In this document: positions 1 to 64,000 of the stretch, piece by piece
Layout: every line of letters starts with the position of its first letter
How positions within the stretch are numbered: position 1 is the stretch's first letter
From: Marisediminicola senii
GTDB taxonomy: Bacteria > Actinomycetota > Actinomycetes > Actinomycetales > Microbacteriaceae
Direction of reading: 5' to 3'
NCBI RefSeq assembly: GCF_011057645.1
Contig: NZ_JAALGE010000002.1
Location: forward strand, 124,001 to 188,000
DNA: 64,000 nucleotides
Notes under the pieces: model-generated
What the model was told of the DNA's origin: nothing
The model's database searches: none
What the model saw: only the letters and a program-made list of their open reading frames with translations
Position numbers and translations under genes: made by a program

Positions 1-356
1 GTGGATGCCGCCGCCGCGACGATCTCGAAGGCCAGCGAGCCCACCGACCTCGCGAGCGGACCATTCGTGGGCACCGCGAGGCGCACCGCCAGCGTGTCGC
101 GCAGCCGGGTGGCAGTCGATCGGTTCGGGGTGATCGCCACGATGCTCTCCGGAGCCCACCCGAGCCCGAGCACGCGATCGGCGACCAGCTCGACGAGCGT
201 GGCGGTCTTGCCGGAGCCCGGGGCGCCGATCACCGCGGCCGACCGGCACGGCGCAAGGTCGATCACCGCCCGCTGACTGGAGTCGAGGGCGACCGGAGTT
301 CCATTCACGCCCGCGGGATCGCTGGCGTCGCGACGCTGGAATCCGGTGCTGCTCAC
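1..356 (-). CDS. adnA: UvrD/Rep-type helicase, AdnA-like (partial, N-terminus only)
   Basis: The gene runs off the left edge, so only about 118 N-terminal residues are visible. They hold the superfamily 1 helicase Q motif (Gln28-Arg29), a Walker A motif GAPGSGKT at about 44-51 and the following ITPNR segment of motif Ia. The divergent DUF3107 neighbour and the nearby rhlE match the mycobacterial order around Rv3202c (adnA), whose product pairs with AdnB as a helicase-nuclease that resects double-strand breaks. AdnA identity is inferred from this synteny, because the nuclease domain lies outside the window. GTG at 356 has a TACCGT hexamer seven bases upstream; an in-frame ATG at 386 is an alternative start. 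Confidence 0.65.
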   Translation of the reverse strand, partial: MSSTGFQRRDASDPAGVNGTPVALDSSQRAVIDLAPCRSAAVIGAPGSGKTATLVELVADRVLGLGWAPESIVAITPNRSTATRLRDTLAVRLAVPTNGPLARSVGSLAFEIVAAAAS

Positions 357-451
357 GGGGTCCACGGTAACTCGCCGCACCGACATCACCCCGCCGACCG
401 CCGCCGTTCCGCTGACAACGAACGGGTTCAGAACGCCCACCGGCGATGTCG

Positions 452-457
452 TAATGT
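452..457 (+). promoter_or_regulatory. -10 hexamer of leaderless DUF3107 promoter
   Basis: TAATGT lies six bases before the GTG start, so transcription should begin at the start codon itself. No clear -35 is visible. Confidence 0.5.
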
Positions 458-463
458 GAGCGA

Positions 464-688
464 GTGGACATTCGCATCGGCATCATCAACTCCCCCCGTG
501 AACTCAGCTTCGAGACCAACCAGACGGCAGGCGAGATCGAGAGCCTCGTGACCGCAGCCCTCGAGGCCGGTGCGGGTCACCTCTCGCTCAAGGACGACAA
601 GGGCCGCATCTACCTTGTTCCGACCGCGACCCTCGGATACGTCGAGATCGGTTCCGACAGCTCACGGCGCGTGGGGTTCGTCGCCTGA
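464..688 (+). CDS. DUF3107 family protein
   Basis: This 74-residue soluble protein matches the DUF3107 family, a small single-domain actinobacterial group that includes mycobacterial TB9.4 (Rv3208A). It opens with MDIRIGIINSPRELSFE and carries the family pattern of a central helix (about residues 22-36) followed by a lysine-rich strand segment and a VPTATLGYVEIG ending. The function is unknown. The start is GTG at 464, fixed by the -10 hexamer six bases upstream. The next gene begins two bases after the stop, so the two are probably co-transcribed. Compositionally it looks native. Confidence 0.88.
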   Translation: MDIRIGIINSPRELSFETNQTAGEIESLVTAALEAGAGHLSLKDDKGRIYLVPTATLGYVEIGSDSSRRVGFVA

Positions 689-690
689 CG

Positions 691-999
691 ATGGAACTCT
701 TCTTCGTCGCGGTGATCGCGGTGGTGCTGGGCGTCGTCGCCCGGTACATCACGCCGGGTCGTCACACGCACGGAGCCGCGCTCGTACCCGCAATCGGCGT
801 AGCAGCCGCCGCGCTCGTATGGACGGTGCTGACCTGGGTCGGCATGCCGTTCGACGGCGGGTGGATCTGGGTGATCACCATCGCCGTCGCCGTAGCCGCA
901 CCGCTGGTCGCCGCGAGGATGCTGCCGGGTCGTCGTGCGGCCGCCGACGAGCGCCTGCACGAGAAGCTGCTCGGCTCTACCCCTCGGGTCGCGTACTAG
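691..999 (+). CDS. small three-helix membrane protein
   Basis: The gene encodes 102 residues with three predicted membrane segments at about 2-17, 28-49 and 57-76, then a short basic and acidic cytoplasmic tail. I recognise no named family. The start ATG lies two bases after the DUF3107 stop, so translation is probably coupled, and the pair is likely one operon. No catalytic motif is visible, and the role is unknown. Confidence 0.7.
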   Translation: MELFFVAVIAVVLGVVARYITPGRHTHGAALVPAIGVAAAALVWTVLTWVGMPFDGGWIWVITIAVAVAAPLVAARMLPGRRAAADERLHEKLLGSTPRVAY

Positions 1000-1048
1000 C
1001 GCGAGATCCGTCGGGACCGACCGAATGGGTCGCCGCAATCTCAGGCGA

Positions 1049-1774
1049 TCAGGCCGTGAGGCCGAGGGCGTCCATGCGACGGGTGTGCGCCGCGATCAGC
1101 TCGGTGAATACCGGCTCGAGGCGCGCTTCATCTGGGCGGGTGTTCTCCGGCACGGCGAGCGCCGACCTCGCGACGAGCAGCGTGTCACCGACGAGCCGCC
1201 TGCCCCACATCGCGAGTCGCGATGCGAGCTGCGGATTCGCCGCGATGGCCTCGCGCAGTTCCTTGACAATGGCCTCGTTGCCGATGTCGGTTCCGAGCAC
1301 GGCGGTCACCCGTCTCGCCTGCTCCGACGGAAGTCCGCCGGCGAGGCGCATGAAGAAGTCGTCGAGCAACCCCGCGGTGACGTAGCAGGTGACGAGGTTC
1401 TCGTACCAGTCGCTGCCCACCGTGACGCGCTGGAAGCGGTCGATGTCGCGCGTGTACGGCTCCATGGTCGCGCCGGGCTCATGACCGGTGCGGTGCAGCT
1501 CGTGGATGAGCCCCTCGTATTTCGCCATCGACAGCTTCGCGACCGTGCTCATCGCGTTCTTGCCGTGGATGGTGGGCGCGGTGGCGACGGCGCGCGCCGC
1601 CGTCTCGAAGATCGACAGCTGCAGGTAGGCGGCCCGTCCGAGGTAGGTGGTGGGGTCCGGCGTGAGTTCGCCGAGGGCGACCCGGTTGACGTTCTCCGCA
1701 CCGTTCTTCAGGGCGCGTGGGCGAACCCGGGGAGAGTCGACGCTGTTCCCTCGCCGCTGAAAAATGGACACCAC
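1049..1774 (-). CDS. ferritin-like / MiaE-type protein
   Basis: This 241-residue protein resembles the ferritin-like fold proteins next to rhlE in actinobacteria (Rv3210c in M. tuberculosis), some annotated as tRNA hydroxylase (MiaE)-like. A helical bundle runs from about residue 35 to the end. Candidate metal ligands are the glutamates in the LSIFETAAR segment, the YEGLIHELHR segment with its histidine, and later acidic and histidine residues near the C-terminus. A di-iron site is inferred, not shown. The start is GTG at 1774, supported by a -10 hexamer six bases upstream. It faces away from rhlE, leaving a 161-base divergent region. Confidence 0.7.
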   Translation of the reverse strand: MVSIFQRRGNSVDSPRVRPRALKNGAENVNRVALGELTPDPTTYLGRAAYLQLSIFETAARAVATAPTIHGKNAMSTVAKLSMAKYEGLIHELHRTGHEPGATMEPYTRDIDRFQRVTVGSDWYENLVTCYVTAGLLDDFFMRLAGGLPSEQARRVTAVLGTDIGNEAIVKELREAIAANPQLASRLAMWGRRLVGDTLLVARSALAVPENTRPDEARLEPVFTELIAAHTRRMDALGLTA

Positions 1775-1780
1775 GCGGCT

Positions 1781-1786
1781 AGCCTA
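1781..1786 (-). promoter_or_regulatory. -10 hexamer of leaderless promoter within a palindrome
   Basis: Read on the minus strand, TAGGCT lies six bases before the GTG of the ferritin-like gene. It sits inside a perfect inverted repeat, GCGGCTA-gcc-TAGCCGC at 1775-1791, so a repressor could act here. Confidence 0.45.
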
Positions 1787-1842
1787 GCCGCGACATCGTC
1801 GGCGCCCCACACCGCGCTGCGCACTGTAACCCCTCCGGCGCA

Positions 1843-1935
1843 CTAAACTGTGCCCAAGCCCCCTATCTGACGGGGGCACCTACGCCCCAGGACCAAGCGG
1901 GCGTAACCGCTTACTGACGACAGGGCTATTCTCTC
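1843..1935 (+). promoter_or_regulatory. probable promoter and structured 5' leader of rhlE
   Basis: A TAAACT hexamer at 1843-1848 is a -10 candidate. The roughly 80-base leader that follows can form a GCCCC/GGGGC hairpin (1859-1876 region) and an ACGCCC/GGGCGT pairing further on. Leaders of this sort are known on some DEAD-box helicase mRNAs, but no specific RNA family is recognised here. Confidence 0.3.
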
Positions 1936-3492
1936 GTGACTTTTTCCGAACTCAAGATCGACCAGGACATGGTCGACGCGCTCGCAACCAAGGGCATCGT
2001 CGAACCGTTCCCCATCCAGACCCAGACCATCCCGCTCGGGCTCGCTGGCCAGGACATCATCGGCCAGGCCAAGACCGGAACGGGCAAGACCCTCGGCTTC
2101 GGACTCCCCCTCCTGCAGGCGCTCGGCACCGACCCGGAGCCCGGCGTGAAAGCGCTCGTCGTCGTGCCCACCCGGGAGCTGTGCGTCCAGGTCGCCGAGG
2201 ACCTCGTGCTCGCGGCATCCAATCGCTCCACCAAGATCGCCGCGATCTACGGCGGCAAGGCATACGAGGGCCAGATCGAGCAGCTCAAGGCCGGCGCGCA
2301 GGTCGTCGTCGGAACGCCCGGCCGCCTGCTCGACCTCGCGAGCCAGCGGATGCTGTCGCTCAAGGACGTCAAGGTCATGGTGCTCGACGAGGCAGACAAG
2401 ATGCTCGACCTCGGTTTTCTCTCCGACATCGAGAAGCTCTTCGCGCAGACCGACCCGTCCAGGCACACCATGCTGTTCTCGGCCACCATGCCCGGCCCGA
2501 TCGTCGCCCTCGCGCGCCGGTTCATGAACCGCCCCATCCACATCCGCGCGACCGACCCCAACGAGGGGCTCACGCAGGCGAACATCAAGCACGTCATCTA
2601 CCGCGCGCACAGCATGGACAAGGACGAGGTCATCGCCCGCATCCTGCAGGCCGAGGGTCGAGGCAAGACCGTCGTGTTCACTCGCACCAAGCGTGCTGCA
2701 GCGAAGCTCGTCGAGGAACTCAACGACCGCGGGTTCAATGCCGCCGCCGTGCACGGCGACCTGAACCAGGAGCAGCGCGAGCGCGCCATGGCCGCGTTCA
2801 AGGCGGGCAAGAAGGACATCCTGATAGCGACGGATGTCGCGGCTCGCGGCATCGACGTGAACGACGTGACGCACGTGATCAACCACACCATCCCCGACGA
2901 CGAGGACACCTACCTGCACCGCGCGGGACGTACCGGCCGCGCGGGCAAGACCGGCATCGCGGTCACGTTCGTGGACTGGGACGACCTGCACAAGTGGACC
3001 TCGATCAACCGCGCGCTCGACTTCGGCCAGCCGGAGCCGCTCGAGACGTACTCGTCGTCTCCTCACCTGTTCACCGACCTCGACATTCCGGCCGGAACGC
3101 GGGGACGCCTCGCGAGTGCTGGGCCCGCGCGGGTGCGCGAGCCGCAGTCGAAGACGTCGGATCGCGGCGGCCGTGACGGTGGACGTGGTGGCTCGGGCGG
3201 ACGCGGCGGTGACTCGTCGGGCGGCCGCGGTGCGGGCGGACGCGGCGGTGACGGCGGCGGCGCGTCGGGTGGCGGCGACCGTACGCGGTCGCGTTCGGCA
3301 CGGCAGGGGTCCGGTGCGCAGGCGTCGGGCGGCCAGGGCGATGGCGCCGCGGCATCCACTGCCTCTACGGGGTCGGGTGCGTCGAGTGACGCCGTCTCGA
3401 CCGAAGCGAAGTCCGAGGGAACGCGCTCGCGTAGCCGCCAGCGCACCCGTCGCCGCAACCCCGGCGCGACCCCGCCGGCAGCAGCCAGCTAG
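1936..3492 (+). CDS. rhlE: DEAD-box ATP-dependent RNA helicase
   Basis: This 518-residue protein has every core helicase motif: the Q motif near residue 28, Walker A AKTGTGKT at about 45-52, PTREL, GTPGRLLD, a DEAD box near 150, SAT near 180, RGID, and HRAGRTGRAG near 325. RhlE-type helicases unwind short RNA duplexes in ribosome assembly and RNA turnover. The C-terminal 130 residues are a disordered Gly/Arg/Ser-rich RNA-binding tail with RGG-like repeats, ending in an Arg cluster. The start is GTG at 1936. The convergent PHP gene is separated by a long hairpin. Confidence in the family is very high; the exact paralogue name is less certain. Confidence 0.93.
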   Translation: MTFSELKIDQDMVDALATKGIVEPFPIQTQTIPLGLAGQDIIGQAKTGTGKTLGFGLPLLQALGTDPEPGVKALVVVPTRELCVQVAEDLVLAASNRSTKIAAIYGGKAYEGQIEQLKAGAQVVVGTPGRLLDLASQRMLSLKDVKVMVLDEADKMLDLGFLSDIEKLFAQTDPSRHTMLFSATMPGPIVALARRFMNRPIHIRATDPNEGLTQANIKHVIYRAHSMDKDEVIARILQAEGRGKTVVFTRTKRAAAKLVEELNDRGFNAAAVHGDLNQEQRERAMAAFKAGKKDILIATDVAARGIDVNDVTHVINHTIPDDEDTYLHRAGRTGRAGKTGIAVTFVDWDDLHKWTSINRALDFGQPEPLETYSSSPHLFTDLDIPAGTRGRLASAGPARVREPQSKTSDRGGRDGGRGGSGGRGGDSSGGRGAGGRGGDGGGASGGGDRTRSRSARQGSGAQASGGQGDGAAASTASTGSGASSDAVSTEAKSEGTRSRSRQRTRRRNPGATPPAAAS

Positions 3493-3516
3493 GCGAGAAT
3501 TCGACGCGTAGTCCTG

Positions 3517-3554
3517 ACGGGGCGTTCCACGGTGGTTATCGTGGGGCGCCCCGT
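3517..3554. terminator. bidirectional terminator hairpin between rhlE and the PHP gene
   Basis: ACGGGGCG (3517-3524) pairs with CGCCCCGT (3547-3554), and an inner CCACG/CGTGG pair extends the stem. It sits between two convergent genes. There is no strong U-tract, as is usual in actinobacteria. Confidence 0.65.
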
Positions 3555-3613
3555 TCGTCGTGTGCGTGGGTGGTCGGGCAGCGTTCACCACGCGCGCGGG
3601 GCTCAGCGCGGGT

Positions 3614-4465
3614 TCAGCCGGTGTACGGGCGCGAACCGGTTCCCCGGGCGATGAGCCGTTCGTACACCTCGGGGGCGGTGCTGTTCTCGGCCAGCCGGTT
3701 CGGCTTGCCGTCGCCGTGGTAGTCGCTCGAGCCGGTCGTGGCGAGGTCGAACTTCGCGGCCAGTTCGGTGAGGCGGGTGCGCCCGCTCGTGGTGTTCTCG
3801 CGGTGGTCGATCTCGAGTCCGAAGAGGCCCGCGCGAACGAGTACGGCGAGGCGGTCCTCGGGGATGACCGCGTCGCGCCCTCGGGTGCCGGGGTGCGCAA
3901 GCACTGGAACCCCGCCGGCCGCGACGACGAGTTCCACGGCCTTCAGCGGGTCGGGGGCGTAGTGCGGTTCGAAGTATCCGGCTCGCGGGTGCAGGATGCT
4001 CTCGAATGCGGCGCTGCGGTTGGGCACGTGGCCGCGGGCGACCAGGGCGTCGGCGATGTGCGGGCGACCGAGTGTGCTGCCCTCCCCCGACTGGGCGAGC
4101 ACGTCGTCCCAGGTGAGGTCGTAGTCGGCCGAGATGCGCTCGACGATGTGTTCGGCCCTGCGCAGGCGCGACTCGCGGATGCGGGCCGTCTCCGTGACGA
4201 GCCCCGAGTTCTCCGGATCGAACAGGTAGGCGAGCAGGTGCACACTGCGCCACCCGACCTGGGTGCTCAGTTCCATGCCGGGCACCACGGTGAGGCCGGT
4301 TCCGGATGCTGCGCCGAACGCCTCTGTCCAGCCCGCCGTCGAATCGTGGTCGGTGATCGCGATCGCACCCAGCCCGGCGGTGACGGCGGCCCGCACCAGC
4401 TGCGACGGCGTTTCGGTGCCGTCGGAGACGCTGCTGTGGGTGTGGAGGTCGATGGGGCCGAGCAT
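3614..4465 (-). CDS. PHP-domain phosphoesterase (RNase AM / nucleoside bisphosphatase type)
   Basis: This 283-residue protein is a PHP-family metallophosphoesterase of the YciV/TrpH group, which removes 3' phosphates from nucleoside 3',5'-bisphosphates and trims RNA 5' ends. Metal-binding motifs are visible in order: DLHTHS at about 6-11, ITDHDS near 37-42, a Glu in PGMELST, GRPHIA, LAHPG near 200, and the SSDYHGDG motif near 250. Length is normal. The ATG at 4465 is six bases downstream of a TACGAT hexamer, which predicts a leaderless message. The substrate is assigned by family only. Confidence 0.85.
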   Translation of the reverse strand: MLGPIDLHTHSSVSDGTETPSQLVRAAVTAGLGAIAITDHDSTAGWTEAFGAASGTGLTVVPGMELSTQVGWRSVHLLAYLFDPENSGLVTETARIRESRLRRAEHIVERISADYDLTWDDVLAQSGEGSTLGRPHIADALVARGHVPNRSAAFESILHPRAGYFEPHYAPDPLKAVELVVAAGGVPVLAHPGTRGRDAVIPEDRLAVLVRAGLFGLEIDHRENTTSGRTRLTELAAKFDLATTGSSDYHGDGKPNRLAENSTAPEVYERLIARGTGSRPYTG

Positions 4466-4471
4466 TCTGTC

Positions 4472-4477
4472 ATCGTA
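4472..4477 (-). promoter_or_regulatory. -10 hexamer of leaderless PHP-gene promoter
   Basis: On the minus strand TACGAT precedes the ATG by six bases. No -35 consensus is evident. Confidence 0.45.
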
Positions 4478-4551
4478 TGCCGACGCTCCTGACTGCCCGA
4501 CCGCGGCGCGTGCGCGGTCATGGCTCCGGCCACCGATAGGCTGAAAATCCC

Positions 4552-5574
4552 ATGGTCAGACGCATCCTCGCCGCAGCCCTCGTGCTCATCGCGGCGGCGA
4601 TGCTTCTCCTCGCCGCGTGGCCGCAGCTCGTCGGTGCGCAGATGCTGCCCGTCGTCGCGCAGGTGGTGTCGCTGCGGGCGATCGCCGGCGGTATCGCGGT
4701 GGTGCTGCTCGTCGTGATCTTCCTCCTCGCGGTGATGGCCCGGCCGTTCCGCAGGCTGGGTGCATCGTTCGCCGTGATGCTGCTCGCCTTCATCGCGGTC
4801 ACCGGCGCAGTCCTCGCCACGCGCGGGTTCGGCGACAACACCGGGAACGCCGCGGGCGATGCGCCGGACGACGGCATCACGGTGCTGGCCTGGAACACCC
4901 TCGGCGACGAACCTGGATCCCGGGTCATCGCCGACCTCGCCCTCGAACAGGCGGCCGACGTTCTCTCCCTGCCCGAGACCACCGAAGCGGTCGCCATCGA
5001 GGTCGCGACCATCATGCGCGACGCGGGGCGCCCGATGTGGGTGCACCACGTGGCGTTCGACGACGTCTCGAAGGCGCGTTCCACCTCGATCCTCACCAGC
5101 TCAGACCTCGGCATGTACTCCGTGGACGACACGCGCGGCAACACCTCGGTCGTGCCGTCGGTCATCATCACGCCGGACGACGGCACGGGCCCCACCTTCA
5201 TCGCCGCCCACCCGGTCGCCCCGATCATCGGGTACATGGACGACTGGTCGAGCGACCTCCGCTGGATGGCCGAGGCGTGCGTCGGCGAAGACGTCATCCT
5301 GGCCGGCGACCTCAATTCGACGATCGACCACTACCGCGGGCTCAGCACCGAGCCGACCACTCACTTGGGCGATTGCGTGGATGCCGCGGCCGCGACTGGC
5401 GACGCCGCCGTCGGCACCTGGCCCACCGGTCTCCCCGCCCTCCTCGGCTCCCCCATCGATCACGTGATGGCCACCGAGAACTGGCAGGCCACGTCGTTCT
5501 CGGTGATCCGCGACCTGGACGAGGCGGGGAGCGACCACCGCCCGATCGTCGCGCACCTCGTTCCCGCGGGCTGA
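4552..5574 (+). CDS. membrane-anchored endonuclease/exonuclease/phosphatase (EEP) family protein
   Basis: The 340-residue product begins with three hydrophobic segments (about 5-22, 35-58 and 66-88), followed by an extracytoplasmic EEP domain from about residue 105. The fold's conserved points are visible: LAWNTL near the domain start, a SLPET glutamate, AAHPV, the AGDLNST motif near 250 and a final GSDHRPIVAHL. Family members hydrolyse phosphodiesters in nucleic acids, lipids or inositol phosphates, and the substrate here cannot be told. It is divergent from the PHP gene with an 86-base gap. Confidence 0.85.
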   Translation: MVRRILAAALVLIAAAMLLLAAWPQLVGAQMLPVVAQVVSLRAIAGGIAVVLLVVIFLLAVMARPFRRLGASFAVMLLAFIAVTGAVLATRGFGDNTGNAAGDAPDDGITVLAWNTLGDEPGSRVIADLALEQAADVLSLPETTEAVAIEVATIMRDAGRPMWVHHVAFDDVSKARSTSILTSSDLGMYSVDDTRGNTSVVPSVIITPDDGTGPTFIAAHPVAPIIGYMDDWSSDLRWMAEACVGEDVILAGDLNSTIDHYRGLSTEPTTHLGDCVDAAAATGDAAVGTWPTGLPALLGSPIDHVMATENWQATSFSVIRDLDEAGSDHRPIVAHLVPAG

Positions 5575-5616
5575 GTCACTCCCGGCAGGCTTCCCGGCCG
5601 GTGAGAGAATGGGGGA

Positions 5617-7233
5617 ATGGCTGACACAACCGAGACCACTCCCCCGCGCGCGACGGCGAATCGATCGACGACGCCCGCATCCGACGTGTTCTCCGACTTC
5701 ATCAGCAGCAACTGGGCAGAGCGCGACGAGGTGACTCCGGCTCCCCGTGAACAGGCGTCGTACGCTGCCGCCCGGCGCGAGAGGATCAGCCGGCTGCATC
5801 CAGGACGCACCCTGGTTTTTCCGGCCGGGGACCCCAAGGTGCGGTCGAACGACACCGACTACCCGTATCGTGCGCATTCCGCTTTCGCGCACCTCACCGG
5901 GTGGGGCAGCGACACCGTGCCCGGCAGCGTGCTCGTGCTCACGCCGACTCCTGGTGGGACGGTCGCCGGGGAGACTCCCGCAGACGAGCCGACCGCGGGC
6001 GGGCACACCGCCGTGCTGTACTTTCGCGAGGGTGCCGGTCGCGATTCCGACGAGTTCTACGCGAACTCCGATATCGGGGAGTTCTGGACGGGGCCGCGCC
6101 CCTCGCCTGCCCACGTGACTGCGGACCTCGGCATCGAGACGCGCAGCCTGAGTGAACTCGCGGCGGTGCTCGATGGCCTGGATGCCAATGCGCTCGTGGT
6201 GCGGGGAGCCGATCGCGAGATCGCCGACGCGGTCGACGCCACGCGCACGCTGCTCGAGGCTGGCAGCGCCGGCGACACCCCCAGCGCTCCCACCGATGCC
6301 AGCGTGGCGGGCGCGGGCGCCGCTGATCCCGGTGACACCGCCGACGCGGCGGACTCCGCGGCGGACGAGCACACCGACGACTCCCTGGCTCGGGACGCGA
6401 GCGAACTCCGCCTGGTCAAGGACGACTTCGAAATCGCCGAGATGCGCGCGGCCGTCGCTGCGACGGCGCAGGGATTCGACGACGTGATCGCCGACCTGCC
6501 CGCGATCGTCGCCCACCCTCGTGGTGAGCGCCTCGTCGAGGGCACCTTCTACCGGCGGGCGCGAGCCGAGGGCAATACCGTCGGGTACGACACGATCGCG
6601 GCTTCCGGTCCGCACGCGTGCATCCTGCACTGGACCCGTAACGACGGGCCCGTGGTGCCAGGTGACCTCATCCTGCTCGACGCCGGCATCGAGCTCGACA
6701 GCTACTACACCGCTGACATCACCCGCACCTTCCCCATCTCGGGAACGTTCACCGATGTGCAGCGCCGCGTGTACGAGGCGGTGCTGGAAGCTGCGGATGC
6801 CGCGTTCCGCATCGTTCGTCCTGGTATCCGGTTTCGCGAGATCCACCAGGCGGCGATGGCAGTCATCGCGGAGCGAACCGCCGAGTGGGGACTGCTCCCC
6901 GTGAGCGCCGAGGAGTCGCTGCGGCCGGAGAACCAGTTCCACCGGCGCTACATGGTGCATGGAACCAGCCACCACCTCGGGATCGACGTGCACGATTGTG
7001 CCCAGGCGCGGCGCGAGTTGTACCTCGACGGCGTGCTCGAGGCCGGCATGGTCTTCACCATCGAACCGGGCCTGTACTTCCAGCCCGACGACCTGAGCGT
7101 GCCGGAGGAGTACCGCGGCCTCGGCGTGCGTATCGAGGACGACATCCTGGTGACGGAGACCGGGGCAGAGAACCTGTCGGTGCACATTCCGCGGACCGCC
7201 GATGCGGTCGAAGCGTGGCTTGCTGGGCGGTAG
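5617..7233 (+). CDS. pepP: Xaa-Pro aminopeptidase (aminopeptidase P)
   Basis: This 538-residue pita-bread metallopeptidase removes an N-terminal residue preceding proline. The N-terminal AMP_N domain spans about 35-190 and the catalytic domain about 265-530. All five metal ligands are recognisable: Asp in LLDAG, Asp in YTADITRTF, His in GTSHHLGIDVHD, Glu in TIEPGLYF and Glu in VRIEDDI. Between the two domains is an Ala/Asp/Ser-rich linker of about 45 residues that is absent from compact relatives. GAGAAT followed by GGGGGA lies directly before the ATG, so the start is secure. Confidence 0.92.
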   Translation: MADTTETTPPRATANRSTTPASDVFSDFISSNWAERDEVTPAPREQASYAAARRERISRLHPGRTLVFPAGDPKVRSNDTDYPYRAHSAFAHLTGWGSDTVPGSVLVLTPTPGGTVAGETPADEPTAGGHTAVLYFREGAGRDSDEFYANSDIGEFWTGPRPSPAHVTADLGIETRSLSELAAVLDGLDANALVVRGADREIADAVDATRTLLEAGSAGDTPSAPTDASVAGAGAADPGDTADAADSAADEHTDDSLARDASELRLVKDDFEIAEMRAAVAATAQGFDDVIADLPAIVAHPRGERLVEGTFYRRARAEGNTVGYDTIAASGPHACILHWTRNDGPVVPGDLILLDAGIELDSYYTADITRTFPISGTFTDVQRRVYEAVLEAADAAFRIVRPGIRFREIHQAAMAVIAERTAEWGLLPVSAEESLRPENQFHRRYMVHGTSHHLGIDVHDCAQARRELYLDGVLEAGMVFTIEPGLYFQPDDLSVPEEYRGLGVRIEDDILVTETGAENLSVHIPRTADAVEAWLAGR

Positions 7234-7278
7234 CAGCGACCGCGGTCGGCTAGGCAGCGGGCGGTCTCCTCGAGCCGG

Positions 7279-7770
7279 TCAGCCCTTCGGCAGTGGCCGG
7301 TCCATCAGTTCCTGCGCCCGCACGGTCAGGTTCGGGTCGACGATCACCTCGTACGCACTGGCCATCACCTGGTTCACCGAGGTGAAGTCGCGGCGACGAC
7401 GATTGAGGGCGTAGGAGACGATCGCGAACGCCATACCGAAGCCGGCTCCGATGAGAACCGCCGCTCCGACGAACACGAACGACGCCGGCTCGGTCGAGAA
7501 GAGGAACAGCACGAGGCCGAAGAACAGTCCGATCCAGGCACCGCTGAGGGCACCCGCGCCAGCCGCCTTGGCCCAGGTGAGCTTGCCCGTGACCCGCTCG
7601 ACGGACTTCAGTCCGCTCCCCACGATCGAGACCTGCTTGACCGGGAACTCGGCCTTCGCCAGGTGGTCCACGACAGCCTGCGCCTCGAGGTAGGTCTCGT
7701 AGCTGCCGAGCACGTCCCCGCGGGGAAGGCTGGGAGAAACGGGTGAACGTCGGGCGAAGGGGCTGGGCAT
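7279..7770 (-). CDS. general stress protein 17M-like membrane protein
   Basis: This 163-residue protein has an N-terminal soluble module (about 17-60) of the general stress protein 17M (YflT) type, then two close hydrophobic segments (about 68-88 and 94-113) and a cytoplasmic tail. Its role is unknown; homologues respond to general stress in Bacillus. The ATG at 7770 is chosen, with an in-frame GTG at 7776 as an alternative that has GACAAT six bases upstream. It is divergent from the CBS-domain gene, which begins only 43 bases away, so their promoters overlap. Confidence 0.8.
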   Translation of the reverse strand: MPSPFARRSPVSPSLPRGDVLGSYETYLEAQAVVDHLAKAEFPVKQVSIVGSGLKSVERVTGKLTWAKAAGAGALSGAWIGLFFGLVLFLFSTEPASFVFVGAAVLIGAGFGMAFAIVSYALNRRRRDFTSVNQVMASAYEVIVDPNLTVRAQELMDRPLPKG

Positions 7771-7813
7771 GGTCACCAAATCATTGTCCCATCGACCAGA
7801 TATGGTTTTACCC

Positions 7814-9172
7814 GTGAGTGCCGCGAGAGTCTTCGTCGCCCGGCTCGCCGGGTGCTCCGTTTTCGACCCCGCTGGCGACAAGGTCGGGCGGGTGCGCGAC
7901 GTCATCGTGGTGTACCGCAACGCGCAGCCACCCCGCGTCGTGGGGCTCGTGGTGGAGGTCCCGGGCAAGCGCCGTGTGTTCCTCTCCATCGGCCGCGTGA
8001 CGAGCATCGGTTCCGGCCAGATCATCACCACCGGCATGATCAACCTCCGCCGCTTCGAGCAGCGCGGTGGAGAACTGCGCCTCATCGCCGAGATGCTCGG
8101 CCGTCGCATGAAATTCGTCGACGGTTCCGGAACCGCCATCGTCGAGGACATCTCGATCGAAGAGCGCGAACCCAGTGAATGGGAGATCACCGAGCTCTTC
8201 CTCCGTCGCCCGAAAACCAGCGCGTCACCGTTCGCGAAGGGCCAGACGACGTTCGCCAAGTGGTCGGAGGTGCGCGACACGACCGTCACCGGCGAATCGC
8301 AGTCCGCCACCCAGTTGCTCGCGACCTACGAAGAGCTGCTGCCGGCCGACCTCGCCAACGCCCTGCTCGACCTGCCTGAGCAGCGCATGATCGAGGTCGC
8401 GGAGGAACTCTCCGACGACCGCCTCGCCGACGCGCTCGAGGAGATGCCCGAGACCGACCAGGTCGGCATCCTCAACCAGCTCGGCGACGACCGGGCAGCG
8501 AACGTCCTCGACCAGATGCAGCCGGATGACGCGGCCGACCTCATCGCCCAGCTGAGCGACGAGCGCGGCGAGGTGCTCCTCGACCTCATGCAGCCCGAAG
8601 AGGCCGAAGACGTGCGCATGCTGCTCGCCTACGCGCCGGACACCGCCGGTGGGCTCATGACCACAGAGCCCATCATCGTCAGCGCCGACGCGACCGTCGC
8701 CGAGGGACTCGCGCTCATCCGGCGCCACGAGCTCGCCCCGGCCCTGGGTGCCGCGGTCTGCGTCACCCTTCCTCCGTACGAGCCGCCCACCGGCCGCTTC
8801 CTCGGCATGGTCCACTTCCAGCGCATGCTGCGCTACCCGCCGAACGAGCGTCTGGGTACGCTGCTCGACCGCAACCTCGAGCCCGTGCGCGCCGACGCGT
8901 CGGCGGCCGAGGTCTCGCGCATCCTCGCGAGCTACAACCTCGTGTCGGTCCCCGTCGTCGATGTGAACCAGCGACTCGTCGGAGTGGTCACCATCGACGA
9001 CGTGCTCGACTACCTGCTGCCCGACGACTGGCGAAGTACCGACAACGATGAACCCGTGCTGCCGCCGCGGGCACGCGCGCGGCAGTACACCTCGACGGAG
9101 ACCACCCCGATCGCCGTCGGGACCCCACCACCGAACCGCAGCCCGAGGAGGTCGAACAATGGCACGAGCTAA
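7814..9172 (+). CDS. MgtE N-terminal and CBS-domain protein with PRC-barrel-like N-terminus
   Basis: The 452-residue protein starts with a PRC-barrel-like region (about 5-95: ARLAGCSVFDPAGDKVGRVRD). The charged helical MgtE_N superhelix follows at about 165-270 and a CBS pair at about 275-395. The membrane channel domain of true MgtE magnesium transporters is missing, so this is a cytoplasmic sensor or regulator rather than a transporter. It corresponds to mycobacterial Rv1232c by order and architecture. GTG at 7814 fits the usual family start and has TATGGT seven bases upstream; longer in-frame starts exist at 7802 and 7769. It overlaps the next gene by 14 bases. Confidence 0.83.
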   Translation: MSAARVFVARLAGCSVFDPAGDKVGRVRDVIVVYRNAQPPRVVGLVVEVPGKRRVFLSIGRVTSIGSGQIITTGMINLRRFEQRGGELRLIAEMLGRRMKFVDGSGTAIVEDISIEEREPSEWEITELFLRRPKTSASPFAKGQTTFAKWSEVRDTTVTGESQSATQLLATYEELLPADLANALLDLPEQRMIEVAEELSDDRLADALEEMPETDQVGILNQLGDDRAANVLDQMQPDDAADLIAQLSDERGEVLLDLMQPEEAEDVRMLLAYAPDTAGGLMTTEPIIVSADATVAEGLALIRRHELAPALGAAVCVTLPPYEPPTGRFLGMVHFQRMLRYPPNERLGTLLDRNLEPVRADASAAEVSRILASYNLVSVPVVDVNQRLVGVVTIDDVLDYLLPDDWRSTDNDEPVLPPRARARQYTSTETTPIAVGTPPPNRSPRRSNNGTS

Positions 9173-9740
9173 CCGCCTCGAGAACCGGCTCGACTCCCCC
9201 AAGGGCCTGCGCACCGGCCTCGGCCGCTCGGGGCAGCGACAGAGCCGCGACCGCTTCGGCCGGTTCACCGAGGGCGTCGCCCGCGCGATGGGCACGCCAT
9301 GGTTCCTGCTCGGGCTCACCGTGTTCTGCATCATCTGGGTGGTCTACAACTCGTACGTTCCCGTCGACTGGCGGTTCGACTCCGCCGCCCTCGGTTTCAC
9401 GGCGCTCACGCTCATCCTGTCGCTGCAGGCGTCGTATGCTGCCCCGCTCATCCTGCTCGCCCAGAACCGGCAGGACGACCGCGACCGCGTGCAGTTCGAG
9501 CAGGACCGCCAACGCGCCGAGCGCAACCTCAACGACACCGAGTACCTCGCCCGTGAGGTCGTAGCCTTGCGGCTCGCGATGAAAGACGTGGCGAGCAAGG
9601 ACTTCATCCGTGCCGAGCTCAGGTCGCTGCTCGCCGACCTCGACGAACAGCACGTCGAACAGCGCGCCGAGCAGCAGGCGGAGCAGCAGGCCGACCGCGC
9701 GGAACGCGACGCCCGCGAGCGAAGCACCGCGCGTGACTGA
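9159..9740 (+). CDS. DUF1003 membrane protein
   Basis: The 193-residue product has two predicted membrane helices at about 48-68 and 78-98, a DRFGRFTEGVARAMGT lead-in and a long charged coiled-coil C-terminal half rich in Gln, Glu and Arg. These are the marks of DUF1003, a family of unknown function. The ATG at 9159 is preceded by a good GAGGAGG ribosome-binding site at 9145-9151. The gene overlaps the end of the CBS gene and the start of mrp, so the three form a translationally coupled operon, an arrangement also seen in mycobacteria. Confidence 0.88.
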   Translation: MARANRLENRLDSPKGLRTGLGRSGQRQSRDRFGRFTEGVARAMGTPWFLLGLTVFCIIWVVYNSYVPVDWRFDSAALGFTALTLILSLQASYAAPLILLAQNRQDDRDRVQFEQDRQRAERNLNDTEYLAREVVALRLAMKDVASKDFIRAELRSLLADLDEQHVEQRAEQQAEQQADRAERDARERSTARD

Positions 9741-10944
9741 CGGCAACCAGCCCCCAACCACCCCGCCGCCCGCAGGCCAGCCCGCCCGGGAGCAGCCCGC
9801 CGCACAGCAGCCCGCAGCGTCCCCCCTCAAGGACAGCGTCCTCACCGCCCTCACCAGGGTCATCGACCCGGAGATCCGCAAGCCGATCACCGAGCTCGAC
9901 ATGGTCGAATCGGTCGCGGTGGACGCGGCGGGGCGCGCCACCGTCGTCGTGCGCCTGACGATCGTCGGATGCCCGGCGTCAGACCGCATCGAGCGCGATG
10001 TGACGGATGCCGCGGCATCCGTCACCGGCATCACCGCAGCCGACGTGCGGCTCACCGTCATGACGCCCGAGCAGCGCGCGGCCCTCACCGACAAGCTCCG
10101 CGGCGGTCGCGAGAAGAGCATGCAGTTCGGCCCCTACTCGCTCACCACGATCTACGCGATCTCGAGCGGCAAGGGCGGCGTCGGCAAGTCGACGCTCACC
10201 GCCAACCTCGCGGTGTCGCTCGCCGCCCGAGGGCTGGCCGTCGGGCTGATCGACGCCGACGTGTTCGGGTTCTCTATCCCCGGCATCCTGGGCATCGCGA
10301 ACGCGAAGCCGACCCAGATCGACGGCATGATCCTGCCGCCGGTCGCGCACGGCGTGAAGGTCATCTCGATCGGCATGTTCCTGCCCGAGACGACCGACGG
10401 CTCCGCGACCGCCGTGTCGTGGCGCGGCCCGATGCTGCACCGCACCATCCAGCAGTTCCTCACCGACGTCTACTTCGGCGACCTCGACGTGCTGCTCATC
10501 GACCTTCCCCCCGGCACCGGGGACGTCGCCATCTCACTCGGCCAGCTGCTGCCACAGGCCCAGGTCATCGTCGTCACGACCCCGCAACCAGCCGCCGCCG
10601 ACGTCGCGGGGCGATCCGGCGCCGTTGCGCGCCAGACCGGCCAGCGCGTGATCGGCGTGATCGAGAACATGGCCGGACTGCCGCAGCCCGACGGAACGGT
10701 GCTCGAACTGTTCGGCTCGGGAGGCGGCGCCCTGGTGGCGAGGCAGCTCTCCATCGGGCATGAGGCCGTGCCGGTGCTGGCGTCGATTCCCCTCAGCGTC
10801 GCGTTGCGCGCGGGCGGCGATGGCGGGGTGCCCGTGGTGGTGTCCGACCCGATGGATGCCGCATCCATCGCCATCACCGCCGTCGCGGGTGGCCTCGGTC
10901 GACGCGGTCTCGTGGGCAGGCCCCTCGGCTTCAGCGTCCGCTGA
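9733..10944 (+). CDS. mrp: Mrp/NBP35 family Fe-S cluster carrier ATPase
   Basis: This 403-residue protein carries an N-terminal MIP18/DUF59 domain (about 30-110: the ITELDMVESV segment) and a C-terminal ParA-like P-loop ATPase. The deviant Walker A SSGKGGVGKST lies near 145, and DLPPGTGD near 257. The family binds and delivers Fe-S clusters to apoproteins. The usual CxxC of many Mrp proteins is not evident near the C-terminus, as often in actinobacteria. The GTG at 9733 overlaps the DUF1003 stop by eight bases. The first 30 residues are a Pro/Gln/Ala-rich tail. Confidence 0.92.
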   Translation: MTDGNQPPTTPPPAGQPAREQPAAQQPAASPLKDSVLTALTRVIDPEIRKPITELDMVESVAVDAAGRATVVVRLTIVGCPASDRIERDVTDAAASVTGITAADVRLTVMTPEQRAALTDKLRGGREKSMQFGPYSLTTIYAISSGKGGVGKSTLTANLAVSLAARGLAVGLIDADVFGFSIPGILGIANAKPTQIDGMILPPVAHGVKVISIGMFLPETTDGSATAVSWRGPMLHRTIQQFLTDVYFGDLDVLLIDLPPGTGDVAISLGQLLPQAQVIVVTTPQPAAADVAGRSGAVARQTGQRVIGVIENMAGLPQPDGTVLELFGSGGGALVARQLSIGHEAVPVLASIPLSVALRAGGDGGVPVVVSDPMDAASIAITAVAGGLGRRGLVGRPLGFSVR

Positions 10945-10957
10945 GACGCACCGCGCC

Positions 10958-10987
10958 AACGCGAGCACCCCGAACGCGAGCACCCCG
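10958..10987. repeat. 15-base tandem duplication downstream of mrp
   Basis: The unit AACGCGAGCACCCCG occurs twice with no mismatch, immediately after the mrp stop and before the terminator hairpin. It is non-coding. Confidence 0.8.
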
Positions 10988-10995
10988 AACACGAC

Positions 10996-11030
10996 GAAGC
11001 CGCGCACACCCATCGGGCGTGCGCGGCTTC
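10996..11030 (+). terminator. mrp operon terminator
   Basis: GAAGCCGCGCAC (10996-11007) pairs perfectly with GTGCGCGGCTTC (11019-11030) across an 11-base loop. It closes the CBS-DUF1003-mrp operon and may also act on the small minus-strand gene that converges on it. Confidence 0.8.
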
Positions 11031-11066
11031 TGCGTCGGGGGGAGGGGCGGCCTCAGCCGCGGGGGC

Positions 11067-11186
11067 CTAGTAGACCGGGCGGGTCGGGATCGCGCGGTAG
11101 CCGTCGCGGAGGGTCATCGAGATCGTGCCGGCGATGCTGGCGAGGCCAATGATGCTGAGAATGCTGAGGGTGATGATGGCGAACAT
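11067..11186 (-). CDS. very small single-helix membrane protein
   Basis: The 39-residue product opens MFAIITLSILSIIGL, a single hydrophobic helix to about residue 22, followed by a short basic tail ending in ..PTRPVY. A good AGAAAGG ribosome-binding site precedes the ATG at 11186 by eight bases on the minus strand, which is the main reason to call it real. It is divergent from the LysR regulator, a layout in which the regulator often controls the neighbour. No family is recognised. Confidence 0.55.
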   Translation of the reverse strand: MFAIITLSILSIIGLASIAGTISMTLRDGYRAIPTRPVY

Positions 11187-11302
11187 GATTGACCTTTCTG
11201 ACTCCGGGTGACAGGAACACTGTTTCGGGAGTGATGGATGATTGGTTCCATTCCACACCTCGTGAGCGTGAAGGACAATCGAATCTTTCTTGGCCCACGA
11301 TG

Positions 11303-11308
11303 TAGTGT
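11303..11308 (+). promoter_or_regulatory. -10 hexamer of leaderless lysR promoter
   Basis: TAGTGT lies six bases before the ATG at 11315. The divergent region to the small membrane gene is 128 bases and would hold any LysR operator. Confidence 0.45.
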
Positions 11309-11314
11309 TCCTAC

Positions 11315-12232
11315 ATGGACGTGCGCCGACTCGAACTGCTCAGGGAGCTCTCCGAACGCGGCAGCATCACCGCCGTCGCACGGGCGACGCAGCGCACCGC
11401 GTCGGCCGTGTCGCAGCAGCTCAAGGTGCTCGAACGCGAGGCCGGAGTGCCGCTCACCGAGCGCTCGGGGCGCGGCGTCATCCTCACCGGAGCGGGCCGC
11501 GCCCTCGCACGGACCGCGACCGATGTCGCCGTCGCCCTCGAGCGCGCCGACGCCCTGTGGGAGAACTTCAAGCACGCACCCCAGGGCGAGGTGACGCTCA
11601 CGACCTTCCCCACCGCCGGCCAGATGCTGCTCCCCGGCCTGCTCACCGTCGTCGACGAGCTGCCGGGCCTGACACTGATCTGCAGCGACCAGGATCCCCT
11701 GCTGCCCGACTTCGCCGACCTCACCCCGAACTTCGACATCGTGGTCGCCGACTCCCCCGGCACGCTGCCGTCGTGGCGGGAACGCGGCCTCGCCGTCGTG
11801 CCCCTGATGCAGGAGCCGATGGACGTCGGCCTCCCCGAGGGGCACCGGCTGGCGAAGAAGAACACCCTGCACGCGAGCGACCTGGTCGACGAGGTCTGGC
11901 TGGGCACGCCGGACGGATACCCGTACGACCGCATCCTGCGCGAGATCGAGGTGACCAACGGGTCGCCGGCCCGCATCGGGCAGCGGTTCCTCGACAACGG
12001 CATCATCGAGGCGCTGGTCGCGGCCGGGCACGGCATCGCGGTGCTGCCGCGCTACACGACGACGGTGGGCAACGGCCTCATCACGCGCCCGCTCAGCGGC
12101 ATCAGGGCCACCCGCCAGATCTCGGCGCTACTGCGACCCGACCGCGCCGAGCGTCCCTCCGTGCGCCGGGTGGTCGACGAATTGCGCACCGAGGCACAGC
12201 GCGTGCAGGCCGAGCACGATGCGACGCCGTGA
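11315..12232 (+). CDS. LysR-family transcriptional regulator
   Basis: The 305-residue protein has a winged helix-turn-helix at about 1-60 (RRLELLRELSERGSITAVARATQRTASAVSQQ is the family signature region) and a substrate-binding effector domain from about 90 to 290. Length is normal. LysR proteins usually regulate a divergent gene in response to a small ligand, and here the divergent partner is the 39-residue membrane protein. The ligand cannot be predicted. It is not a member of the CysB or CbbR groups as far as motifs show. Confidence 0.9.
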   Translation: MDVRRLELLRELSERGSITAVARATQRTASAVSQQLKVLEREAGVPLTERSGRGVILTGAGRALARTATDVAVALERADALWENFKHAPQGEVTLTTFPTAGQMLLPGLLTVVDELPGLTLICSDQDPLLPDFADLTPNFDIVVADSPGTLPSWRERGLAVVPLMQEPMDVGLPEGHRLAKKNTLHASDLVDEVWLGTPDGYPYDRILREIEVTNGSPARIGQRFLDNGIIEALVAAGHGIAVLPRYTTTVGNGLITRPLSGIRATRQISALLRPDRAERPSVRRVVDELRTEAQRVQAEHDATP

Positions 12233-12258
12233 CCGGCCGCTGGAGCCCCGAGAACCGC

Positions 12259-12630
12259 TCAGGTGGACTCGGTGTCGTACGGGGTCGGTTTCGCCTCCCG
12301 CAGCAGCCGCTGGCGCTTCGCGTATGCCGACTCGACGACGGGACGGGGCATGGATGCCGCCGCCGGCGTCACCTCCGGCTCGTCGAGCAACGCCTCCCGG
12401 ATGATGCGGCGCGGGTCGTACTGGCGGGGGTCGAGTTTCTTCCAGTCCACCTCGTCGAACTCGGGACCCATCTCGTCGCGCATGCGATCCTTGGCACCGT
12501 CGGCCATCGTGCGCACGGTCTTGACGAGCTTCGCGAGCTGGGCCGCGTAATGCGGGAGGCGGTCGGGTCCGAGCAGGAACACGGCGAGTATGCCCAGAAT
12601 GAGAAGCTTGTCCATCGTGAGCCCGAACAT
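12259..12630 (-). CDS. tatB: Sec-independent translocase component TatB
   Basis: The 123-residue product has one N-terminal membrane helix (about 6-21), the GPDRLP hinge at about 21-26, an amphipathic helix to about 50 and a charged C-terminal region. With TatA and TatC it forms the twin-arginine translocase that exports folded proteins, such as EfeB encoded in this window. tatA and tatC are not nearby. The start at 12630 has TAGTCT six bases upstream, consistent with a leaderless transcript. Divergent from the O-methyltransferase gene. mycobacterial tatB has the same neighbours. Confidence 0.88.
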   Translation of the reverse strand: MFGLTMDKLLILGILAVFLLGPDRLPHYAAQLAKLVKTVRTMADGAKDRMRDEMGPEFDEVDWKKLDPRQYDPRRIIREALLDEPEVTPAAASMPRPVVESAYAKRQRLLREAKPTPYDTEST

Positions 12631-12636
12631 GCAATC

Positions 12637-12642
12637 AGACTA
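12637..12642 (-). promoter_or_regulatory. -10 hexamer of leaderless tatB promoter
   Basis: On the minus strand TAGTCT precedes the tatB ATG by six bases. Confidence 0.5.
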
Positions 12643-12696
12643 ATCCCGAAACCCCGAACGCCAGCCATACGCTGGAGCCAACCGAGGAGCAGCACA

Positions 12697-13329
12697 GTGT
12701 CTATCAATGAAACCAACTGGCGATATGCCGACGACTTCGTCACCGAGAGCGAGCACATCGCCGCCGCCAGGTCGCAGTCCGTCGAGCTCGGCATCGACGC
12801 GGTCTCCCCCGCGGTCGGCGCGCAGATCGCCGTCGTGGCTGCAGCGACCGACGCGACGAGCATCATCGAGATCGGCACCGGCGTGGGTGTGAGCGGGTTG
12901 TGGATGCTCACCGGCGCGGTGCGGGCGCACCTGACATCCATCGATATCGAGGCCGAGCACCAGCTCGAGGCACGCAAGCGGTTCACCGAGGCGGGCATCG
13001 CCGCAAACCGCATCAGGCTGATCACCGGTCGCGCGCTCGACGTGCTTCCGCGCATGAACGAGCGCTCGTACGACATCGTGCTGGTCGACGCCGACGCCGG
13101 GAAGGTCATCGAGTACGTCGAGCACGGCCTGCGGCTGGTGCGAGCCGGTGGCACCGTGCTGGTGACCCACGCCCTGTGGAAGGGACGGGTCGCCGACCCG
13201 GTGCAGCGCGATGACACGACGGTCGGATACCGCACCCTCCTCAAGGAGATCGCGGGATCCGACGCCGTGATCAGCGCGCTGTCACCGGTCGGCGACGGCC
13301 TGCTGCAGCTCACCAAGCGCGGTGACTGA
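12697..13329 (+). CDS. SAM-dependent O-methyltransferase (class I, OMT3-like)
   Basis: This 210-residue protein has the methyltransferase_3 fold. The SAM-binding motif EIGTGVGVSGLWML lies near residues 55-68, an acidic residue in SIDIEAEH ends the second strand, and DIVLVDAD is the motif near 130. It resembles mycobacterial Rv1220c, which sits in the same gene neighbourhood, and the caffeoyl-CoA O-methyltransferase family. The substrate is unknown. The GTG at 12697 has a strong CGAGGAGC ribosome-binding site seven bases upstream. Confidence 0.88.
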   Translation: MSINETNWRYADDFVTESEHIAAARSQSVELGIDAVSPAVGAQIAVVAAATDATSIIEIGTGVGVSGLWMLTGAVRAHLTSIDIEAEHQLEARKRFTEAGIAANRIRLITGRALDVLPRMNERSYDIVLVDADAGKVIEYVEHGLRLVRAGGTVLVTHALWKGRVADPVQRDDTTVGYRTLLKEIAGSDAVISALSPVGDGLLQLTKRGD

Positions 13330-13361
13330 ACGCACGGCCGAAGGGCCCGGCAGCAGTCGAT

Positions 13362-13414
13362 CCTGCCGGTAGTGCTGGGCCTGCCATGGGTTCTGGCCTG
13401 CCGGTGGTGCTGGG
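13362..13414. repeat. three degenerate 17-18-base direct repeats
   Basis: Units starting at 13362, 13380 and 13397 share a CCTGCC...GGTTCTGG/GTGCTGG pattern; the first and third differ by one base. They lie in the 130-base gap between two convergent genes. No hairpin of terminator strength is evident. Confidence 0.6.
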
Positions 13415-13459
13415 AAGAAGGCGATGCTTGCCGAAGCAGCGGCTTCTGTGGTGCTGCTG

Positions 13460-13636
13460 TTAAGAGGCGGCAGCGACGACCCCGGCGAGAGCGTCGTGCA
13501 GCTCTTTCGCCTCGGCGTCGTTGACGGAGACGACGAGTCGTCCCCCACCTTCGAGCGGAACACGCACGATGATGAGGCGTCCCTCCTTAACAGCCTCCAT
13601 TGGTCCGTCTCCGGTCCTCGGCTTCATGGCTGCCAT
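13460..13636 (-). CDS. DUF3117 family protein
   Basis: The 58-residue protein starts MAAMKPRTGDGPMEAVKEGR and ends in a helix containing NDAEAKELHDALAGVV, the full-length pattern of DUF3117, a tiny conserved actinobacterial family. Function is unknown. The ATG at 13636 has an AAGGGGA ribosome-binding site on the minus strand; an internal ATG at 13627 is possible but less well placed. It lies between the O-methyltransferase and dapE, a position it also occupies in related genomes as far as I recall. Confidence 0.9.
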   Translation of the reverse strand: MAAMKPRTGDGPMEAVKEGRLIIVRVPLEGGGRLVVSVNDAEAKELHDALAGVVAAAS

Positions 13637-13734
13637 GATGGATCCCCTTTCGTGGAATTACATCCATTATCCTGCATATTTGCGCGATGTGAAAACGAGT
13701 GTCTTTCACACGTATTGCAGTTGCAACCGATTCG

Positions 13735-14847
13735 TCACGATGCGGGGGCGGCGGAGAGCCAGTCCCGCAGTCCGCGTTCGCACTCGGTGATCTGCTCGAC
13801 GGCGACCCGCTCGTCATCGGCGTGCGCCTTGAGCGGGTCTCCCGGCCCGTAGTTCACGGCGGGGGTTCCGAGGGCGGAGAAGCGCGCGACATCCGTCCAG
13901 CCGTACTTCGGCTTGGCGTCGGCCCCGACGGCGGCGAGGAACTCCTGCGCGAGCGGGTCGGTAAGGCCGGGGCGCGCACCTTCGGCCAGGTCGACCAGGT
14001 CGACCTGGAACCCCGCGAACACCTCGCGTACGTGCGCCTCGGCCTCGGCCCCCGAGCGGCTCGGCGCGAACCGGTAGTTGACGTGCACCATGCACTCGTC
14101 GGGAATGACGTTGCCCGCCACTCCCCCGGTGATGCCGACCGCGTTGAGCCCCTCGCGGTAGACCAGGCCGTCGACGTCGACGTCGCGGGGCTCGTAGGCG
14201 GCAAGCGCCGCAAGGATGGGCGCCGCGTCGTGGATCGCGTTGTGGCCGACCCAGGCGCGGGCGGAGTGGGCGCGCTGGCCGAACGTGCGCACCTCGACGC
14301 GCAGGTTGCCGTTGCAACCGCCCTCGACCTGGGAGCCCGTCGGCTCGCCGAGGATGGCGAAGTCGCCGGCGAGCAGGTCGGGGCGGTTTCTCGCGAGGCG
14401 CGCCAGGCCGTTCTGAGCCTCGGACACCTCCTCGTGGTCGTACCAGATCCAGGTCACGTCGACGGTCGGCGCGGTGAGCTCGACGGCGAGCTTGAGCTGC
14501 ACGGCGACGCCCGCCTTCATGTCGACGGTGCCGCGGCCCCACAGGTATTCGACGCCGTCGATGGTCTCGAACCGGGTGGGCAGGTTGTCGTTCAGCGGCA
14601 CGGTGTCGATGTGCCCGGCGATCACGACACGCTTCGCCCTGCCCAGGGTGGTACTCGCCACGATGGCGTCGCCGTCGCGCAGCACGGTGAGGTGCTCCGC
14701 CCCCTCGAGGCTCAGCATGATCGCGTCGGCGATGGTGCCCTCGTTGCCGGACACCGACTCGATGTCGCAGAGCTGCTGGGTCAGGGCGATCGATGAGGCG
14801 CTGAGGTCGAGCACGGGAACGGGCAGGGTCTGGTCGGCTATGGGCAT
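13735..14847 (-). CDS. dapE: succinyl-diaminopimelate desuccinylase
   Basis: This 370-residue M20-family metallohydrolase removes succinate from N-succinyl-LL-diaminopimelate, the step before DAP epimerase in lysine and peptidoglycan synthesis. Metal-site motifs are GHIDTVP near 80, GRGTVDMKAG near 110 (bridging Asp), DHEEVSEAQNGL near 145 (catalytic and ligand Glu), LGEPTG near 170 and a C-terminal His in LKAHADDE. Two ATGs are adjacent, and the second (14847) is exactly six bases from a TAAACT hexamer, so I choose it. It is divergent from dapD, 42 bases away. Confidence 0.94.
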   Translation of the reverse strand: MPIADQTLPVPVLDLSASSIALTQQLCDIESVSGNEGTIADAIMLSLEGAEHLTVLRDGDAIVASTTLGRAKRVVIAGHIDTVPLNDNLPTRFETIDGVEYLWGRGTVDMKAGVAVQLKLAVELTAPTVDVTWIWYDHEEVSEAQNGLARLARNRPDLLAGDFAILGEPTGSQVEGGCNGNLRVEVRTFGQRAHSARAWVGHNAIHDAAPILAALAAYEPRDVDVDGLVYREGLNAVGITGGVAGNVIPDECMVHVNYRFAPSRSGAEAEAHVREVFAGFQVDLVDLAEGARPGLTDPLAQEFLAAVGADAKPKYGWTDVARFSALGTPAVNYGPGDPLKAHADDERVAVEQITECERGLRDWLSAAPAS

Positions 14848-14853
14848 CATGCG

Positions 14854-14859
14854 AGTTTA
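14854..14859 (-). promoter_or_regulatory. -10 hexamer of leaderless dapE promoter
   Basis: TAAACT on the minus strand is six bases before the second dapE ATG. The dapD promoter lies back to back with it within 42 bases. Confidence 0.5.
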
Positions 14860-14877
14860 TCGCCGACCCGCACTGGG

Positions 14878-14883
14878 TAGCCT
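14878..14883 (+). promoter_or_regulatory. -10 hexamer of leaderless dapD promoter
   Basis: TAGCCT is six bases before the dapD ATG at 14890. Confidence 0.5.
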
Positions 14884-14889
14884 TGAGCC

Positions 14890-15834
14890 ATGACGGAACG
14901 CGCTGCCTGGGGCTTTGGACTCATCACCACTTCGACCGACGGCACGGTGCTCGACACCTGGTTCCCGTCGCCGGCGCTCGGCTCAGTGCCGGCCGGCCGG
15001 GAGCGCCACATCGTGCCGTCCGAGCTCGAACCGTTCGTCGGCGACGACCCGAAGCGCGGCGTGCGCGTCGACTTCATCACCGTCGAGATCGATCTGGATG
15101 CCGCTCCCGCGTCGACCCCGGACGCCTACCTGCGACTGCACCTGCTGAGCCACCTGCTCGTGCAGCCCAACAGCATCGCGCTCGACGGCATCTTCGGGCA
15201 CCTGCCCGTCGTCGCCTGGACGACCGCGGGGCCGATGCATCCATCGGACTTCGCCAGCGCCCGCCCCCGGCTGCAGCGCGAGGGCATCTCGATCACCGGC
15301 CTCGACAAGTTCCCGCGCCTGCTCGACTACGTGACCCCGGAGCGCGTGCGCATCGCCGACGCCTCCAGGGTGCGCCTCGGCGCCTACCTGTCGCCCGGCA
15401 CCACGGTGATGCACGAGGGATTCGTCAACTTCAACGCGGGGACCCTGGGCGCATCGATGGTCGAGGGCCGCATCTCGCAGGGCGTCGTGGTCGGCGACGG
15501 CTCCGACATCGGCGGCGGAGCGTCGATCATGGGGACGCTGAGCGGCGGCGGCACCCAGCGCGTGTCGGTGGGCGCGCGCGCCCTGCTCGGCGCGAACTCC
15601 GGCATCGGCATCTCGATCGGCGACGACAGCGTCGTCGAGGCAGGGCTCTACGTCACGGCGGGAACCAAGGTGTCGGTGATCGGCGCCGCCGCGGACGGCG
15701 CCCAATCGGTCAAGGCCGTGCAGCTCAGCGGCGTGCCCGGGTTGCTGTTCCGCCGCAACTCCGCCACCGGCGCCGTCGAGGCGCTGTCCCGCTCTGGCCG
15801 GGGCGTGCAGCTGAACACGGCGCTGCACGCGTAG
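14890..15834 (+). CDS. dapD: 2,3,4,5-tetrahydropyridine-2,6-dicarboxylate N-succinyltransferase
   Basis: The 314-residue protein is the actinobacterial type of DapD, a trimeric left-handed beta-helix enzyme that transfers succinyl from CoA to tetrahydrodipicolinate. The N-terminal domain covers about 1-155. The hexapeptide-repeat helix follows at about 160-280, with the VRLGAYLSPGT and GFVNFNAGTLG segments and the conserved VEGRISQGVVVGDGSDIGGG region near 195-215. It is paired divergently with dapE and near dapC, giving three consecutive activities of the succinylase branch. gltA follows convergently with 6 bases between. Confidence 0.94.
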   Translation: MTERAAWGFGLITTSTDGTVLDTWFPSPALGSVPAGRERHIVPSELEPFVGDDPKRGVRVDFITVEIDLDAAPASTPDAYLRLHLLSHLLVQPNSIALDGIFGHLPVVAWTTAGPMHPSDFASARPRLQREGISITGLDKFPRLLDYVTPERVRIADASRVRLGAYLSPGTTVMHEGFVNFNAGTLGASMVEGRISQGVVVGDGSDIGGGASIMGTLSGGGTQRVSVGARALLGANSGIGISIGDDSVVEAGLYVTAGTKVSVIGAAADGAQSVKAVQLSGVPGLLFRRNSATGAVEALSRSGRGVQLNTALHA

Positions 15835-15840
15835 GTACGG

Positions 15841-17139
15841 CTAGCGGGTCGGCCACTCCCTGGCCGGCTCGCCGATGTAGAGCTGCTGCGGGCGACCGAT
15901 CTTCGTCGCGCCGTCCTGGGTCATCTCGCGCCAGTGCGCGATCCAGCCGGGCAGGCGCCCGATCGCGAACAGCACGGTGAACATGCGCGACGGGAAGCCC
16001 ATCGCCTTGTAGATGACGCCGGTGTAGAAATCGACGTTCGGGTACAGGCGGCGTTCCATGAAGTAGTCGTCGGCGAGCGCGACGGCTTCGAGCTCCTTGG
16101 CGATGTCGAGAAGGTCGTCCTGCACGCCGAGGGCGGCGAGTACCTCGTCGGCGCTCTCCTTGACGAGCTTGGCGCGGGGGTCGAAGTTCTTGTAGACACG
16201 GTGCCCGAAGCCCATCAGCTTGACGCCCTGCTCCTTGTTCTTGACGCGCTGCACGAACTTGTCGACGCCTTCGCCCGACTCCTTGATGCCCGCGAGCATG
16301 GTGAGCACGGCCTCGTTGGCTCCACCGTGCAGCGGGCCGTAGAGGGCGTTGATGCCGGCGCTGATCGACGAGAACATGTTGGCCTGCGTCGAGCCGACGA
16401 GGCGGACGGTCGACGTGGATGCGTTCTGCTCGTGGTCCTCGTGCAGGATGAGCAGCCGGTCGAGCGCCTTGGAGACGACGGGGTTGACCTCGTATGGCTC
16501 GGCCATGACCCCGAAGTTGAGCTTGAGGAAGTTGTCGACGAAGCTCAGCGAGTTGTCGGGGTAGAGGAACGCCTGGCCGAGGCTCTTCTTGTGCGCGTAT
16601 GCGGCGATGACCGGGAGCTTCGCGAGCATGCGGATCGTGGTGATTTCCACCTGCTCGGGGTCGTGCACGTCGAGGGAGTCCTCGTGGTAGGTCGACAGGG
16701 CGGAGACGGCGCTGGACAGCATCGACATCGGGTGCGCACTGTGCGGGAGGGCGTCGAAGAACCTCTTGAGGTCTTCGTGCAGCAGGGTGTGGCGGCGGAT
16801 CTTCTCGTCGAACTCGCCGAGCTGGTCGGCGGTCGGCACGTCACCGTAGATGAGGAGGTATGCGGTCTCGAGGTAGGTCGAGTTCTTGGCGACGTCTTCG
16901 ATGGCGTAGCCGCGGTAGCGCAGGATGCCCTTGTCGCCGTCGATGTAGGTGATCGCACTCTTCGTCGACGCGGTATTCACGAAGCCCTGGTCGAGGGTCG
17001 TGTATCCCGTCTGCTTGGTCAGCGTGGAGATGTCGATACTCGACGCCCCGTCTGTGCTGCGGAGGATGGGGAACTCGGCGGACCCACCGGGATAGGTGAG
17101 TGTGGCCTTGTCGTCGGGTGTCGTGGCGTCATCGTTCAC
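15841..17139 (-). CDS. gltA: citrate synthase
   Basis: The 432-residue hexameric-type (type II) citrate synthase condenses oxaloacetate and acetyl-CoA at the entry of the TCA cycle. Catalytic histidines are visible in GPLHGGANEA (about 268-277) and GFGHRVYKNFDPRA (about 310-323), and the Asp in the NVDFYTG segment near 365. The N-terminal LTYPGG and IDISTLTKQTGYTTLDQGF segments are those of the GltA subfamily rather than PrpC. The start is GTG at 17139, preceded by TAGGCT at a six-base distance. Confidence 0.95.
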   Translation of the reverse strand: MNDDATTPDDKATLTYPGGSAEFPILRSTDGASSIDISTLTKQTGYTTLDQGFVNTASTKSAITYIDGDKGILRYRGYAIEDVAKNSTYLETAYLLIYGDVPTADQLGEFDEKIRRHTLLHEDLKRFFDALPHSAHPMSMLSSAVSALSTYHEDSLDVHDPEQVEITTIRMLAKLPVIAAYAHKKSLGQAFLYPDNSLSFVDNFLKLNFGVMAEPYEVNPVVSKALDRLLILHEDHEQNASTSTVRLVGSTQANMFSSISAGINALYGPLHGGANEAVLTMLAGIKESGEGVDKFVQRVKNKEQGVKLMGFGHRVYKNFDPRAKLVKESADEVLAALGVQDDLLDIAKELEAVALADDYFMERRLYPNVDFYTGVIYKAMGFPSRMFTVLFAIGRLPGWIAHWREMTQDGATKIGRPQQLYIGEPAREWPTR

Positions 17140-17145
17140 GCGTAC

Positions 17146-17151
17146 AGCCTA
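17146..17151 (-). promoter_or_regulatory. -10 hexamer of leaderless gltA promoter
   Basis: TAGGCT on the minus strand lies six bases before the gltA GTG. Confidence 0.5.
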
Positions 17152-17220
17152 AATGGCAGTCGCGCCCAGCCGTGACATCCGGCGGTTCACCGCCGATGTC
17201 GCGCGAACCCGGCCGCCAAG

Positions 17221-18333
17221 TCAGGCGAACGAGGCCGCGCGGAGGCGCTTCGCGGCCTCGCCGACCCGCTCGTCGGTGGCGGTGACCGCCAGCCGGACGT
17301 GGCGCTCCCCCGCCGGCCCGTAGAACGACCCGGGGGCCGCGAGGATGCCGAGGTCCGCGAGCGCGGTGATGGTGCTCCAGCTGTCGTCGCCCCTGGTGAC
17401 CCAGAGGTAGAGTCCCGCCTCGCTGTGGTCGATGCGGAACCCGGCCGCGAGGAGCGCGTCGTGCAGTACCGTGCGGCGCGCGCGGTAGCGGTCTCGCTGC
17501 TGCGTCACGTGCTCGTCGTCGCCGAGGGCGACCAGCATCGCCGCCTGCACGGGATCGGGGGTGATGAGCCCGAGGTGCTTGCGGATCGCCACGAGGCCAC
17601 TGACGGTGTCGCGGCATCCAGCGATGAAGCCGGCGCGGTACCCGGCCAGATTGGACTGCTTGCTGAGGGAGTACACCGCGAGCACGCCGGAGGTGTCGCC
17701 GCCCGTGACCGCGGGATCGAGGATGCTGGGAGTCGGGCTGCCCGCCCACGGGGCGTCCCAGGCGAGCTCCGCGTAGCACTCGTCGCCCGCGATGACGGCG
17801 CCGAGCTCGCGCGCCCGGTCGACCGCGGCGCGCAACTCATCGACGCCGAGCACGCGTCCGTCGGGATTGCCGGGACTGTTGACCCAGACCAGGCGGGTGT
17901 TCTCCGGCCACTCGGCAGGGTCGTCGCTCGCGACGACGGTCGCGCCGACCAGGGCAGCCCCGATCGCGTAGGTCGGGTATGCGGTGCGCGGCACCACGAC
18001 GACGTCGCCCGCGCCGATACCGAGCCAGAGCGGCAGGCCGGCGACGAGCTCCTTCGAGCCGATCGTGGGCATCACCTGGTCGACGGTGAGGCCGGCGACG
18101 CCGCGACGGCGGTCGAACCAGTGCGCGATGGCCTCGCGCAGTGGAACGGAGCCGATGACCTGCGGGTAGGAGTGCGCATCGGTCGCCGCCGAGAGGGCGT
18201 CACGGATGAGCGCGGGCGTCGGGTCTACCGGCGATCCGACGGAGAGGTCGACGATGCCGTCAGGGTGCGCGCGTGCCCGCTTCGCGAAGGGAACGAGGGC
18301 GTCCCACGGAAAGTCGGGAAGGGAGAGCGTCAC
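17221..18333 (-). CDS. dapC: succinyldiaminopimelate transaminase
   Basis: This 370-residue class I/II PLP aminotransferase converts N-succinyl-2-amino-6-ketopimelate to succinyl-DAP. PLP-site residues are seen in VNSPGNPDG (about 150), the [11 protein letters not shown] segment (Asp and Tyr near 195) and the Schiff-base Lys in [15 protein letters not shown] near 230. The C-terminal Arg lies in HVRLAVT. The gene overlaps fdxA by four bases (GTGA), and linkage of a 7Fe ferredoxin gene to dapC is conserved in actinobacteria, which supports DapC over other aminotransferases. Confidence 0.9.
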
Positions 18334-18668
18334 ACCGAGTGTTCGGCGCCGACGGTCTGCGGGGGAAGGGCCTCGATGATCGGGTGGTCCTTGTGGATGA
18401 CCCCGACCTTCGCGGCGCCGCCCGGGGAGCCGACCTCGTCGAAGAACTCGACGTTGGCCTTGTAATACTCGGCCCACTGGTCGGGCACGTCGTCTTCGTA
18501 GTAGATGGCCTCGACGGGGCACACGGGCTCGCACGCGCCGCAGTCGACGCACTCGTCGGGGTGGATGTAGAGCATCCGGTCACCCTCGTAGATGCAGTCG
18601 ACGGGGCATTCGTCGATGCACGCCCGATCCTTGAGATCGACACACGGAAGAGCGATGACGTAGGTCAC
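18330..18668 (-). CDS. fdxA: 7Fe ferredoxin
   Basis: The 112-residue protein contains two cluster-binding regions: Cys9, Cys17, Cys21 and Cys25 region near the N-terminus ([22 protein letters not shown] segment) and [12 protein letters not shown] near 40-51. That arrangement gives a [3Fe-4S] and a [4Fe-4S] cluster. It is an electron carrier of the FdxA/FdxC type. Start is GTG at 18668, overlapping the upstream deacetylase stop; its stop overlaps the dapC start, so three genes are coupled. Sequence and length match the family throughout. Confidence 0.94.
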
Positions 18669-19870
18669 GGTGCGGTGGTTCCCTTCGATGCAGACGAAGT
18701 CTTCATCGTACCCTCCGCTGGCTGGACGGCTTTCGGCCACGCCAGCGCGAGGAACGCGATGCCGACCGACCCGTACAGCCAGACGTAGCCGAGGGTCGAC
18801 TGCGGAATGAGCACCGATCCGCCCGCGCTCTCGAGCGAGAGGATGCCGACGGCGGCGAGCAGCCCGACCGTCGCCGCGCCCGGCAGTAGGCGCCCGTCGG
18901 TGAGCACGCGCAGCCCGACGACGAGGGCGGCGACGGTGAACAGCGCACCGATGACGCCGAGAGGCACCGCGACGCCGAGGTCGACGCGCACCTGGTGTAC
19001 GACGGTTCCGAGCGCGCCGATGGCGAGGCCGGCGACGAGCGAGAGTGCGATGGCGACTGCCGCGGAGCCCGGGCCCGGTGGTGGTGGGGTGGATGCCGCA
19101 TCCATCGTCTCGTCGATGAGCCGGAACCTCTCGACGCTCGCAATCGGCGCGACCTGGCCACCGGACATGACCATCGTGTCGCCGTCGACGGTCAGCTGGC
19201 TGCGGTGGGCGCGCAGGGCGAGGATCTTGCGGTCGAGCACCGGGGTCACGTCGACCTCGTACTCGACGAGGTCCACGCCGGGACGGTCGACGCCATCGGG
19301 GCTCTCGTAGCCGCCAGAGCCGTCTGGGCCGCCGAGGTCGTCGGGTTCGATGGCGAAGAACGGCACGTCCATGACGCGCGCGGCCGTTCGGGCGGCATTG
19401 TGGGCCGCGATGTGGTCGGGGTGGCCGTAGCCGCCGTAGGCGTTGTAGCTCACGACGGCGGTCGCGCCGGTCGCGGCGATGACGGTGGCGACATCGGCGG
19501 CGACCTCCCCGCTGTCGGCCGCGGCGAGCGAGTCGGCCTGGAGCGACGGCGGTGCCTCGGCGCCGTACTCGCCCCACACCATTCCGGAGTCGCGGTAGCG
19601 GCGGGGCTCGCGGCCCGCCATGCGCGCACTCGGCTCGCCGAGGAAGCGGTGGTCTGTCACGCCGAGCGCCCGCATGGCGGCGGCGAGCTCGACCTCGCGG
19701 TGCGCGGCGAGGGCATCTTGCCGCTCGACGAGGTGCTGCAGGTCGGCCGGGACGACCTCGCCGCATTCCCCGCGCGTGCAGGTGAGCACCGTCACGCCGG
19801 AGCGCTCGTCGACCAGTGTCGCGATGGTCCCGCCCGACGAGATGGTCTCGTCGTCGGGGTGCGCGTGCAC
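18665..19870 (-). CDS. PIG-L deacetylase (MshB-like) fused to a C-terminal membrane domain
   Basis: Residues 1-245 form a LmbE/PIG-L zinc deacetylase with AHPDDE at the start and HPDHIAAHN near 150. In actinobacteria such proteins next to fdxA and dapC resemble MshB, which deacetylates GlcNAc-Ins in mycothiol synthesis. The last 150 residues hold about four membrane helices, like the separate small membrane protein that follows mshB in mycobacteria, so this looks like a fusion. The first standard start (GTG at 19870) would cut off the leading beta strand. In-frame upstream codons to CTG at 19930 encode a plausible [20 protein letters not shown] extension with no ATG, GTG or TTG. Confidence 0.75.
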
Positions 19871-19961
19871 GAACAGGACGTGCCCGGATGCCGGGAGGTT
19901 CTCGGCCCTCCGTGGGCTCTCAGTGGACAGGACGCACGCCCGGGCCTAGAGTCGGCGTTTG

Positions 19962-19980
19962 TAAGGTTAGGCTAACCATA
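19962..19980 (+). promoter_or_regulatory. IdeR/DtxR-type iron box of efeUOB
   Basis: TAAGGTTAGGCTAACCATA matches the DtxR/IdeR consensus at nearly all positions of both half-sites. Its centre TAGGCT could also be the -10, about 30 bases before the efeU start. Iron-bound repressor would block transcription when iron is sufficient. Confidence 0.82.
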
Positions 19981-20002
19981 GTTCAACTCCTGAAAGACGC
20001 CG

Positions 20003-20929
20003 GTGCTCGCAAACTTCCTGATCGGCCTCCGCGAAGGCCTCGAGGCCGCGCTGGTGGTCGGCGTACTGATCGCGTACGTGAGGCGAATCGGCCGTCACGA
20101 CGTCATCCAGCGTATCTGGCTCGGTGTCGGCCTCGCTGTCGCGGTGTCGCTCAGCCTCGGCGCGGTACTCACCTTCGGCGCGTACGGCCTGAGCTTCGAG
20201 GCGCAGGAGCTGATCGGCGGGGCACTGTCGCTGGTCGCTGCCGCGTTCGTGACCTGGATGATCTTCTGGATGCTGCGCACGGCGCGGGACCTGAGCGGCC
20301 AGCTCCGATCGCACGTGAACCGCCACCTGGACGGCAGCGGATGGGGACTCGTCCTCGTGGCGTTCTTCGCCGTCGGCCGCGAGGGAATCGAAACTGCACT
20401 CTTCATCTGGGCGGCCGTGCAGGCCACCGGGGAGACGACGTTCCCGCTGCTGGGGGCGGCGGGCGGCATCGGCGTCGCCGTGGTGCTCGGCTACCTGATC
20501 TATCGCGGGACGCTCCGCATCGACCTCACGCGCTTCTTCACCTGGACGGGCGCGTTCCTCATCGTGGTCGCGGCCGGCGTGGTCTCCTACGGCGTCCACG
20601 ACCTGCAGGAGGCCGGCGTGCTGCCGGGGCTGCGCGCCCTCGCGTTCGACGTCAGCGGCATCATCCCGCCGTCGAGCTGGTACGGCACGCTGCTCAAGGG
20701 CACCGTCAACTTCTCGCCGGCGACGACGTGGCTCGAAGCCATCGCGTGGGCCTGCTACGTCGTGCCCGTGCTGACGGTGTTCATCGTGACCGCGCGGCGG
20801 CAGCGTGCACGACCGCGCACGGCGGCGCCTGCGGGGGCTGCCGTCGCGGACACCGCTGCCGCGGCATCCACCCCACCATCCAGCACTGCGGATCGCGCAG
20901 CAGCGCCAGCACAGGGAGCATCCTCATGA
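20003..20929 (+). CDS. efeU: iron permease EfeU (FTR1 family)
   Basis: This 308-residue inner-membrane protein has about seven helices and the two diagnostic RExxE motifs: REGLE near residue 10 and REGIE near 130. FTR1 proteins move iron after oxidation by a partner, here the EfeB/EfeO pair. The tail after residue 260 is an unstructured Ala/Pro/Thr-rich stretch. The GTG at 20003 is chosen because it gives the typical [15 protein letters not shown] opening. The stop overlaps the efeO start (ATGA), and an iron box lies 23 bases upstream. Confidence 0.93.
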
Positions 20930-22104
20930 CCGCACCGACTATACGATTCGGCCTTTCCGCCCTGACGGCGATCGCGGTCGCCGTCGCGCTCGCCGGATGC
21001 GTCGCAAACAGCCAGCGGGCGGATGCTGCGGCACTCTCGGTCGAGAGCACAGCCGACGACTGCGTCCTCTCCTCCACGAGCGCACCCAGCGGAACCGTCG
21101 CATTCGACGTCACCAACAGCACGGACATCGCCACCGAGTTCTACCTGCTCGCCGACGACGGCCTGCGCATCGTCGGCGAGGTGGAGAACATCGCACCGGG
21201 CGCCCCCCGCACCCTCACCCTCGCGTTGCAGCCCGGGGAGTACTTCACCGTGTGCAAGCCGGGCATGATCGGTGACGGCGTCGGTCGTGCCGCATTCACG
21301 GTCACCGATTCCGGCTCCACCGTCGAACCGACCGGTGACGAGGCCCAGCGACTGGACGCCGCAGCAGCCAACTACGTCGCCTACGTCAAGGACCAGGTCG
21401 CGCAGCTCGTGCCGGCCACCCGGGCCTTCCTCGACGCATACCGCGCCGGCGACGACGACACAGCGCGGTCGCTCTACGCCACGTCGCGGGCCTACTACGA
21501 ACGCATCGAACCGGTTGCCGAGTCGTTCGGCGACCTCGACCCGTCGATCGACTTCCGCGAGGCGGACGTCGCCGAGGGCGACGAGTGGACCGGCTGGCAC
21601 CGCATCGAGAAGGACCTGTGGCCGCCGGCGGATTCCGGGTACGTGGCCCTCACCGCCGACGAGCGTTCCTACTTTTCCGACCTGCTGACCACCGACACGC
21701 AGGCGCTCTTCGATGCCGTGTACGCCACGGACTACTCGGTGACCATCGACGCGATCAGCAACGGCGCCATCGGACTGCTCGACGAGGTCGCCTCCGGCAA
21801 GATCACCGGAGAAGAGGAGATCTGGTCGCACACCGACCTCTGGGACTTCCAGGGCAACCTCGAGGGCGCGCGCGTCGCCTACGAGGGTGTCAGGGACATC
21901 GTCGAGCCGGGCGACCCCGAACTCGTCGGGACCCTCGACGCGGAGTTCGCGGAGCTCGAGGCGCAGCTGGCCACGTTCGGCAGCCTCGAGTCGGGATTCA
22001 CCTACTACGACGACCTGACGACGGACCAGGTGAAGGGGCTCGCGGACGGCGTCAACGCGCTCGCGGAACCCCTCTCCCGGCTGACCGCCGCACTGGTGGA
22101 CTGA
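20926..22104 (+). CDS. efeO: iron uptake lipoprotein EfeO
   Basis: The 392-residue product has a lipoprotein signal ending in LAGC near residue 24. A cupredoxin-like N-terminal domain (about 40-130, with a Cys and the YFTVCKPGM segment) and a C-terminal M75 peptidase-like domain (about 145-385) follow. The HxxE-type metal residue region is [10 protein letters not shown] near 225. EfeO captures iron outside the membrane for EfeU. It shares four bases with efeU and one base with efeB, so all three are translated as a unit. Confidence 0.92.
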
Positions 22105-23423
22105 TGGCTGCGGACGAGGCACCCGGCGCAGAACGTCTCACCGCGACACCGTCGGCGAACGAGCAGCCCGGGCTTTCCCGTCGCCGTCTGCTCGGGCTCG
22201 TCGGCGCCGGTGCGGTGGGCGCGGGGGTCGGCATCGCCGCGGACCGGGCCGTGCTCGCTGCGGGTGCGGCGATGACGTCGGGGGCGGCATCCAGTTACCC
22301 GTTCTACGGAACGCACCAGTCGGGCATCGTCACCGCGGCCCAGGACCGCCTGCACTTCGCGAGCTTCGACGTGGGAGACATTAGCCGCGACGAGCTCATC
22401 TACCTGCTCAGGGACTGGACCGTCGCCGCAGCCCAACTGACGCGCGGCCTCGATGCCGGGGACGGAGGCGCGGTCGGCGGCGCATACGACGCACCACCCT
22501 CTGACACGGGCGAGGCCATCGGACTGCCTCCCGCGGGGCTGACGATCACGGTCGGCTTCGGGCCCGGCCTGTTCCAGTCGGCGGACGGGCGGGACCGCTT
22601 CGGCCTGGCATCCCGTCGCCCGGAGGAGCTGATCGATCTGCCGCACTTCTCCGGGGACGCGCTGGTCGAGTCGCAGACCGGCGGGGATCTCTGCATTCAG
22701 GCCTGTAGCGACGACCCCCAGGTCGCCGTGCACGCGGTTCGCAACCTGTCTCGAATCGCTTTCGGTCGCGCATCCATCCGCTGGTCGCAGCTGGGATTCG
22801 GGCGCACGTCGTCGACGACCCGTGGGCAGGTGACCTCGCGCAACCTGTTCGGGTTCAAGGATGGAACGGCCAATGTGAAGGCCGAGGACACCGCGCTCGT
22901 GAACGACCACGTGTGGGCATCGGCCGCACAGTCGCAGCCCTGGATGGCCGGTGGCTCGTTTCTGGTCGCCCGCAAGATCCGCATGACCATCGAAACCTGG
23001 GACCGCGCGTCCCTCCGCGAGCAGGAAAGGGTCATCGGCCGCACGAAGGGCGATGGGGCGCCACTCACCGGCGGTGACGAATTCGCGGGACTCGACCTTG
23101 ACCGCACCACCGGAGACGGGATACCGCTCATCGACGAGGCCGCGCACGTTCGACTCGCGCACCCCGACAGCACGGGAGGAGCAGTGCTGTTGCGCCGGGG
23201 ATACAACTTCGTCGACGGCAACGACGACCTCGGGCGGCTCAGCGCCGGACTGTTCTTCCTCTGCTACCAGAGCGACCCGCGAACCCAGTTCGTACCGGTG
23301 CAGGCGAACCTCGCGGCGAATGACGCGATGAACGAATATGTGCGGCACATCGGGTCGGCGATCTTCGCCGTGCCGCCCGGCGCCTCGGAGGGCAGCTACC
23401 TGGGCGCTCCGCTGTTCGCGTGA
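22104..23423 (+). CDS. efeB: Dyp-type deferrochelatase/peroxidase EfeB
   Basis: This 439-residue dye-decolourising heme peroxidase has a twin-arginine signal (SRRRLLGLVGAGAVG near 25-40), so it should be exported folded through the Tat system. Conserved points are the GFKDGTANV motif (GxxDG) near 250, an Arg in the RRGYNFVDG segment near 365 and the proximal heme His region. In EfeUOB it oxidises iron or extracts it from heme at low pH. It is the last gene of the operon. Confidence 0.93.
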   Translation: MAADEAPGAERLTATPSANEQPGLSRRRLLGLVGAGAVGAGVGIAADRAVLAAGAAMTSGAASSYPFYGTHQSGIVTAAQDRLHFASFDVGDISRDELIYLLRDWTVAAAQLTRGLDAGDGGAVGGAYDAPPSDTGEAIGLPPAGLTITVGFGPGLFQSADGRDRFGLASRRPEELIDLPHFSGDALVESQTGGDLCIQACSDDPQVAVHAVRNLSRIAFGRASIRWSQLGFGRTSSTTRGQVTSRNLFGFKDGTANVKAEDTALVNDHVWASAAQSQPWMAGGSFLVARKIRMTIETWDRASLREQERVIGRTKGDGAPLTGGDEFAGLDLDRTTGDGIPLIDEAAHVRLAHPDSTGGAVLLRRGYNFVDGNDDLGRLSAGLFFLCYQSDPRTQFVPVQANLAANDAMNEYVRHIGSAIFAVPPGASEGSYLGAPLFA

Positions 23424-23454
23424 TGCCCCGACGCGGCTTCGTGGATGCTGCGGC

Positions 23455-23928
23455 TCAGGCCGCGGGGGTCACGACGTAGGTCGCGGTGACGACGTCGTCG
23501 GAGCCCGTGGTGACGGTGAGGATCACGGTGTACCGGTCGGAGGTGAAGGTGCCGAATCCGCTGGTCTCGTCGGCGTTCACCGCCGAGCCCTCGAACCCCG
23601 CCCCTTCGAGCGCGGTCTGCGCTGCGGCGAATTCGCCGGCGTTCGCCAGGGTTGTGCGCACGACCCAGCCGGTCGCGTCCGTCCCGGCCCCGCCGCCCGC
23701 GACGGTGCCGGTGAGCGGCACGGCGTCGGTCGGGAAGCCGTTCGGTACGTTGCCGTCGGTGGAGACGCCCGCGCCGCCGAGTACGTCGGTGACGGCGTCA
23801 TCCACCCCGCCCCGCACCTCGTCGACGACACCGCCGACCACGTTGTCTGCCACGCTGCACCCGGCGAGGGTCGTCATTCCGCCGAGGAGCAGCGCCGCGG
23901 ACAGCGCCATCCGGACCCTTCGGGTCAT
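23455..23928 (-). CDS. small putative lipoprotein
   Basis: The 157-residue product has a lipobox LAGC near residues 21-24 after a basic n-region, then a Gly/Val/Asp-rich segment and a predicted beta domain. No family is recognised. The ATG overlaps the typA stop by four bases (ATGA), so the gene is likely expressed as the tail of typA. Homologues may be confined to close relatives. It faces the efeB end, with 31 bases between. Confidence 0.7.
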   Translation of the reverse strand: MTRRVRMALSAALLLGGMTTLAGCSVADNVVGGVVDEVRGGVDDAVTDVLGGAGVSTDGNVPNGFPTDAVPLTGTVAGGGAGTDATGWVVRTTLANAGEFAAAQTALEGAGFEGSAVNADETSGFGTFTSDRYTVILTVTTGSDDVVTATYVVTPAA

Positions 23929-25844
23929 GCGTTCTGCTTCTTGAGGCGGGAGGTCGACCGCGCCCGGGCGTTGGCATCGAGCTCGACCTTGCGGATGCGC
24001 ACCACCTCGGGGGTGACCTCGACGCATTCGTCGTCGCGCGCGAACTCGAGGCACTCCTCGAGCGTGAGACGACGCGATGGCGTCATGCGCTCGAAGGTGT
24101 CGGAGGTCGACTGGCGCATGTTGGTGAGCTGCTTCTCCTTGGTGATGTTGACGTCCATGTCGTCTGCGCGTGAGTTCTCGCCGACGACCATGCCCTCGTA
24201 GACCTCCTGGGTGGGCTCGACGAAGAACGTCATGCGCTCCTGGAGGTTGACGATCGCGAACGGGGTGACAACGCCGGAGCGGTCGGCGACGATGGACCCG
24301 TTGGTGCGGGTGACGATCTCGCCGGCCCAGGGCTCGTAGCCGTGCGAGATCGCGTTGGCGATACCGGTGCCCTTGGTGATGGTGAGGAATTCGGTGCGGA
24401 AGCCGATGAGGCCACGCGACGGCACGAGGAACTCCATGCGCACCCAGCCGGTGCCGTGGTTGCTCATGTTCTCCATGCGACCCTTGCGGGCGGCCAGCAG
24501 CTGCGTGATCGCGCCGAGGTACTCCTCGGGGGCGTCGGTGGTGAGCTGCTCGAACGGCTCGTGCACCTTGCCGTCGACGCGCTTGGTGACCACCTGGGGC
24601 TTGCCGACGGTCAGCTCGTAGCCCTCGCGACGCATCTGCTCGACGAGGATGGCGAGGGCAAGCTCGCCACGGCCCTGGATCTCCCACGCGGCGGGGTTGC
24701 CGATGTCGACGAGCTTGATCGAGACGTTACCGATCAGCTCGCGGTCGAGGCGGTCCTTGACCATGCGCGCGGTGAGCTTGTGGCCCTTGACCTTGCCGAC
24801 GAGCGGCGAGGTGTTGGTTCCGATGGTCATCGAGATGGCCGGGTCGTCGACCGTGATCGTCGGCAGCGGCCGAACGTCTTCTGGGTCGGCGAGGGTCTCA
24901 CCGATGGTGATGTCCTCGATGCCAGCGACGGCGACGATGTCGCCGGGGCCCGCGGATTCGGTCGGAAAGCGGGTCAGCGCCTTGGTCTTGAGCAGCTCGG
25001 TGATCTTGACGGTCTGCACGCTGCCGTCGTGGCGGACCCATGCGACCTGCTGGCCCTTGCGGATCTCGCCGTGGAAGACACGGAGCAGGGCGAGGCGGCC
25101 GAGGAACGGCGAGGCGTCGAGGTTGGTGACGTGGGCCTGCAGGGGGTGCTCATCGTCGTAGACGGGGGCGGGCACATGGGTGAGGATCGCGTCGAACAGC
25201 GGCTCGAGGTCGTCGTTGTCCGGCAGGGTGCCGTTCTCGGGCTTGTTGTCGCTCGCGGCACCATTGCGGCCGGAGGCGTAGACGACGGGAACGTCGAGCA
25301 CGGCGTCGAGGTCGAGGTCGGGCATATCGTCTGCCATGTCGCTGGCGAGGCCGAGGAGGAGGTCCTGGCTCTCGGCGACGACCTCGTCGATGCGCGCGTC
25401 GGGACGGTCGGTCTTGTTGACCAGCAGGATGACGGGCAGCTTGGCTTCGAGTGCCTTGCGCAGCACGAAGCGGGTCTGCGGAAGCGGGCCCTCACTGGCG
25501 TCGACGAGGAGCACGACACCGTCGACCATGGACAGGCCGCGTTCGACCTCTCCGCCGAAGTCGGCGTGGCCGGGGGTGTCGATCACGTTGATGGTGATCG
25601 GTCCGCCTGCGCCGTGCTCCGAGGCGTGCTTGCCGTTGTAGGAGATCGCGGTGTTCTTCGCGAGGATCGTGATGCCCTTTTCGCGCTCGAGGTCGTTCGA
25701 GTCCATCATGCGGTCTTCGCCCTCGAAGTGGGCGTCGAAGGAGTTGGTCTGCTTCAGCATCGCGTCGACGAGGGTGGTCTTGCCGTGGTCGACGTGGGCG
25801 ACGATAGCGACGTTGCGCAGGTCTTTGCGGGTGGCAATGGCCAT
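23925..25844 (-). CDS. typA: ribosome-associated GTPase TypA/BipA
   Basis: This 639-residue translational GTPase shows G1 AHVDHGKTT near 14-22, the switch [16 protein letters not shown] near 75, and NKTDRPDAR near 130. The EF-G-like domains and the unique BipA C-terminal domain follow ([27 protein letters not shown]). TypA aids 50S assembly and translation under stress or cold. The ATG at 25844 follows a normal spacing. About 100 bases upstream lack a gene. Full length, no defects. Confidence 0.95.
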
Positions 25845-26023
25845 TGTGTTTGTGTCCTTGGTTACTGGGCACCGTCTCGGGCGTCTGGCAGCCTCGATCG
25901 GATGATGCGCGAGGAGGCATGACCAACACCCAGCGGGCGCTGGAGTGGGAGTCTCTGGGATCCGCAGGATCACGTCGGTGGTGCCCTGCGCCCGCCAGTC
26001 TACCGCGCCGCGCCTGATACGGG

Positions 26024-26051
26024 GTTCGCCCCCCGTTTCCGGGGGGCGAAC
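26024..26051 (-). terminator. terminator hairpin at the end of the dpp operon
   Basis: A perfect 12-base stem, GTTCGCCCCCCG with CGGGGGGCGAAC, closes on a TTTC loop, about 70 bases past the stop of the ATP-binding gene. The rest of the 277-base gap (25845-26121) is otherwise featureless apart from the typA leader. Confidence 0.75.
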
Positions 26052-26121
26052 TCGGGTGCCTCGGCCATGGATCGGCCGGTGCGGGGCGACGGTCGACTGG
26101 CGTCGCCTGACCGTCGTGCGG

Positions 26122-27876
26122 TCAGCGGCCGAACTCGAAGTGCGCGCCGGGGATGGCCTCGAGAAGGGTGCGGGTGTATTCCTCCCGCGGGTTGTCGAAG
26201 ACCTCGTCGGTGGTGGCCCGCTCGACGATCTTGCCGCTCTGCATCACGCACACGGTGTCGGCGATGAGCCTGACCACCGCGAGGTCGTGCGTAATAAAGA
26301 GGTACGTGAGCTCGAGCTCGGCCTGCAGGTCGGTGAGCAGTTCGAGCACCTGGCCCTGCACGAGCACGTCGAGTGCGGAGACCGCCTCGTCGAGCACGAG
26401 CACGTCGGGCTTGAGGGCGAGTGCCCTGGCGATGGCGATGCGCTGCCGCTGGCCACCCGAGAGTTCGTTCGGGTAGCGGTTGACGGTGGATGCCGGCAGC
26501 GCGACTTGCTCGAGGAGCTCGTACACGCGTGCCGAGCGGGACTTCTTGTCGCCGATCCCGTGGGCCCTGAGCGGCTCGGAGATCGTGTTGCCGACGCTGT
26601 AGACCGGGTCGAGCGATCCGTACGGGTCCTGGAACACGGGCTGCACGCGGCGGCGGAACTTGAGCAGGTCGGCGCCCTTGAGCTTCGCGACATCCTGCCC
26701 ATCGAAGCGGATCGACCCCGACGTGATGGTCTCGAGCTGCAGCATGAGCTTGGCGACGGTGGACTTGCCGGAGCCGGACTCCCCCACGATCGCGGTCGTC
26801 GTGCCGCGCGGCATGGTGAACGAGACGCCGTCGACTGCCTTGAGCTCGTCGGTCTTGAATCCACCGCGGCGGATCCGGTAGATCTTGGTGATGTCGTCGA
26901 CGGTCACCAGGTTCTCGCTGGGGCCGCTGTCGCGCGCGTCGGCCTTGGCCATCATGCGGTCGTCGACCGAGCCGATCGACGCGATGTCGAGCTTCCTGGT
27001 GCTCTCGGGACGGCGGGCGGACTGGATGCGCCGGGAGGCAAGGTTCGGGGCCGCCGCCACCAGCTTCTGCGTGTAGGGGTGCAGCGGGTTGGCGAGGATG
27101 TCCACCGAACGGCCGGACTCCACGACCTTGCCCTTGTACATGACGACCAGCTGGTCGGCGCGCTCGACGGCGAGGCCGAGGTCGTGGGTGATGAACAGCA
27201 CCGAGGTGCCGTAGTCACGCGTGAGGGTCTCGATGTGGTCGAGGATCTTGCGCTGCACCGTCACGTCGAGCGCCGAGGTGGGCTCGTCTGCGATCAGCAG
27301 CTTGGGGCGCGACGACAGGCCGATGCCGATGAGCACGCGCTGGCGCATGCCCCCGGAGAACTGGTGCGGATACTGCTTGAGGCGCACCTCGGCGTCGGCG
27401 AGACCGGCCTGCTGCAGCACCTCGATGGTGCGCGCACGCGCGGCCTTACCCTTGGCGACACCGTTGGCCCTGATCGCCTCCTCGACCTGGAAACCGATGT
27501 TCCACACCGGGTTGAGGTTCGACATCGGGTCCTGTGGCACGTAGCCGATCAGGTTGCCGCGCACGGCCTGCATCTCCTTGGGCGCGAGCGTCGTGAGGTC
27601 GCGTCCCTCGAAGAGGATCTGGCCGCCGGTGACCTTGCCTGCACCGGGCAGCAGGTCGATGATGGCCTGCGCGGTCGTCGACTTGCCGGAACCGGACTCC
27701 CCCACGATGGCGAGGGTCTGGCCGGCCTCGAGGCGCATGCTGACGCCCTCGACGGCCGGAATGAAACCGCGCTGGGTCTTGAATCCGACCTCGAGGTTCT
27801 TGATCTCGAGGAGCGGTGCGGCCGCTGCGCGGTCGCTGGAGCTCTGCGGGGAGGTCATTGCCTGGTTTCCAATCAT
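26122..27876 (-). CDS. dipeptide/oligopeptide ABC transporter, fused double ATPase (DppD-DppF type)
   Basis: The 584-residue protein holds two complete ABC ATPases, at about 20-270 and 310-575. Each has Walker A GESGSGKST, a signature (FSGGMRQRV and LSGGQRQRI) and a Walker B (LLIADEPTSALD and VLVLDEAVSALD, the second with Ala in place of Pro). The halves match DppD and DppF/OppF, fused in one chain. ATG at 27876 overlaps the permease stop by four bases; ATG at 27858 is an alternative. It ends the operon. Confidence 0.9.
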   Translation of the reverse strand: MIGNQAMTSPQSSSDRAAAAPLLEIKNLEVGFKTQRGFIPAVEGVSMRLEAGQTLAIVGESGSGKSTTAQAIIDLLPGAGKVTGGQILFEGRDLTTLAPKEMQAVRGNLIGYVPQDPMSNLNPVWNIGFQVEEAIRANGVAKGKAARARTIEVLQQAGLADAEVRLKQYPHQFSGGMRQRVLIGIGLSSRPKLLIADEPTSALDVTVQRKILDHIETLTRDYGTSVLFITHDLGLAVERADQLVVMYKGKVVESGRSVDILANPLHPYTQKLVAAAPNLASRRIQSARRPESTRKLDIASIGSVDDRMMAKADARDSGPSENLVTVDDITKIYRIRRGGFKTDELKAVDGVSFTMPRGTTTAIVGESGSGKSTVAKLMLQLETITSGSIRFDGQDVAKLKGADLLKFRRRVQPVFQDPYGSLDPVYSVGNTISEPLRAHGIGDKKSRSARVYELLEQVALPASTVNRYPNELSGGQRQRIAIARALALKPDVLVLDEAVSALDVLVQGQVLELLTDLQAELELTYLFITHDLAVVRLIADTVCVMQSGKIVERATTDEVFDNPREEYTRTLLEAIPGAHFEFGR

Positions 27877-28823
27877 CGGCGGGCCCGCGCCTTCGGGTCG
27901 AGCGCGTCGCGCACGACGTCGCCCAGCATGAGGAATGACAGCACGGTGAGGGACAGCGCCGCGGCCGGGTAGAACAGCACCATCGGCGCCGTCTGCACCG
28001 ATGTGCGGGCCTGCCCGATGTCGTTGCCCCACGACATGATGTTCGGCGGCAGCCCGATTCCGAGGAACGACAGCGTCGCCTCGGCGACGATGAACGATCC
28101 GAGCGACGTCGTGGCGACGACGATGACCGGGGCGATGGCGTTGGGGAGCACGTGCCGGATGAGGATGCGGAACCGAGACACCCCGAGCGCGGTGGACGCC
28201 GTCACGTAGTCGGCGCTGCGGGCGGAGAGAACGGCGCCGCGCATGATGCGGGCGATCTGCGGCCACGCGAAGATCGCGAGTACCAGCGCGATGACGACGG
28301 GGGTGCGCTCCGGCAGCACGGAGATGAGCACGATGGCACCGAGCACGGTGGGGATGGCGAAGAAGATGTCGCCGACGCGCGAGACTACCGCGTCGAGGAA
28401 TCCGCCGTAGTAGCCGGCCAGGGCGCCGATGACGATGCCGAACGCCGTGACGAGCGCGGTGGCGAGCAGCCCGACCACGAGGGAGGCCTGCGCACCGAAT
28501 ATCACGCGCGCGAACACGTCGCAGCCCTGGCGGGTGAAGCCGAATGGATGCCCCGCTTCTGGCCCGCCGTTGCTGTTGGGCAGCAGGCACCCCGAGTTCG
28601 GGGCCTCTGCGGTGAACAGCCGGGGGAACACGGCGACGAGCACGATGACGAAGATCAGCGAGAGGGCGATCCAGAACATCGGCCGGGTGCGCATGGCATC
28701 CCACGCGTCGGCCCACGTGCTGCGCGCCTTATCGGTCTCGTCGAGGCTGTCGACGACGTGCACCGGGGTTGCCGACGCGTCGGCGACGAAGTGCTGCGAG
28801 GTCTCTGGCAGGTTATTTGACAT
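27873..28823 (-). CDS. peptide ABC transporter permease (DppC/OppC type)
   Basis: This 316-residue permease has six predicted membrane helices after a cytoplasmic N-terminal stretch of about 45 residues, including the OppC_N segment. It carries the EAA-type cytoplasmic loop with the ALGVSRFRILIRHVLPN segment near 190-205. It pairs with the upstream DppB-type permease, whose end it overlaps by 11 bases, to form the pore. The next gene starts inside its stop. Substrate is a peptide by family. Confidence 0.92.
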   Translation of the reverse strand: MSNNLPETSQHFVADASATPVHVVDSLDETDKARSTWADAWDAMRTRPMFWIALSLIFVIVLVAVFPRLFTAEAPNSGCLLPNSNGGPEAGHPFGFTRQGCDVFARVIFGAQASLVVGLLATALVTAFGIVIGALAGYYGGFLDAVVSRVGDIFFAIPTVLGAIVLISVLPERTPVVIALVLAIFAWPQIARIMRGAVLSARSADYVTASTALGVSRFRILIRHVLPNAIAPVIVVATTSLGSFIVAEATLSFLGIGLPPNIMSWGNDIGQARTSVQTAPMVLFYPAAALSLTVLSFLMLGDVVRDALDPKARARR

Positions 28824-29742
28824 AGCGGATCCTGGGGTCGAGCGTCGCGTAGAGCAGGTCTACGAGCAGGTTGGCGAGCATATAGATGATCACCATCACG
28901 GCGACGAAGGAGACCACGGTCGGCCCCTCGCCCAGGGTGATGGCACGGAACACGGTGCCACCCACCCCGTTGATGTTGAAGATTCCCTCGGTGACGATGG
29001 CGCCGACCATGAGCGAACCGATGTCGACACCGAGGAAGGTGACGACCGGGATGAGCGAGTTGCGCAGCACGTGCACGGTGACGACACGCGGCCGGGACAG
29101 GCCCTTGGCCGTCGCGGTGCGCACGAAGTCGGCGCCGACGTTGTCGGCGACGCTCGCCCTGGTGAGCCTGACGATGTAGGCGAACGACACCGAGGCGAGC
29201 ACGATGGCCGGCAGGATCAGGTCCTGGATGGGCGCGCCCGGTCCGACCGTGGTGCGGAACAGCCCCAGTTGGATGGCGAAGACGTACTGCAGGATGAAGC
29301 CGAGCACGAAGGTCGGCACCGAGATGAGCAGCAGGCTCACCACGAGGGCGCTCGCGTCGAAGAGCTTCCCCTTGCGGAGGCCCGCGATGAGCCCGACCAG
29401 GATCCCGGCGACGGCCTCGAAGAACAGGGCGAGCATCGCGAGGCGGAAGGTGATCGGGAACGCCTGGGCGAGCAGGTCTTCGACGGGGCGGCCGGAATAG
29501 GTGGTGCCCAGGTCGCCGGTGAGGATCCCGCCGACGTAGAGGAAGTACTGCACGATGAACGGCTCGTCGAGGTTGTACTCGGCCCGAATCGCGGCAATCA
29601 CGCTGTCCGGCGGAGGTCGTTCTCCGAAGAGGGCGGCGATGGGGTCTCCCGGGAGGGAGAACACCATGAAGTAGATGAGGAACGTTGCCCCGAAGAAGAC
29701 GGGGATCAGCTGGAGGAGTCGCCTCCCGACGTATCCGAGCAT
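28813..29742 (-). CDS. peptide ABC transporter permease (DppB/OppB type)
   Basis: The 309-residue permease opens MLGYVGRRLLQLIPVFFGATFLIYFM, the typical first helix of DppB/OppB proteins. It then has a large periplasmic loop (about 35-95) and five further helices, with the EAA loop near 200-220 (TATAKGLSRPRVVTVHVLRN). It starts 164 bases after dppA, a gap that contains a strong hairpin. Together with the other three genes it makes a complete ABC importer. Confidence 0.92.
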   Translation of the reverse strand: MLGYVGRRLLQLIPVFFGATFLIYFMVFSLPGDPIAALFGERPPPDSVIAAIRAEYNLDEPFIVQYFLYVGGILTGDLGTTYSGRPVEDLLAQAFPITFRLAMLALFFEAVAGILVGLIAGLRKGKLFDASALVVSLLLISVPTFVLGFILQYVFAIQLGLFRTTVGPGAPIQDLILPAIVLASVSFAYIVRLTRASVADNVGADFVRTATAKGLSRPRVVTVHVLRNSLIPVVTFLGVDIGSLMVGAIVTEGIFNINGVGGTVFRAITLGEGPTVVSFVAVMVIIYMLANLLVDLLYATLDPRIRYVK

Positions 29743-29840
29743 CAGTCGGCCGTACCGGAGTTCTGGAGCATGGAAATCGCAATCATTGGGAAATCAAGTC
29801 GTGGGGAGTCATTGCTTCGGGGTGTGGTGACCACGCGCCA

Positions 29841-29873
29841 GACGCCCGGGAGACTGGCGGCCTCCCGGGCGTC
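29841..29873 (-). terminator. intercistronic hairpin between the binding-protein and permease genes
   Basis: GACGCCCGGGAG (29841-29852) pairs with CTCCCGGGCGTC (29862-29873), a 12-base perfect stem with a 9-base loop and no T-run. It sits just after the binding-protein stop. Such hairpins commonly terminate partially or protect the upstream message, giving more binding protein than permease. Confidence 0.7.
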
Positions 29874-29906
29874 GGCGGTGCTGGTCACCGACCAGCGTAA
29901 GGCTGA

Positions 29907-31562
29907 TTAGCCCTTGGTGATTTCGTAGTACAGCGGCACGGAGTCCCAACCGAAGGTGACGTTGTCGACGGTGTCAGCCGACACGCCGGTCACGTTCGAG
30001 TACCACAGCGGGATGGTGGGGAGGTCCTCGAGGAGGACTTCCTGTGCATCCTGGTAGACGGCGTTGGCGTCTTCGACGGTCGCGGCGGTCGATCCCTCGG
30101 CGAGCAGCGCGTCGAACTCTTCGCTGCTGTAGTCCTCGTAGTTGGAGCCTGCACCGGTCTGGTACAGCGGCGCGAGGAAGTTGTACAGCGACGGGTAGTC
30201 GGCCTGCCATCCGGCGCGGGTGGCACCGGTGAGGGCGTCGGAGTCACGGTCGCCGAGTGCTTCGGCGAAGGTGGCGTACGGCTTGCCCTGGGCGGAGATG
30301 CCGAGCGTGTTGCCGATGCTCTGCGTCACGGCGTCGACCCATGCCTGGTGTCCTCCGTCGGAGTTGTAGGCGATGTCGAACACGGTGTCGCCGTAGGGCG
30401 AGATCGCGTCGGCTTCTGCCCACAGTTCCTGGGCACGCTCCGCGTCGTATTCGAGCACGTCGGCACCCTCGAGGGAATCCGTGTAGCCGTCGATCACCGG
30501 GGAGGTGAAGTCGGTGGCCGGGGTGCGGGTTCCTTGGAAGATTACGTCGGTGATCTCTTCGCGGTTGATCGCGTGGGAGATCGCAGCGCGGCGCAGCTTG
30601 CCCTCTTCACCCGACCAGTGCTCGAGGTAGTAGGGCAGGTTCATGCCCTGGAAGATTGCGGCCGGCTGGTTGACCGCGCGGTCACCGAACTCGTCCTCGT
30701 AGGTCTCGAACGCGCTGTCCGGAACGGCGTCGAGCACGTCGAGGTTGCCACCCTGCACGTCGGCGTATGCGGCGTCCTGGCTGGCGTAGAACGTGATGGT
30801 CAGGCCATCGTTCTGCGGTTCGCGGGGGCCGTCGTAGTCGGGGTTGGTGACGAGGTCGATTCCAACGTCGTGCTGCCAGGCTCCCTCGCCGTCGAGCATG
30901 TACGGGCCGTTGCCGATCGGGTTCTCGCCGAAGGCTTCCATGTCCTCGAACGCGACCTCGGGCAGCGGGTAGTAGGCGGTGTAGCCCAGGCGCAGCGGCC
31001 AGTCGGCCTCGGGTGCCGACAGCTCCACGGTGAACGTGGTGTCGTCGACGACCGTCAGGCCGCTCATGGTCTCGGCGGTGGGCTCGGTGACGACGTTGCC
31101 CTCGTCGTCGAGCTCGGCCTGCACCTCGTCGTAGCCGACGATGTTGTCGAAGAAGTACGAGGCGCTCTGGGCGTTGGGGCCGTAGGCGCCGTAGTTCCAC
31201 GCGTCGACGAAGGAGTTCGAGGTCACCGGGGTTCCGTTGGTGAACTCGAGGCCATCGCGCAGGGTGACGGTCCAGATGGTCGAGTCGTCGGACTCGATGG
31301 ACTCGGCTGCGTCGTTCTCGATGGCGCCGTCGGCGTCGTAGGTGACCAGTCCGGCGAAGATGGAGGTCGTGATCTTGCCGCCGCCCGTCTCGGTGGTGTT
31401 GGTCGGGATGAGGGGGTTCTGCGGTTCGCTGCCGTTGGTGGTGATGATTCCATCGCCCGCCTGTGCAGCGTCGTCGTCTGCGCCTGCCGAGCATCCGGTC
31501 AACACGAGCGCCGAGGCGACGCCCATGCCGGCGAATGCCAGGCCGAGTCTGTTGCGTTTCAC
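29907..31562 (-). CDS. peptide ABC transporter substrate-binding lipoprotein (DppA/OppA type)
   Basis: This 551-residue SBP_bac_5 family lipoprotein has a basic start, a hydrophobic segment and a LTGCSAG lipobox near residue 23. It contains the family features GPYMLDGEG near 235 and a GWQADYPSLYNFL stretch near 470. It captures peptides outside the membrane for the DppBC-type permeases that follow. GTG at 31562 has an AGGAGG site six bases upstream, which settles the start. Its 5' region of about 265 bases to the next divergent gene holds its promoter. Confidence 0.92.
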   Translation of the reverse strand: MKRNRLGLAFAGMGVASALVLTGCSAGADDDAAQAGDGIITTNGSEPQNPLIPTNTTETGGGKITTSIFAGLVTYDADGAIENDAAESIESDDSTIWTVTLRDGLEFTNGTPVTSNSFVDAWNYGAYGPNAQSASYFFDNIVGYDEVQAELDDEGNVVTEPTAETMSGLTVVDDTTFTVELSAPEADWPLRLGYTAYYPLPEVAFEDMEAFGENPIGNGPYMLDGEGAWQHDVGIDLVTNPDYDGPREPQNDGLTITFYASQDAAYADVQGGNLDVLDAVPDSAFETYEDEFGDRAVNQPAAIFQGMNLPYYLEHWSGEEGKLRRAAISHAINREEITDVIFQGTRTPATDFTSPVIDGYTDSLEGADVLEYDAERAQELWAEADAISPYGDTVFDIAYNSDGGHQAWVDAVTQSIGNTLGISAQGKPYATFAEALGDRDSDALTGATRAGWQADYPSLYNFLAPLYQTGAGSNYEDYSSEEFDALLAEGSTAATVEDANAVYQDAQEVLLEDLPTIPLWYSNVTGVSADTVDNVTFGWDSVPLYYEITKG

Positions 31563-31827
31563 TGTTCCTCCTGTGCAAAGTGCGCGACGGCAGCACGAAA
31601 TGGACTGGGCCGCGCGTGGATGTAAGTACCCTAAGTGGGGGTTTTCGTGACGCAAAACTGAGGGAAGAAAAGTTACACAGCGGAAACCCTGACGTGGCTT
31701 TCGAGCGTCGTCTTCAAGAATGTTGCGTGAATGACCGGATATCTGCACGATTCGGTCGTTTGAGGGTCGCTCGGTAACTTCTCGGGCGGCTCCAATGTCC
31801 GGACTTCCCGAGATGCGGAGATCACCA

Positions 31828-32610
31828 GTGCCCAATCCACCCCTCGGTGCGGTGCCCTCCCGGGGACGGATCGGCGCGGAGATCGCCATCGTGCTGGGGC
31901 TCTCGCTCGGCGCGTCGGCCGTCTACTCGCTCATCTCGATCATCAACGCGGCGACCAGGGAAGAATCGATCGGGTCGCAGACGACGACCCTGAACCGGTC
32001 GCTCAGCCCCCGCCCGATCTTCGACCTGGTGTACCAGCTGCTCGCCATCGCGGTCGACCTGGTGCCGGTCGCCCTCGTGGTGTTCCTGCTCTGGAGTTCT
32101 GCGAGGCCACACCTCGCGCGCCTGGGCATCGACTTCTCGCGCACCGGCCGCGACCTGGCATCGGGAGCTGCCCTCGCGCTCGTCATCGGCGTACCCGGCA
32201 TCGTGCTCTACCTCGCGGGCCGCGCCCTCGACCTGGGGCTGAACGTGCAGGCTGCCGCCCTCGACGACCACTGGTGGACGGTGCCGGTGCTGCTGCTCTC
32301 GGCGGTGCGGGCGGGCGTGCTCGAAGAGGTGATCGTGATCGGCTACCTGTTCGCGCGCCTCACCGACCTCGGCTGGCGACCGTGGACCATCATCGTGGGC
32401 GCAGCCCTGCTGCGTGGCAGCTACCACCTCTACCAGGGGGTGCCCGCGTTCTTCGGCAACCTCGCGATGGGCATCCTGTTCGGCTGGCTCTACCGCCGCT
32501 ACGGCCGACTGCTCCCCCTGGTGTTCGCGCACATCCTCATCGACGCCGCGGTCTTCGTCGGGTACGGCTGGGCGGCGGCGACCTTCCCCGACGTGTTCGG
32601 CGCGTCGTAG
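31828..32610 (+). CDS. CPBP-family intramembrane metalloprotease
   Basis: The 260-residue product has about seven or eight membrane helices and the CPBP (Abi) motifs: EEVIVIGYLFARL (the EExxxR-type first motif, here near residue 163), a SYHLYQG segment with His near 195 and FAHILIDA near 228. These histidines and glutamates form the metal site of an intramembrane protease related to Rce1. Targets are unknown. GTG at 31828 has GGAG seven bases upstream; ATGs at 31795 and 31813 give longer products. Confidence 0.85.
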   Translation: MPNPPLGAVPSRGRIGAEIAIVLGLSLGASAVYSLISIINAATREESIGSQTTTLNRSLSPRPIFDLVYQLLAIAVDLVPVALVVFLLWSSARPHLARLGIDFSRTGRDLASGAALALVIGVPGIVLYLAGRALDLGLNVQAAALDDHWWTVPVLLLSAVRAGVLEEVIVIGYLFARLTDLGWRPWTIIVGAALLRGSYHLYQGVPAFFGNLAMGILFGWLYRRYGRLLPLVFAHILIDAAVFVGYGWAAATFPDVFGAS

Positions 32611-32746
32611 CGCCCGTTCACGGCGCGCAGTCTCGTGAAACACGCCCGAGCGTGGCGCTGGCGATCGATCCTGAGAGGCCCTTATGATTGGCGCGCCGCA
32701 CACCGCCGTGCGCACGCCTACGGGTGAACCCATCTGAGGGGGATTT

Positions 32747-33103
32747 GTGAGCAACGCTGCACCGCATTCCACGCCCGCCACACCGGTCATCGATTATCAA
32801 CAGGTCGAGAGCAAACCGAACTTCGTCGCCCTCAAGAAGAAGCACCGGAGTTTCGTTTTCCCGGTCGCCATCGGCTTCCTCGCCTGGTATTTCGCCTACG
32901 TCCTGCTCGCGGACTACGCCCACGAGTTCATGGCCACCCCCGTGATCGGCAACATCAACATCGGCCTGCTGCTCGGGCTCGGCCAGTTCGTGTCGACCTT
33001 CGCGATCACCACGTGGTATGTGTCGTACGCGAACCGCACCCTCGACCCGATCGCCGCCGAGATCCGCGGCGAGCTCGAGACCATTGAGGCGGCCCACAAG
33101 TGA
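32747..33103 (+). CDS. DUF485 membrane protein, partner of the acetate symporter
   Basis: The 118-residue protein has a hydrophilic N-terminus and two membrane helices (about 44-63 and 78-98), with the KKKHRSFVFP entry motif and the FVSTFAITTWYVSYANR end that typify DUF485. Such proteins are nearly always encoded just before ActP/MctC-type symporters. It starts with GTG after a GAGGGGGA site and overlaps the symporter gene by four bases (GTGA), so the two are coupled. Its molecular role is unknown. Confidence 0.9.
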   Translation: MSNAAPHSTPATPVIDYQQVESKPNFVALKKKHRSFVFPVAIGFLAWYFAYVLLADYAHEFMATPVIGNINIGLLLGLGQFVSTFAITTWYVSYANRTLDPIAAEIRGELETIEAAHK

Positions 33104-34716
33104 GCGCGGGCGTCGTGCTCGCCGCGGCAGCGGACCCCGGGGTCGGCAACCCGGTCCTGAACATCTCGATCTTCGGGGCATTCGTCGCCGTCACGCTGAT
33201 CGTCGTGCTGCGGGCCAGCCGCAACAACAAGACGGCAGCCGACTACTACGCCGCCGGTCGCTCGTTCACCGGCCCCCAGAACGGTACGGCCATCGCGGGC
33301 GACTACTTGTCTGCGGCATCCTTCCTCGGAATCTGCGGCGCGATCGCCATCAACGGCTACGACGGATTCCTCTATTCGATCGGATTCCTCGTCGCGTGGC
33401 TGGTCGCGCTGCTGCTCGTCGCCGAGCTGATGCGCAACACCGGCAAGTTCACGATGGCCGACGTGCTGTCGTTCCGCCTCAAGCAGGGACCGGTGCGCCT
33501 CGCGGCCGCCACCACGACCCTCGCGGTGTGCTTCTTCTACCTGCTGGCGCAGATGGCCGGCGCCGGCGGGCTCGTCTCGCTGCTGCTGGGCATCAACGAC
33601 CGTGTCGGCCAATCCGTCGTGATCGCGGTGGTCGGCATCCTGATGATCATCTACGTGCTCGTCGGCGGAATGAAGGGCACCACCTGGGTGCAGATCATCA
33701 AGGCTGTGCTGCTCATCGCGGGCGCCGGCATCATGACCGTCTGGGTGCTCGCGATCCACGGCTTCAACCTGTCGACCCTGCTGGGAGCGGCCGCCGAGCT
33801 CGGCGGCGAAGGCGTGCTGAGCCCTGGCCTGCAGTACGGCCTGACCGACCTGTCGCGCCTCGACTTCATCTCGCTCGCACTCGCCCTGGTGCTCGGCACC
33901 GCGGGACTTCCGCACGTGCTGATGCGCTTCTACACGGTTCCGACCGCCAAGGAAGCCCGCCGCTCTGTGGTCTGGGCCATCTGGCTGATCGGCCTGTTCT
34001 ACCTGTTCACCCTCGTGCTCGGCTACGGCGCGGGAGCGCTGGTCGGTGCCGACACCATCCGGGCGGCCCCCGGTGGCGTCAACTCGGCGGCCCCGCTGCT
34101 GGCGTTCGAACTCGGCGGCCCGGTGCTGCTGAGCATCATCTCGGCGGTCGCGTTCGCGACGATCCTCGCGGTCGTCGCCGGGCTCACCATCACCGCGGCG
34201 GCCTCCTTCTCGCACGACGTGTACGCCAGCGTCATCAAGAAGGGCAAGCCCTCCCCCGGCATGGAGGTCAAGGTCGCACGCATCACCGTCGTGGTCATCG
34301 GCATCCTCGCCATCATCGGCGGCATCGGCGTGCAGGGGCAGAACATCGCCTTCCTGGTCGCGCTGGCCTTCGCCGTCGCCGCGTCGGCGAACCTGCCGAC
34401 GATCATCTACTCGCTGTTCTGGAAGCGCTTCAACACCCGGGGCGCCCTCTGGAGCATGTACGGCGGCCTCGGGTCGGCGATCTTCCTGATCGCGTTCTCG
34501 CCGGTCGTGTCAGGCAGCGAGACGGCGATGATCCAGGGGGCCGACTTCTCGTGGTTCCCACTGAACAACCCCGGCATCGTGTCGATCCCGCTCGGCTTCA
34601 TCCTCGGCTGGCTGGGCAGCATCTCGCAGCGCACGCTGGAGAACCCGGTGATCGCCGCCGAGATGGAGGTGCGCTCGCTCACCGGGCACGGAGCCGAGAA
34701 GGCCACCGACCACTGA
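33100..34716 (+). CDS. sodium:solute symporter, acetate/monocarboxylate type (ActP/MctC)
   Basis: This 538-residue SSS-family transporter has about 13 membrane helices. The characteristic stretches are RNNKTAADYYAAGRSFTGPQNG near 40-60 followed by GDYLSAASFLG, GLPHVLMRFYTVPTAKEARRS near 270, and a C-terminal WKRFNTRGALWSMYGG. These fit the acetate/pyruvate/propionate branch. The exact substrate is inferred from family and from the DUF485 partner, and confidence in acetate specificity is moderate. A terminator hairpin follows. Confidence 0.92.
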   Translation: MSAGVVLAAAADPGVGNPVLNISIFGAFVAVTLIVVLRASRNNKTAADYYAAGRSFTGPQNGTAIAGDYLSAASFLGICGAIAINGYDGFLYSIGFLVAWLVALLLVAELMRNTGKFTMADVLSFRLKQGPVRLAAATTTLAVCFFYLLAQMAGAGGLVSLLLGINDRVGQSVVIAVVGILMIIYVLVGGMKGTTWVQIIKAVLLIAGAGIMTVWVLAIHGFNLSTLLGAAAELGGEGVLSPGLQYGLTDLSRLDFISLALALVLGTAGLPHVLMRFYTVPTAKEARRSVVWAIWLIGLFYLFTLVLGYGAGALVGADTIRAAPGGVNSAAPLLAFELGGPVLLSIISAVAFATILAVVAGLTITAAASFSHDVYASVIKKGKPSPGMEVKVARITVVVIGILAIIGGIGVQGQNIAFLVALAFAVAASANLPTIIYSLFWKRFNTRGALWSMYGGLGSAIFLIAFSPVVSGSETAMIQGADFSWFPLNNPGIVSIPLGFILGWLGSISQRTLENPVIAAEMEVRSLTGHGAEKATDH

Positions 34717-34740
34717 TTCGATAGCGCTGCATCCACTACA

Positions 34741-34776
34741 GAGGGGCCGCCCGATCACCCGATCGGACGGCCCTTC
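34741..34776. terminator. bidirectional terminator between the symporter and gcvP
   Basis: GGGCCG..CCGATC at 34744-34756 pairs with GATCGG..CGGCCC at 34761-34773 around an ACCC loop with one mismatch, and outer bases extend the stem. It sits between convergent genes. Confidence 0.75.
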
Positions 34777-34798
34777 CGCAGTTCACCGTGCTGCCAGC

Positions 34799-34846
34799 GC
34801 TACTCGAATGCCAGTGCTACTCGAATGCCGGTGCTACTCGAAGGCC
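34799..34846. repeat. tandem 17-base repeat at the 3' end of gcvP
   Basis: Units at 34799-34815 and 34816-34832 differ by one base, and a third partial unit (34833-34846) contains the gcvP stop codon. The array is thus a local duplication of the gene's last codons plus stop. Confidence 0.8.
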
Positions 34847-37800
34847 TCCGGCGGCGGGCACGAGCACACCAGGTTGCGGTCGCCGTACGCCTGGTCGATG
34901 CGCCTGACCGGCGGCCAGTACTTCGACCTGATGAGGCTGCGAACCGGGTACACCGCCTCTTCCCTGCTGTATGGATGCGTCCACTCACCGTCGATGACGG
35001 ACTGTGCCGTGTGCGGGGCGTTCCGCAGCGGGTTGTCATCGGCGGGGTAGCCCCCGTTCGCGACCACGTCTGCCTCGTGGCGGATCGCGATCATCGCCTC
35101 GATGAACCGGTCGATCTCGGCGAGGTCTTCGCTCTCGGTCGGCTCGACCATGAGGGTGCCCGCGACCGGGAACGACATCGTCGGCGCGTGGAATCCGTAG
35201 TCGACCAGGCGCTTGGCGACGTCGTCGACCGTGACGCCGGTGGCCGCGGTCATCGGGCGCAGGTCGAGGATGCACTCGTGCGCGATCAGCCCGTTGTCGC
35301 CCGAATACAGCACCGGGTAGTGCTCGCGCAGCCGCACGGCCACGTAGTTCGCGGCGAGCACCGCAGCCCCCGTCGCCTCGCGCAGGCCGGCCGATCCCAT
35401 CATGCGCACGTAGGCCCAGGAGATGGGCAGGATGCTGGGCGAGCCGTACGGCGCGGCCGACACGGCACCGCGGTGCCACGTCGCCGGTGCCGCATCCGGC
35501 TCGGTCGGAAGCGGGAAGGTCGATGACTCCGGGTACGACGGACCGTCGACGAACGGCACGCCGCCCGCTCCGACGAGTTCCGACGCGCGCGACCGGCGGC
35601 CGGCGGCGTCGCGCTGGCCGATCAGCTCGCGCTGCGCCATCGGGTGGCCTGGCAGGTACGGGGCCAGGTGCGCCTTGGCGGCGACCGGACCGACGCCGGG
35701 CCCTCCCCCGCCGTGTGGGATGCAGAACGTCTTGTGCAGGTTGAGGTGCGAGACGTCGCCGCCGAAGTCGCCGAACCGCGCGAATCCGAGCAGCGCGTTG
35801 AGGTTCGCACCGTCGACGTAGACCTGGCCGCCCGCGTCGTGCACGGACTTGCAGATCGCGCCGACCTCGTGCTCATAGACCCCGTGGGTCGACGGGTAGG
35901 TGATCATCAGCGCGGAGATGGTGTCGGCGTGCTGCTCGATCTTGGCGCGGAGGTCGGCGAGGTCGACGTTGCCGAGCTCGTCGCAGGCGACCACGACGAC
36001 GCGCATTCCGGCCAGCACGGCGGACGCCGCGTTGGTTCCGTGGGCGCTCTGCGGGATGAGGCAGACGGTGCGCTCGGTGTCTCCGCGGCCGAGGTGGTAG
36101 CCGCGGATCGCGAGCAGCCCCGCGAGCTCGCCCTGGCTGCCCGCGTTGGGCTGCAGCGACACCGCGTCGTAACCGGTCACGTCGGCCAGCCAGTCCTGCA
36201 GCTGCTCGATCATGGCCAGGTAGCCGCCGACGTCGGACTCGGGCGCGAACGGGTGGATGTTCGCGAACTCGGGCCAGGACACGGCTTCCATCTCGGTCGC
36301 CGCGTTCAGCTTCATGGTGCACGACCCGAGCGGGATCATCCCGCGGTCGAGCGCGTAGTCGTAGTCCGAGAGGTGCTTGAGGTAGCGCATCATGCTCGTC
36401 TCCGAGCGGTGCGTGTTGAACACGGGGTGGGTGAGGAACTCGCTCGTGCGCTGCAGGTCGAGCGGGATCCAGGCGTCGATGTCGCGCACGTACGGCTCGT
36501 CGGAGAGTTCCTCGCCGAGCAGCACGGCGACGGCGCGGAGGTCGTCGGCCGTGGTGGTCTCGTCGACCGACAGCTGCAGGTGGCGGTCGTCGACCAGGCG
36601 GAAGAGGTAGCCCGCGCGGTGGGCGCGCTCGACGATGGCCGTGGCATCCGTCTTCGTCCTCAGGGTGAGGGTGTCGAAGTAGTTGGCCGACAGCAACGTG
36701 TGCCCGGCTTCGCTGGCCGCGTGGGCGAGGATGCGTGCCTTGCGTGTCACGCCGAGGGCGATCTGGCGCAGGCCCTGCGGGCCGTGATAGACGGCGTACA
36801 TCGAGGCCATCACGGCGAGCAGCACCTGCGCGGTGCAGATGTTCGAGGTCGCCTTGTCGCGGCGGATGTGCTGCTCTCGCACCTGCAGTGACAGCCGGTA
36901 CGCCGGGTGGCCGGCGGCATCCTGCGAGACGCCGACGAGGCGGCCGGGCAGCTGGCGTTCGAGTCCCTTACGCACGGCCATGTAGCCGGCGTGCGGTCCG
37001 CCGAAGCCGAGCGGAACACCGAAGCGCTGGCTAGTGCCGACGGCCACATCGGCACCGAGCTCGCCTGGTGAGGTGACGAGCGTGAGGGCGAGCAGGTCGG
37101 CCGCGACGACGGCGATGGCGCCCATACCCTGCGCTGCGGCGATGACGGCGGAGGGATCCCACAGGCGACCGGACGCCGCGGGGTACTGGGCGAACAGGCC
37201 GAAGGCGTCGTGTCCGGCGAGCGGGTCCGCCCCACCGAGGGTCGCGAGCGGCAGTTCGACGAGCTGGATGCCGACGGCGGCGGCCCGGTTGGCGAGCAGC
37301 GCCTTGGTCTGCGGCAGCGCGTCGGCGTCGACGATGAACACGTCGGTCTTCGCCTTGGATGCGCGGCGCGCGAGCAGCATGGCCTCGACGACCGCGGTGC
37401 CCTCGTCGAGCATCGACGCGTTGGCGGTGGCGAGGCCGGTGAGGTCGCTGACCATGGTCTGGAAGTTGATGAGGGCCTCGAGGCGGCCCTGCGAGATTTC
37501 CGGCTGGTACGGCGTGTACGCGGTGTACCAGCTGGGGTTCTCGAACACGTTGCGCTTGATCACCGCGGGGGTGATCGTGTCGTAGTAGCCGAGGCCGATC
37601 ATCGACCGGTTCACGGTGTTGCGGTCGGCGAGCCTGCGCAGTTCGGCGAGCGCTTCCCGCTCGGTCGCGGCGGGCGGGAGCACCGAATCTGCGGCGTCGC
37701 GAAACGCATCGACGTGAATGGACGCGGGCACGGCGGCATCCACCAGCTCATCGACGCTGCGGTACCCGATCGCCTCGAGCATGGCGGCCTGCGACTGCTC

Positions 37801-37851
37801 GTCGGTGCCGATGTGGCGCGACGCGAATGCGGCGAGGTCGTGCTGTGCCAT
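34834..37851 (-). CDS. gcvP: glycine dehydrogenase (decarboxylating), P protein
   Basis: The 1005-residue single-chain P protein decarboxylates glycine and passes the aminomethyl group to the lipoyl arm of GcvH. The two homologous halves are fused; the PLP lysine is in [17 protein letters not shown] near residue 710, and GSCTMKLNA near 510 and the glycine-rich loops are present. The ATG overlaps the gcvH stop by one base. Its extreme 3' end is part of a small tandem duplication. This is the last gene of the riboswitch-controlled operon. Confidence 0.95.
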
Positions 37852-38228
37852 CACTCGCCGACCAGCGCGGTGTACTCGTCGAAGCTCATGAGCTCCGGAA
37901 GGGCCTCGAAGCGCACGCGAATGAGCCACCCTTCGCCGAACGGGTCGCTGTTCACGAGCTCCGGCGCGTCGACGACGGCCTGGTTCGACTCGGTGACGGT
38001 GCCATCGACGGGGGCGAACAACTCGCCGACCGACTTGGTCGACTCGATCTCGCCGACGACGGAGCCGCTCGCGATGTCGGAGCCGGCCTCTGGCAGGTCG
38101 ACGAAGACGACGTCGCCCAGCTTGTCTGCCGCGTATGCGGTGATGCCGACCGTCGCCACGTCGTCCTCCACCAGCACCCACTCGTGCTCGGCGGTGTACT
38201 GCAGGTCTTTTCTGTCTGGCATGGTCAT
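37851..38228 (-). CDS. gcvH: glycine cleavage system H protein
   Basis: The 125-residue lipoyl carrier has the lipoylated Lys in [12 protein letters not shown] near residue 65, and the YTAEHEWV opening typical of H proteins. It shuttles the aminomethyl group between P, T and L proteins. The ATG at 38228 overlaps the gcvT stop (ATGA), and a second ATG at 38222 is an equally reasonable start. The L protein (dihydrolipoamide dehydrogenase) is not in this window. Confidence 0.95.
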
Positions 38229-39346
38229 GCCTCTCTGGAGTAGAAGGGAAGGGGGACGACGGATGCCGGGATGGCGGTTCCGCGCACGTCGACGGTGAGT
38301 TCGGTTCCGGTAACGCTGGCGGCGGGGTCGACGTAGGCCATGGCGATCGGGTATCCGAGGGTGGGCGACAGTGCCCCGCTGGTGATCTCGCCGACCGTGG
38401 CATCGCCCGACAGCACGGCGTAGCCGGCGCGACCCGCGCGCCTGCCCGACATCTGCAGGCCGACGAGCACGCGGGCATCGGCCGGCGCGCCCGCCTCGAC
38501 CGCGGCGCGTCCGACGAAGTCGCCTTCCTTGCCCAGCGCGACGACACGACCGAGGCCGGCCTGCGCCGGCTGGGTGTCGAGGCCGAGCTCGTGGCCGTAG
38601 AGGGGCATGCCCGCCTCGAGGCGCAGGGTATCCCGGCTGGCGAGGCCGGCCGGCACGAGTCCACTGCCCGCCCCGGTCTCCATGATCGCGTCCCACAGGG
38701 CGGGGGCGACCTCGGGCGACAGGTAGAGCTCGTAGCCGTTCTCGCCGGTGTAGCCGGTGCGGGCGACGAACAGTGCGTGCTCGCCGAATTCGCCGGCGAT
38801 GGCGCGGTAGTACTTGAGCTCGGCGAGACCGGGAACGCCGATGCCCGGCACCTCGAGCAGGATCTCGAGGGCACGGGGGCCCTGCACGGCGATGAGGGCG
38901 ATGTTGTCGCTCTCGTCTTCGACGGCGCAGTCGAACGGCGAGCAGCGGTTCAGCAGTTCTGCGGCCACGACCTCGCGGTTCGAGGCGTTCGCGACCACGA
39001 GGTAGCGATCCTCGCCGGTGCGGTAGACGACGAGGTCGTCGACGATGCCGCCGTCACGGTCGAGCATCAGGCTGTACTTGGCCTGGCCGACCGCGATGGC
39101 CGAGAGCTTGCCGGCGAGCGCGTAGTCGAGGGCGTCGGATGCCTCGGGCCCGAGCACCAGGATCTCCCCCATGTGCGACAGGTCGAAGAGGCCCGCTGCC
39201 GTGCGTACGGCGTGGTGCTCTACCAGGTCGCTGTCGTACCGCACCGGCATCTGCCAGCCGGCGAAATCGGTGAAACTGGCGCCGGCCGCGACGTGGATGT
39301 CGTTCAGCGGGGACAGTCGGTCTGTGGTGGGAAGTTGGTGGGTCAC
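38225..39346 (-). CDS. gcvT: aminomethyltransferase, glycine cleavage T protein
   Basis: This 373-residue folate-binding protein transfers the one-carbon unit from the lipoyl arm to tetrahydrofolate. The N-terminal GCV_T domain is present with [18 protein letters not shown] near 57 (the catalytic Asp region), and [11 protein letters not shown] near 195; the C-terminal barrel follows. It is the first gene of gcvTHP, with the glycine riboswitch 120 bases upstream. The distinguishing GcvT features separate it from YgfZ-like relatives. Confidence 0.95.
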
Positions 39347-39434
39347 GAGTTCTCCAGGTCGTCACGTCGTCCGCTAGTGGTGGGCTGCGGGCACACGTGA
39401 GTGATGCTGTGGGAACTCCCCCTCTGTGACGGGC

Positions 39435-39457
39435 CGACCGGCTGGGTGCGCCGGTCG
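39435..39457 (-). terminator. expression-platform hairpin of the glycine riboswitch
   Basis: CGACCGGC and GCCGGTCG form an 8-base perfect stem with a 7-base loop, just downstream of the aptamer in the direction of gcvT. It may be the switching element, acting as a terminator or structural rearrangement site. Confidence 0.5.
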
Positions 39458-39465
39458 ATTCTGGT

Positions 39466-39572
39466 TCAGAGTGGCCTGTTCGATGCGGTACACGTACCTG
39501 AGAGATTGGTGGGGAGTATTGCACCTTCGGTGTCCGGGGAAGCGTCGAAACGCTGGCCCGGACTCTCCCGCA
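39466..39572 (-). promoter_or_regulatory. glycine riboswitch (single aptamer)
   Basis: On the minus strand upstream of gcvT the sequence has the glycine-aptamer landmarks in order: GGGAGAG, a GC-rich P2 stem, CACCGAAGGTGCAA, CTCCCC, AATCTCTCAGGTAC, and a closing CACTCTGA that pairs with the first element. Glycine should switch on the cleavage operon. I see only one aptamer; no second CCGAAGG core lies upstream or downstream. Confidence 0.88.
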
Positions 39573-39627
39573 TCGCGTTGTGGGCCCGTTATTCGATTGT
39601 CGTGCCAGCCTAGCAATCACCGTGCCG

Positions 39628-40398
39628 TTAAGGCGGGTTGCGGCGGTTCGTGGCTGGCACGCTCCATGCCCGGCACAGCTCCTGCGCCCAGGCCGCGAAC
39701 AGGCCGGCATAGGGAACCTGTTGCCCCTCCGGCCGCCACAGCTGCCCTCGCAGGTGGGGCGGGAACGGCACCGTGGTGCAGCGCGGGCGGGCATCGATGA
39801 GCTCGTGGGTGATTGCATTGAGCATCCGGGCCTGGTGTCCGGCGGCCATTCGACCCGCACGCGAGATGCTGCCCGCATTCTCCATTGGCGGGATGTCGGT
39901 CACCAGCACGTGCGCATCGACCGGGATGCGCTCGAGCACCGCGTCGAGCGTCGCCGTCATCTCCCGGCGCCAGCGGGCGCGCGACGTAAGCATCAGGGTG
40001 TCGGTGACACCGATCATCAGCACGACGACGTCGGTGGAACAGAACCTGGGCCGTTCGGCGTCGATGGCCTCGACCGTGCGCCGCAACCGGAACCCCGGTA
40101 CCTCCACGGAGGCCCACTCGGCGCCGCGACCGGTGACGAACGCGTGCTGGCGGGCGAACTGCGCGGCGACGGCCAGTTCGTGGGTGAGCACGCCCATGCC
40201 GACGGCGATGCCCTCCCCCAGCACGAGGATGCGGTCGGCCGACTCCCCCGGCACAACGCCCGAGGTGGCATCGGACGGGTAGATGTCGAGGCTGGAGTCG
40301 CCGCGCCGGATGATGAATTCGGCGGCGGTGAGCCCACGGCCCCATGCGCGAACGATCTCTCGCCCCCGAGTGAACCTCTGGTACACGGCACCCCTCAC
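39628..40398 (-). CDS. SGNH/GDSL-type hydrolase
   Basis: The 256-residue protein has the SGNH layout: ILVLGEGIAVG near 58-68 (block I, with Glu where the nucleophilic Ser is expected), a VVVLMIGVTDTLML stretch near 128 (block III GxND-like region), and IPPMENAGS. The usual SxxH near the C-terminus is not clear. The GTG at 40398 is chosen because it begins the conserved region. The unusual GEGIA in place of GDS suggests either a changed mechanism or a non-catalytic member. Confidence 0.65.
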   Translation of the reverse strand: MRGAVYQRFTRGREIVRAWGRGLTAAEFIIRRGDSSLDIYPSDATSGVVPGESADRILVLGEGIAVGMGVLTHELAVAAQFARQHAFVTGRGAEWASVEVPGFRLRRTVEAIDAERPRFCSTDVVVLMIGVTDTLMLTSRARWRREMTATLDAVLERIPVDAHVLVTDIPPMENAGSISRAGRMAAGHQARMLNAITHELIDARPRCTTVPFPPHLRGQLWRPEGQQVPYAGLFAAWAQELCRAWSVPATNRRNPP

Positions 40399-40466
40399 GA
40401 TTGCTGACCGGCCTGGTCGGTGGATGCATCCTGTGGAGGGTAAGTATGCGCCACAACTCGCCGTGC

Positions 40467-41330
40467 TCAGCGCACCGACTTGCGCTCGTACAGCGCGATC
40501 GACCACGCGAAGCCGACGACGGTCAGCAGCACGCACCAGCCGATCGCGAGCGCGGGGTTGCTGCCGAACGGGGTTCCGAGCAGCAGCCCGCGCACGGTCT
40601 CGATGAACGGGGTGAACGGCTGGTAGTCGGCGAACCCCTGCAGCGCATCGGGCATCGAGGCGGTCGGCACGAACCCGCTGCCGAGCAGCGGGAGCAACGA
40701 CAGTATGAGCGGCAGGTTGCTCGCCGTCTCGACGGACTTCGCCTGCATGCCCATGCCGACCCCGAGCCAGGTCACGGTGAACGCGATGGCCGCGAGCAGC
40801 CCGGCGACGGCCAGCCATTCGACGGGCGACGCGGTCGGACGAAAGCCGATGGCGATGCCGACGACGAGAACGAGCGCCACCGCGATGAGTGCCTGGATGG
40901 TGTTGCCCAGCACGTGCCCGGCGAGCACCGCGGCGCGGGAGATCGCCATGGTGCGAAAGCGCGCCGTAATGCCCTCGGTCATGTCCATCGACACGGTGGT
41001 CGCGGTGCCGCCCGCCGTGCCGGCGATGGTGACGAGCAGGATGCCGGGCATCACGTAGGCGAGGTACGCGGCACGTCCGCCGGTCGCCTCGACACCCGGC
41101 GCAACTGCACCGGGCAGGCCGGCGCCGAGGGTGCCGCCGAACACGAAGACCAGCATCAGGAGGAAAACCACGGGCACCACGATGGTGAACACCGACAGGC
41201 CCGGGTAGCGCACCATGTGCAGCAGATTGCGATGCAGCATGGTGACCGCGTCGGCGACGACGTGCGTCGGGGGCCTGGTGGATGCCGCCCGCCGACCTGA
41301 TGGCGCGGGGGCGGTATCGAGCGTGGTCAT
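40467..41330 (-). CDS. ABC-2 type exporter permease (DrrB-like)
   Basis: The 287-residue membrane protein has six helices (first near 45-66) and a conserved FRTMAISRAAVLAGHVLGN segment near 130-148. It belongs to the DrrB/ABC-2 group of drug or antibiotic exporters. The ATG overlaps the ATPase stop by four bases (ATGA). It is the distal gene of a cassette led by an RHH regulator, so substrates may be toxic compounds or cell-envelope molecules. Confidence 0.9.
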   Translation of the reverse strand: MTTLDTAPAPSGRRAASTRPPTHVVADAVTMLHRNLLHMVRYPGLSVFTIVVPVVFLLMLVFVFGGTLGAGLPGAVAPGVEATGGRAAYLAYVMPGILLVTIAGTAGGTATTVSMDMTEGITARFRTMAISRAAVLAGHVLGNTIQALIAVALVLVVGIAIGFRPTASPVEWLAVAGLLAAIAFTVTWLGVGMGMQAKSVETASNLPLILSLLPLLGSGFVPTASMPDALQGFADYQPFTPFIETVRGLLLGTPFGSNPALAIGWCVLLTVVGFAWSIALYERKSVR

Positions 41331-42322
41331 GATGCGGATCCTTTCGTGGGTGTGGTGGTGCCGCGGTTCTCGCGGGGGGTTCCGCCGGTCAGGGCGAAGA
41401 ACACGTCGTCGAGGTCGGGGGTGTGGATGCTGAGGTCGTCGATCTCGAGGCCGGCGCGGTCGAGGCGGTCGAGCAGCGCGCGGAGTACGCTGACCCCACC
41501 GTCGGTGGGCACGGTGAGCGAGAGCGCGGCGGTGTCGGCAGGCACACCGTCGGCCGGCCTGGTGGCCCCGCTCGATGCGAGGGCGTGGGCGGCAGCATCC
41601 AATGCGCCCTCGTCGCGAAAGCGCAGGCGGATGTGTCCGCCGGGAACGAGCCGCTTCAGTTCGTCTGGCGTGCCATCGGCGACGATGTTGCCTCCGTCGA
41701 GCACGGCGATGCGGCCCGCCAGCTCGTCTGCCTCGTCGAGGTACTGGGTGGTGAGCAGCACGGTCGTGCCATCGGCGACGAGGTCGCGCACGATCTGCCA
41801 CATGGTGTGCCTGCTGCGGGGATCGAGGCCGGCGGTCGGCTCGTCGAGGAACAGCACCCGAGGAGCCTGCACGAGCGTCATCGCCAGGTCGAGGCGGCGG
41901 CGCATTCCGCCGGAGTAGGTGGCGAGCGGTTTTCGCGCGGCGTCGACCAGGTCGAACTGCTCGAGCAGCTGCGCGGCGCGCGCCCTCGACCGTTTCGCGC
42001 CCAGGTGTCGCAGCCGCGCCATGAGGAGCAGGTTCTCCTCCCCCGTCAGCAGCGTGTCGACGGCGGAGAATTGGCCGGTGAGGCCTATGGCCGCGCGCAC
42101 GCCGTCGGGGTCACGCGCGACGTCGCATCCATCGACCGTGGCGGTGCCGCCGTCGGCCCGCACGAGGGTGGAGAGGATGTGCACGGTGGTGGTCTTGCCC
42201 GCGCCGTTGGGGCCGAGCAGGGCGGTGACGGTGCCCGCGGCGACGGTGAGGTCGACGCCGTCGAGCACGGTGGTGGTGCCGTAGGACTTGCGGAGCCCGC
42301 GGATGTCGATTGCGGCGGTCAT
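41327..42322 (-). CDS. ABC exporter ATP-binding protein (DrrA-like)
   Basis: The 331-residue ATPase has Walker A GPNGAGKTTT near 36-45, signature YSGGMRRRL near 135, Walker B VLFLDEPTAGLD near 157 and a C-terminal DrrA-type domain (about 235-310). It energises the permease encoded next, with which it overlaps. It lies 31 bases after a DUF4097 gene, likely co-transcribed with it. No resistance function is shown by sequence alone. Confidence 0.92.
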   Translation of the reverse strand: MTAAIDIRGLRKSYGTTTVLDGVDLTVAAGTVTALLGPNGAGKTTTVHILSTLVRADGGTATVDGCDVARDPDGVRAAIGLTGQFSAVDTLLTGEENLLLMARLRHLGAKRSRARAAQLLEQFDLVDAARKPLATYSGGMRRRLDLAMTLVQAPRVLFLDEPTAGLDPRSRHTMWQIVRDLVADGTTVLLTTQYLDEADELAGRIAVLDGGNIVADGTPDELKRLVPGGHIRLRFRDEGALDAAAHALASSGATRPADGVPADTAALSLTVPTDGGVSVLRALLDRLDRAGLEIDDLSIHTPDLDDVFFALTGGTPRENRGTTTPTKGSAS

Positions 42323-42353
42323 GGGGTCGTCTTCTTTCGTGTCGTGGTCCGCA

Positions 42354-43217
42354 CTACCTGGCGCGCTGGATGCTGATGTCGCTGTGTGCGGTGCGTGCCC
42401 GTACCGCGACGGTGGCGTCCGGGGCCGCCGTAGCGTCGGCGGGGGCGGGTGCGCCCTCCGAGTCAAGTTCGTTGCGCACCCGGCCGCCCTTGGTGGAGAG
42501 GTCGAGCCAGGCGAGCACGCCGGGGCGCACGCCGACCGAGACCTGTCCGTAGCCGCTCTCGACGTCGATGGACCCGGCTGACACCCGCGAGAGCCGGATG
42601 CTGCCATAGGCCGTCTTGGCGGTGACGGATGCGTCGGCGCGCACGACCTCGAGGTCGCCGTACGACAGCTTGGCGTCGAGGGCGCCGGTGGCCTCGCCGA
42701 GCTGGATACTGCCGTGGGACGCCCGCAGCAGCGCGTCGCCGGCGATCGTGTCGATGCGGATCTGCCCGTGGTCGGCCGTGACCTCCGCGCTGCCGTCGAT
42801 CGCTCCCACGGTGGCGTTGCCGTGACCGGCGCGCAGCCACAGGTCGGCGGTGGCGTCGATATCGACGGGACCGGTCATGGCCTTGATACGGGTGGCGCCC
42901 AGGCGCCCGGTCGTGCGCACCCCGCCGTACGAGAGCTCGGCGGTGACGCGCGATGAGGTCGGCAGCTCGACGCGCACGTCGACCGACTCGGTCGGTCCGA
43001 TGATACTGATGCGGGCACGCGGACCCCGGATGGTGAGCCGCCGGCCATCGAAGTCGACGGAGGTCTCCTCCACGCCGCGGCGGTCGGCCGCCTTGCTGGC
43101 GCTGGTGGGAGCGACGGTCACGACCGTATCGGCGCGATCGGTCGCGATGAGCTCGACGGCGCCGACCTGGAGGGTGATGGCGACGTCGATGGGATCTGGT
43201 GTCTGGTAGCTGGGCAT
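42354..43217 (-). CDS. DUF4097 beta-solenoid protein
   Basis: The 287-residue protein starts with a short cytoplasmic N-terminus and then repeats beta strands (VDIDATADLWLRAGHGNATV, IDTIAGDALLRASHGSIQL, and so on), each about 20 residues with a G-hydrophobic pattern, as in DUF4097. This solenoid fold is common beside ABC exporters and stress regulators, and its function is unknown. It lacks a signal peptide. Genes on both sides run the same way. Confidence 0.85.
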   Translation of the reverse strand: MPSYQTPDPIDVAITLQVGAVELIATDRADTVVTVAPTSASKAADRRGVEETSVDFDGRRLTIRGPRARISIIGPTESVDVRVELPTSSRVTAELSYGGVRTTGRLGATRIKAMTGPVDIDATADLWLRAGHGNATVGAIDGSAEVTADHGQIRIDTIAGDALLRASHGSIQLGEATGALDAKLSYGDLEVVRADASVTAKTAYGSIRLSRVSAGSIDVESGYGQVSVGVRPGVLAWLDLSTKGGRVRNELDSEGAPAPADATAAPDATVAVRARTAHSDISIQRAR

Positions 43218-43286
43218 GCTGGCGCTTGCCTTTCGTTCGGGCGTTCGCGGGTGACAGCGCGGCGGCATCCGGGCGCTGTGGATAGA

Positions 43287-43302
43287 CCCCGCGGTCGCGG
43301 GG
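43287..43302 (-). terminator. short hairpin between the RHH regulator and DUF4097 genes
   Basis: CCCCGC pairs with GCGGGG around a GGTC loop in the 111-base gap. It could attenuate the downstream genes relative to the regulator. Confidence 0.4.
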
Positions 43303-43328
43303 CTACTGGGGTGCGGCGGGGCGCGTGT

Positions 43329-43817
43329 CTAGCGCGCCCAGCCCACGAAGCTGTCGCCGGTGCGGAGCGTTCGCTGCACCGACCGTCGCTGCTTCGGTTC
43401 GAGGCCGGCCGCGATGGCGCGGACCAGCCAGCTGTTGACCGATATGCCGTCGGCGGCGGCCGCGTCGTCGACCCGCGCCTTGAGGGCGTCGGGCAGGCGC
43501 AGCGTGGTGCGCGAGGTGCTCGCGTCGTCGTAGTCGATCGACGACCCGCCGCGCTCGTCGCCCTCGGGTTCTGCGGCCGGTGGGGTCACGACGAACTCGA
43601 CGTCGCGGCCGCGCAGGCGCAGGTCGACCGATCCGGGTGCGAGGTCACGGGTGATCTCGCCGGCCGCGGCCGACAGGGCGTCGAGCAGCACGAGCCGGGT
43701 GGCAGCGTCGAGGCCGGTGGCGAGTCGTTCGGCGGCGGCACGGGTGTCGTCCGTGCCGTTCGCCGCGGCATCCATCAGGTGGCGCTGCAGGTCGGTGACG
43801 TACTGCTCGAGTTCCAT
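43329..43817 (-). CDS. ribbon-helix-helix transcriptional regulator (HicB/CopG-like)
   Basis: The 162-residue protein has a helical N-terminal half (about 1-80) with unknown fold and a C-terminal RHH DNA-binding motif near 105-140 (RTTLRLPDALKARVDDAAA then SVNSWLVRAI). The domain order resembles HicB, but no HicA toxin is next to it. It leads the DUF4097-ABC exporter cassette. The promoter has a perfect inverted repeat over the -35/-10 spacer, so autorepression is likely. The ATG at 43817 is the first base of the predicted transcript. Confidence 0.8.
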   Translation of the reverse strand: MELEQYVTDLQRHLMDAAANGTDDTRAAAERLATGLDAATRLVLLDALSAAAGEITRDLAPGSVDLRLRGRDVEFVVTPPAAEPEGDERGGSSIDYDDASTSRTTLRLPDALKARVDDAAAADGISVNSWLVRAIAAGLEPKQRRSVQRTLRTGDSFVGWAR

Positions 43818-43823
43818 GCGTCG

Positions 43824-43880
43824 AGTATGACACCACAATGGTGTCATTACAAGGATGAGTGGTGTCAGAATGGTGCCACT
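43824..43880 (-). promoter_or_regulatory. leaderless promoter with perfect operator, RHH gene
   Basis: On the minus strand TTGTAA and CATACT are 17 bases apart, and CATACT is six bases from the ATG. The spacer contains the inverted repeat ATGACACCA-caa-TGGTGTCAT (43827-43847). Two further half-sites, TGGTGTCAG at 43860 and TGGTGCCAC at 43871, lie upstream. Confidence 0.75.
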
Positions 43881-43892
43881 GGCGATTGCCCG

Positions 43893-44138
43893 CTATCGCG
43901 GCGGGTCACCGGGCCCATCACCGTAGCCGTCCCCTCGGTCGCGCTCGCCCGGATCGTCGCCCCGCTCGTCGCGCCTCGTGCCGTCGCCGGGGTTGTCGCG
44001 AAAGTACCGCACCGCCTGGTAGACGATCACCGCGAAGCTGGCGAGGGCGATCGCCCCGAACGCGAACGGCGCCCACGCCGGAAAATCGCCACCGGGAATC
44101 ACGAACAGGGGCAGCGACGTGGCGATGGCGGGCAGCAT
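43893..44138 (-). CDS. small membrane protein with charged tail
   Basis: The 81-residue product has one membrane helix (about 21-43) after a hydrophobic N-terminus, then a strongly charged tail rich in Asp, Gly and Arg (GDGTRRDERGDDPGERDRGD is part of it). I recognise no family. The ATG at 44138 is the first reasonable start; a longer frame exists upstream. It abuts the leaderless promoter region of the RHH gene on its 3' side. Confidence 0.6.
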   Translation of the reverse strand: MLPAIATSLPLFVIPGGDFPAWAPFAFGAIALASFAVIVYQAVRYFRDNPGDGTRRDERGDDPGERDRGDGYGDGPGDPPR

Positions 44139-44256
44139 TAGCCCATTCTCCCAAGAAGCCGGCGGGGTGGATGCCGCATCCGACGTACATCGAACGGCCG
44201 TGGCGCCCATCGCCCCCCGGTGCCAGCATGGACGCACCACACGGAAGGCGGCCGCC

Positions 44257-44829
44257 ATGTCCATCATTCGCACCACGCCGGAGTCGGAGGCCACCGGGCT
44301 GGTGGCCAAGCTGTACGCGGGTGATGTGCACGATCAGGGTTACGTCGGGTCGCACACCAAGGCGCTGAGCCTCAACCCCGGGGCCGTCGCCGCGTGGGAC
44401 GACCTGATCGCCGCGATCGCCGGCCCGATGGACAAGCGCCGGTACGAGTTGATCACCCTCGCCGCCGCGCGCGCCCTGCGCTCCAGGCACTGCATGCTCG
44501 CACACGGCCGCCGATCGCTGCTCTACTTCGACGAGCCGCAGCTGGTGCGCATCGCCCTGGACTACCGAGACGCCGACCTGAGCGAGGCGGAGGTCGAGAT
44601 GATGCGGTTCAGCGAGCGGGTGAGCGTGGATGCCGCGGCGATGACCGACGCCGACAGCGAACGCCTGCGCGCCGTCGGATTCAGCGACCGTGAGATCGTC
44701 GACATCGCGCTCGCCGCCGCCGCGCGCAACTTCTACAGCCGGGCGGTGCAGGCCCTCGCCGTCGACGTCGACACTCCCCCCGACATCAGCGACGAGCTGC
44801 GGTCGGCGCTCGACCCGGATGGCGCGTAA
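44257..44829 (+). CDS. carboxymuconolactone decarboxylase / AhpD-like protein
   Basis: The 190-residue protein has the AhpD-like fold, with the active-site segment SRHCMLAHGR near 81-90. True AhpD has CxxCxxxH, but here the first cysteine is Ser, leaving one Cys and the His. It may be a peroxidase using a single cysteine, or inactive. The ATG at 44257 has a GGAAGG site nine bases upstream. It stands alone between a divergent small membrane gene and doxX. Confidence 0.83.
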   Translation: MSIIRTTPESEATGLVAKLYAGDVHDQGYVGSHTKALSLNPGAVAAWDDLIAAIAGPMDKRRYELITLAAARALRSRHCMLAHGRRSLLYFDEPQLVRIALDYRDADLSEAEVEMMRFSERVSVDAAAMTDADSERLRAVGFSDREIVDIALAAAARNFYSRAVQALAVDVDTPPDISDELRSALDPDGA

Positions 44830-44885
44830 GCGGGCAGCACTCAGTGCCCCGGTACCGCAGTGCCGCGCCGCAGTACCGCAGCGCG

Positions 44886-44891
44886 TATGGT
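44886..44891 (+). promoter_or_regulatory. -10 hexamer of leaderless doxX promoter
   Basis: TATGGT is six bases before the ATG at 44898. Confidence 0.5.
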
Positions 44892-44897
44892 GCAGCC

Positions 44898-45323
44898 ATG
44901 GCATCCCGCACCCCGTCCCGCAGTTCCCGCATCGCCCGCACCATCGGACGCATCGTGCTCGGCGCCGTGCTGCTCCTCGCCGGCATCGGCCACCTCACCA
45001 CCGCGCGGGAGGCATTCCAGGCGCAGGTGCCCGATTGGGTGCCGCTCGACAAGGACTTCGTGGTCGTCGCGTCGGGGGTCGTCGAGATCGCGTTGGGGGC
45101 ACTCCTCATCGTGTCGAAGCGGTTCCGGGTTCCCGTCGGGTGGGCCGCGGCAGCGTTCTTCGTCGCAATCTTTCCGGGCAACGTCTCGCAGTTCGTCACG
45201 CGCACGGATTCGCTCGGCCTCGAGAGTGACCTCGCGCGCGGCATCCGGCTGCCGTTCCAACCCCTGCTCGTACTCTGGGCCCTCTGGTCGACCGGCGCGT
45301 GGCGGGCCTGGCGCAACCGCTGA
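44898..45323 (+). CDS. DoxX-family membrane protein
   Basis: The 141-residue protein has four membrane helices (about 15-33, 53-72, 80-100, 116-132) and the DoxX-like pattern with GIGHLTTAREAF and FVAIFPGNVSQF. DoxX proteins occur in redox and quinone-related roles, but function here is unknown. Its start is supported by a leaderless -10. It converges with the HhH-GPD gene, 27 bases away. Confidence 0.83.
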   Translation: MASRTPSRSSRIARTIGRIVLGAVLLLAGIGHLTTAREAFQAQVPDWVPLDKDFVVVASGVVEIALGALLIVSKRFRVPVGWAAAAFFVAIFPGNVSQFVTRTDSLGLESDLARGIRLPFQPLLVLWALWSTGAWRAWRNR

Positions 45324-45350
45324 CGGGCACCCGGCCAGTTGCCGCGGCGA

Positions 45351-45920
45351 TCAGCCGTTCTTCGCGGCGGCCTTCGCCGCACGCTTCGTCTCGCGCACCT
45401 TCGCCAGCGACTCGGGGTCGACGATGTCGGCGACCGACCTGAAGGCGTCCTCTTCTCCGTAGGGAGCAGATGCCTCGCGCCAGCCGGCCGCGGTCAGCCC
45501 GAGGCGCTTGCCGAGCAGGGCGAGAAAGATGCGGGCCTTCTGGTCGCCGAAACCGGGCAGGGACTTCAGTCTCCCGAGCACCTCGGCGCCGTCGGGGTCG
45601 CCCTCGGTCCAGATGGATGCCGCGTCGCCGTGCCACTCCGTCGCGACCGCCGTCGCCAGGGCGCGCGTGCGCGTGGCCATCGATCCCGGAAACCGGTGCA
45701 CCGCCGGCGTCTCGCGGAACACGGCCTCGAACGCGTCGGGGTCGTACTCCGCGATGGTGGCGGGGGCCAGTCCGCCGATGCGGTCGCGGATCTTCGCGGG
45801 GCCCGCGAACGCGGCTTCCATCGCGATCTGCTGGTCGAGCAGCATGCCGAGCAGGAGGGCGAATGCGTCGTCGCTGAGAAGGGTGTCTGCGGCATCGTCG
45901 CCGGTGATGTGGAGCGCCAT
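45351..45920 (-). CDS. HhH-GPD family DNA glycosylase-like protein
   Basis: The 189-residue protein has the HhH-GPD core: DQQIAMEAAFAGP near 29-41, RALATAVAT and the hairpin LPGFGDQKARIFLALLGKR near 118-136. The catalytic Asp expected about 20 residues after the hairpin and the [4Fe-4S] cysteines of MutY/Nth are absent, so it belongs to the cluster-less DNA-repair or uncharacterised branch. It is divergent from the alpha/beta hydrolase, with a 50-base gap. Confidence 0.82.
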   Translation of the reverse strand: MALHITGDDAADTLLSDDAFALLLGMLLDQQIAMEAAFAGPAKIRDRIGGLAPATIAEYDPDAFEAVFRETPAVHRFPGSMATRTRALATAVATEWHGDAASIWTEGDPDGAEVLGRLKSLPGFGDQKARIFLALLGKRLGLTAAGWREASAPYGEEDAFRSVADIVDPESLAKVRETKRAAKAAAKNG

Positions 45921-45958
45921 CCGGCCATTGTGCCATCGGTGCGCCGGCACGAACGGAG

Positions 45959-45964
45959 TAGCGT
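45959..45964 (+). promoter_or_regulatory. -10 hexamer of leaderless hydrolase promoter
   Basis: TAGCGT is six bases before the ATG at 45971. The divergent HhH gene has a CACAAT hexamer at the same distance, so two leaderless promoters share 50 bases. Confidence 0.5.
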
Positions 45965-45970
45965 CATCGG

Positions 45971-46696
45971 ATGCAGATCGCCGTGCCCACCTCGCTCGGG
46001 CCGGCGCGATTGACGGTCGCCGCGGCATCCACCCCCCGAGCCGTGCTGTGGTTGGGGCACGGTGCAGGCGGGGGCATCGACGCCGTCGACCTCGCCGCCA
46101 TCGCGGCCGTGCTGCCCGCGCACGGGGTGACCGTGGTGCGGGAGGAGCAGCCGTGGCGCGTCGCCGGCAAGCGGGTCGCACCGCGCCCAGCCACCCTCGA
46201 CACGGGCTGGCGGGAGTCCGCGGCGGCCGTGGTGCGAATCGCCGGGTCGCTGCCGGTCGTGGTGGGCGGCCGCAGCGCCGGCGCGAGGGTCGCCTGCCGC
46301 ACGGCGACCGAGCTGGGTGCGGCGGCGGTGGTGTGCCTGGCGTTTCCGCTGCACCCACCGGGGTCACCCGCGAAGACGCGCATCGACGAGCTGCTGCTGC
46401 CCGCGGTGCCGGTGCTCGTGCTGCAGGGCGACCGCGACACGTTCGGGTCGGCCGCCGCGGTCTCATCCGCGATCGACGCGCACACTCGTGACGTACGCGA
46501 CGGCGACGCACACACCGGCAGCGGGCGCATCAGCGGCCCGCGCACCGGCGGGCGTCCGCCGATCGAGGTCGTTCCGGTGCCGGGGGCCGACCACTCGATG
46601 AGAGTCCTCGCATCGTCGCCGCTCCCGGCCGACGACGTCGCGACCCTCGTCACCGACGCCGTGGCGGCGTTCCTGGTGAGGCATGTCACCACCTGA
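45971..46696 (+). CDS. alpha/beta hydrolase (TEX30/KANL3-like)
   Basis: The 241-residue protein has the nucleophile elbow GGRSAGAR near 97-104, a GDRD loop with Asp near 160 and a late His in GADHSM near 205, a full catalytic triad. WLGHGAGGG near 28 is the oxyanion region of the dienelactone hydrolase-like group. The substrate is unknown. A hairpin terminator lies 36 bases downstream. Confidence 0.85.
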   Translation: MQIAVPTSLGPARLTVAAASTPRAVLWLGHGAGGGIDAVDLAAIAAVLPAHGVTVVREEQPWRVAGKRVAPRPATLDTGWRESAAAVVRIAGSLPVVVGGRSAGARVACRTATELGAAAVVCLAFPLHPPGSPAKTRIDELLLPAVPVLVLQGDRDTFGSAAAVSSAIDAHTRDVRDGDAHTGSGRISGPRTGGRPPIEVVPVPGADHSMRVLASSPLPADDVATLVTDAVAAFLVRHVTT

Positions 46697-46731
46697 GGCG
46701 ACTACGAGCGCACCGAATGTCCCCTCCACCC

Positions 46732-46753
46732 GCACAACCGGTCGGGGTTGTGC
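46732..46753 (+). terminator. hairpin after the alpha/beta hydrolase gene
   Basis: GCACAACC pairs with GGTTGTGC around GGTCGG, followed by CTTTAAG. The TAAGCT that follows could also be a -10 for terC, whose leader would be about 80 bases. No manganese (yybP-ykoY) riboswitch core is visible in this leader. Confidence 0.6.
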
Positions 46754-46851
46754 CTTTAAGCTGTGTGCAGACGGGTGACCCGTCACCGACTTGCCGCGAC
46801 GCGCGCCGTCGCTCCCCCGCACCGCACAGCAGACAAGAAAGAGTCACCTCG

Positions 46852-48042
46852 ATGGAAGTATCACCGCTCGTCTGGGCCCTGACCATTGCGTTCATCATCG
46901 GGCTGCTCGCCTTCGACTTCGTCTTCCACGTGCGCAAGGCGCACATTCCCACGCTGAAGGAAGCGGCCTTCTGGTCGGCGATCTATGTCGGAATCGCCAT
47001 CCTGTTCGGCGTCGGCATCCTCGTCTTCGGCGGCGGAACGCCCGGTGGTGAGTACTTCGCCGGGTACATCACCGAGAAGGCACTGTCGGTCGACAACCTG
47101 TTCGTGTTCCTCATCATCATGGCGAGCTTCAAGGTGCCCCGTGAGGACCAGCAGAAGGTGCTGCTCTTCGGCATCGTGTTCGCGCTGATCGCCCGCACCG
47201 GCTTCATCTTCCTCGGTGCTGCCCTCATCAACAGCTTCGCGTGGATCTTCTACCTGTTCGGTCTCATCCTCATCATCACGGCCGGCAACATGCTCAAGCC
47301 GGAGAGCAGCGACGAGCACTCCGCCGACAACTTCATCATCCGGATCGCCAAGAAGCTGTTCCACACCACCGACTACTACGACGGCGACAAGCTGTTCACC
47401 ATCCACAACGGCAAGCGTGCGCTCACGCCGATGCTGCTGGTCATGGTCGCCATCGGTGGAACCGACATCCTGTTCGCGCTCGACTCGATCCCCGCCATCT
47501 TCGGCCTCACGCAGGACGTCTTCATCGTCTTCACCGCCACCGCGTTCTCGCTGCTGGGCCTCCGCCAGCTGTTCTTCCTGATCGACGGACTGCTCGACCG
47601 GCTCATCTACCTGTCGTACGGACTCGCCGCGATCCTGGCGTTCATCGGCGTCAAGCTCATCCTGCACGCGCTGCACGAGAACAACCTCCCGTTCATCAAC
47701 GGCGGCGAGCCCGTTCCCGTGTTCGAGATCGAGACCGGCCTCTCCCTCACCGTCATCCTCGGTGTGCTCATCGTCACGGTCATCGCGTCGCTGGTGAGCC
47801 CGGCCGGGCGCGCGCAGACCGCGATCTCGGGTGCGCGTCGCCACGCGACCGACTACATCGACCTCACGTACACGACCGACATCAACGAGCGCGTGCGCAT
47901 CTTCGACAAGCTCGTCGACGAAGAGAAGACGATTGCGGGCGCCCAGCCCAAGTACCGTGCCAAGTTCGAAGAAGACGAGAAGCTGCACAAGCTCATCGCC
48001 GAGGCGCATGCCCAGCACGATGCGGCACTGAAGGACGCGTAG
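46852..48042 (+). CDS. TerC-family integral membrane protein (Alx-like)
   Basis: The 396-residue protein has about eight or nine membrane helices and the TerC acidic motifs EKALSVDNLFVFLIIM near 78 and GGTDILFALDSIPAIFG near 205. Members export manganese or other metals in several bacteria. The C-terminal cytoplasmic tail (about 330-396) is charged and helical. The gene has no tellurite-resistance neighbours, so metal homeostasis or a Mn exporter role is more likely than tellurite resistance. Confidence 0.9.
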   Translation: MEVSPLVWALTIAFIIGLLAFDFVFHVRKAHIPTLKEAAFWSAIYVGIAILFGVGILVFGGGTPGGEYFAGYITEKALSVDNLFVFLIIMASFKVPREDQQKVLLFGIVFALIARTGFIFLGAALINSFAWIFYLFGLILIITAGNMLKPESSDEHSADNFIIRIAKKLFHTTDYYDGDKLFTIHNGKRALTPMLLVMVAIGGTDILFALDSIPAIFGLTQDVFIVFTATAFSLLGLRQLFFLIDGLLDRLIYLSYGLAAILAFIGVKLILHALHENNLPFINGGEPVPVFEIETGLSLTVILGVLIVTVIASLVSPAGRAQTAISGARRHATDYIDLTYTTDINERVRIFDKLVDEEKTIAGAQPKYRAKFEEDEKLHKLIAEAHAQHDAALKDA

Positions 48043-48057
48043 CCCCGCGGGGCCCTG

Positions 48058-48093
48058 GCGGGCGGCATCCACTCATCGGTGGGTGCCGCCCGC
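48058..48093 (+). terminator. terC terminator hairpin
   Basis: A 15-base stem, with one G-U pair, GCGGGCGGCATCCAC and GTGGGTGCCGCCCGC, closes on a TCATCG loop and is followed by TCTCTCG. Confidence 0.78.
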
Positions 48094-48185
48094 TCTCTCG
48101 TGCGCGGGGCGCACAGGGTCGGCGCGCGCCCCGAGCCTTCTCAGGGGCGGGCGGTGATGGCACGATGGCATCGAGGGAGGATGCG

Positions 48186-48761
48186 ATGGCCATCGAGGTG
48201 CGACCGGCCCATGACTTCGACGACGTGGCGACGATGCTCGGGCCGAAGAACCCCGTATCGTCGGTGTGCTGGTGCCTCTCGTGGCGGCTGGACTCGGCGC
48301 AGAACCGCGCACTGACGGGCCCGGCGCGGGCCGACCGGGTGCGCCAGCTCTGTTCACGGCATCTCGCCCCCGGGGTGATCGCCCATCTCGACGGCGACGT
48401 TGCCGGCTGGGCGGGCATCGCGCCCCGATCGGAACTTCACCCGTTCGCGCACTCCCGAAAGATCCCGCACGTCGACGACCTGGCCGTGTGGTCGCTGTGG
48501 TGCATCCGGGTTCGACCGGGGTTTCGCAAGCGCGGCCTCACCCCCGCACTCATGGAGGGCGCCGTCGACTACGCCAGGGAGTCCGGCGCACCGGCCGTCG
48601 AGGGGTACCCGGTCGACAACGGCGGCCAGAGGGTCGACCTCACCATGGCCTACGTCGGCACCCGCGAGATGTTCGAGCGGGCTGGCTTCGAGAAGGTCGC
48701 CGATACCACCGCGATAGCGGGCGGCTTTCCGCGCATCGTCATGAGGCGGATGCTGGGCTGA
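48186..48761 (+). CDS. GNAT-family N-acetyltransferase
   Basis: The 191-residue protein has the acetyl-CoA binding segment WCIRVRPGFRKRGLTPALM near 105-125, the Arg/Gly loop of GNAT motif A. An N-terminal CWCLSW pattern places it with actinobacterial GNATs that have two Cys/Trp pairs near residue 28. Substrate is unknown. The ATG follows a strong GAGGGAGG site. Stand-alone gene. Confidence 0.85.
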   Translation: MAIEVRPAHDFDDVATMLGPKNPVSSVCWCLSWRLDSAQNRALTGPARADRVRQLCSRHLAPGVIAHLDGDVAGWAGIAPRSELHPFAHSRKIPHVDDLAVWSLWCIRVRPGFRKRGLTPALMEGAVDYARESGAPAVEGYPVDNGGQRVDLTMAYVGTREMFERAGFEKVADTTAIAGGFPRIVMRRMLG

Positions 48762-48855
48762 CCGCGCCGTCCAGCATCCTGGCGAGGTGGATGCTGCGCG
48801 GCCCGTCATCCCTGACGAAAAGTGACTACTGCTTGGCAATTCGCGGTGCCATGTG

Positions 48856-48892
48856 TATCGTTTGTCGATATTCATATACCGATAGTCGATAG
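48856..48892 (+). promoter_or_regulatory. CGATA/TATCG repeat cluster before the DUF2975 gene
   Basis: TATCG (48856), CGATA (48866), CGATA (48880) and CGATA (48887) lie within 37 bases, in both orientations, ending seven bases before the ATG. TATCG-ttttgt-like spacing makes the first pair an inverted repeat. This AT-rich island in a GC-rich genome is a likely promoter/operator of the three-gene locus. Confidence 0.55.
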
Positions 48893-48898
48893 GTCACC

Positions 48899-49375
48899 AT
48901 GCACAGGGCAACCATCCTCACCCTCAAAACACTTCTCGTCGCCATGATCGCGCTGCTGCTCGCCTGCCAGCTCTTCATGGTTCCGGGCGTCGCTCGGCAA
49001 TCCGCGGAACGCTACAGCGATCTCAGCCGGCTCGAGGTGCCCGGCATCGTCGTGGCCGTGCTGTTTCTGCTCTGCGTGCAGGTCGTGCTCGTCTGCGTGT
49101 GGCAGCTCCTGTCGATGGTGCGAGCCGCCAGCATCTTCGGAGACGACGCCTTCCGCTTCGTCGACATCATCCTCGGGTGCATCGTGCTCGCAACCGTGCT
49201 GATCGCGGCATCCGGCGTCATCCTGACCGGCGCGGGCGCGGCATCCCCCTCGATCATGCTGCTGTGCGCCCTGGGCGTCGTCGTGGGAGCCGGCCTCTCG
49301 TTGCTCATCGTGGTGATGCGCGGCCTGCTCAAGAACGCCCGCCAGCTGCAGCAGGACCTCGCCGAGGTCGTCTGA
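48899..49375 (+). CDS. DUF2975 membrane protein
   Basis: The 158-residue product has four membrane helices (about 8-27, 45-65, 93-113, 118-140), the DUF2975 pattern. Genes of this family are usually followed by a small XRE regulator, as here, and the pair may sense or respond to a membrane signal. ATG at 48899, close to the predicted promoter. The stop overlaps the regulator start by one base. Confidence 0.85.
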   Translation: MHRATILTLKTLLVAMIALLLACQLFMVPGVARQSAERYSDLSRLEVPGIVVAVLFLLCVQVVLVCVWQLLSMVRAASIFGDDAFRFVDIILGCIVLATVLIAASGVILTGAGAASPSIMLLCALGVVVGAGLSLLIVVMRGLLKNARQLQQDLAEVV

Positions 49376-49680
49376 TGCCCATCGTCATCAACCTCGACGT
49401 CGAGCTGGCGCGCAAGAAGATGTCGGTCGCCGACCTCGCCGCGGCGATCGACATCACGCCCGTCAATGTCTCCGTGCTCAAGAACGGGCGGGCCAAGGCG
49501 GTGCGGTTCTCCACCCTCGATGCCATCTGCCGCGTGCTCGAATGCCAGCCAGGCGACATCCTGGTCTGGGTTCCCAACGCGGACGCCACGTGTGGCGGTG
49601 CGGGCCATGGCGGTGCGGGCGCGGGCAGCGCGGGCCGTGCAACCGCTGGAGTCGAAGCCGACGACGCAGGCACGCGATGA
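49375..49680 (+). CDS. small XRE/Cro-type regulator (YozG-like)
   Basis: The 101-residue protein has a helix-turn-helix at about 5-65 (LARKKMSVADLAAAIDITPVNVSVLKNGR segment, then LDAICRVLECQPGDIL). The HTH is the short YozG/Xre type found beside DUF2975. A Gly/Ala-rich tail of about 30 residues (CGGAGHGGAGAGSAG) follows. It may control its own operon by the CGATA repeats. Its stop overlaps the next gene by four bases (ATGA). Confidence 0.85.
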   Translation: MPIVINLDVELARKKMSVADLAAAIDITPVNVSVLKNGRAKAVRFSTLDAICRVLECQPGDILVWVPNADATCGGAGHGGAGAGSAGRATAGVEADDAGTR

Positions 49681-52600
49681 CTCCGGATGCCCAAGGCCGC
49701 AGCACCGCATCGACGCCACCCGGGTCATCGCCCGGGTCATCGGCCGGGTCATCGCAGCGGCCAATCCCGTCCGAACCATGGAGCCGCGTCGCCATCACCC
49801 AGCTGCTCGACCGTGACTCCTGCCCGGTGTGCCAGAACGGGCAGGTCACCGGGGGAACCTGCGCCGAGTGCGGGGCAGACCTGAACGGGCCGGTGGGCGC
49901 CGAACTGTGGAAGCTCTCGCGCCGGGCGGCCATGGCCCTGCGGGCACGCCAGGTGACGCTCGACCGCGTTCCGGTGCGCGGGCCCGCGCGGGCCGCAGCG
50001 GCCGCAGCGCCCGGAGCGGCCACGGCGGTCCTTGCCCCGGGTGCGCGCCCCGCTCGCTCACCGGAGACTGCCGCCTCCGCGGGATATGTTTCGGTCACCG
50101 CCCCGCCGCCGCCCGCCGCTCCCCCGCGTGCCGGTGACGGCACTCCGACGCCACCGGCCCCACAATCGAGCGCCACCCTGCAGTCGGTACTCGCCGTCGC
50201 GGGTGCCGGGCTCGTCGCCATCGCCGCGATCGTGTTCACGTTCTTCAACCCCGACCTCACCGACCGCTCGTCGCGCAGCGGCATCGTCGGGATCGTCACC
50301 GCGCTGTTCCTCGGTGGTGCGTGGCTGCTCGCCCGTCGGCGGCTGCAGTTCTCGGCGGAAGCCATCGGCGGCCTCGGCACGGTGTTCCTCGCCCTCGACG
50401 TCTACGCGCTCACGGCAGCGGCTCCGGTCGGCACGAGCCCGTGGGCGGTCGCCGCCGTCGGCACGCTTGTGGCCGGCGCCGGAATGACCGCCGCTGCGGC
50501 ATTCGCGCGCATCAGGACCTGGCTGTGGGTCGGCGTGCTGGGGCTCACCGCCGTGCCGGTGATGGCGGGGTTCGCGGCGAGCACCGGCCTCGCCGTCGTC
50601 GTCGGGATGCTGGGCTGCGCCGCCGTCGCCCTCGGCATGGCCGACGTCGTGCGCGGTGTCGCCTCCCGCTTCGACGGAACGCTCACGGCCGAGCGTCACG
50701 TCCTGGCGATCGCGCAGGCCACCGCCGTGGTCACCGCGGTGTTCTCGCTCAGCCTGATCGGCGCGGGCAGCAACGCGGAGTACTGGCTCACCGTCTCCGC
50801 GGTTCTCGCGGCGGTAGGCGTGCTCGCCGTCGCGTCGACCCGGCAGCTCGCCCCCCGAGCGTGGAGCGCCGTGGCGGGAGCATCGGCAGCGGGCGCCGCC
50901 GTCACACTCGCACTCGCGCTCGACCTCGACGCCCTCCTGGCGCCGGGCAGCACCGCGGCGCCCGGCAGCATAGGCGCGGTGAACGACCCCGGGGTGGCGG
51001 GCGGACTCGGCCTGCAGTGGCACCTCGCGTTGGCTCCCCTCGCGGGTGCGCTCGCGCTCGTCGCCGTGGCGGCGCTGCCCCGCCTGCCCCGGTCGGTCGA
51101 TCGCGCGGTCCTCACCGCCGGTGCATTCTGGGCCGCGGTCGCCAGCGTGCTGCCGTCGACGGTCACCGTGCTGCTCGTCGGCGCGGCCACCGCCGGAGGG
51201 GCCGCCCTCGGCGGTGCGATAGTCGTGATGGATGCGGCCGGGGTGCTCGCCGCGGCCGTCGGGATCGCTGCAGCATCCACGGGATTCGCCACCCTCGCCG
51301 GGCGCACCGGGCGACACGGCGGCAGGATGGCCCGCTGGACGCACCCGGTCGGATCGCTCGCCGCCTGGCTCGGAGTGTTGGCCGCCCTCGTCGTGGCCTG
51401 CCTTCCCAGCCTGTCCGTCGCCGGCCAGGTCACCGTTGCGCTCGGCCTCGCGGTGGCCGGGGGGCTCGCCCTCACCCGCATTCCCCGCGTTCGTGGCGCC
51501 GCCGTCGGCATCCGCGGACCGGTGATCGTCGGCGCGCACCTCGCCCTGGTACTCGGCGGCCTGCTGTCGTGGAACGTCGGCACCGTCACCGTTCCGGCTG
51601 GAGCCGCCATCGTGCTCGCGATCGGCGTGCTGTCGACGGCCATGCCTCCCGGGTCCCGTGCGATCTACGTCGGGGGTGGGTACGCCTACGCGCTCGTCGT
51701 GGTGGCTGCCGCGCTGGGGCAGGTCGGCGTCGGTACCATCGCCATGCTGTGCCTGACCACCTCGATCGGGCTGGTCGGCGCGATCGTCGCGACGTTCGTG
51801 CGCAGCATCCGTCCCGCCTACTGGTACGCGATCCTGGTCGTCGCATCGGTTCCCTTCGTGCTCGGCGTCGTTCAGGTGGTGTTCGAACGCAGCGGCTGGA
51901 CGGCCATGTCGACGGGCATCATGTTCCTGTTCGCGGCGACGCTGCTGGTCTCGCGACGGCCGGGGCTCGGGATGCCGCTGCGCACGCTCGCCGCGGGGCT
52001 GCTGGTTCCCTCGCTCGCCGTCGCGGTGGTCTGCCTCGGCGCGGAGGTGCTCGTCGGCAGCGCATCCCCGGTGACCCTCCCGGTGATCGCCGCGATCGTC
52101 GCCGTCGTGCTGCCCACCACCGGGCTGGTCCGTTCGACGCTCACGACGCGCGGGCTGGCGGAACCGGACGCCCGTGCCGCTCGGATCGCCATCGAGGCGT
52201 CCGCCCTGCTGACCGGATGCATCGCCGTCGGGCTCGCCCTCGGGCGGGTGGCCGCTGGCCTGCCGACCACGTTCCTGGTGCTCGTGATACTCGGTGTCGG
52301 ATCGGCGCTCGCATCGACGGTAGCCGGTCGTCGTTACGGCTGGTGGGTTGCCGCGGCCTGTGCAACGGGCGCGCTGTGGTGCCTGCTCGCGATGGCCGGC
52401 ATCGGCGTGCTCACCGTCGAGCCATACCTGCTGCCGCCCACCCTCGGCGCGGCCGTCGTCGGGATGGCCGTCACCGTGCGCGGCGGCCGCGGACGGGCGC
52501 TGTACGCGGTCGGACTCACTCTCGCCGTCACGCCGACCCTCGTCGTGCTCGCGGCAGGCGCGGCGCAGCCAGCCTCGACGATCGCCCGCGGATACGCACT

Positions 52601-53672
52601 GGTCGCGGCATCCTGGGCACTGCTCGTCATCGGTTCGCGGCTCGGGCGGGGAGTGGATGCACGTGCCGCACGCCTCGGCACGCTGCGAGCACCGACGCTA
52701 CTGGTCGCGATCCTCGCGGGTGCGGCGGGCGCCGTGCTCGGCGTGCTCTGGGGAAGCGGGCACCGCGGAACCGGCCTCGATGTCGTGGTGCCGGCATCGC
52801 TTCCGCTGGTGATCGCGTGCATCGCGATCGGCGTCGCGGGAGCCGTGCCGGCGGCCGTCGCGGCTCGGCTCCTCGCGAGGGACGCCGCCGGGGCGCGGAT
52901 GTCGACCGACCAGGGGGTGTCGTCGCCGCCGAGCGCCGGCGAGTGGGTGCTCGACCGCTGGCTGTACGCGCCGGCCGCGCTCTACGTCGGGGTGGCGGCG
53001 TGGACGGCGATCGACCGGGACTGGCACACGATCTGGACGATGTGGGCGCTCATGCTCGCCTACCTCCTCGCCGTCGTGGCCATCGCGGCGAGGTCACGCA
53101 CCCGGGCGACGCACCTTCCCCCCGTGTGGTTCGTGTTCGCGCTGGCCTTCACCACCGCGATCGTGGCGTGGAGTCCCCGGGACCTGCGCGTCGAGTGGTT
53201 CTCGCTTCCCCTCGGCGTGTTCCTGCTCGCCGCCGGAGTACTCACCCTGCGGTCTCCGACAGGCGCCGGTCCGTCCGACGCCCGCGGCACCCTCGCCAGC
53301 TGGCCGGCCCGCTGGACGGGGTCGTGGGCGCTGCTCGCCCCCGGCATCATCGTGATGATGCTCGCCTCCATCCTCGCGACGTTCACCGACCCGTTGACCT
53401 GGCGGGCGATCCTCGTGATGGCCATCGCCCTGGGCGCGATCCTCGTCGGTGCGAGCCGCCGGCTCGCGGCACCGTTCATGATCGGCATCATCGTGCTGCC
53501 CATCGAGAACGTGTTCGTGTTCGCCGTGCAGATCGGCCGCGGTATCGACTCGATGCCGTGGTGGATCACCCTGGCGGTGGTCGGAGCCGTGCTGCTCATC
53601 ATCGCGGTCACCTACGAGCGACGCGATGGCGCCGGGGCCGGCATCTCGGCGCGCCTGAGGGACCTGGCCTGA
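49677..53672 (+). CDS. very large multi-pass membrane protein with N-terminal zinc ribbon (SCO7613 C-terminal-type)
   Basis: The 1331-residue protein opens with a Ser/Gly/Pro-rich stretch made from a 12-base DNA repeat. A zinc ribbon follows at about 48-66 (CPVCQNG...CAECG), then a cytoplasmic region rich in Ala. From about residue 170 to the end there are some 35-40 alternating hydrophobic segments with small loops. The family is seen in actinobacteria as a large protein of unknown function; no transporter or enzyme motif is visible. ATG at 49677 is translationally coupled to the XRE gene. Codon use looks native. Confidence 0.8.
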   Translation: MTPDAQGRSTASTPPGSSPGSSAGSSQRPIPSEPWSRVAITQLLDRDSCPVCQNGQVTGGTCAECGADLNGPVGAELWKLSRRAAMALRARQVTLDRVPVRGPARAAAAAAPGAATAVLAPGARPARSPETAASAGYVSVTAPPPPAAPPRAGDGTPTPPAPQSSATLQSVLAVAGAGLVAIAAIVFTFFNPDLTDRSSRSGIVGIVTALFLGGAWLLARRRLQFSAEAIGGLGTVFLALDVYALTAAAPVGTSPWAVAAVGTLVAGAGMTAAAAFARIRTWLWVGVLGLTAVPVMAGFAASTGLAVVVGMLGCAAVALGMADVVRGVASRFDGTLTAERHVLAIAQATAVVTAVFSLSLIGAGSNAEYWLTVSAVLAAVGVLAVASTRQLAPRAWSAVAGASAAGAAVTLALALDLDALLAPGSTAAPGSIGAVNDPGVAGGLGLQWHLALAPLAGALALVAVAALPRLPRSVDRAVLTAGAFWAAVASVLPSTVTVLLVGAATAGGAALGGAIVVMDAAGVLAAAVGIAAASTGFATLAGRTGRHGGRMARWTHPVGSLAAWLGVLAALVVACLPSLSVAGQVTVALGLAVAGGLALTRIPRVRGAAVGIRGPVIVGAHLALVLGGLLSWNVGTVTVPAGAAIVLAIGVLSTAMPPGSRAIYVGGGYAYALVVVAAALGQVGVGTIAMLCLTTSIGLVGAIVATFVRSIRPAYWYAILVVASVPFVLGVVQVVFERSGWTAMSTGIMFLFAATLLVSRRPGLGMPLRTLAAGLLVPSLAVAVVCLGAEVLVGSASPVTLPVIAAIVAVVLPTTGLVRSTLTTRGLAEPDARAARIAIEASALLTGCIAVGLALGRVAAGLPTTFLVLVILGVGSALASTVAGRRYGWWVAAACATGALWCLLAMAGIGVLTVEPYLLPPTLGAAVVGMAVTVRGGRGRALYAVGLTLAVTPTLVVLAAGAAQPASTIARGYALVAASWALLVIGSRLGRGVDARAARLGTLRAPTLLVAILAGAAGAVLGVLWGSGHRGTGLDVVVPASLPLVIACIAIGVAGAVPAAVAARLLARDAAGARMSTDQGVSSPPSAGEWVLDRWLYAPAALYVGVAAWTAIDRDWHTIWTMWALMLAYLLAVVAIAARSRTRATHLPPVWFVFALAFTTAIVAWSPRDLRVEWFSLPLGVFLLAAGVLTLRSPTGAGPSDARGTLASWPARWTGSWALLAPGIIVMMLASILATFTDPLTWRAILVMAIALGAILVGASRRLAAPFMIGIIVLPIENVFVFAVQIGRGIDSMPWWITLAVVGAVLLIIAVTYERRDGAGAGISARLRDLA

Positions 53673-53716
53673 CGCGCGGCGGGCGCCGCGGCATCCACCC
53701 GCCCGTTCCGCCGCTG

Positions 53717-54556
53717 CTACGCGAGCTCTCCCAGCTGAGGGGCGGCGCCGACGACCGACCCGGTGTGGTGCCGACCGATCGGCAGCATCAGCGGCTTGCC
53801 GGAGGTCGGGTCGGTGATGACGCGGCTGTCGATGCCGAACACGCTGAGCACGCATTCCTCGGTGAGGATGTCGGCGGGGGCTCCCGCGGCGTGCACGCGC
53901 CCTCCCGACAGCGCGACGAGGTGGTCGGAGTAGCGGGCCGCGAGGTTGAGGTCGTGCAGCACCATCACGATGGTGGTGCCGCGGGTGCGGTTGAGGTCGG
54001 TGAGCAGGTCGAGCACCTCGATCTGGTGGCTCACGTCGAGAAACGTGGTGGGTTCGTCGAGCAGGAGCACGTCAGTCTGCTGGGCGAGTGCCATGGCGAT
54101 CCAGACACGCTGGCGCTGCCCGCCCGAGAGTTCGTCGACCGCGCGATCGGCGAGCTGCGTCGTCTGCGTGGCATCCAATGCCTCGGCTACCGCCTCGTCG
54201 TCGGCCCTGCTCCAGCGCGACAGCATGCCCTGGTGCGGCTGGCGGCCCCGCCCGACGAGGTCCGCGACCGTGATGCCCTCGGGGGCGACGGGCGATTGCG
54301 GAAGCAGCCCGAGGGTGCGTGCGAGCTCCTTGGCGGGGATGCGGTGCACGAGCTTGCCGTCGAGCAGCACAATGCCGTCGCGGGGCACGAGCAGGCGCGA
54401 CATCGACCGCAGCAGCGTCGACTTGCCGCAGGCGTTCGGGCCGACGATCGCGGTCACCCGCCCGGGCGGCACGGCGAGGTCGAGCCCGTCGATGACGGTG
54501 CGGTCGCCGTAGCCGAGCGACAGGCCCTCGGCGACGAGGTGATGGGCAGCGGTCAC
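53717..54556 (-). CDS. siderophore ABC transporter ATP-binding protein (FepC-type)
   Basis: The 279-residue ATPase has Walker A GPNACGKST near 39-47, signature LSGGQRQRV near 142 and Walker B VLLLDEPTTFLD near 162, a normal FepC/FhuC set. It energises the two FecCD permeases. The GTG at 54556 overlaps the permease stop (GTGA). It is the last gene of the iron-boxed operon. A ferric-siderophore substrate is inferred. Confidence 0.92.
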   Translation of the reverse strand: MTAAHHLVAEGLSLGYGDRTVIDGLDLAVPPGRVTAIVGPNACGKSTLLRSMSRLLVPRDGIVLLDGKLVHRIPAKELARTLGLLPQSPVAPEGITVADLVGRGRQPHQGMLSRWSRADDEAVAEALDATQTTQLADRAVDELSGGQRQRVWIAMALAQQTDVLLLDEPTTFLDVSHQIEVLDLLTDLNRTRGTTIVMVLHDLNLAARYSDHLVALSGGRVHAAGAPADILTEECVLSVFGIDSRVITDPTSGKPLMLPIGRHHTGSVVGAAPQLGELA

Positions 54557-55677
54557 AGGGAGCCTCCCGCGCGGTTGGTTCGAACGATGAGGAAGATCAG
54601 GTACGGCGCCCCGAGCACGCCGGTCACGACGCCCACGGGGAATCGGGTGCCGAACGCGTACTGGCCGGCCAGGTCGGCGACGAGCACGAGGAGCGCACCG
54701 ACGAGTGCCGACGGTATCAGGGGCGACCCGTTCGCGCCCAGGATGCGGGCGGCGATCGGCCCGGACAGGAACGCCACGAAGGCGATCGGCCCGGATGCCG
54801 CCGTCGCGAAGGCGATCAGCCCGACTGCGGCCACCATCACGAGAAACCGGGTGCGCTCGACCCGGACGCCGAGCGCGGATGCGGTGTCGTCGCCGAGCTG
54901 CAGCGCCGAGAGATCCCTCGACCGCCCGAGCAGCAGCGGGCCGAGTATCGCGAGTGCGACGAGCGCGGGCACCACCTGCGCCCAGGTGGTGCCGTTGAGG
55001 CTGCCGGTGAGCCAGCGCAGCGCCTCCTGCAGGTCCCACTGTCCAGCGCCGGAGAGGATGTAGTTGATGATGCTCTCGAGCATCGCGGCGATGCCGATGC
55101 CGATCAGGATCAGCCGGGTGCCCGCCGCCCCGCCCTTGTAGGCGAGGCCGTAGACGATCAGCGCGACACCGAGCCCACTGACGATCGCGAACAGCGAGAC
55201 CGCCGCGCCACCCAGCGACAGGGTAACGATGGCGAATGCCGCGGCCGCGCTCGCTCCCGCACTGATGCCGATGATGTCGGGGCTCGCCAGCGGGTTGCGC
55301 AGCATGGTCTGGAACGTCACGCCGGCGAGCCCGAAGCTCAACCCGGCGACGATGGCGAGCACCGCGCGCGGCAGGCGCAGGCGCCCGACCGTGAACGTGG
55401 CGCCCGCGACATCCTGCCCCAGGATCACCCCGACCACCTCGGCCGGCGAGTAGAAGGTCTGCCCGACCATCAGGCTCACCGCGAACACGACGACGATGAG
55501 CGCCGACAGGATCGCGATGACCACGCGTCGACGACCCTGCCGGCGGGATCGCGCACCGGCGACCAGGTCGGCAGTGCGCACCGGGCTGCGGGGTTCTGCG
55601 TCGATCAACGTCGAACCGGCCGCGACCGGGGTGATGGATGCCGCTGCCGCGGCGCTCCTCGCTCTCACCCGAATCAC
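54553..55677 (-). CDS. FecCD-family siderophore permease
   Basis: The 374-residue permease has about nine to ten helices and the BtuC/FecCD pattern, with GLAGVTFQTMLRNPLASPDIIGISAGASAAA near 115-145 and GPIAFVAFLSGPIAARI near 300. The N-terminal 60 residues are Arg/Ala-rich and cytoplasmic, longer than usual. GTG at 55677 overlaps the previous stop. It forms a heterodimer with the other FecCD subunit. Confidence 0.92.
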   Translation of the reverse strand: MIRVRARSAAAAASITPVAAGSTLIDAEPRSPVRTADLVAGARSRRQGRRRVVIAILSALIVVVFAVSLMVGQTFYSPAEVVGVILGQDVAGATFTVGRLRLPRAVLAIVAGLSFGLAGVTFQTMLRNPLASPDIIGISAGASAAAAFAIVTLSLGGAAVSLFAIVSGLGVALIVYGLAYKGGAAGTRLILIGIGIAAMLESIINYILSGAGQWDLQEALRWLTGSLNGTTWAQVVPALVALAILGPLLLGRSRDLSALQLGDDTASALGVRVERTRFLVMVAAVGLIAFATAASGPIAFVAFLSGPIAARILGANGSPLIPSALVGALLVLVADLAGQYAFGTRFPVGVVTGVLGAPYLIFLIVRTNRAGGSL

Positions 55678-56717
55678 AGCGCGCGCACCTTCTGGCGGCG
55701 CACGATCGCGATGAACACGGGCGCGCCGATCAGTGCCGTAATGATGCCGACGTCGATCTCGCTGGGGCGCGCGACGATGCGGCCGAGCACGTCGGCCACG
55801 ACGAGCAGGCAGGCACCGGCAACAGCCGAGAACGGCAGCAGCCAGCGCTGGTCCACTCCGACCAGCAGCCGGCAGAAGTGCGGAACGACGAGCCCGACGA
55901 AGGCGATCGGCCCGGCGACCGCGGTCGCCGCCCCGCACAGCAGCACCGCGCCGAGGGCGGCGATGGCCCGCACGACCGCGACGCGCTCCCCCAGGCCCGC
56001 GGCGATATCGTCGCCGAGGGCGAGCGAGTTGAGGCTGCGGGCGGAGAGCAGGCAGACGGCGAACCCGACGACGATGAACGGCGCGACCTGGCGGATGCTG
56101 TCGAACGATGCCCCGCCGACGCCGCCGATCTGCCACGACCGGATGATGCCGGAGATGTCGCCACGCGGCAGCGCGACGGCGGTGATGAACGACGCGAGGG
56201 CGGCCGAGGTCGCCGCGCCAGCGAGTGCGAGCTTGAGGGGGGTCGCGCCGCCGCGGCCGAGCGAGCCGACGGAATAGACGAAGACCGCCGCGACGGCGGC
56301 GCCGACGATGGCGGTCCAGATGTAGCCAGTCGCCGACGCGAGGCCGAACCACGCGATGCCGATCACGACGGCGAGGGAGGCTCCCGCATTGACGCCAAGG
56401 ATTCCGGGGTCGGCGAGCGGATTGCGGGTGACGCCCTGCATCACGGCGCCGGCAAGGCCGAGGGCCGCACCGACGATGACGGCGAGCACCGTGCGGGGCA
56501 CCCGCTTGACGACGGACGCCTCGCCGAGGGTGTCGACCGACCCGCCGAGGCCCGCGACGATGTCGGCCAGGGTGACGTCGCGTGAGCCGATCGCGAGCGA
56601 CAGTAGGGACAGCGCCACGAGCAGGGCGAGCACGGCGACCAGCCAGCCCAGGCGCACGCGATTCGGGCGCCGCACGATGGCGACGCCCGAATCGGGTGCG
56701 GGGGCGGTGCGGGTCAC
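55674..56717 (-). CDS. FecCD-family siderophore permease
   Basis: The 347-residue permease has the same layout: GLAGAVMQGVTRNPLADPGILGVNAGASLAV near 95-125 and GPIAFVGLVVPHFCRLL near 280, with about ten helices. The paired permeases arise by duplication. GTG at 56717 overlaps the binding-protein stop by four bases, so translation of all four genes is coupled. Confidence 0.92.
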   Translation of the reverse strand: MTRTAPAPDSGVAIVRRPNRVRLGWLVAVLALLVALSLLSLAIGSRDVTLADIVAGLGGSVDTLGEASVVKRVPRTVLAVIVGAALGLAGAVMQGVTRNPLADPGILGVNAGASLAVVIGIAWFGLASATGYIWTAIVGAAVAAVFVYSVGSLGRGGATPLKLALAGAATSAALASFITAVALPRGDISGIIRSWQIGGVGGASFDSIRQVAPFIVVGFAVCLLSARSLNSLALGDDIAAGLGERVAVVRAIAALGAVLLCGAATAVAGPIAFVGLVVPHFCRLLVGVDQRWLLPFSAVAGACLLVVADVLGRIVARPSEIDVGIITALIGAPVFIAIVRRQKVRAL

Positions 56718-57751
56718 TGCGCCGTGTCAGCCGCCTCGGCGAGGAGGGCGAGATAGTCGTCGAGCACCCACGAGATGGCCAACGGGGTCGGGTTTGCGGC
56801 GGTGCCGAGCGGGCCGGAGCCGTCGAGCGCGACGATCGCACCGTTGGCGACGGCGGGCATCTGCGACAGCAGGGGGTCGCCCTCGAGGGTGGAGATCAGC
56901 TCGTCGTCGCCGTAGGTCACGATGATGTCGACGTCGGAGAACACGTCGACCTGCTCGGCGCTGACGGTGCCCGAGAACTGGTCATTGTCGGCGGAGGCCT
57001 CCTCGACGCTCGACGGCGTCGAGAGCCCGAGGTCCTCGAAGAACGCGGACCGCGTGTCATGCGACGTGTAGAAGCTGACCTCGCTCAGGTCGGTGGGGTC
57101 GACGTGGGTGAGGAACATCGTCGACTTGCCCTCGAGCTGCGGGTACTCGGCCGCAGCGGTGCTGATCTCGCCCTCGATGTCGGCGACGAGCTGCTCGCCC
57201 TCCTCTGCCATGCCCATTCCCGCGGCGTTAACTGTGATCACGTCGCGCCACGAGGTCGCCCAGGGCGCCTCGGGGTAGGCCACGACCGGGGCGATCTCGC
57301 TGAGCGTGTCGTAGTCCTCCTGGGTCAGGCCGGAGTACGCCGCGAGGATCACGTCGGGATCGGTGTCGGCGACGGCTTCGAAGTCGATGCCGTCGGTCTC
57401 GTCGAAGAGCACCGGGGTCTCGCCACCGAGCTCGTCGAGCTTCTCCGACACCCACGGCAGCAGGCCGTCGCCGTCGTCGTCGCCGAAGTTGGCCATCGCC
57501 ATGCCGACGGGCACGACACCCAGGGCCAGTGGCACCTCGTGGTTGGCCCAGTTGACCGTCGCGACGCGCTCCGGCTTCTCCTCGATGGTCGCAGTGCCGA
57601 GTGCGCTCTCCACGGTGATAGGGAAGCCCTCGGCTGCGGCGGCCGGCGCCGCGCCGTCGGTGCTGTCGTCGGCGGTTCCCCCGCACGCGGTCAGGCCCAC
57701 GGCAGCGATGGTCGCCATCGCGGCGGTCAGCAGAAAACGGTTCGCACGCAT
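56714..57751 (-). CDS. siderophore-binding lipoprotein (FepB/CeuE-type)
   Basis: The 345-residue class III solute-binding protein has a signal ending in LTACGG (lipobox Cys near 23) and a Fe3+-siderophore two-lobed domain. The ERVATVNWANHEVPLALG segment near 60-80 is typical of the FepB/FhuD group. The ATG at 57751 has GGAG seven bases upstream. The IdeR box lies about 90 bases upstream, so expression should rise in iron starvation. Confidence 0.9.
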   Translation of the reverse strand: MRANRFLLTAAMATIAAVGLTACGGTADDSTDGAAPAAAAEGFPITVESALGTATIEEKPERVATVNWANHEVPLALGVVPVGMAMANFGDDDGDGLLPWVSEKLDELGGETPVLFDETDGIDFEAVADTDPDVILAAYSGLTQEDYDTLSEIAPVVAYPEAPWATSWRDVITVNAAGMGMAEEGEQLVADIEGEISTAAAEYPQLEGKSTMFLTHVDPTDLSEVSFYTSHDTRSAFFEDLGLSTPSSVEEASADNDQFSGTVSAEQVDVFSDVDIIVTYGDDELISTLEGDPLLSQMPAVANGAIVALDGSGPLGTAANPTPLAISWVLDDYLALLAEAADTAQ

Positions 57752-57841
57752 GCGGAACTCCACTCTTGTCACTCGAGAAAAGGCGCCACGCATCGGCGCC
57801 GGATGGGCGTTCGATGGTCCCGGCCCGCCCCGTTGGGCCGG

Positions 57842-57860
57842 TTAGGTAAGGCTTACCTTC
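57842..57860 (-). promoter_or_regulatory. IdeR/DtxR-type iron box of the siderophore operon
   Basis: TTAGGTAAGGCTTACCTTC is a 19-base palindrome matching the iron-box consensus at most positions (GGTAAGGCTTACC core). It is about 90 bases from the binding-protein start. Confidence 0.82.
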
Positions 57861-57910
57861 ATAAGGTAGGGCATGAACCGCGGGGGCGCAATTCGGTGCT
57901 CACACGACGA

Positions 57911-57938
57911 AGCCCGCCCCGCGTGCGCGGGGCGGGCT
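57911..57938 (-). terminator. terminator of the PucR-like gene
   Basis: AGCCCGCCCCGC pairs perfectly with GCGGGGCGGGCT around GTGC, 27 bases past the stop. It insulates the regulator from the iron-boxed operon that follows. Confidence 0.82.
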
Positions 57939-57964
57939 GTACGTCAGCTGGTCGAACGGGGCCG

Positions 57965-59086
57965 CTACTTGGCCACGCGTCCGCTCGACTCCCAGAGCCG
58001 CACCAGCTTGAGGGCGAGGTGCAGCGTGCTGCGCTTCATGCCGTCGGCCATGGCCTCACGCACGACGGTCGGCATCTTCTCGAGCCGGTAGTAGAGCGTG
58101 GTGCGGTGTACGAACAGCTGCTCGCAGGCAGCCGTCACCTGGCCGCCGACATCGAGGAGGGTCTCGATGGTGTGGCGCTGCATCTCGTTACCCTTGGCGG
58201 TGAGCACGACCGCGGCCGGGGAGATCACCTCGAGCCAGGCCGGGTCCCATTTGACGGCGCTGAGCAGCGCCCACCCGCCGAGATCCTTGATGTCGACCGC
58301 GGGCCCGAACTCCGACATGCTCGCCGACAGTTCTGCGGCCGTCGCCGCTTGGTCCGCGGCCTCGAGGAGGTCTTCGGCGGCCCGCCGGGGCGAGGCGGTG
58401 CCGATGCCGAGGATGCGCACGCCCCTACGATGCCCCTCGTCGATGATGGTCTGGTCGGTTTCCTGGCTGAGGCGCGGCCCGACGGCGAAGAGGTATCCGG
58501 GGCGATCGGCCACGAGCCAGAGCGGTGAGGGGCGCAGTCCGGCGAGGTAGCGGCCGAACGCCATGGAGCCCACTGCGTTGAGGGGTTCGTCGACCATGAT
58601 GGCGCGCACCACGGTGTCCTGCCCTCGCTGCAGCCACTGGCGGTTGACTGCGGCGGCGTACGCACCGCGCCGTTCGTGGGTCTTCTCCGAGAGCAGCATG
58701 CCCATGATCGCGTGCCGCGACGACCGGAGGGTGGTCAATTCGCCGTCGATGATGCCCGCGGCGAGCACCACTGCCGAATCGACGGCCTCGCGTTCGGCGC
58801 GACCTAGGGCGGGCTGGGTCTCGGAGCCAGCGACCCAGAGGTGACCGACCAGCGACTCGCTGCTGTGGATCTCAACCGTGAGGTGAGGGGAACCCAAGGC
58901 CGGGATGCCCGCTGCGGGGCCGGCGACGGCTCGGAGGTGTGCGCCCTTGCGCTCACTGGTGACGTGCACGCTGCGGTCCAGCGTCGTGATGCTGACGGCG
59001 CGATGCACCGCCTCGGACAGTTGCTCTACGACGTCCTGGAGACTGAGACTTGCTCTTTCGCTTGCGACACGATCGGTGTTGCTCAT
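57965..59086 (-). CDS. PucR-type helix-turn-helix regulator
   Basis: The 373-residue protein has a C-terminal HTH_30 domain (about 315-370: TIETLLDVGGQVTAACEQLFVHRTTLYYRLEK), the PucR/CdaR pattern, and an N-terminal domain of about 290 residues that resembles PucR-like GAF or GGDEF-like sensor parts. The target genes are unknown. It starts with an AGGAG site ten bases before the ATG. Upstream, 59087-59459 holds no gene; I see only a pair of TTGTGCG direct repeats (59281 and 59296) and the promoter of this gene. Confidence 0.85.
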   Translation of the reverse strand: MSNTDRVASERASLSLQDVVEQLSEAVHRAVSITTLDRSVHVTSERKGAHLRAVAGPAAGIPALGSPHLTVEIHSSESLVGHLWVAGSETQPALGRAEREAVDSAVVLAAGIIDGELTTLRSSRHAIMGMLLSEKTHERRGAYAAAVNRQWLQRGQDTVVRAIMVDEPLNAVGSMAFGRYLAGLRPSPLWLVADRPGYLFAVGPRLSQETDQTIIDEGHRRGVRILGIGTASPRRAAEDLLEAADQAATAAELSASMSEFGPAVDIKDLGGWALLSAVKWDPAWLEVISPAAVVLTAKGNEMQRHTIETLLDVGGQVTAACEQLFVHRTTLYYRLEKMPTVVREAMADGMKRSTLHLALKLVRLWESSGRVAK

Positions 59087-59459
59087 GGTGCGGCACTCCT
59101 AGCCGGGGTCTGGGGCGGCGACGACCTGGGACACAGGCGCCGATCGCACGGGTGCGTGCTGAACGACCGATGGGGGCGGGAGGGGTCGCGTGTCCATTGC
59201 ACCGCCGCCACGTGCTGGGCGCCACGCAGAAAGCACGCAGTTCCCGTAGCATTTCGCCACATAAACGCAACAGTCTCGTATTGTGCGGGTCACAGTTGTG
59301 CGAATCGGCGGTCACGATGCAGTAACGGCGCGGTGGCGGAGGCGGAGGCGACGGATCCACCGCCCTTGGCGGGTCGCCATACGGCGGAGCACAGCGGAGA
59401 TCAGCGAGCTCAGGCGTACGAGAGGGCCCCGAGTCGGGGCGCCGAGACGGAGTGCCGGG

Positions 59460-59888
59460 CTACTCCCCCGATGCTGGATCGTCGGCGCGGGACCAGGCGA
59501 TCGAGATGAGCTGGCGGAGCACGTCGAGGTCGATGTCGTCGAGCTTTCTGACGTAGATGCACCCGGCGCCTTCGGTGTACGTGCCCAGTGAAGGAAGCAG
59601 GGCGGCGCCGGCGGGCAGGTCCTTCAGACCGTACAGCGAGAGCTGCGCCTTGCGGGGCGAGAACCCGGTTTTCGGCCAGGTGCCGCTGGTGCGGGGGTTG
59701 GCCGGTGACACGTACTGGTACGAGCCGTAGCCGACGAGCGATGGTCCCCACAGCGCGGGATCGGTGCCGGTGACCTCGCGAAAGATCTGCGCGAGGCGGA
59801 GGCCGTCGTCGCGGCGCCGGGCTGGCGTCGCCGCATCGAGAAAGTCGGCGACGCTGGCATCCGTGGGGAGGGTCTTCTGCTCGGCCAT
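59460..59888 (-). CDS. DUF1801 domain protein (YdhG-like)
   Basis: The 142-residue protein matches DUF1801: MAEQKTLPTDASVADFLDA, ALWGPSLVGYGSYQY near 47-61 and FSPRKAQLSLY near 78, followed by the GAGCIYVRKLDDIDLDVLRQL helix. The family has an unknown function with a YdhG/YjbR-like fold. A start at 59900 would add four residues. Directly upstream, in the other orientation, lies a DUF1905-like remnant. Confidence 0.85.
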   Translation of the reverse strand: MAEQKTLPTDASVADFLDAATPARRRDDGLRLAQIFREVTGTDPALWGPSLVGYGSYQYVSPANPRTSGTWPKTGFSPRKAQLSLYGLKDLPAGAALLPSLGTYTEGAGCIYVRKLDDIDLDVLRQLISIAWSRADDPASGE

Positions 59889-59899
59889 GATGGCTTTCA

Positions 59900-59960
59900 T
59901 TATTCAGGAACCATGGTGCGCGCGGCGCGGGATTGGTTTCACAATTCAGGAACCACGGTG
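59900..59960. repeat. direct repeat of about 18 bases
   Basis: ATTCAGGAACCATGGTG and ATTCAGGAACCACGGTG occur about 41 bases apart. They flank the start of the DUF1905-like remnant and suggest a local duplication or a recombination scar. Confidence 0.55.
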
Positions 59961-59982
59961 CTCACCGGCCACTTATGCGCAC

Positions 59983-60090
59983 ATGCCTACCGGTACCGGC
60001 GGCCATATGGTCTCCCTGAGCGCCACGGTGCGCAAGTCGCTCGGCAAGCAGATCGGCGATGTCGTGCAGGTGGTGGTGACGCCCCGCTGA
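59983..60090 (+). pseudogene. C-terminal remnant of a DUF1905-like protein
   Basis: Only 35 residues remain. The end, GGHMVSLSATVRKSLGKQIGDVVQVVVTPR, carries the VRKxxGxxxGDxVxVxxxPR pattern of DUF1905. The usual N-terminal 60 residues are not in frame and no promoter is evident. DUF1905 and DUF1801 domains often occur together, which supports a decayed two-gene unit. Identity is moderate at best. Confidence 0.4.
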
Positions 60091-60184
60091 CTTCGCGTCA
60101 CCCCGCTCACCCCGCCGACACGATGCGTGACAGGTCGGGGGCCGAGGGGTGGATGCGTCGCTGGTCGCCGCGCGGACCCCGCAG

Positions 60185-60190
60185 TAGGCT
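60185..60190 (+). promoter_or_regulatory. -10 hexamer near DUF2200 start
   Basis: TAGGCT lies seven bases before the ATG at 60198. Confidence 0.4.
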
Positions 60191-60197
60191 CGGCGCC

Positions 60198-60542
60198 ATG
60201 AGCAGGATCTTCACGACACCGTTCGGCGCCGTCTATCCCCTTTATGTGGCGAAGATGGAACGCAAGGGCCGCACCAGGGAAGAGCTGGACGAAGCCATCG
60301 AATGGCTGACGGGGTTCGACCGTGCCGCCCTGCAGCGGCACCTGGATGACGAGACTACCTTCGAGCAGTTCTTCGCCCAGGCGACCGTGAACCCGCAGGC
60401 GTCGTCGATCACCGGGCTGATCTGCGGCATCCGGGTCGAGAACATCGAAGACCCCCTCATGCAGAAGATCCGCTACCTCGACAAGCTCGTCGACGACCTT
60501 GCCAAGGGCCGATCAATCGAGAAGGTGCTCCGCCGGGTCTGA
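60198..60542 (+). CDS. DUF2200 family protein
   Basis: The 114-residue protein matches DUF2200 along its length: the start MSRIFTTPFGAVYPLYVAKMERKGRT, EAIEWLTGF, and the ending RYLDKLVDDLAKGRSIEKVLR. This small soluble family has no known function. It is alone, with the neighbour converging. Intact and of normal length. Confidence 0.9.
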   Translation: MSRIFTTPFGAVYPLYVAKMERKGRTREELDEAIEWLTGFDRAALQRHLDDETTFEQFFAQATVNPQASSITGLICGIRVENIEDPLMQKIRYLDKLVDDLAKGRSIEKVLRRV

Positions 60543-60554
60543 GCCAACTCGGAT

Positions 60555-61934
60555 TCACCACAGCGCGAGCCTGGCAAGGGCACGCAATGCATCGTCCGGC
60601 GGGGCAGGAGTGCGCCATAGACCCAGGGTCCCTAGAACATCGAGAACCGGTGCCACCAGAGCGCCGAAGCGCTTCGGTTGTAAGGGGCGGCACTCCCCAT
60701 CGGCATACCCGATCTCGGTCAACGCTCCCACCACGTGCCGCTCGGCGTCGCTTCGTACGGTGATGCCACCATCGGCCAGCCCCAGTGTCAGCAGTGTGCC
60801 CGCCTTGCGGCGCACATCGAGCATCTCCTGGCGCAACAGCATGCGGGCGATCCTGGTTGCGAGAATTGCGGGCCTTCCGATGGCCTCCCAGGTTGCCGCT
60901 CCCACGATGAGACGACCCCTGACAGCGCGGACGAGGTTCAAGCGCTCCGCAGAGACTCGAAGGGTGCGAATCGATGGGGTCAGCTCTTCGCGGTAGGACC
61001 CGCCCCCGCGGTATCGCCAGCCGAGGGTGGCCATGCCATCGTGAACGATGGCGGGCGGCATCCACCCGGCCTTAGTCAATCGGAGACCGTCGAACCCGAC
61101 GCGATCGAGGAGCCATTGATAGGGAGCCACGAGTCGGGCGATCTCATCAGAGTCGGCGAGGGTCGGCTCTGGAAATATCTGATCGCGGTGCAGATGCCGT
61201 CGTAAGTTCGATCGAGCAGAGACGGGCAGCATGGCAGCGAGCCCGACGAGCGGGGAGCCGGCGGTCAGGCGCGAGATGCCGACCAACCCGGACATGTCGT
61301 GTGACGGCGGCATGAACAGACGGGCCAATTCCGCCCGGGCGCCGGCGAGGTCGGGGCACTCCGGGTCGACGACGCCCCAGCGACCAGCCGAGCGGGCAGC
61401 CCAGGTGACACCCGCGAGGTGGTCGGGATGAGACGGATTGGCGAGTGCCGTAGCCAGCTTCTCGTGGTGCCCGACACCGCCGCAATCGTCGAAGGGTGCT
61501 CTTCGCTCGCCCGCGATGAGCTCGGCCGGGGCGTGCTCCGGCGCGGTGTCGTAGCGGGTCAGTTGCTCGATGAAATGCACCCACTCGTCACTCTCGTCGT
61601 AGAGGTACCAGAGCGGCCCGCCGTGTTGCATGGCCTCGCCGACCGTCGCGCCTGCGTAATGCTGCATACCGTCGATCGCATAGTCGCGCGAGGGGTCGCC
61701 CCATGCCCGCACCGGCCCATCTACCCGGGGAATCCCGTTACGGATCACCCATGGGTCGTCGTCGGTGAACCGCCGCAGATAGACGTTTTCCCAGTGGAAG
61801 ACCACCTGCAGAACGTCACTCAGCTGAGCGAGTGACAACGATTCGTCGACGTCGATGGTGCGCCAGATCTCCGGCTCGATTCCCACGATGCTGACGCGCA
61901 GCCTGAGCATGGAACGGGGCGTAATCGACGGCAC
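60555..61934 (-). CDS. pRiA4b ORF-3-like protein
   Basis: The 459-residue protein begins with a pRiA4b ORF-3 domain (about 8-170: RLRVSIVGIEPEIWRTIDVDESLSLAQLSDVLQ...FHWEN), a family often linked to mobile elements or plasmids. A long all-helical C-terminal region (about 200-459) has no recognised domain. No transposase or repeat is nearby, so mobility is not shown. GTG at 61934 is supported by TAGCGT six bases upstream. Confidence 0.85.
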   Translation of the reverse strand: MPSITPRSMLRLRVSIVGIEPEIWRTIDVDESLSLAQLSDVLQVVFHWENVYLRRFTDDDPWVIRNGIPRVDGPVRAWGDPSRDYAIDGMQHYAGATVGEAMQHGGPLWYLYDESDEWVHFIEQLTRYDTAPEHAPAELIAGERRAPFDDCGGVGHHEKLATALANPSHPDHLAGVTWAARSAGRWGVVDPECPDLAGARAELARLFMPPSHDMSGLVGISRLTAGSPLVGLAAMLPVSARSNLRRHLHRDQIFPEPTLADSDEIARLVAPYQWLLDRVGFDGLRLTKAGWMPPAIVHDGMATLGWRYRGGGSYREELTPSIRTLRVSAERLNLVRAVRGRLIVGAATWEAIGRPAILATRIARMLLRQEMLDVRRKAGTLLTLGLADGGITVRSDAERHVVGALTEIGYADGECRPLQPKRFGALVAPVLDVLGTLGLWRTPAPPDDALRALARLALW

Positions 61935-61940
61935 CCGGCC

Positions 61941-61946
61941 ACGCTA
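61941..61946 (-). promoter_or_regulatory. -10 hexamer of leaderless promoter, pRiA4b-like gene
   Basis: TAGCGT on the minus strand is six bases before the GTG. Confidence 0.5.
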
Positions 61947-62084
61947 GCCACCGGTCATCGCGGGTAGCGCGGGGTTGCACAGCACTCACTCGCCCATCCT
62001 GCTGTGCAGGAATGTCGGAGCCGTACAGGCCCCGCCCCGACGGTCTCCTCGGGGAGAGCGCCGGGTGACGGGGCCGGTAGCGTG

Positions 62085-62759
62085 CTACTCCTTGCCGTCC
62101 TCGAGCGGGATGAGCATGGTGCGGAACGGGCCATCCTCGACGTGGAGGTTCCAGATGCGGTCTGCGACATCGTGGATTCCATTGGACAGGTCGAGCTGCG
62201 GAATGGCTCCCGGAATGACGAGTTGCTTCACGCGAATCCCCTCATCCTCGAGCGCATCGTGGAGCATCTCCCCGTATGCACTCTCGGCGGGGAACGCGAC
62301 CGACGTGCCGGCAAAACCGGCGCGCGCTTTCACCGAGGTTCCCCCGTTGATCAGGATCACGCTGCCGCTGCCCGCCTCACGCATCGCCGGCAGCACTGCC
62401 CGCACCGAGTGGATGAGTCCGAGAGCCGAGAACTGCAATGCTTCCAGCGCCAGCTGAGGGGTCAGCTCGAGCACCGGTTTGAGGTAGTCCCGCGACGGAA
62501 GCGGGCTGTACTGCAGGGCGGTGATGGGGCCAAGCTCTTCCGCAGCGCGCGCGAGTGCGTCCTCCAGCGCCAACGGCTCCCGTACGTCTGCCGCGAAACC
62601 GCTGGCAGCGAAACCGCTCCCCCTGAGCTCGGCGGCCATGTCGTCGAGCTTCGGCTGGCTCCTCGAGATCAACGCGATGGAGAAGCCTTCGCGTCCGAAC
62701 CTCTGTGCGACGGCGGCTCCGAGCCCCGGTCCGGCTCCGATAATTGCAATAACTGGCAC
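62085..62759 (-). CDS. short-chain dehydrogenase-like protein lacking the YxxxK motif
   Basis: The 224-residue protein has a Rossmann GAGPGLGAAVAQRFG near 8-22 and SDR features to residue 130. The catalytic Tyr and Lys of the YxxxK motif are replaced: the aligned segment reads GTSVAFPAESAYGEML, with Phe in the Tyr position and Ser in the Lys position, and the central Ser is in INGGTS. Activity as an oxidoreductase is therefore doubtful. GTG at 62759 has a GAGAGG site. It is divergent from the PadR regulator. Confidence 0.8.
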   Translation of the reverse strand: MPVIAIIGAGPGLGAAVAQRFGREGFSIALISRSQPKLDDMAAELRGSGFAASGFAADVREPLALEDALARAAEELGPITALQYSPLPSRDYLKPVLELTPQLALEALQFSALGLIHSVRAVLPAMREAGSGSVILINGGTSVKARAGFAGTSVAFPAESAYGEMLHDALEDEGIRVKQLVIPGAIPQLDLSNGIHDVADRIWNLHVEDGPFRTMLIPLEDGKE

Positions 62760-62967
62760 GACGTGTTCCTCTCATCGGTGATTCTGTGGTGACCAATTAC
62801 TCGGTCGGCTTCGACGGGTTCGATTCTGGATGCCTTCACCAGCTCCACCGGATGGGCGACTGGCTCTCGACACCGAGACCGCGTCCCGTATGCGAACAGC
62901 CGTCTGCGCCATTGTCTTCCCACCGACGGCGAACGGATCAACAGGCCGCGCCCTCGTCGGTCGACAA

Positions 62968-63010
62968 CTGACTAGTTGCCAGACGGACTAGTCAGTCGTA
63001 CGATCTAGTC
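62968..63010 (+). promoter_or_regulatory. leaderless padR promoter with operator
   Basis: TTGCCA (62976-62981) and TACGAT (62999-63004) are 17 bases apart and TACGAT is six bases from the ATG. Perfect 9-base inverted repeats CTGACTAGT (62968-62976) and ACTAGTCAG (62987-62995) overlap the -35 and spacer, and CTAGTC at 63005-63010 repeats a half-site. PadR should repress itself here. Confidence 0.78.
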
Positions 63011-63364
63011 ATGGATGCTGACGAGTGGCCCAGTGAGTGGCTGCGGGGAGTGCTCGGTGTCTGCGTGCTGCGGGCGCTCCTCGATGGCCCGAGCTACGGT
63101 TACGCGATCACCCGTCGCCTCGCCGCAGCTGGCTTAGGCGACGTCAAGGGCGGCACGCTCTACCCCCTGCTCGCACGCCTCGAGGAGGCCCGATACGTCG
63201 AGGTCGAGTGGCGCGCGGGGGACGGAGGACCGGGACGCAAGTACTTCGCACTGACCGATCAGGGGCGCACGCATGCACGGTCGCTCGCCGCCCGCTGGGC
63301 TGCCTTCACCGCAATCACCCGCGAGCTCACCGACGGTGCACTCGAACACCACCGCGGCCGCTGA
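63011..63364 (+). CDS. PadR-family transcriptional regulator
   Basis: The 117-residue protein has a winged helix: LRGVLGVCVLRALLDGPSYGYAITRRL near 9-36 and KGGTLYPLLARLEEARYVEVEWRAGDGGPGRKYFALTDQGR near 46-88, all diagnostic of PadR. The paired gene downstream encodes a membrane protein, typical of PadR-HAAS (DUF1700) pairs that regulate by interaction. Its gene is preceded by an operator. Confidence 0.9.
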   Translation: MDADEWPSEWLRGVLGVCVLRALLDGPSYGYAITRRLAAAGLGDVKGGTLYPLLARLEEARYVEVEWRAGDGGPGRKYFALTDQGRTHARSLAARWAAFTAITRELTDGALEHHRGR

Positions 63365-63374
63365 CACGACCACC

Positions 63375-64000
63375 ATGAACCGACAGGACGTCACGATGAA
63401 CAATGGCGGGACCAGGGGCTTCGGATCCATCGACAGCTACACGCGGCTGGCGCCGAGTGTCGAGGAGAGCTGGATCGAGCAATTCGTGCTCGAGCAGCGT
63501 CTCATCGGGGTGCCGGGAACACGGATCGGCGACTCCCTCGTGCTCGTGGAGAGCCACGTCGCCGAGTCCGGCGAGAGTGCCCTGACCGCATTTGGTGACC
63601 CCAGGGCGTACGCGAAAGACGACGCGCCCGAGCAGTCTCCGACGTCATCCGATCGAATCGATCACGGGTGGCTTCTCGGGATCGTTCTCGGCCTGTGCGG
63701 CATGCTGCTCGCCACGTTCGGCCTCCAGGCCGGGTTCGCCGGTGAATCGGCCCTCCAGGTGACCGTGGGACATGTCGTTGTGGTCGCGATCGTTGCGGCC
63801 GCCCTTGCCCTGCTCATTCTCACTCCGCGTGCCATCATGCGGGCGGTCGCCCAGGGTCCGCTAGGTAGCTGGATCGTGTGGATGCTGCTACTCGCGGCGA
63901 TGGTCGGCGCGCTCTTCCTCCTGCCGCACCCGCTCGGGACCGTGGGTGTCCTCACCGCGTCGTGTATCGGGGCGATCCTGCTCACCGCCGGTGTCATCGT
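63375..64000 (+). CDS. HAAS/DUF1700-like membrane protein (partial)
   Basis: The open frame runs off the right end with 208 residues visible. Residues 1-90 are a soluble helical domain with DSYTRLAPSVEESWIEQFVLEQRLIGVPGTRIGDSLVLVESHVAESGESA as the central part, similar to HAAS. Three or four membrane helices follow from about residue 96. PadR-linked proteins of this type act as sensor partners. ATG at 63375; a second ATG at 63396 is an option. It lies 11 bases after padR, so the two are one operon. Confidence 0.75.
   Translation, partial: MNRQDVTMNNGGTRGFGSIDSYTRLAPSVEESWIEQFVLEQRLIGVPGTRIGDSLVLVESHVAESGESALTAFGDPRAYAKDDAPEQSPTSSDRIDHGWLLGIVLGLCGMLLATFGLQAGFAGESALQVTVGHVVVVAIVAAALALLILTPRAIMRAVAQGPLGSWIVWMLLLAAMVGALFLLPHPLGTVGVLTASCIGAILLTAGVI

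Follow-up and report, generated by a model that had tools for sequence, protein, structure and literature searches.

The promoter of a small RHH gene in the window (the whole 64-kb stretch of DNA analysed) contained an array of self-complementary octamers TGRYRYCA, which is very probably the operator of the downstream RHH protein, autoregulating an RHH–toastrack (DUF4097)–ABC operon by repression. This promoter was initially singled out for a perfect 9-base inverted repeat, and the arms ATGACACCA (43827-43835 on the plus strand) and TGGTGTCAT (43839-43847) indeed matched exactly around a 3-base centre. The resulting 21-bp palindrome ATGACACCA-TTG-TGGTGTCAT (43847-43827 on the minus strand) was placed at the 17-base promoter spacer as claimed, but it was slightly larger than the spacer that it was said to fill and overlapped both hexamer ends, so that it included the final A of TTGTAA (-35) and the CAT of CATACT (-10). 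Both additional half-sites, expected at 43860 and 43871, were found as TGGTGTCA (43860-43867) and TGGTGCCA (43871-43878), and the length of 162 residues given for the RHH protein agreed. The features of the locus were as follows:

40467-41330, minus strand: ABC-2/DrrB-like permease gene, its start overlapping the ATPase stop by 4 nt
41327-42322, minus strand: DrrA-type ABC ATPase gene (TIGR01188 and the ORF list)
42354-43217, minus strand: DUF4097 (toastrack) gene, second gene of the operon (Pfam E 4e-12)
43329-43817, minus strand: RHH autoregulator gene (predicted role), 162 aa, with the RHH strand and helices at about residues 102-137
43815-43817, minus strand: start codon ATG and putative transcription start (leaderless), from the fixed -10-to-ATG distance
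43817-43824: octamer position R3, degenerate TCGACGCA, its last A being the start-codon A
43823-43818, minus strand: CGACGC between the -10 hexamer and the ATG
43824-43829, minus strand: -10 hexamer CATACT, from the position profile (CAYNNT in relatives)
43828-43835: octamer R2, TGGTGTCA on the minus strand, at -18
43846-43830, minus strand: 17-nt spacer TGACACCATTGTGGTGT between TTGTAA and CATACT
43839-43846: octamer R1, TGACACCA on the minus strand, at -29 from the ATG
43847-43852, minus strand: -35 hexamer TTGTAA (most relatives have a TTGAC-like hexamer)
43860-43867: octamer R0, TGACACCA on the minus strand and TGGTGTCA on the plus strand, at -50 (R1 being two turns below)
43871-43878: octamer R00, TGGCACCA on the minus strand and TGGTGCCA on the plus strand, at -61

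The window's four octamers had start-to-start steps of 11, 21, and 11 bp, approximately whole helical turns. In the window's own genome, R3 was degenerate, both upstream octamers R0 and R00 were present, and the -35 hexamer TTGTAA was weaker than that of the relatives.

Octamer array across orthologous promoters

Inverted repeats of this kind were common by chance in the window: three perfect 9-bp ones had a 3-nt centre, and 29 had a centre between 0 and 10 nt, so that the palindrome alone proved nothing; its meaning comes from conservation. Conservation in close relatives, whose lack was named in the original prediction as a refutation, was followed in 117 non-identical orthologues (31-100% identity), all of the same order; the outcome spoke strongly for the predicted reading, and the site was kept out to distant orthologues. 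The real unit across these promoters was the self-complementary octamer TGRYRYCA, which occupied up to five positions: (i) R1 at -29/-30 in 107/117 orthologues; (ii) R2 at -18/-19 in 109/117; (iii) R3 at -7, exact in 68/117 and with at most one mismatch in 100/117 (32 having one mismatch); (iv) R0 at -49 to -52 in 69/117; and (v) R00 at -60 to -63 in 18/117. These orthologues were interrelated and the counts were not independent, and the fairer numbers came from the 30 representatives below 60% identity: 29/30 for R1, 25/30 for R2, and 25/30 for R3 (at most one mismatch). Successive octamers were separated by steps of 11, 11, and about 21 bp; no off-phase octamer was present from -75 to +1 in the 117 promoters, with a chance expectation of 0.02 per position and with the in-phase offsets defined after data inspection.

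The octamers were interlocked with the promoter elements. TTG was present at -35/-36 in 101/117 orthologues, the -10 element CAYNNT was built from the R2 end, the 3-nt gap, and the initial T of R3, and the last A of R3 doubled as the start-codon A, the start codon being ATG in 115/117 orthologues and GTG in 2/117. The stretch from -80 to -52 was essentially without conservation in the position profile. The palindrome was real and conserved, but the basic unit was the octamer, the palindrome representing two of up to five octamers: R1 was reversed in 8/107 promoters or fully symmetric as TGACGTCA, and R2 and R3 were direct repeats, both of which weakened the palindrome as the basic unit. Octamer orientation also differed between some species.

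Across the 3.24-Mb genome, the pattern TGRYRYCA-NNN-TGRYRYCA had only two occurrences, both of them in the RHH promoter. The exact palindrome TGACACCANNNTGGTGTCA had 44 sites in 43 of 398 family genomes; the RHH gene was present in all 43, none of the 341 family genomes without the RHH gene had the palindrome, and the reversed-pattern control matched in two genomes. Forty-three of the 44 sites were at the RHH promoter, the exception (in genome G177) being located before an ABC exporter orthologous to the downstream one but unlinked to the RHH gene. The three-octamer array, with at most one mismatch, had 58 sites in 57 of 67 RHH genomes, all but one at the RHH start, and its control gave zero matches in these 67 genomes. 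Octamer letters also pointed to the M. tuberculosis Rv0560c promoter, a candidate that was discarded as the letters occurred in primers only.

A family-profile search recovered the array in other actinobacterial orders and classes, with lineage-specific letters: TGGCGCCA or TGGTGCCA in Streptomyces-like genomes and TGACGTCA or TGACGCCA in other genomes, the array out to Streptomyces taking the form of TGGYRCCA variants. Plasmid records of Tsukamurella tyrosinosolvens and Streptomyces cadmiisoli carried the array, and Streptomyces sp. NBC_00335 retained a weaker version. Some distant homologues (e.g., L149, L154, L157, L160, and L161) had no array at the assigned start; at L148 and L155, also distant, octamers were visible and the assigned start was wrong. 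A same-genus genome harbored a remnant (L132; G002:C67, minus strand, about 3477) composed of one octamer TGACACCA followed by a deletion that reached into the RHH gene as far as about codon 67.

The operon, the detached exporter and the RHH protein

The window operon had the order RHH–DUF4097 toastrack–DrrA-type ATPase (P0003)–ABC-2 permease (P0004). The ATPase scored 326.8 bits with DrrA profile TIGR01188 (cut-off 312.45), and the permease matched DrrB profiles below cut-off only. A DUF4097 relative was found downstream in 52/56 loci by simple tblastn, and a toastrack-like protein was visible in the loci whose ORFs were inspected. ABC genes followed RHH–toastrack in about half of the loci and were absent elsewhere with the toastrack gene retained, which made RHH–toastrack the core pair.

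Two sister genomes carried the ABC operon detached from the RHH gene: (i) in G177, about 165 bp separated the exceptional array from the downstream gene of an ABC ATPase with 79% identity to P0003, the next gene encoded a permease 72% identical to P0004, and RHH–DUF4097 was on a separate contig without ABC genes; and (ii) in G229, the permease was again 72% identical, and four octamers were placed directly upstream, the last being followed by a Shine-Dalgarno leader AAAGGAAGGAG and then by the ATPase ATG. At L213 and L229 (one genus, two genomes), the operon was split and octamers stood upstream of both halves. Near the more distant permease paralogues of the other genomes searched (29-39% identity), the array was missing. 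At these loci, the operator thus followed the exporter.

Members of the RHH family are usually annotated as 'toxin-antitoxin system HicB family antitoxin'. The window protein scored just under the Pfam cut-offs (HicB, 20.8 vs 21; RHH_1, 17.4 vs 20.5), and at the family level HicB/RHH profiles matched 14 of 15 members (best 2.4e-7). PDB profiles matched the same region, namely TacA-type antitoxin (0.0012), VapB26, Mnt, and Arc, the Mnt and Arc matches being weak. An AlphaFold model (4-sequence alignment, pLDDT 46), too poor for fold assignment, gave fitting helices at 110-123 and 127-139 and left the strand unresolved. A HicAB toxin-antitoxin system was rejected: no adjacent HicA was found, the neighbours were DUF4097 and, here, ABC genes, and no HicB-like N-terminal domain was recognized. 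PADLOC gave no match for P0001 (RHH) or P0002. A phage origin was also discarded, RHH relatives having been sought in viral contigs with none found.

The Pfam match was confined to residues 103-135, and residues 1-100 had none. The N-terminal domain (residues about 1-80; about 43578-43817) was conserved and family-specific and gave no Pfam hit at an E-value of 0.01, and it is a candidate for contacts with the toastrack protein or within an oligomer. A C-terminal GWxR (43329-43345) was family-wide, G159 and W160 being invariant in 15 diverse members, and this end is a possible interaction tail. The predicted beta-strand was RxxLR, with both arginines almost invariant. The half-octamers were TGAC/TGGT for RTTLR proteins and TGGC for R[IV]NLR proteins (Fisher p 6e-15 and 2e-21 on raw counts); on the tree, this covariation comprised only two to three supported independent changes, in the expected direction and not significant. 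With so few independent changes, a joint change of strand residues and octamer letters is suggestive only.

Proposed regulation and alternative readings

From the site, its register, specificity, and conservation, and the operon itself, all of which were read directly from sequence, we infer how the array is bound and what the binding does. By analogy with omega (see below), one RHH dimer most likely sits on each TGRYRYCA octamer, with its beta-ribbon in the major groove. With octamers one helical turn apart, dimers would bind cooperatively on one DNA face, from the -35 hexamer down to the start codon, with outlying octamers located above -35. Bound RHH protein would exclude RNA polymerase from the -35, the -10, and the start; transcription would begin at the A of the ATG, bringing operator, promoter, and start codon within one stretch of about 36 bp; and RHH, DUF4097, ATPase, and permease would be repressed together on a single message. 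The original prediction of a compact self-repression module is strongly favoured by the conservation of the site, but the module was larger than foreseen, spanning the toastrack and ABC exporter operon. Our guess is that the probable trigger of release is an envelope signal or a toxic-compound signal, which the toastrack protein may relay. A broader reading is considerably more tentative: RHH and toastrack might constitute a widespread actinobacterial sense-and-repress pair, a toxin-antitoxin-like operon without the toxin, in which the toastrack protein would sense envelope or drug stress and remove RHH from the array, inducing itself and any ABC exporter.

The RHH protein might instead be mainly an activator, or a dual regulator, at the array. 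The octamers at -50 and -61 are in positions often used by activators, and the RHH protein AmrZ both activates and represses (PMC3325190); the best conserved octamers, however, were R1, R2, and R3, which span -35 to +1, the upstream ones being optional, and this reading is considered unlikely. Slightly less likely still is that the array is the operator of another, unlinked regulator with the RHH gene as one of its targets, as might be suggested by the array before the detached ABC operon in two genomes and by a tie between RHH protein and site that is drawn from sequence, RHH binding being predicted. Such a general regulator would be expected to have further sites, whereas the site was restricted to genomes with the RHH gene, essentially at the RHH promoter only, and the octamer letters varied with the RHH strand residues.

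A leaderless promoter, as put forward in the original prediction, was likewise supported: the -10-to-ATG distance was fixed, no ribosome-binding site was visible, and the detached ATPase gave a leadered counterpart. CAYNNT ended 6 nt before the ATG in a fixed register, and inspection revealed no Shine-Dalgarno sequence upstream of the RHH ATG, which agreed with the leaderless -10 criterion (7-12 bp before the start, no Shine-Dalgarno sequence). In G229, where the start codon was outside the array, a leader appeared; this is good indirect evidence for a transcription start near or at the last octamer and hence for a leaderless RHH message. Among M. tuberculosis toxin-antitoxin pairs, 32/37 are leaderless (PMC3898074), making leaderless small regulator operons a pattern already familiar in the phylum.

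The in-frame ATG at 43847, inside the palindrome, opens a 172-aa ORF (43329-43847, minus strand; MTPLWCHTRR) that gene callers may choose. The conserved stretch would then be coding, with translation starting 30 nt upstream, a reading that is very improbable and was discarded, as a one-base difference in the spacer between orthologues (R1 at -29 or at -30) broke the frame, the octamers flipped orientation, and the array at L229 was followed by a Shine-Dalgarno leader belonging to a different gene. That the inverted repeat arose by chance, in a promoter of relatively high AT content, is conceivable from the 29 comparable repeats in the window but has a negligible probability and was already refuted by conservation in a fixed register in 107-109 of 117 orthologues; the site was also unique in the genome.

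Comparison with known systems

MetJ is an RHH repressor that binds cooperatively in arrays of tandem self-complementary octamers over promoters (met box AGACGTCT), and its met boxes abut at 8-bp spacing. The present array likewise consisted of tandem self-complementary octamers, here TGACGTCA-like, but a 3-bp gap gave an 11-bp step, and the link to S-adenosylmethionine was absent; MetJ was not among the sequence relatives detected by profile search. Arc, Mnt, and CopG are RHH proteins whose dimers occupy half-sites about one turn apart; they differ from the present protein as phage or plasmid repressors with other half-sites, and to our knowledge they do not tile leaderless promoters.

For omega (ParB of pSM19035), one RHH dimer binds per 7-bp repeat of WATCACW heptads, and binding is of high affinity when two dimers occupy direct or inverted repeats (PMC9499535). 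The two systems shared short repeats in direct or inverted order, arranged as arrays over promoters of the protein's own genes (PMC9499535), but differed in that the present unit was an 8-bp self-complementary octamer in 11-bp steps rather than a contiguous 7-bp repeat, the array ended in the start codon, and a partition function was not seen. Toxin-antitoxin operons of M. tuberculosis (PMC3898074) were similar as small two-gene autoregulated regulator operons with leaderless promoters, but the downstream partner here was toastrack plus ABC exporter instead of a toxin. According to the accessible part of a comparative genomic report (Ravi et al., PMC11237479), RHH–toastrack–ABC operons have already been noted in Actinobacteria; they were of the same type as the window's, and that part of the report did not describe the operator, the promoter architecture, or the binding code. 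No published description of the octamer operator was found in the openly accessible literature.

The array provides an operator code that can be read from sequence (TGRYRYCA in 11-bp steps, the final base also belonging to the start codon) for a regulator family that is usually mislabelled as HicB antitoxin and occurs in many actinobacteria, including Streptomyces, and on plasmids. This code predicts leaderless starts and corrects start-codon calls, and it links the toastrack–exporter operon to a specific predicted repressor; moreover, operator letters appear to vary along with those of the repressor, and the family may thus offer a naturally varied set for studying RHH recognition. The parts resembled the omega, MetJ, and Arc operators and the operon type was already published, and the new elements were the octamer code, its strict start-codon register, the wide range over which it occurs, and the way in which it accompanies the exporter.
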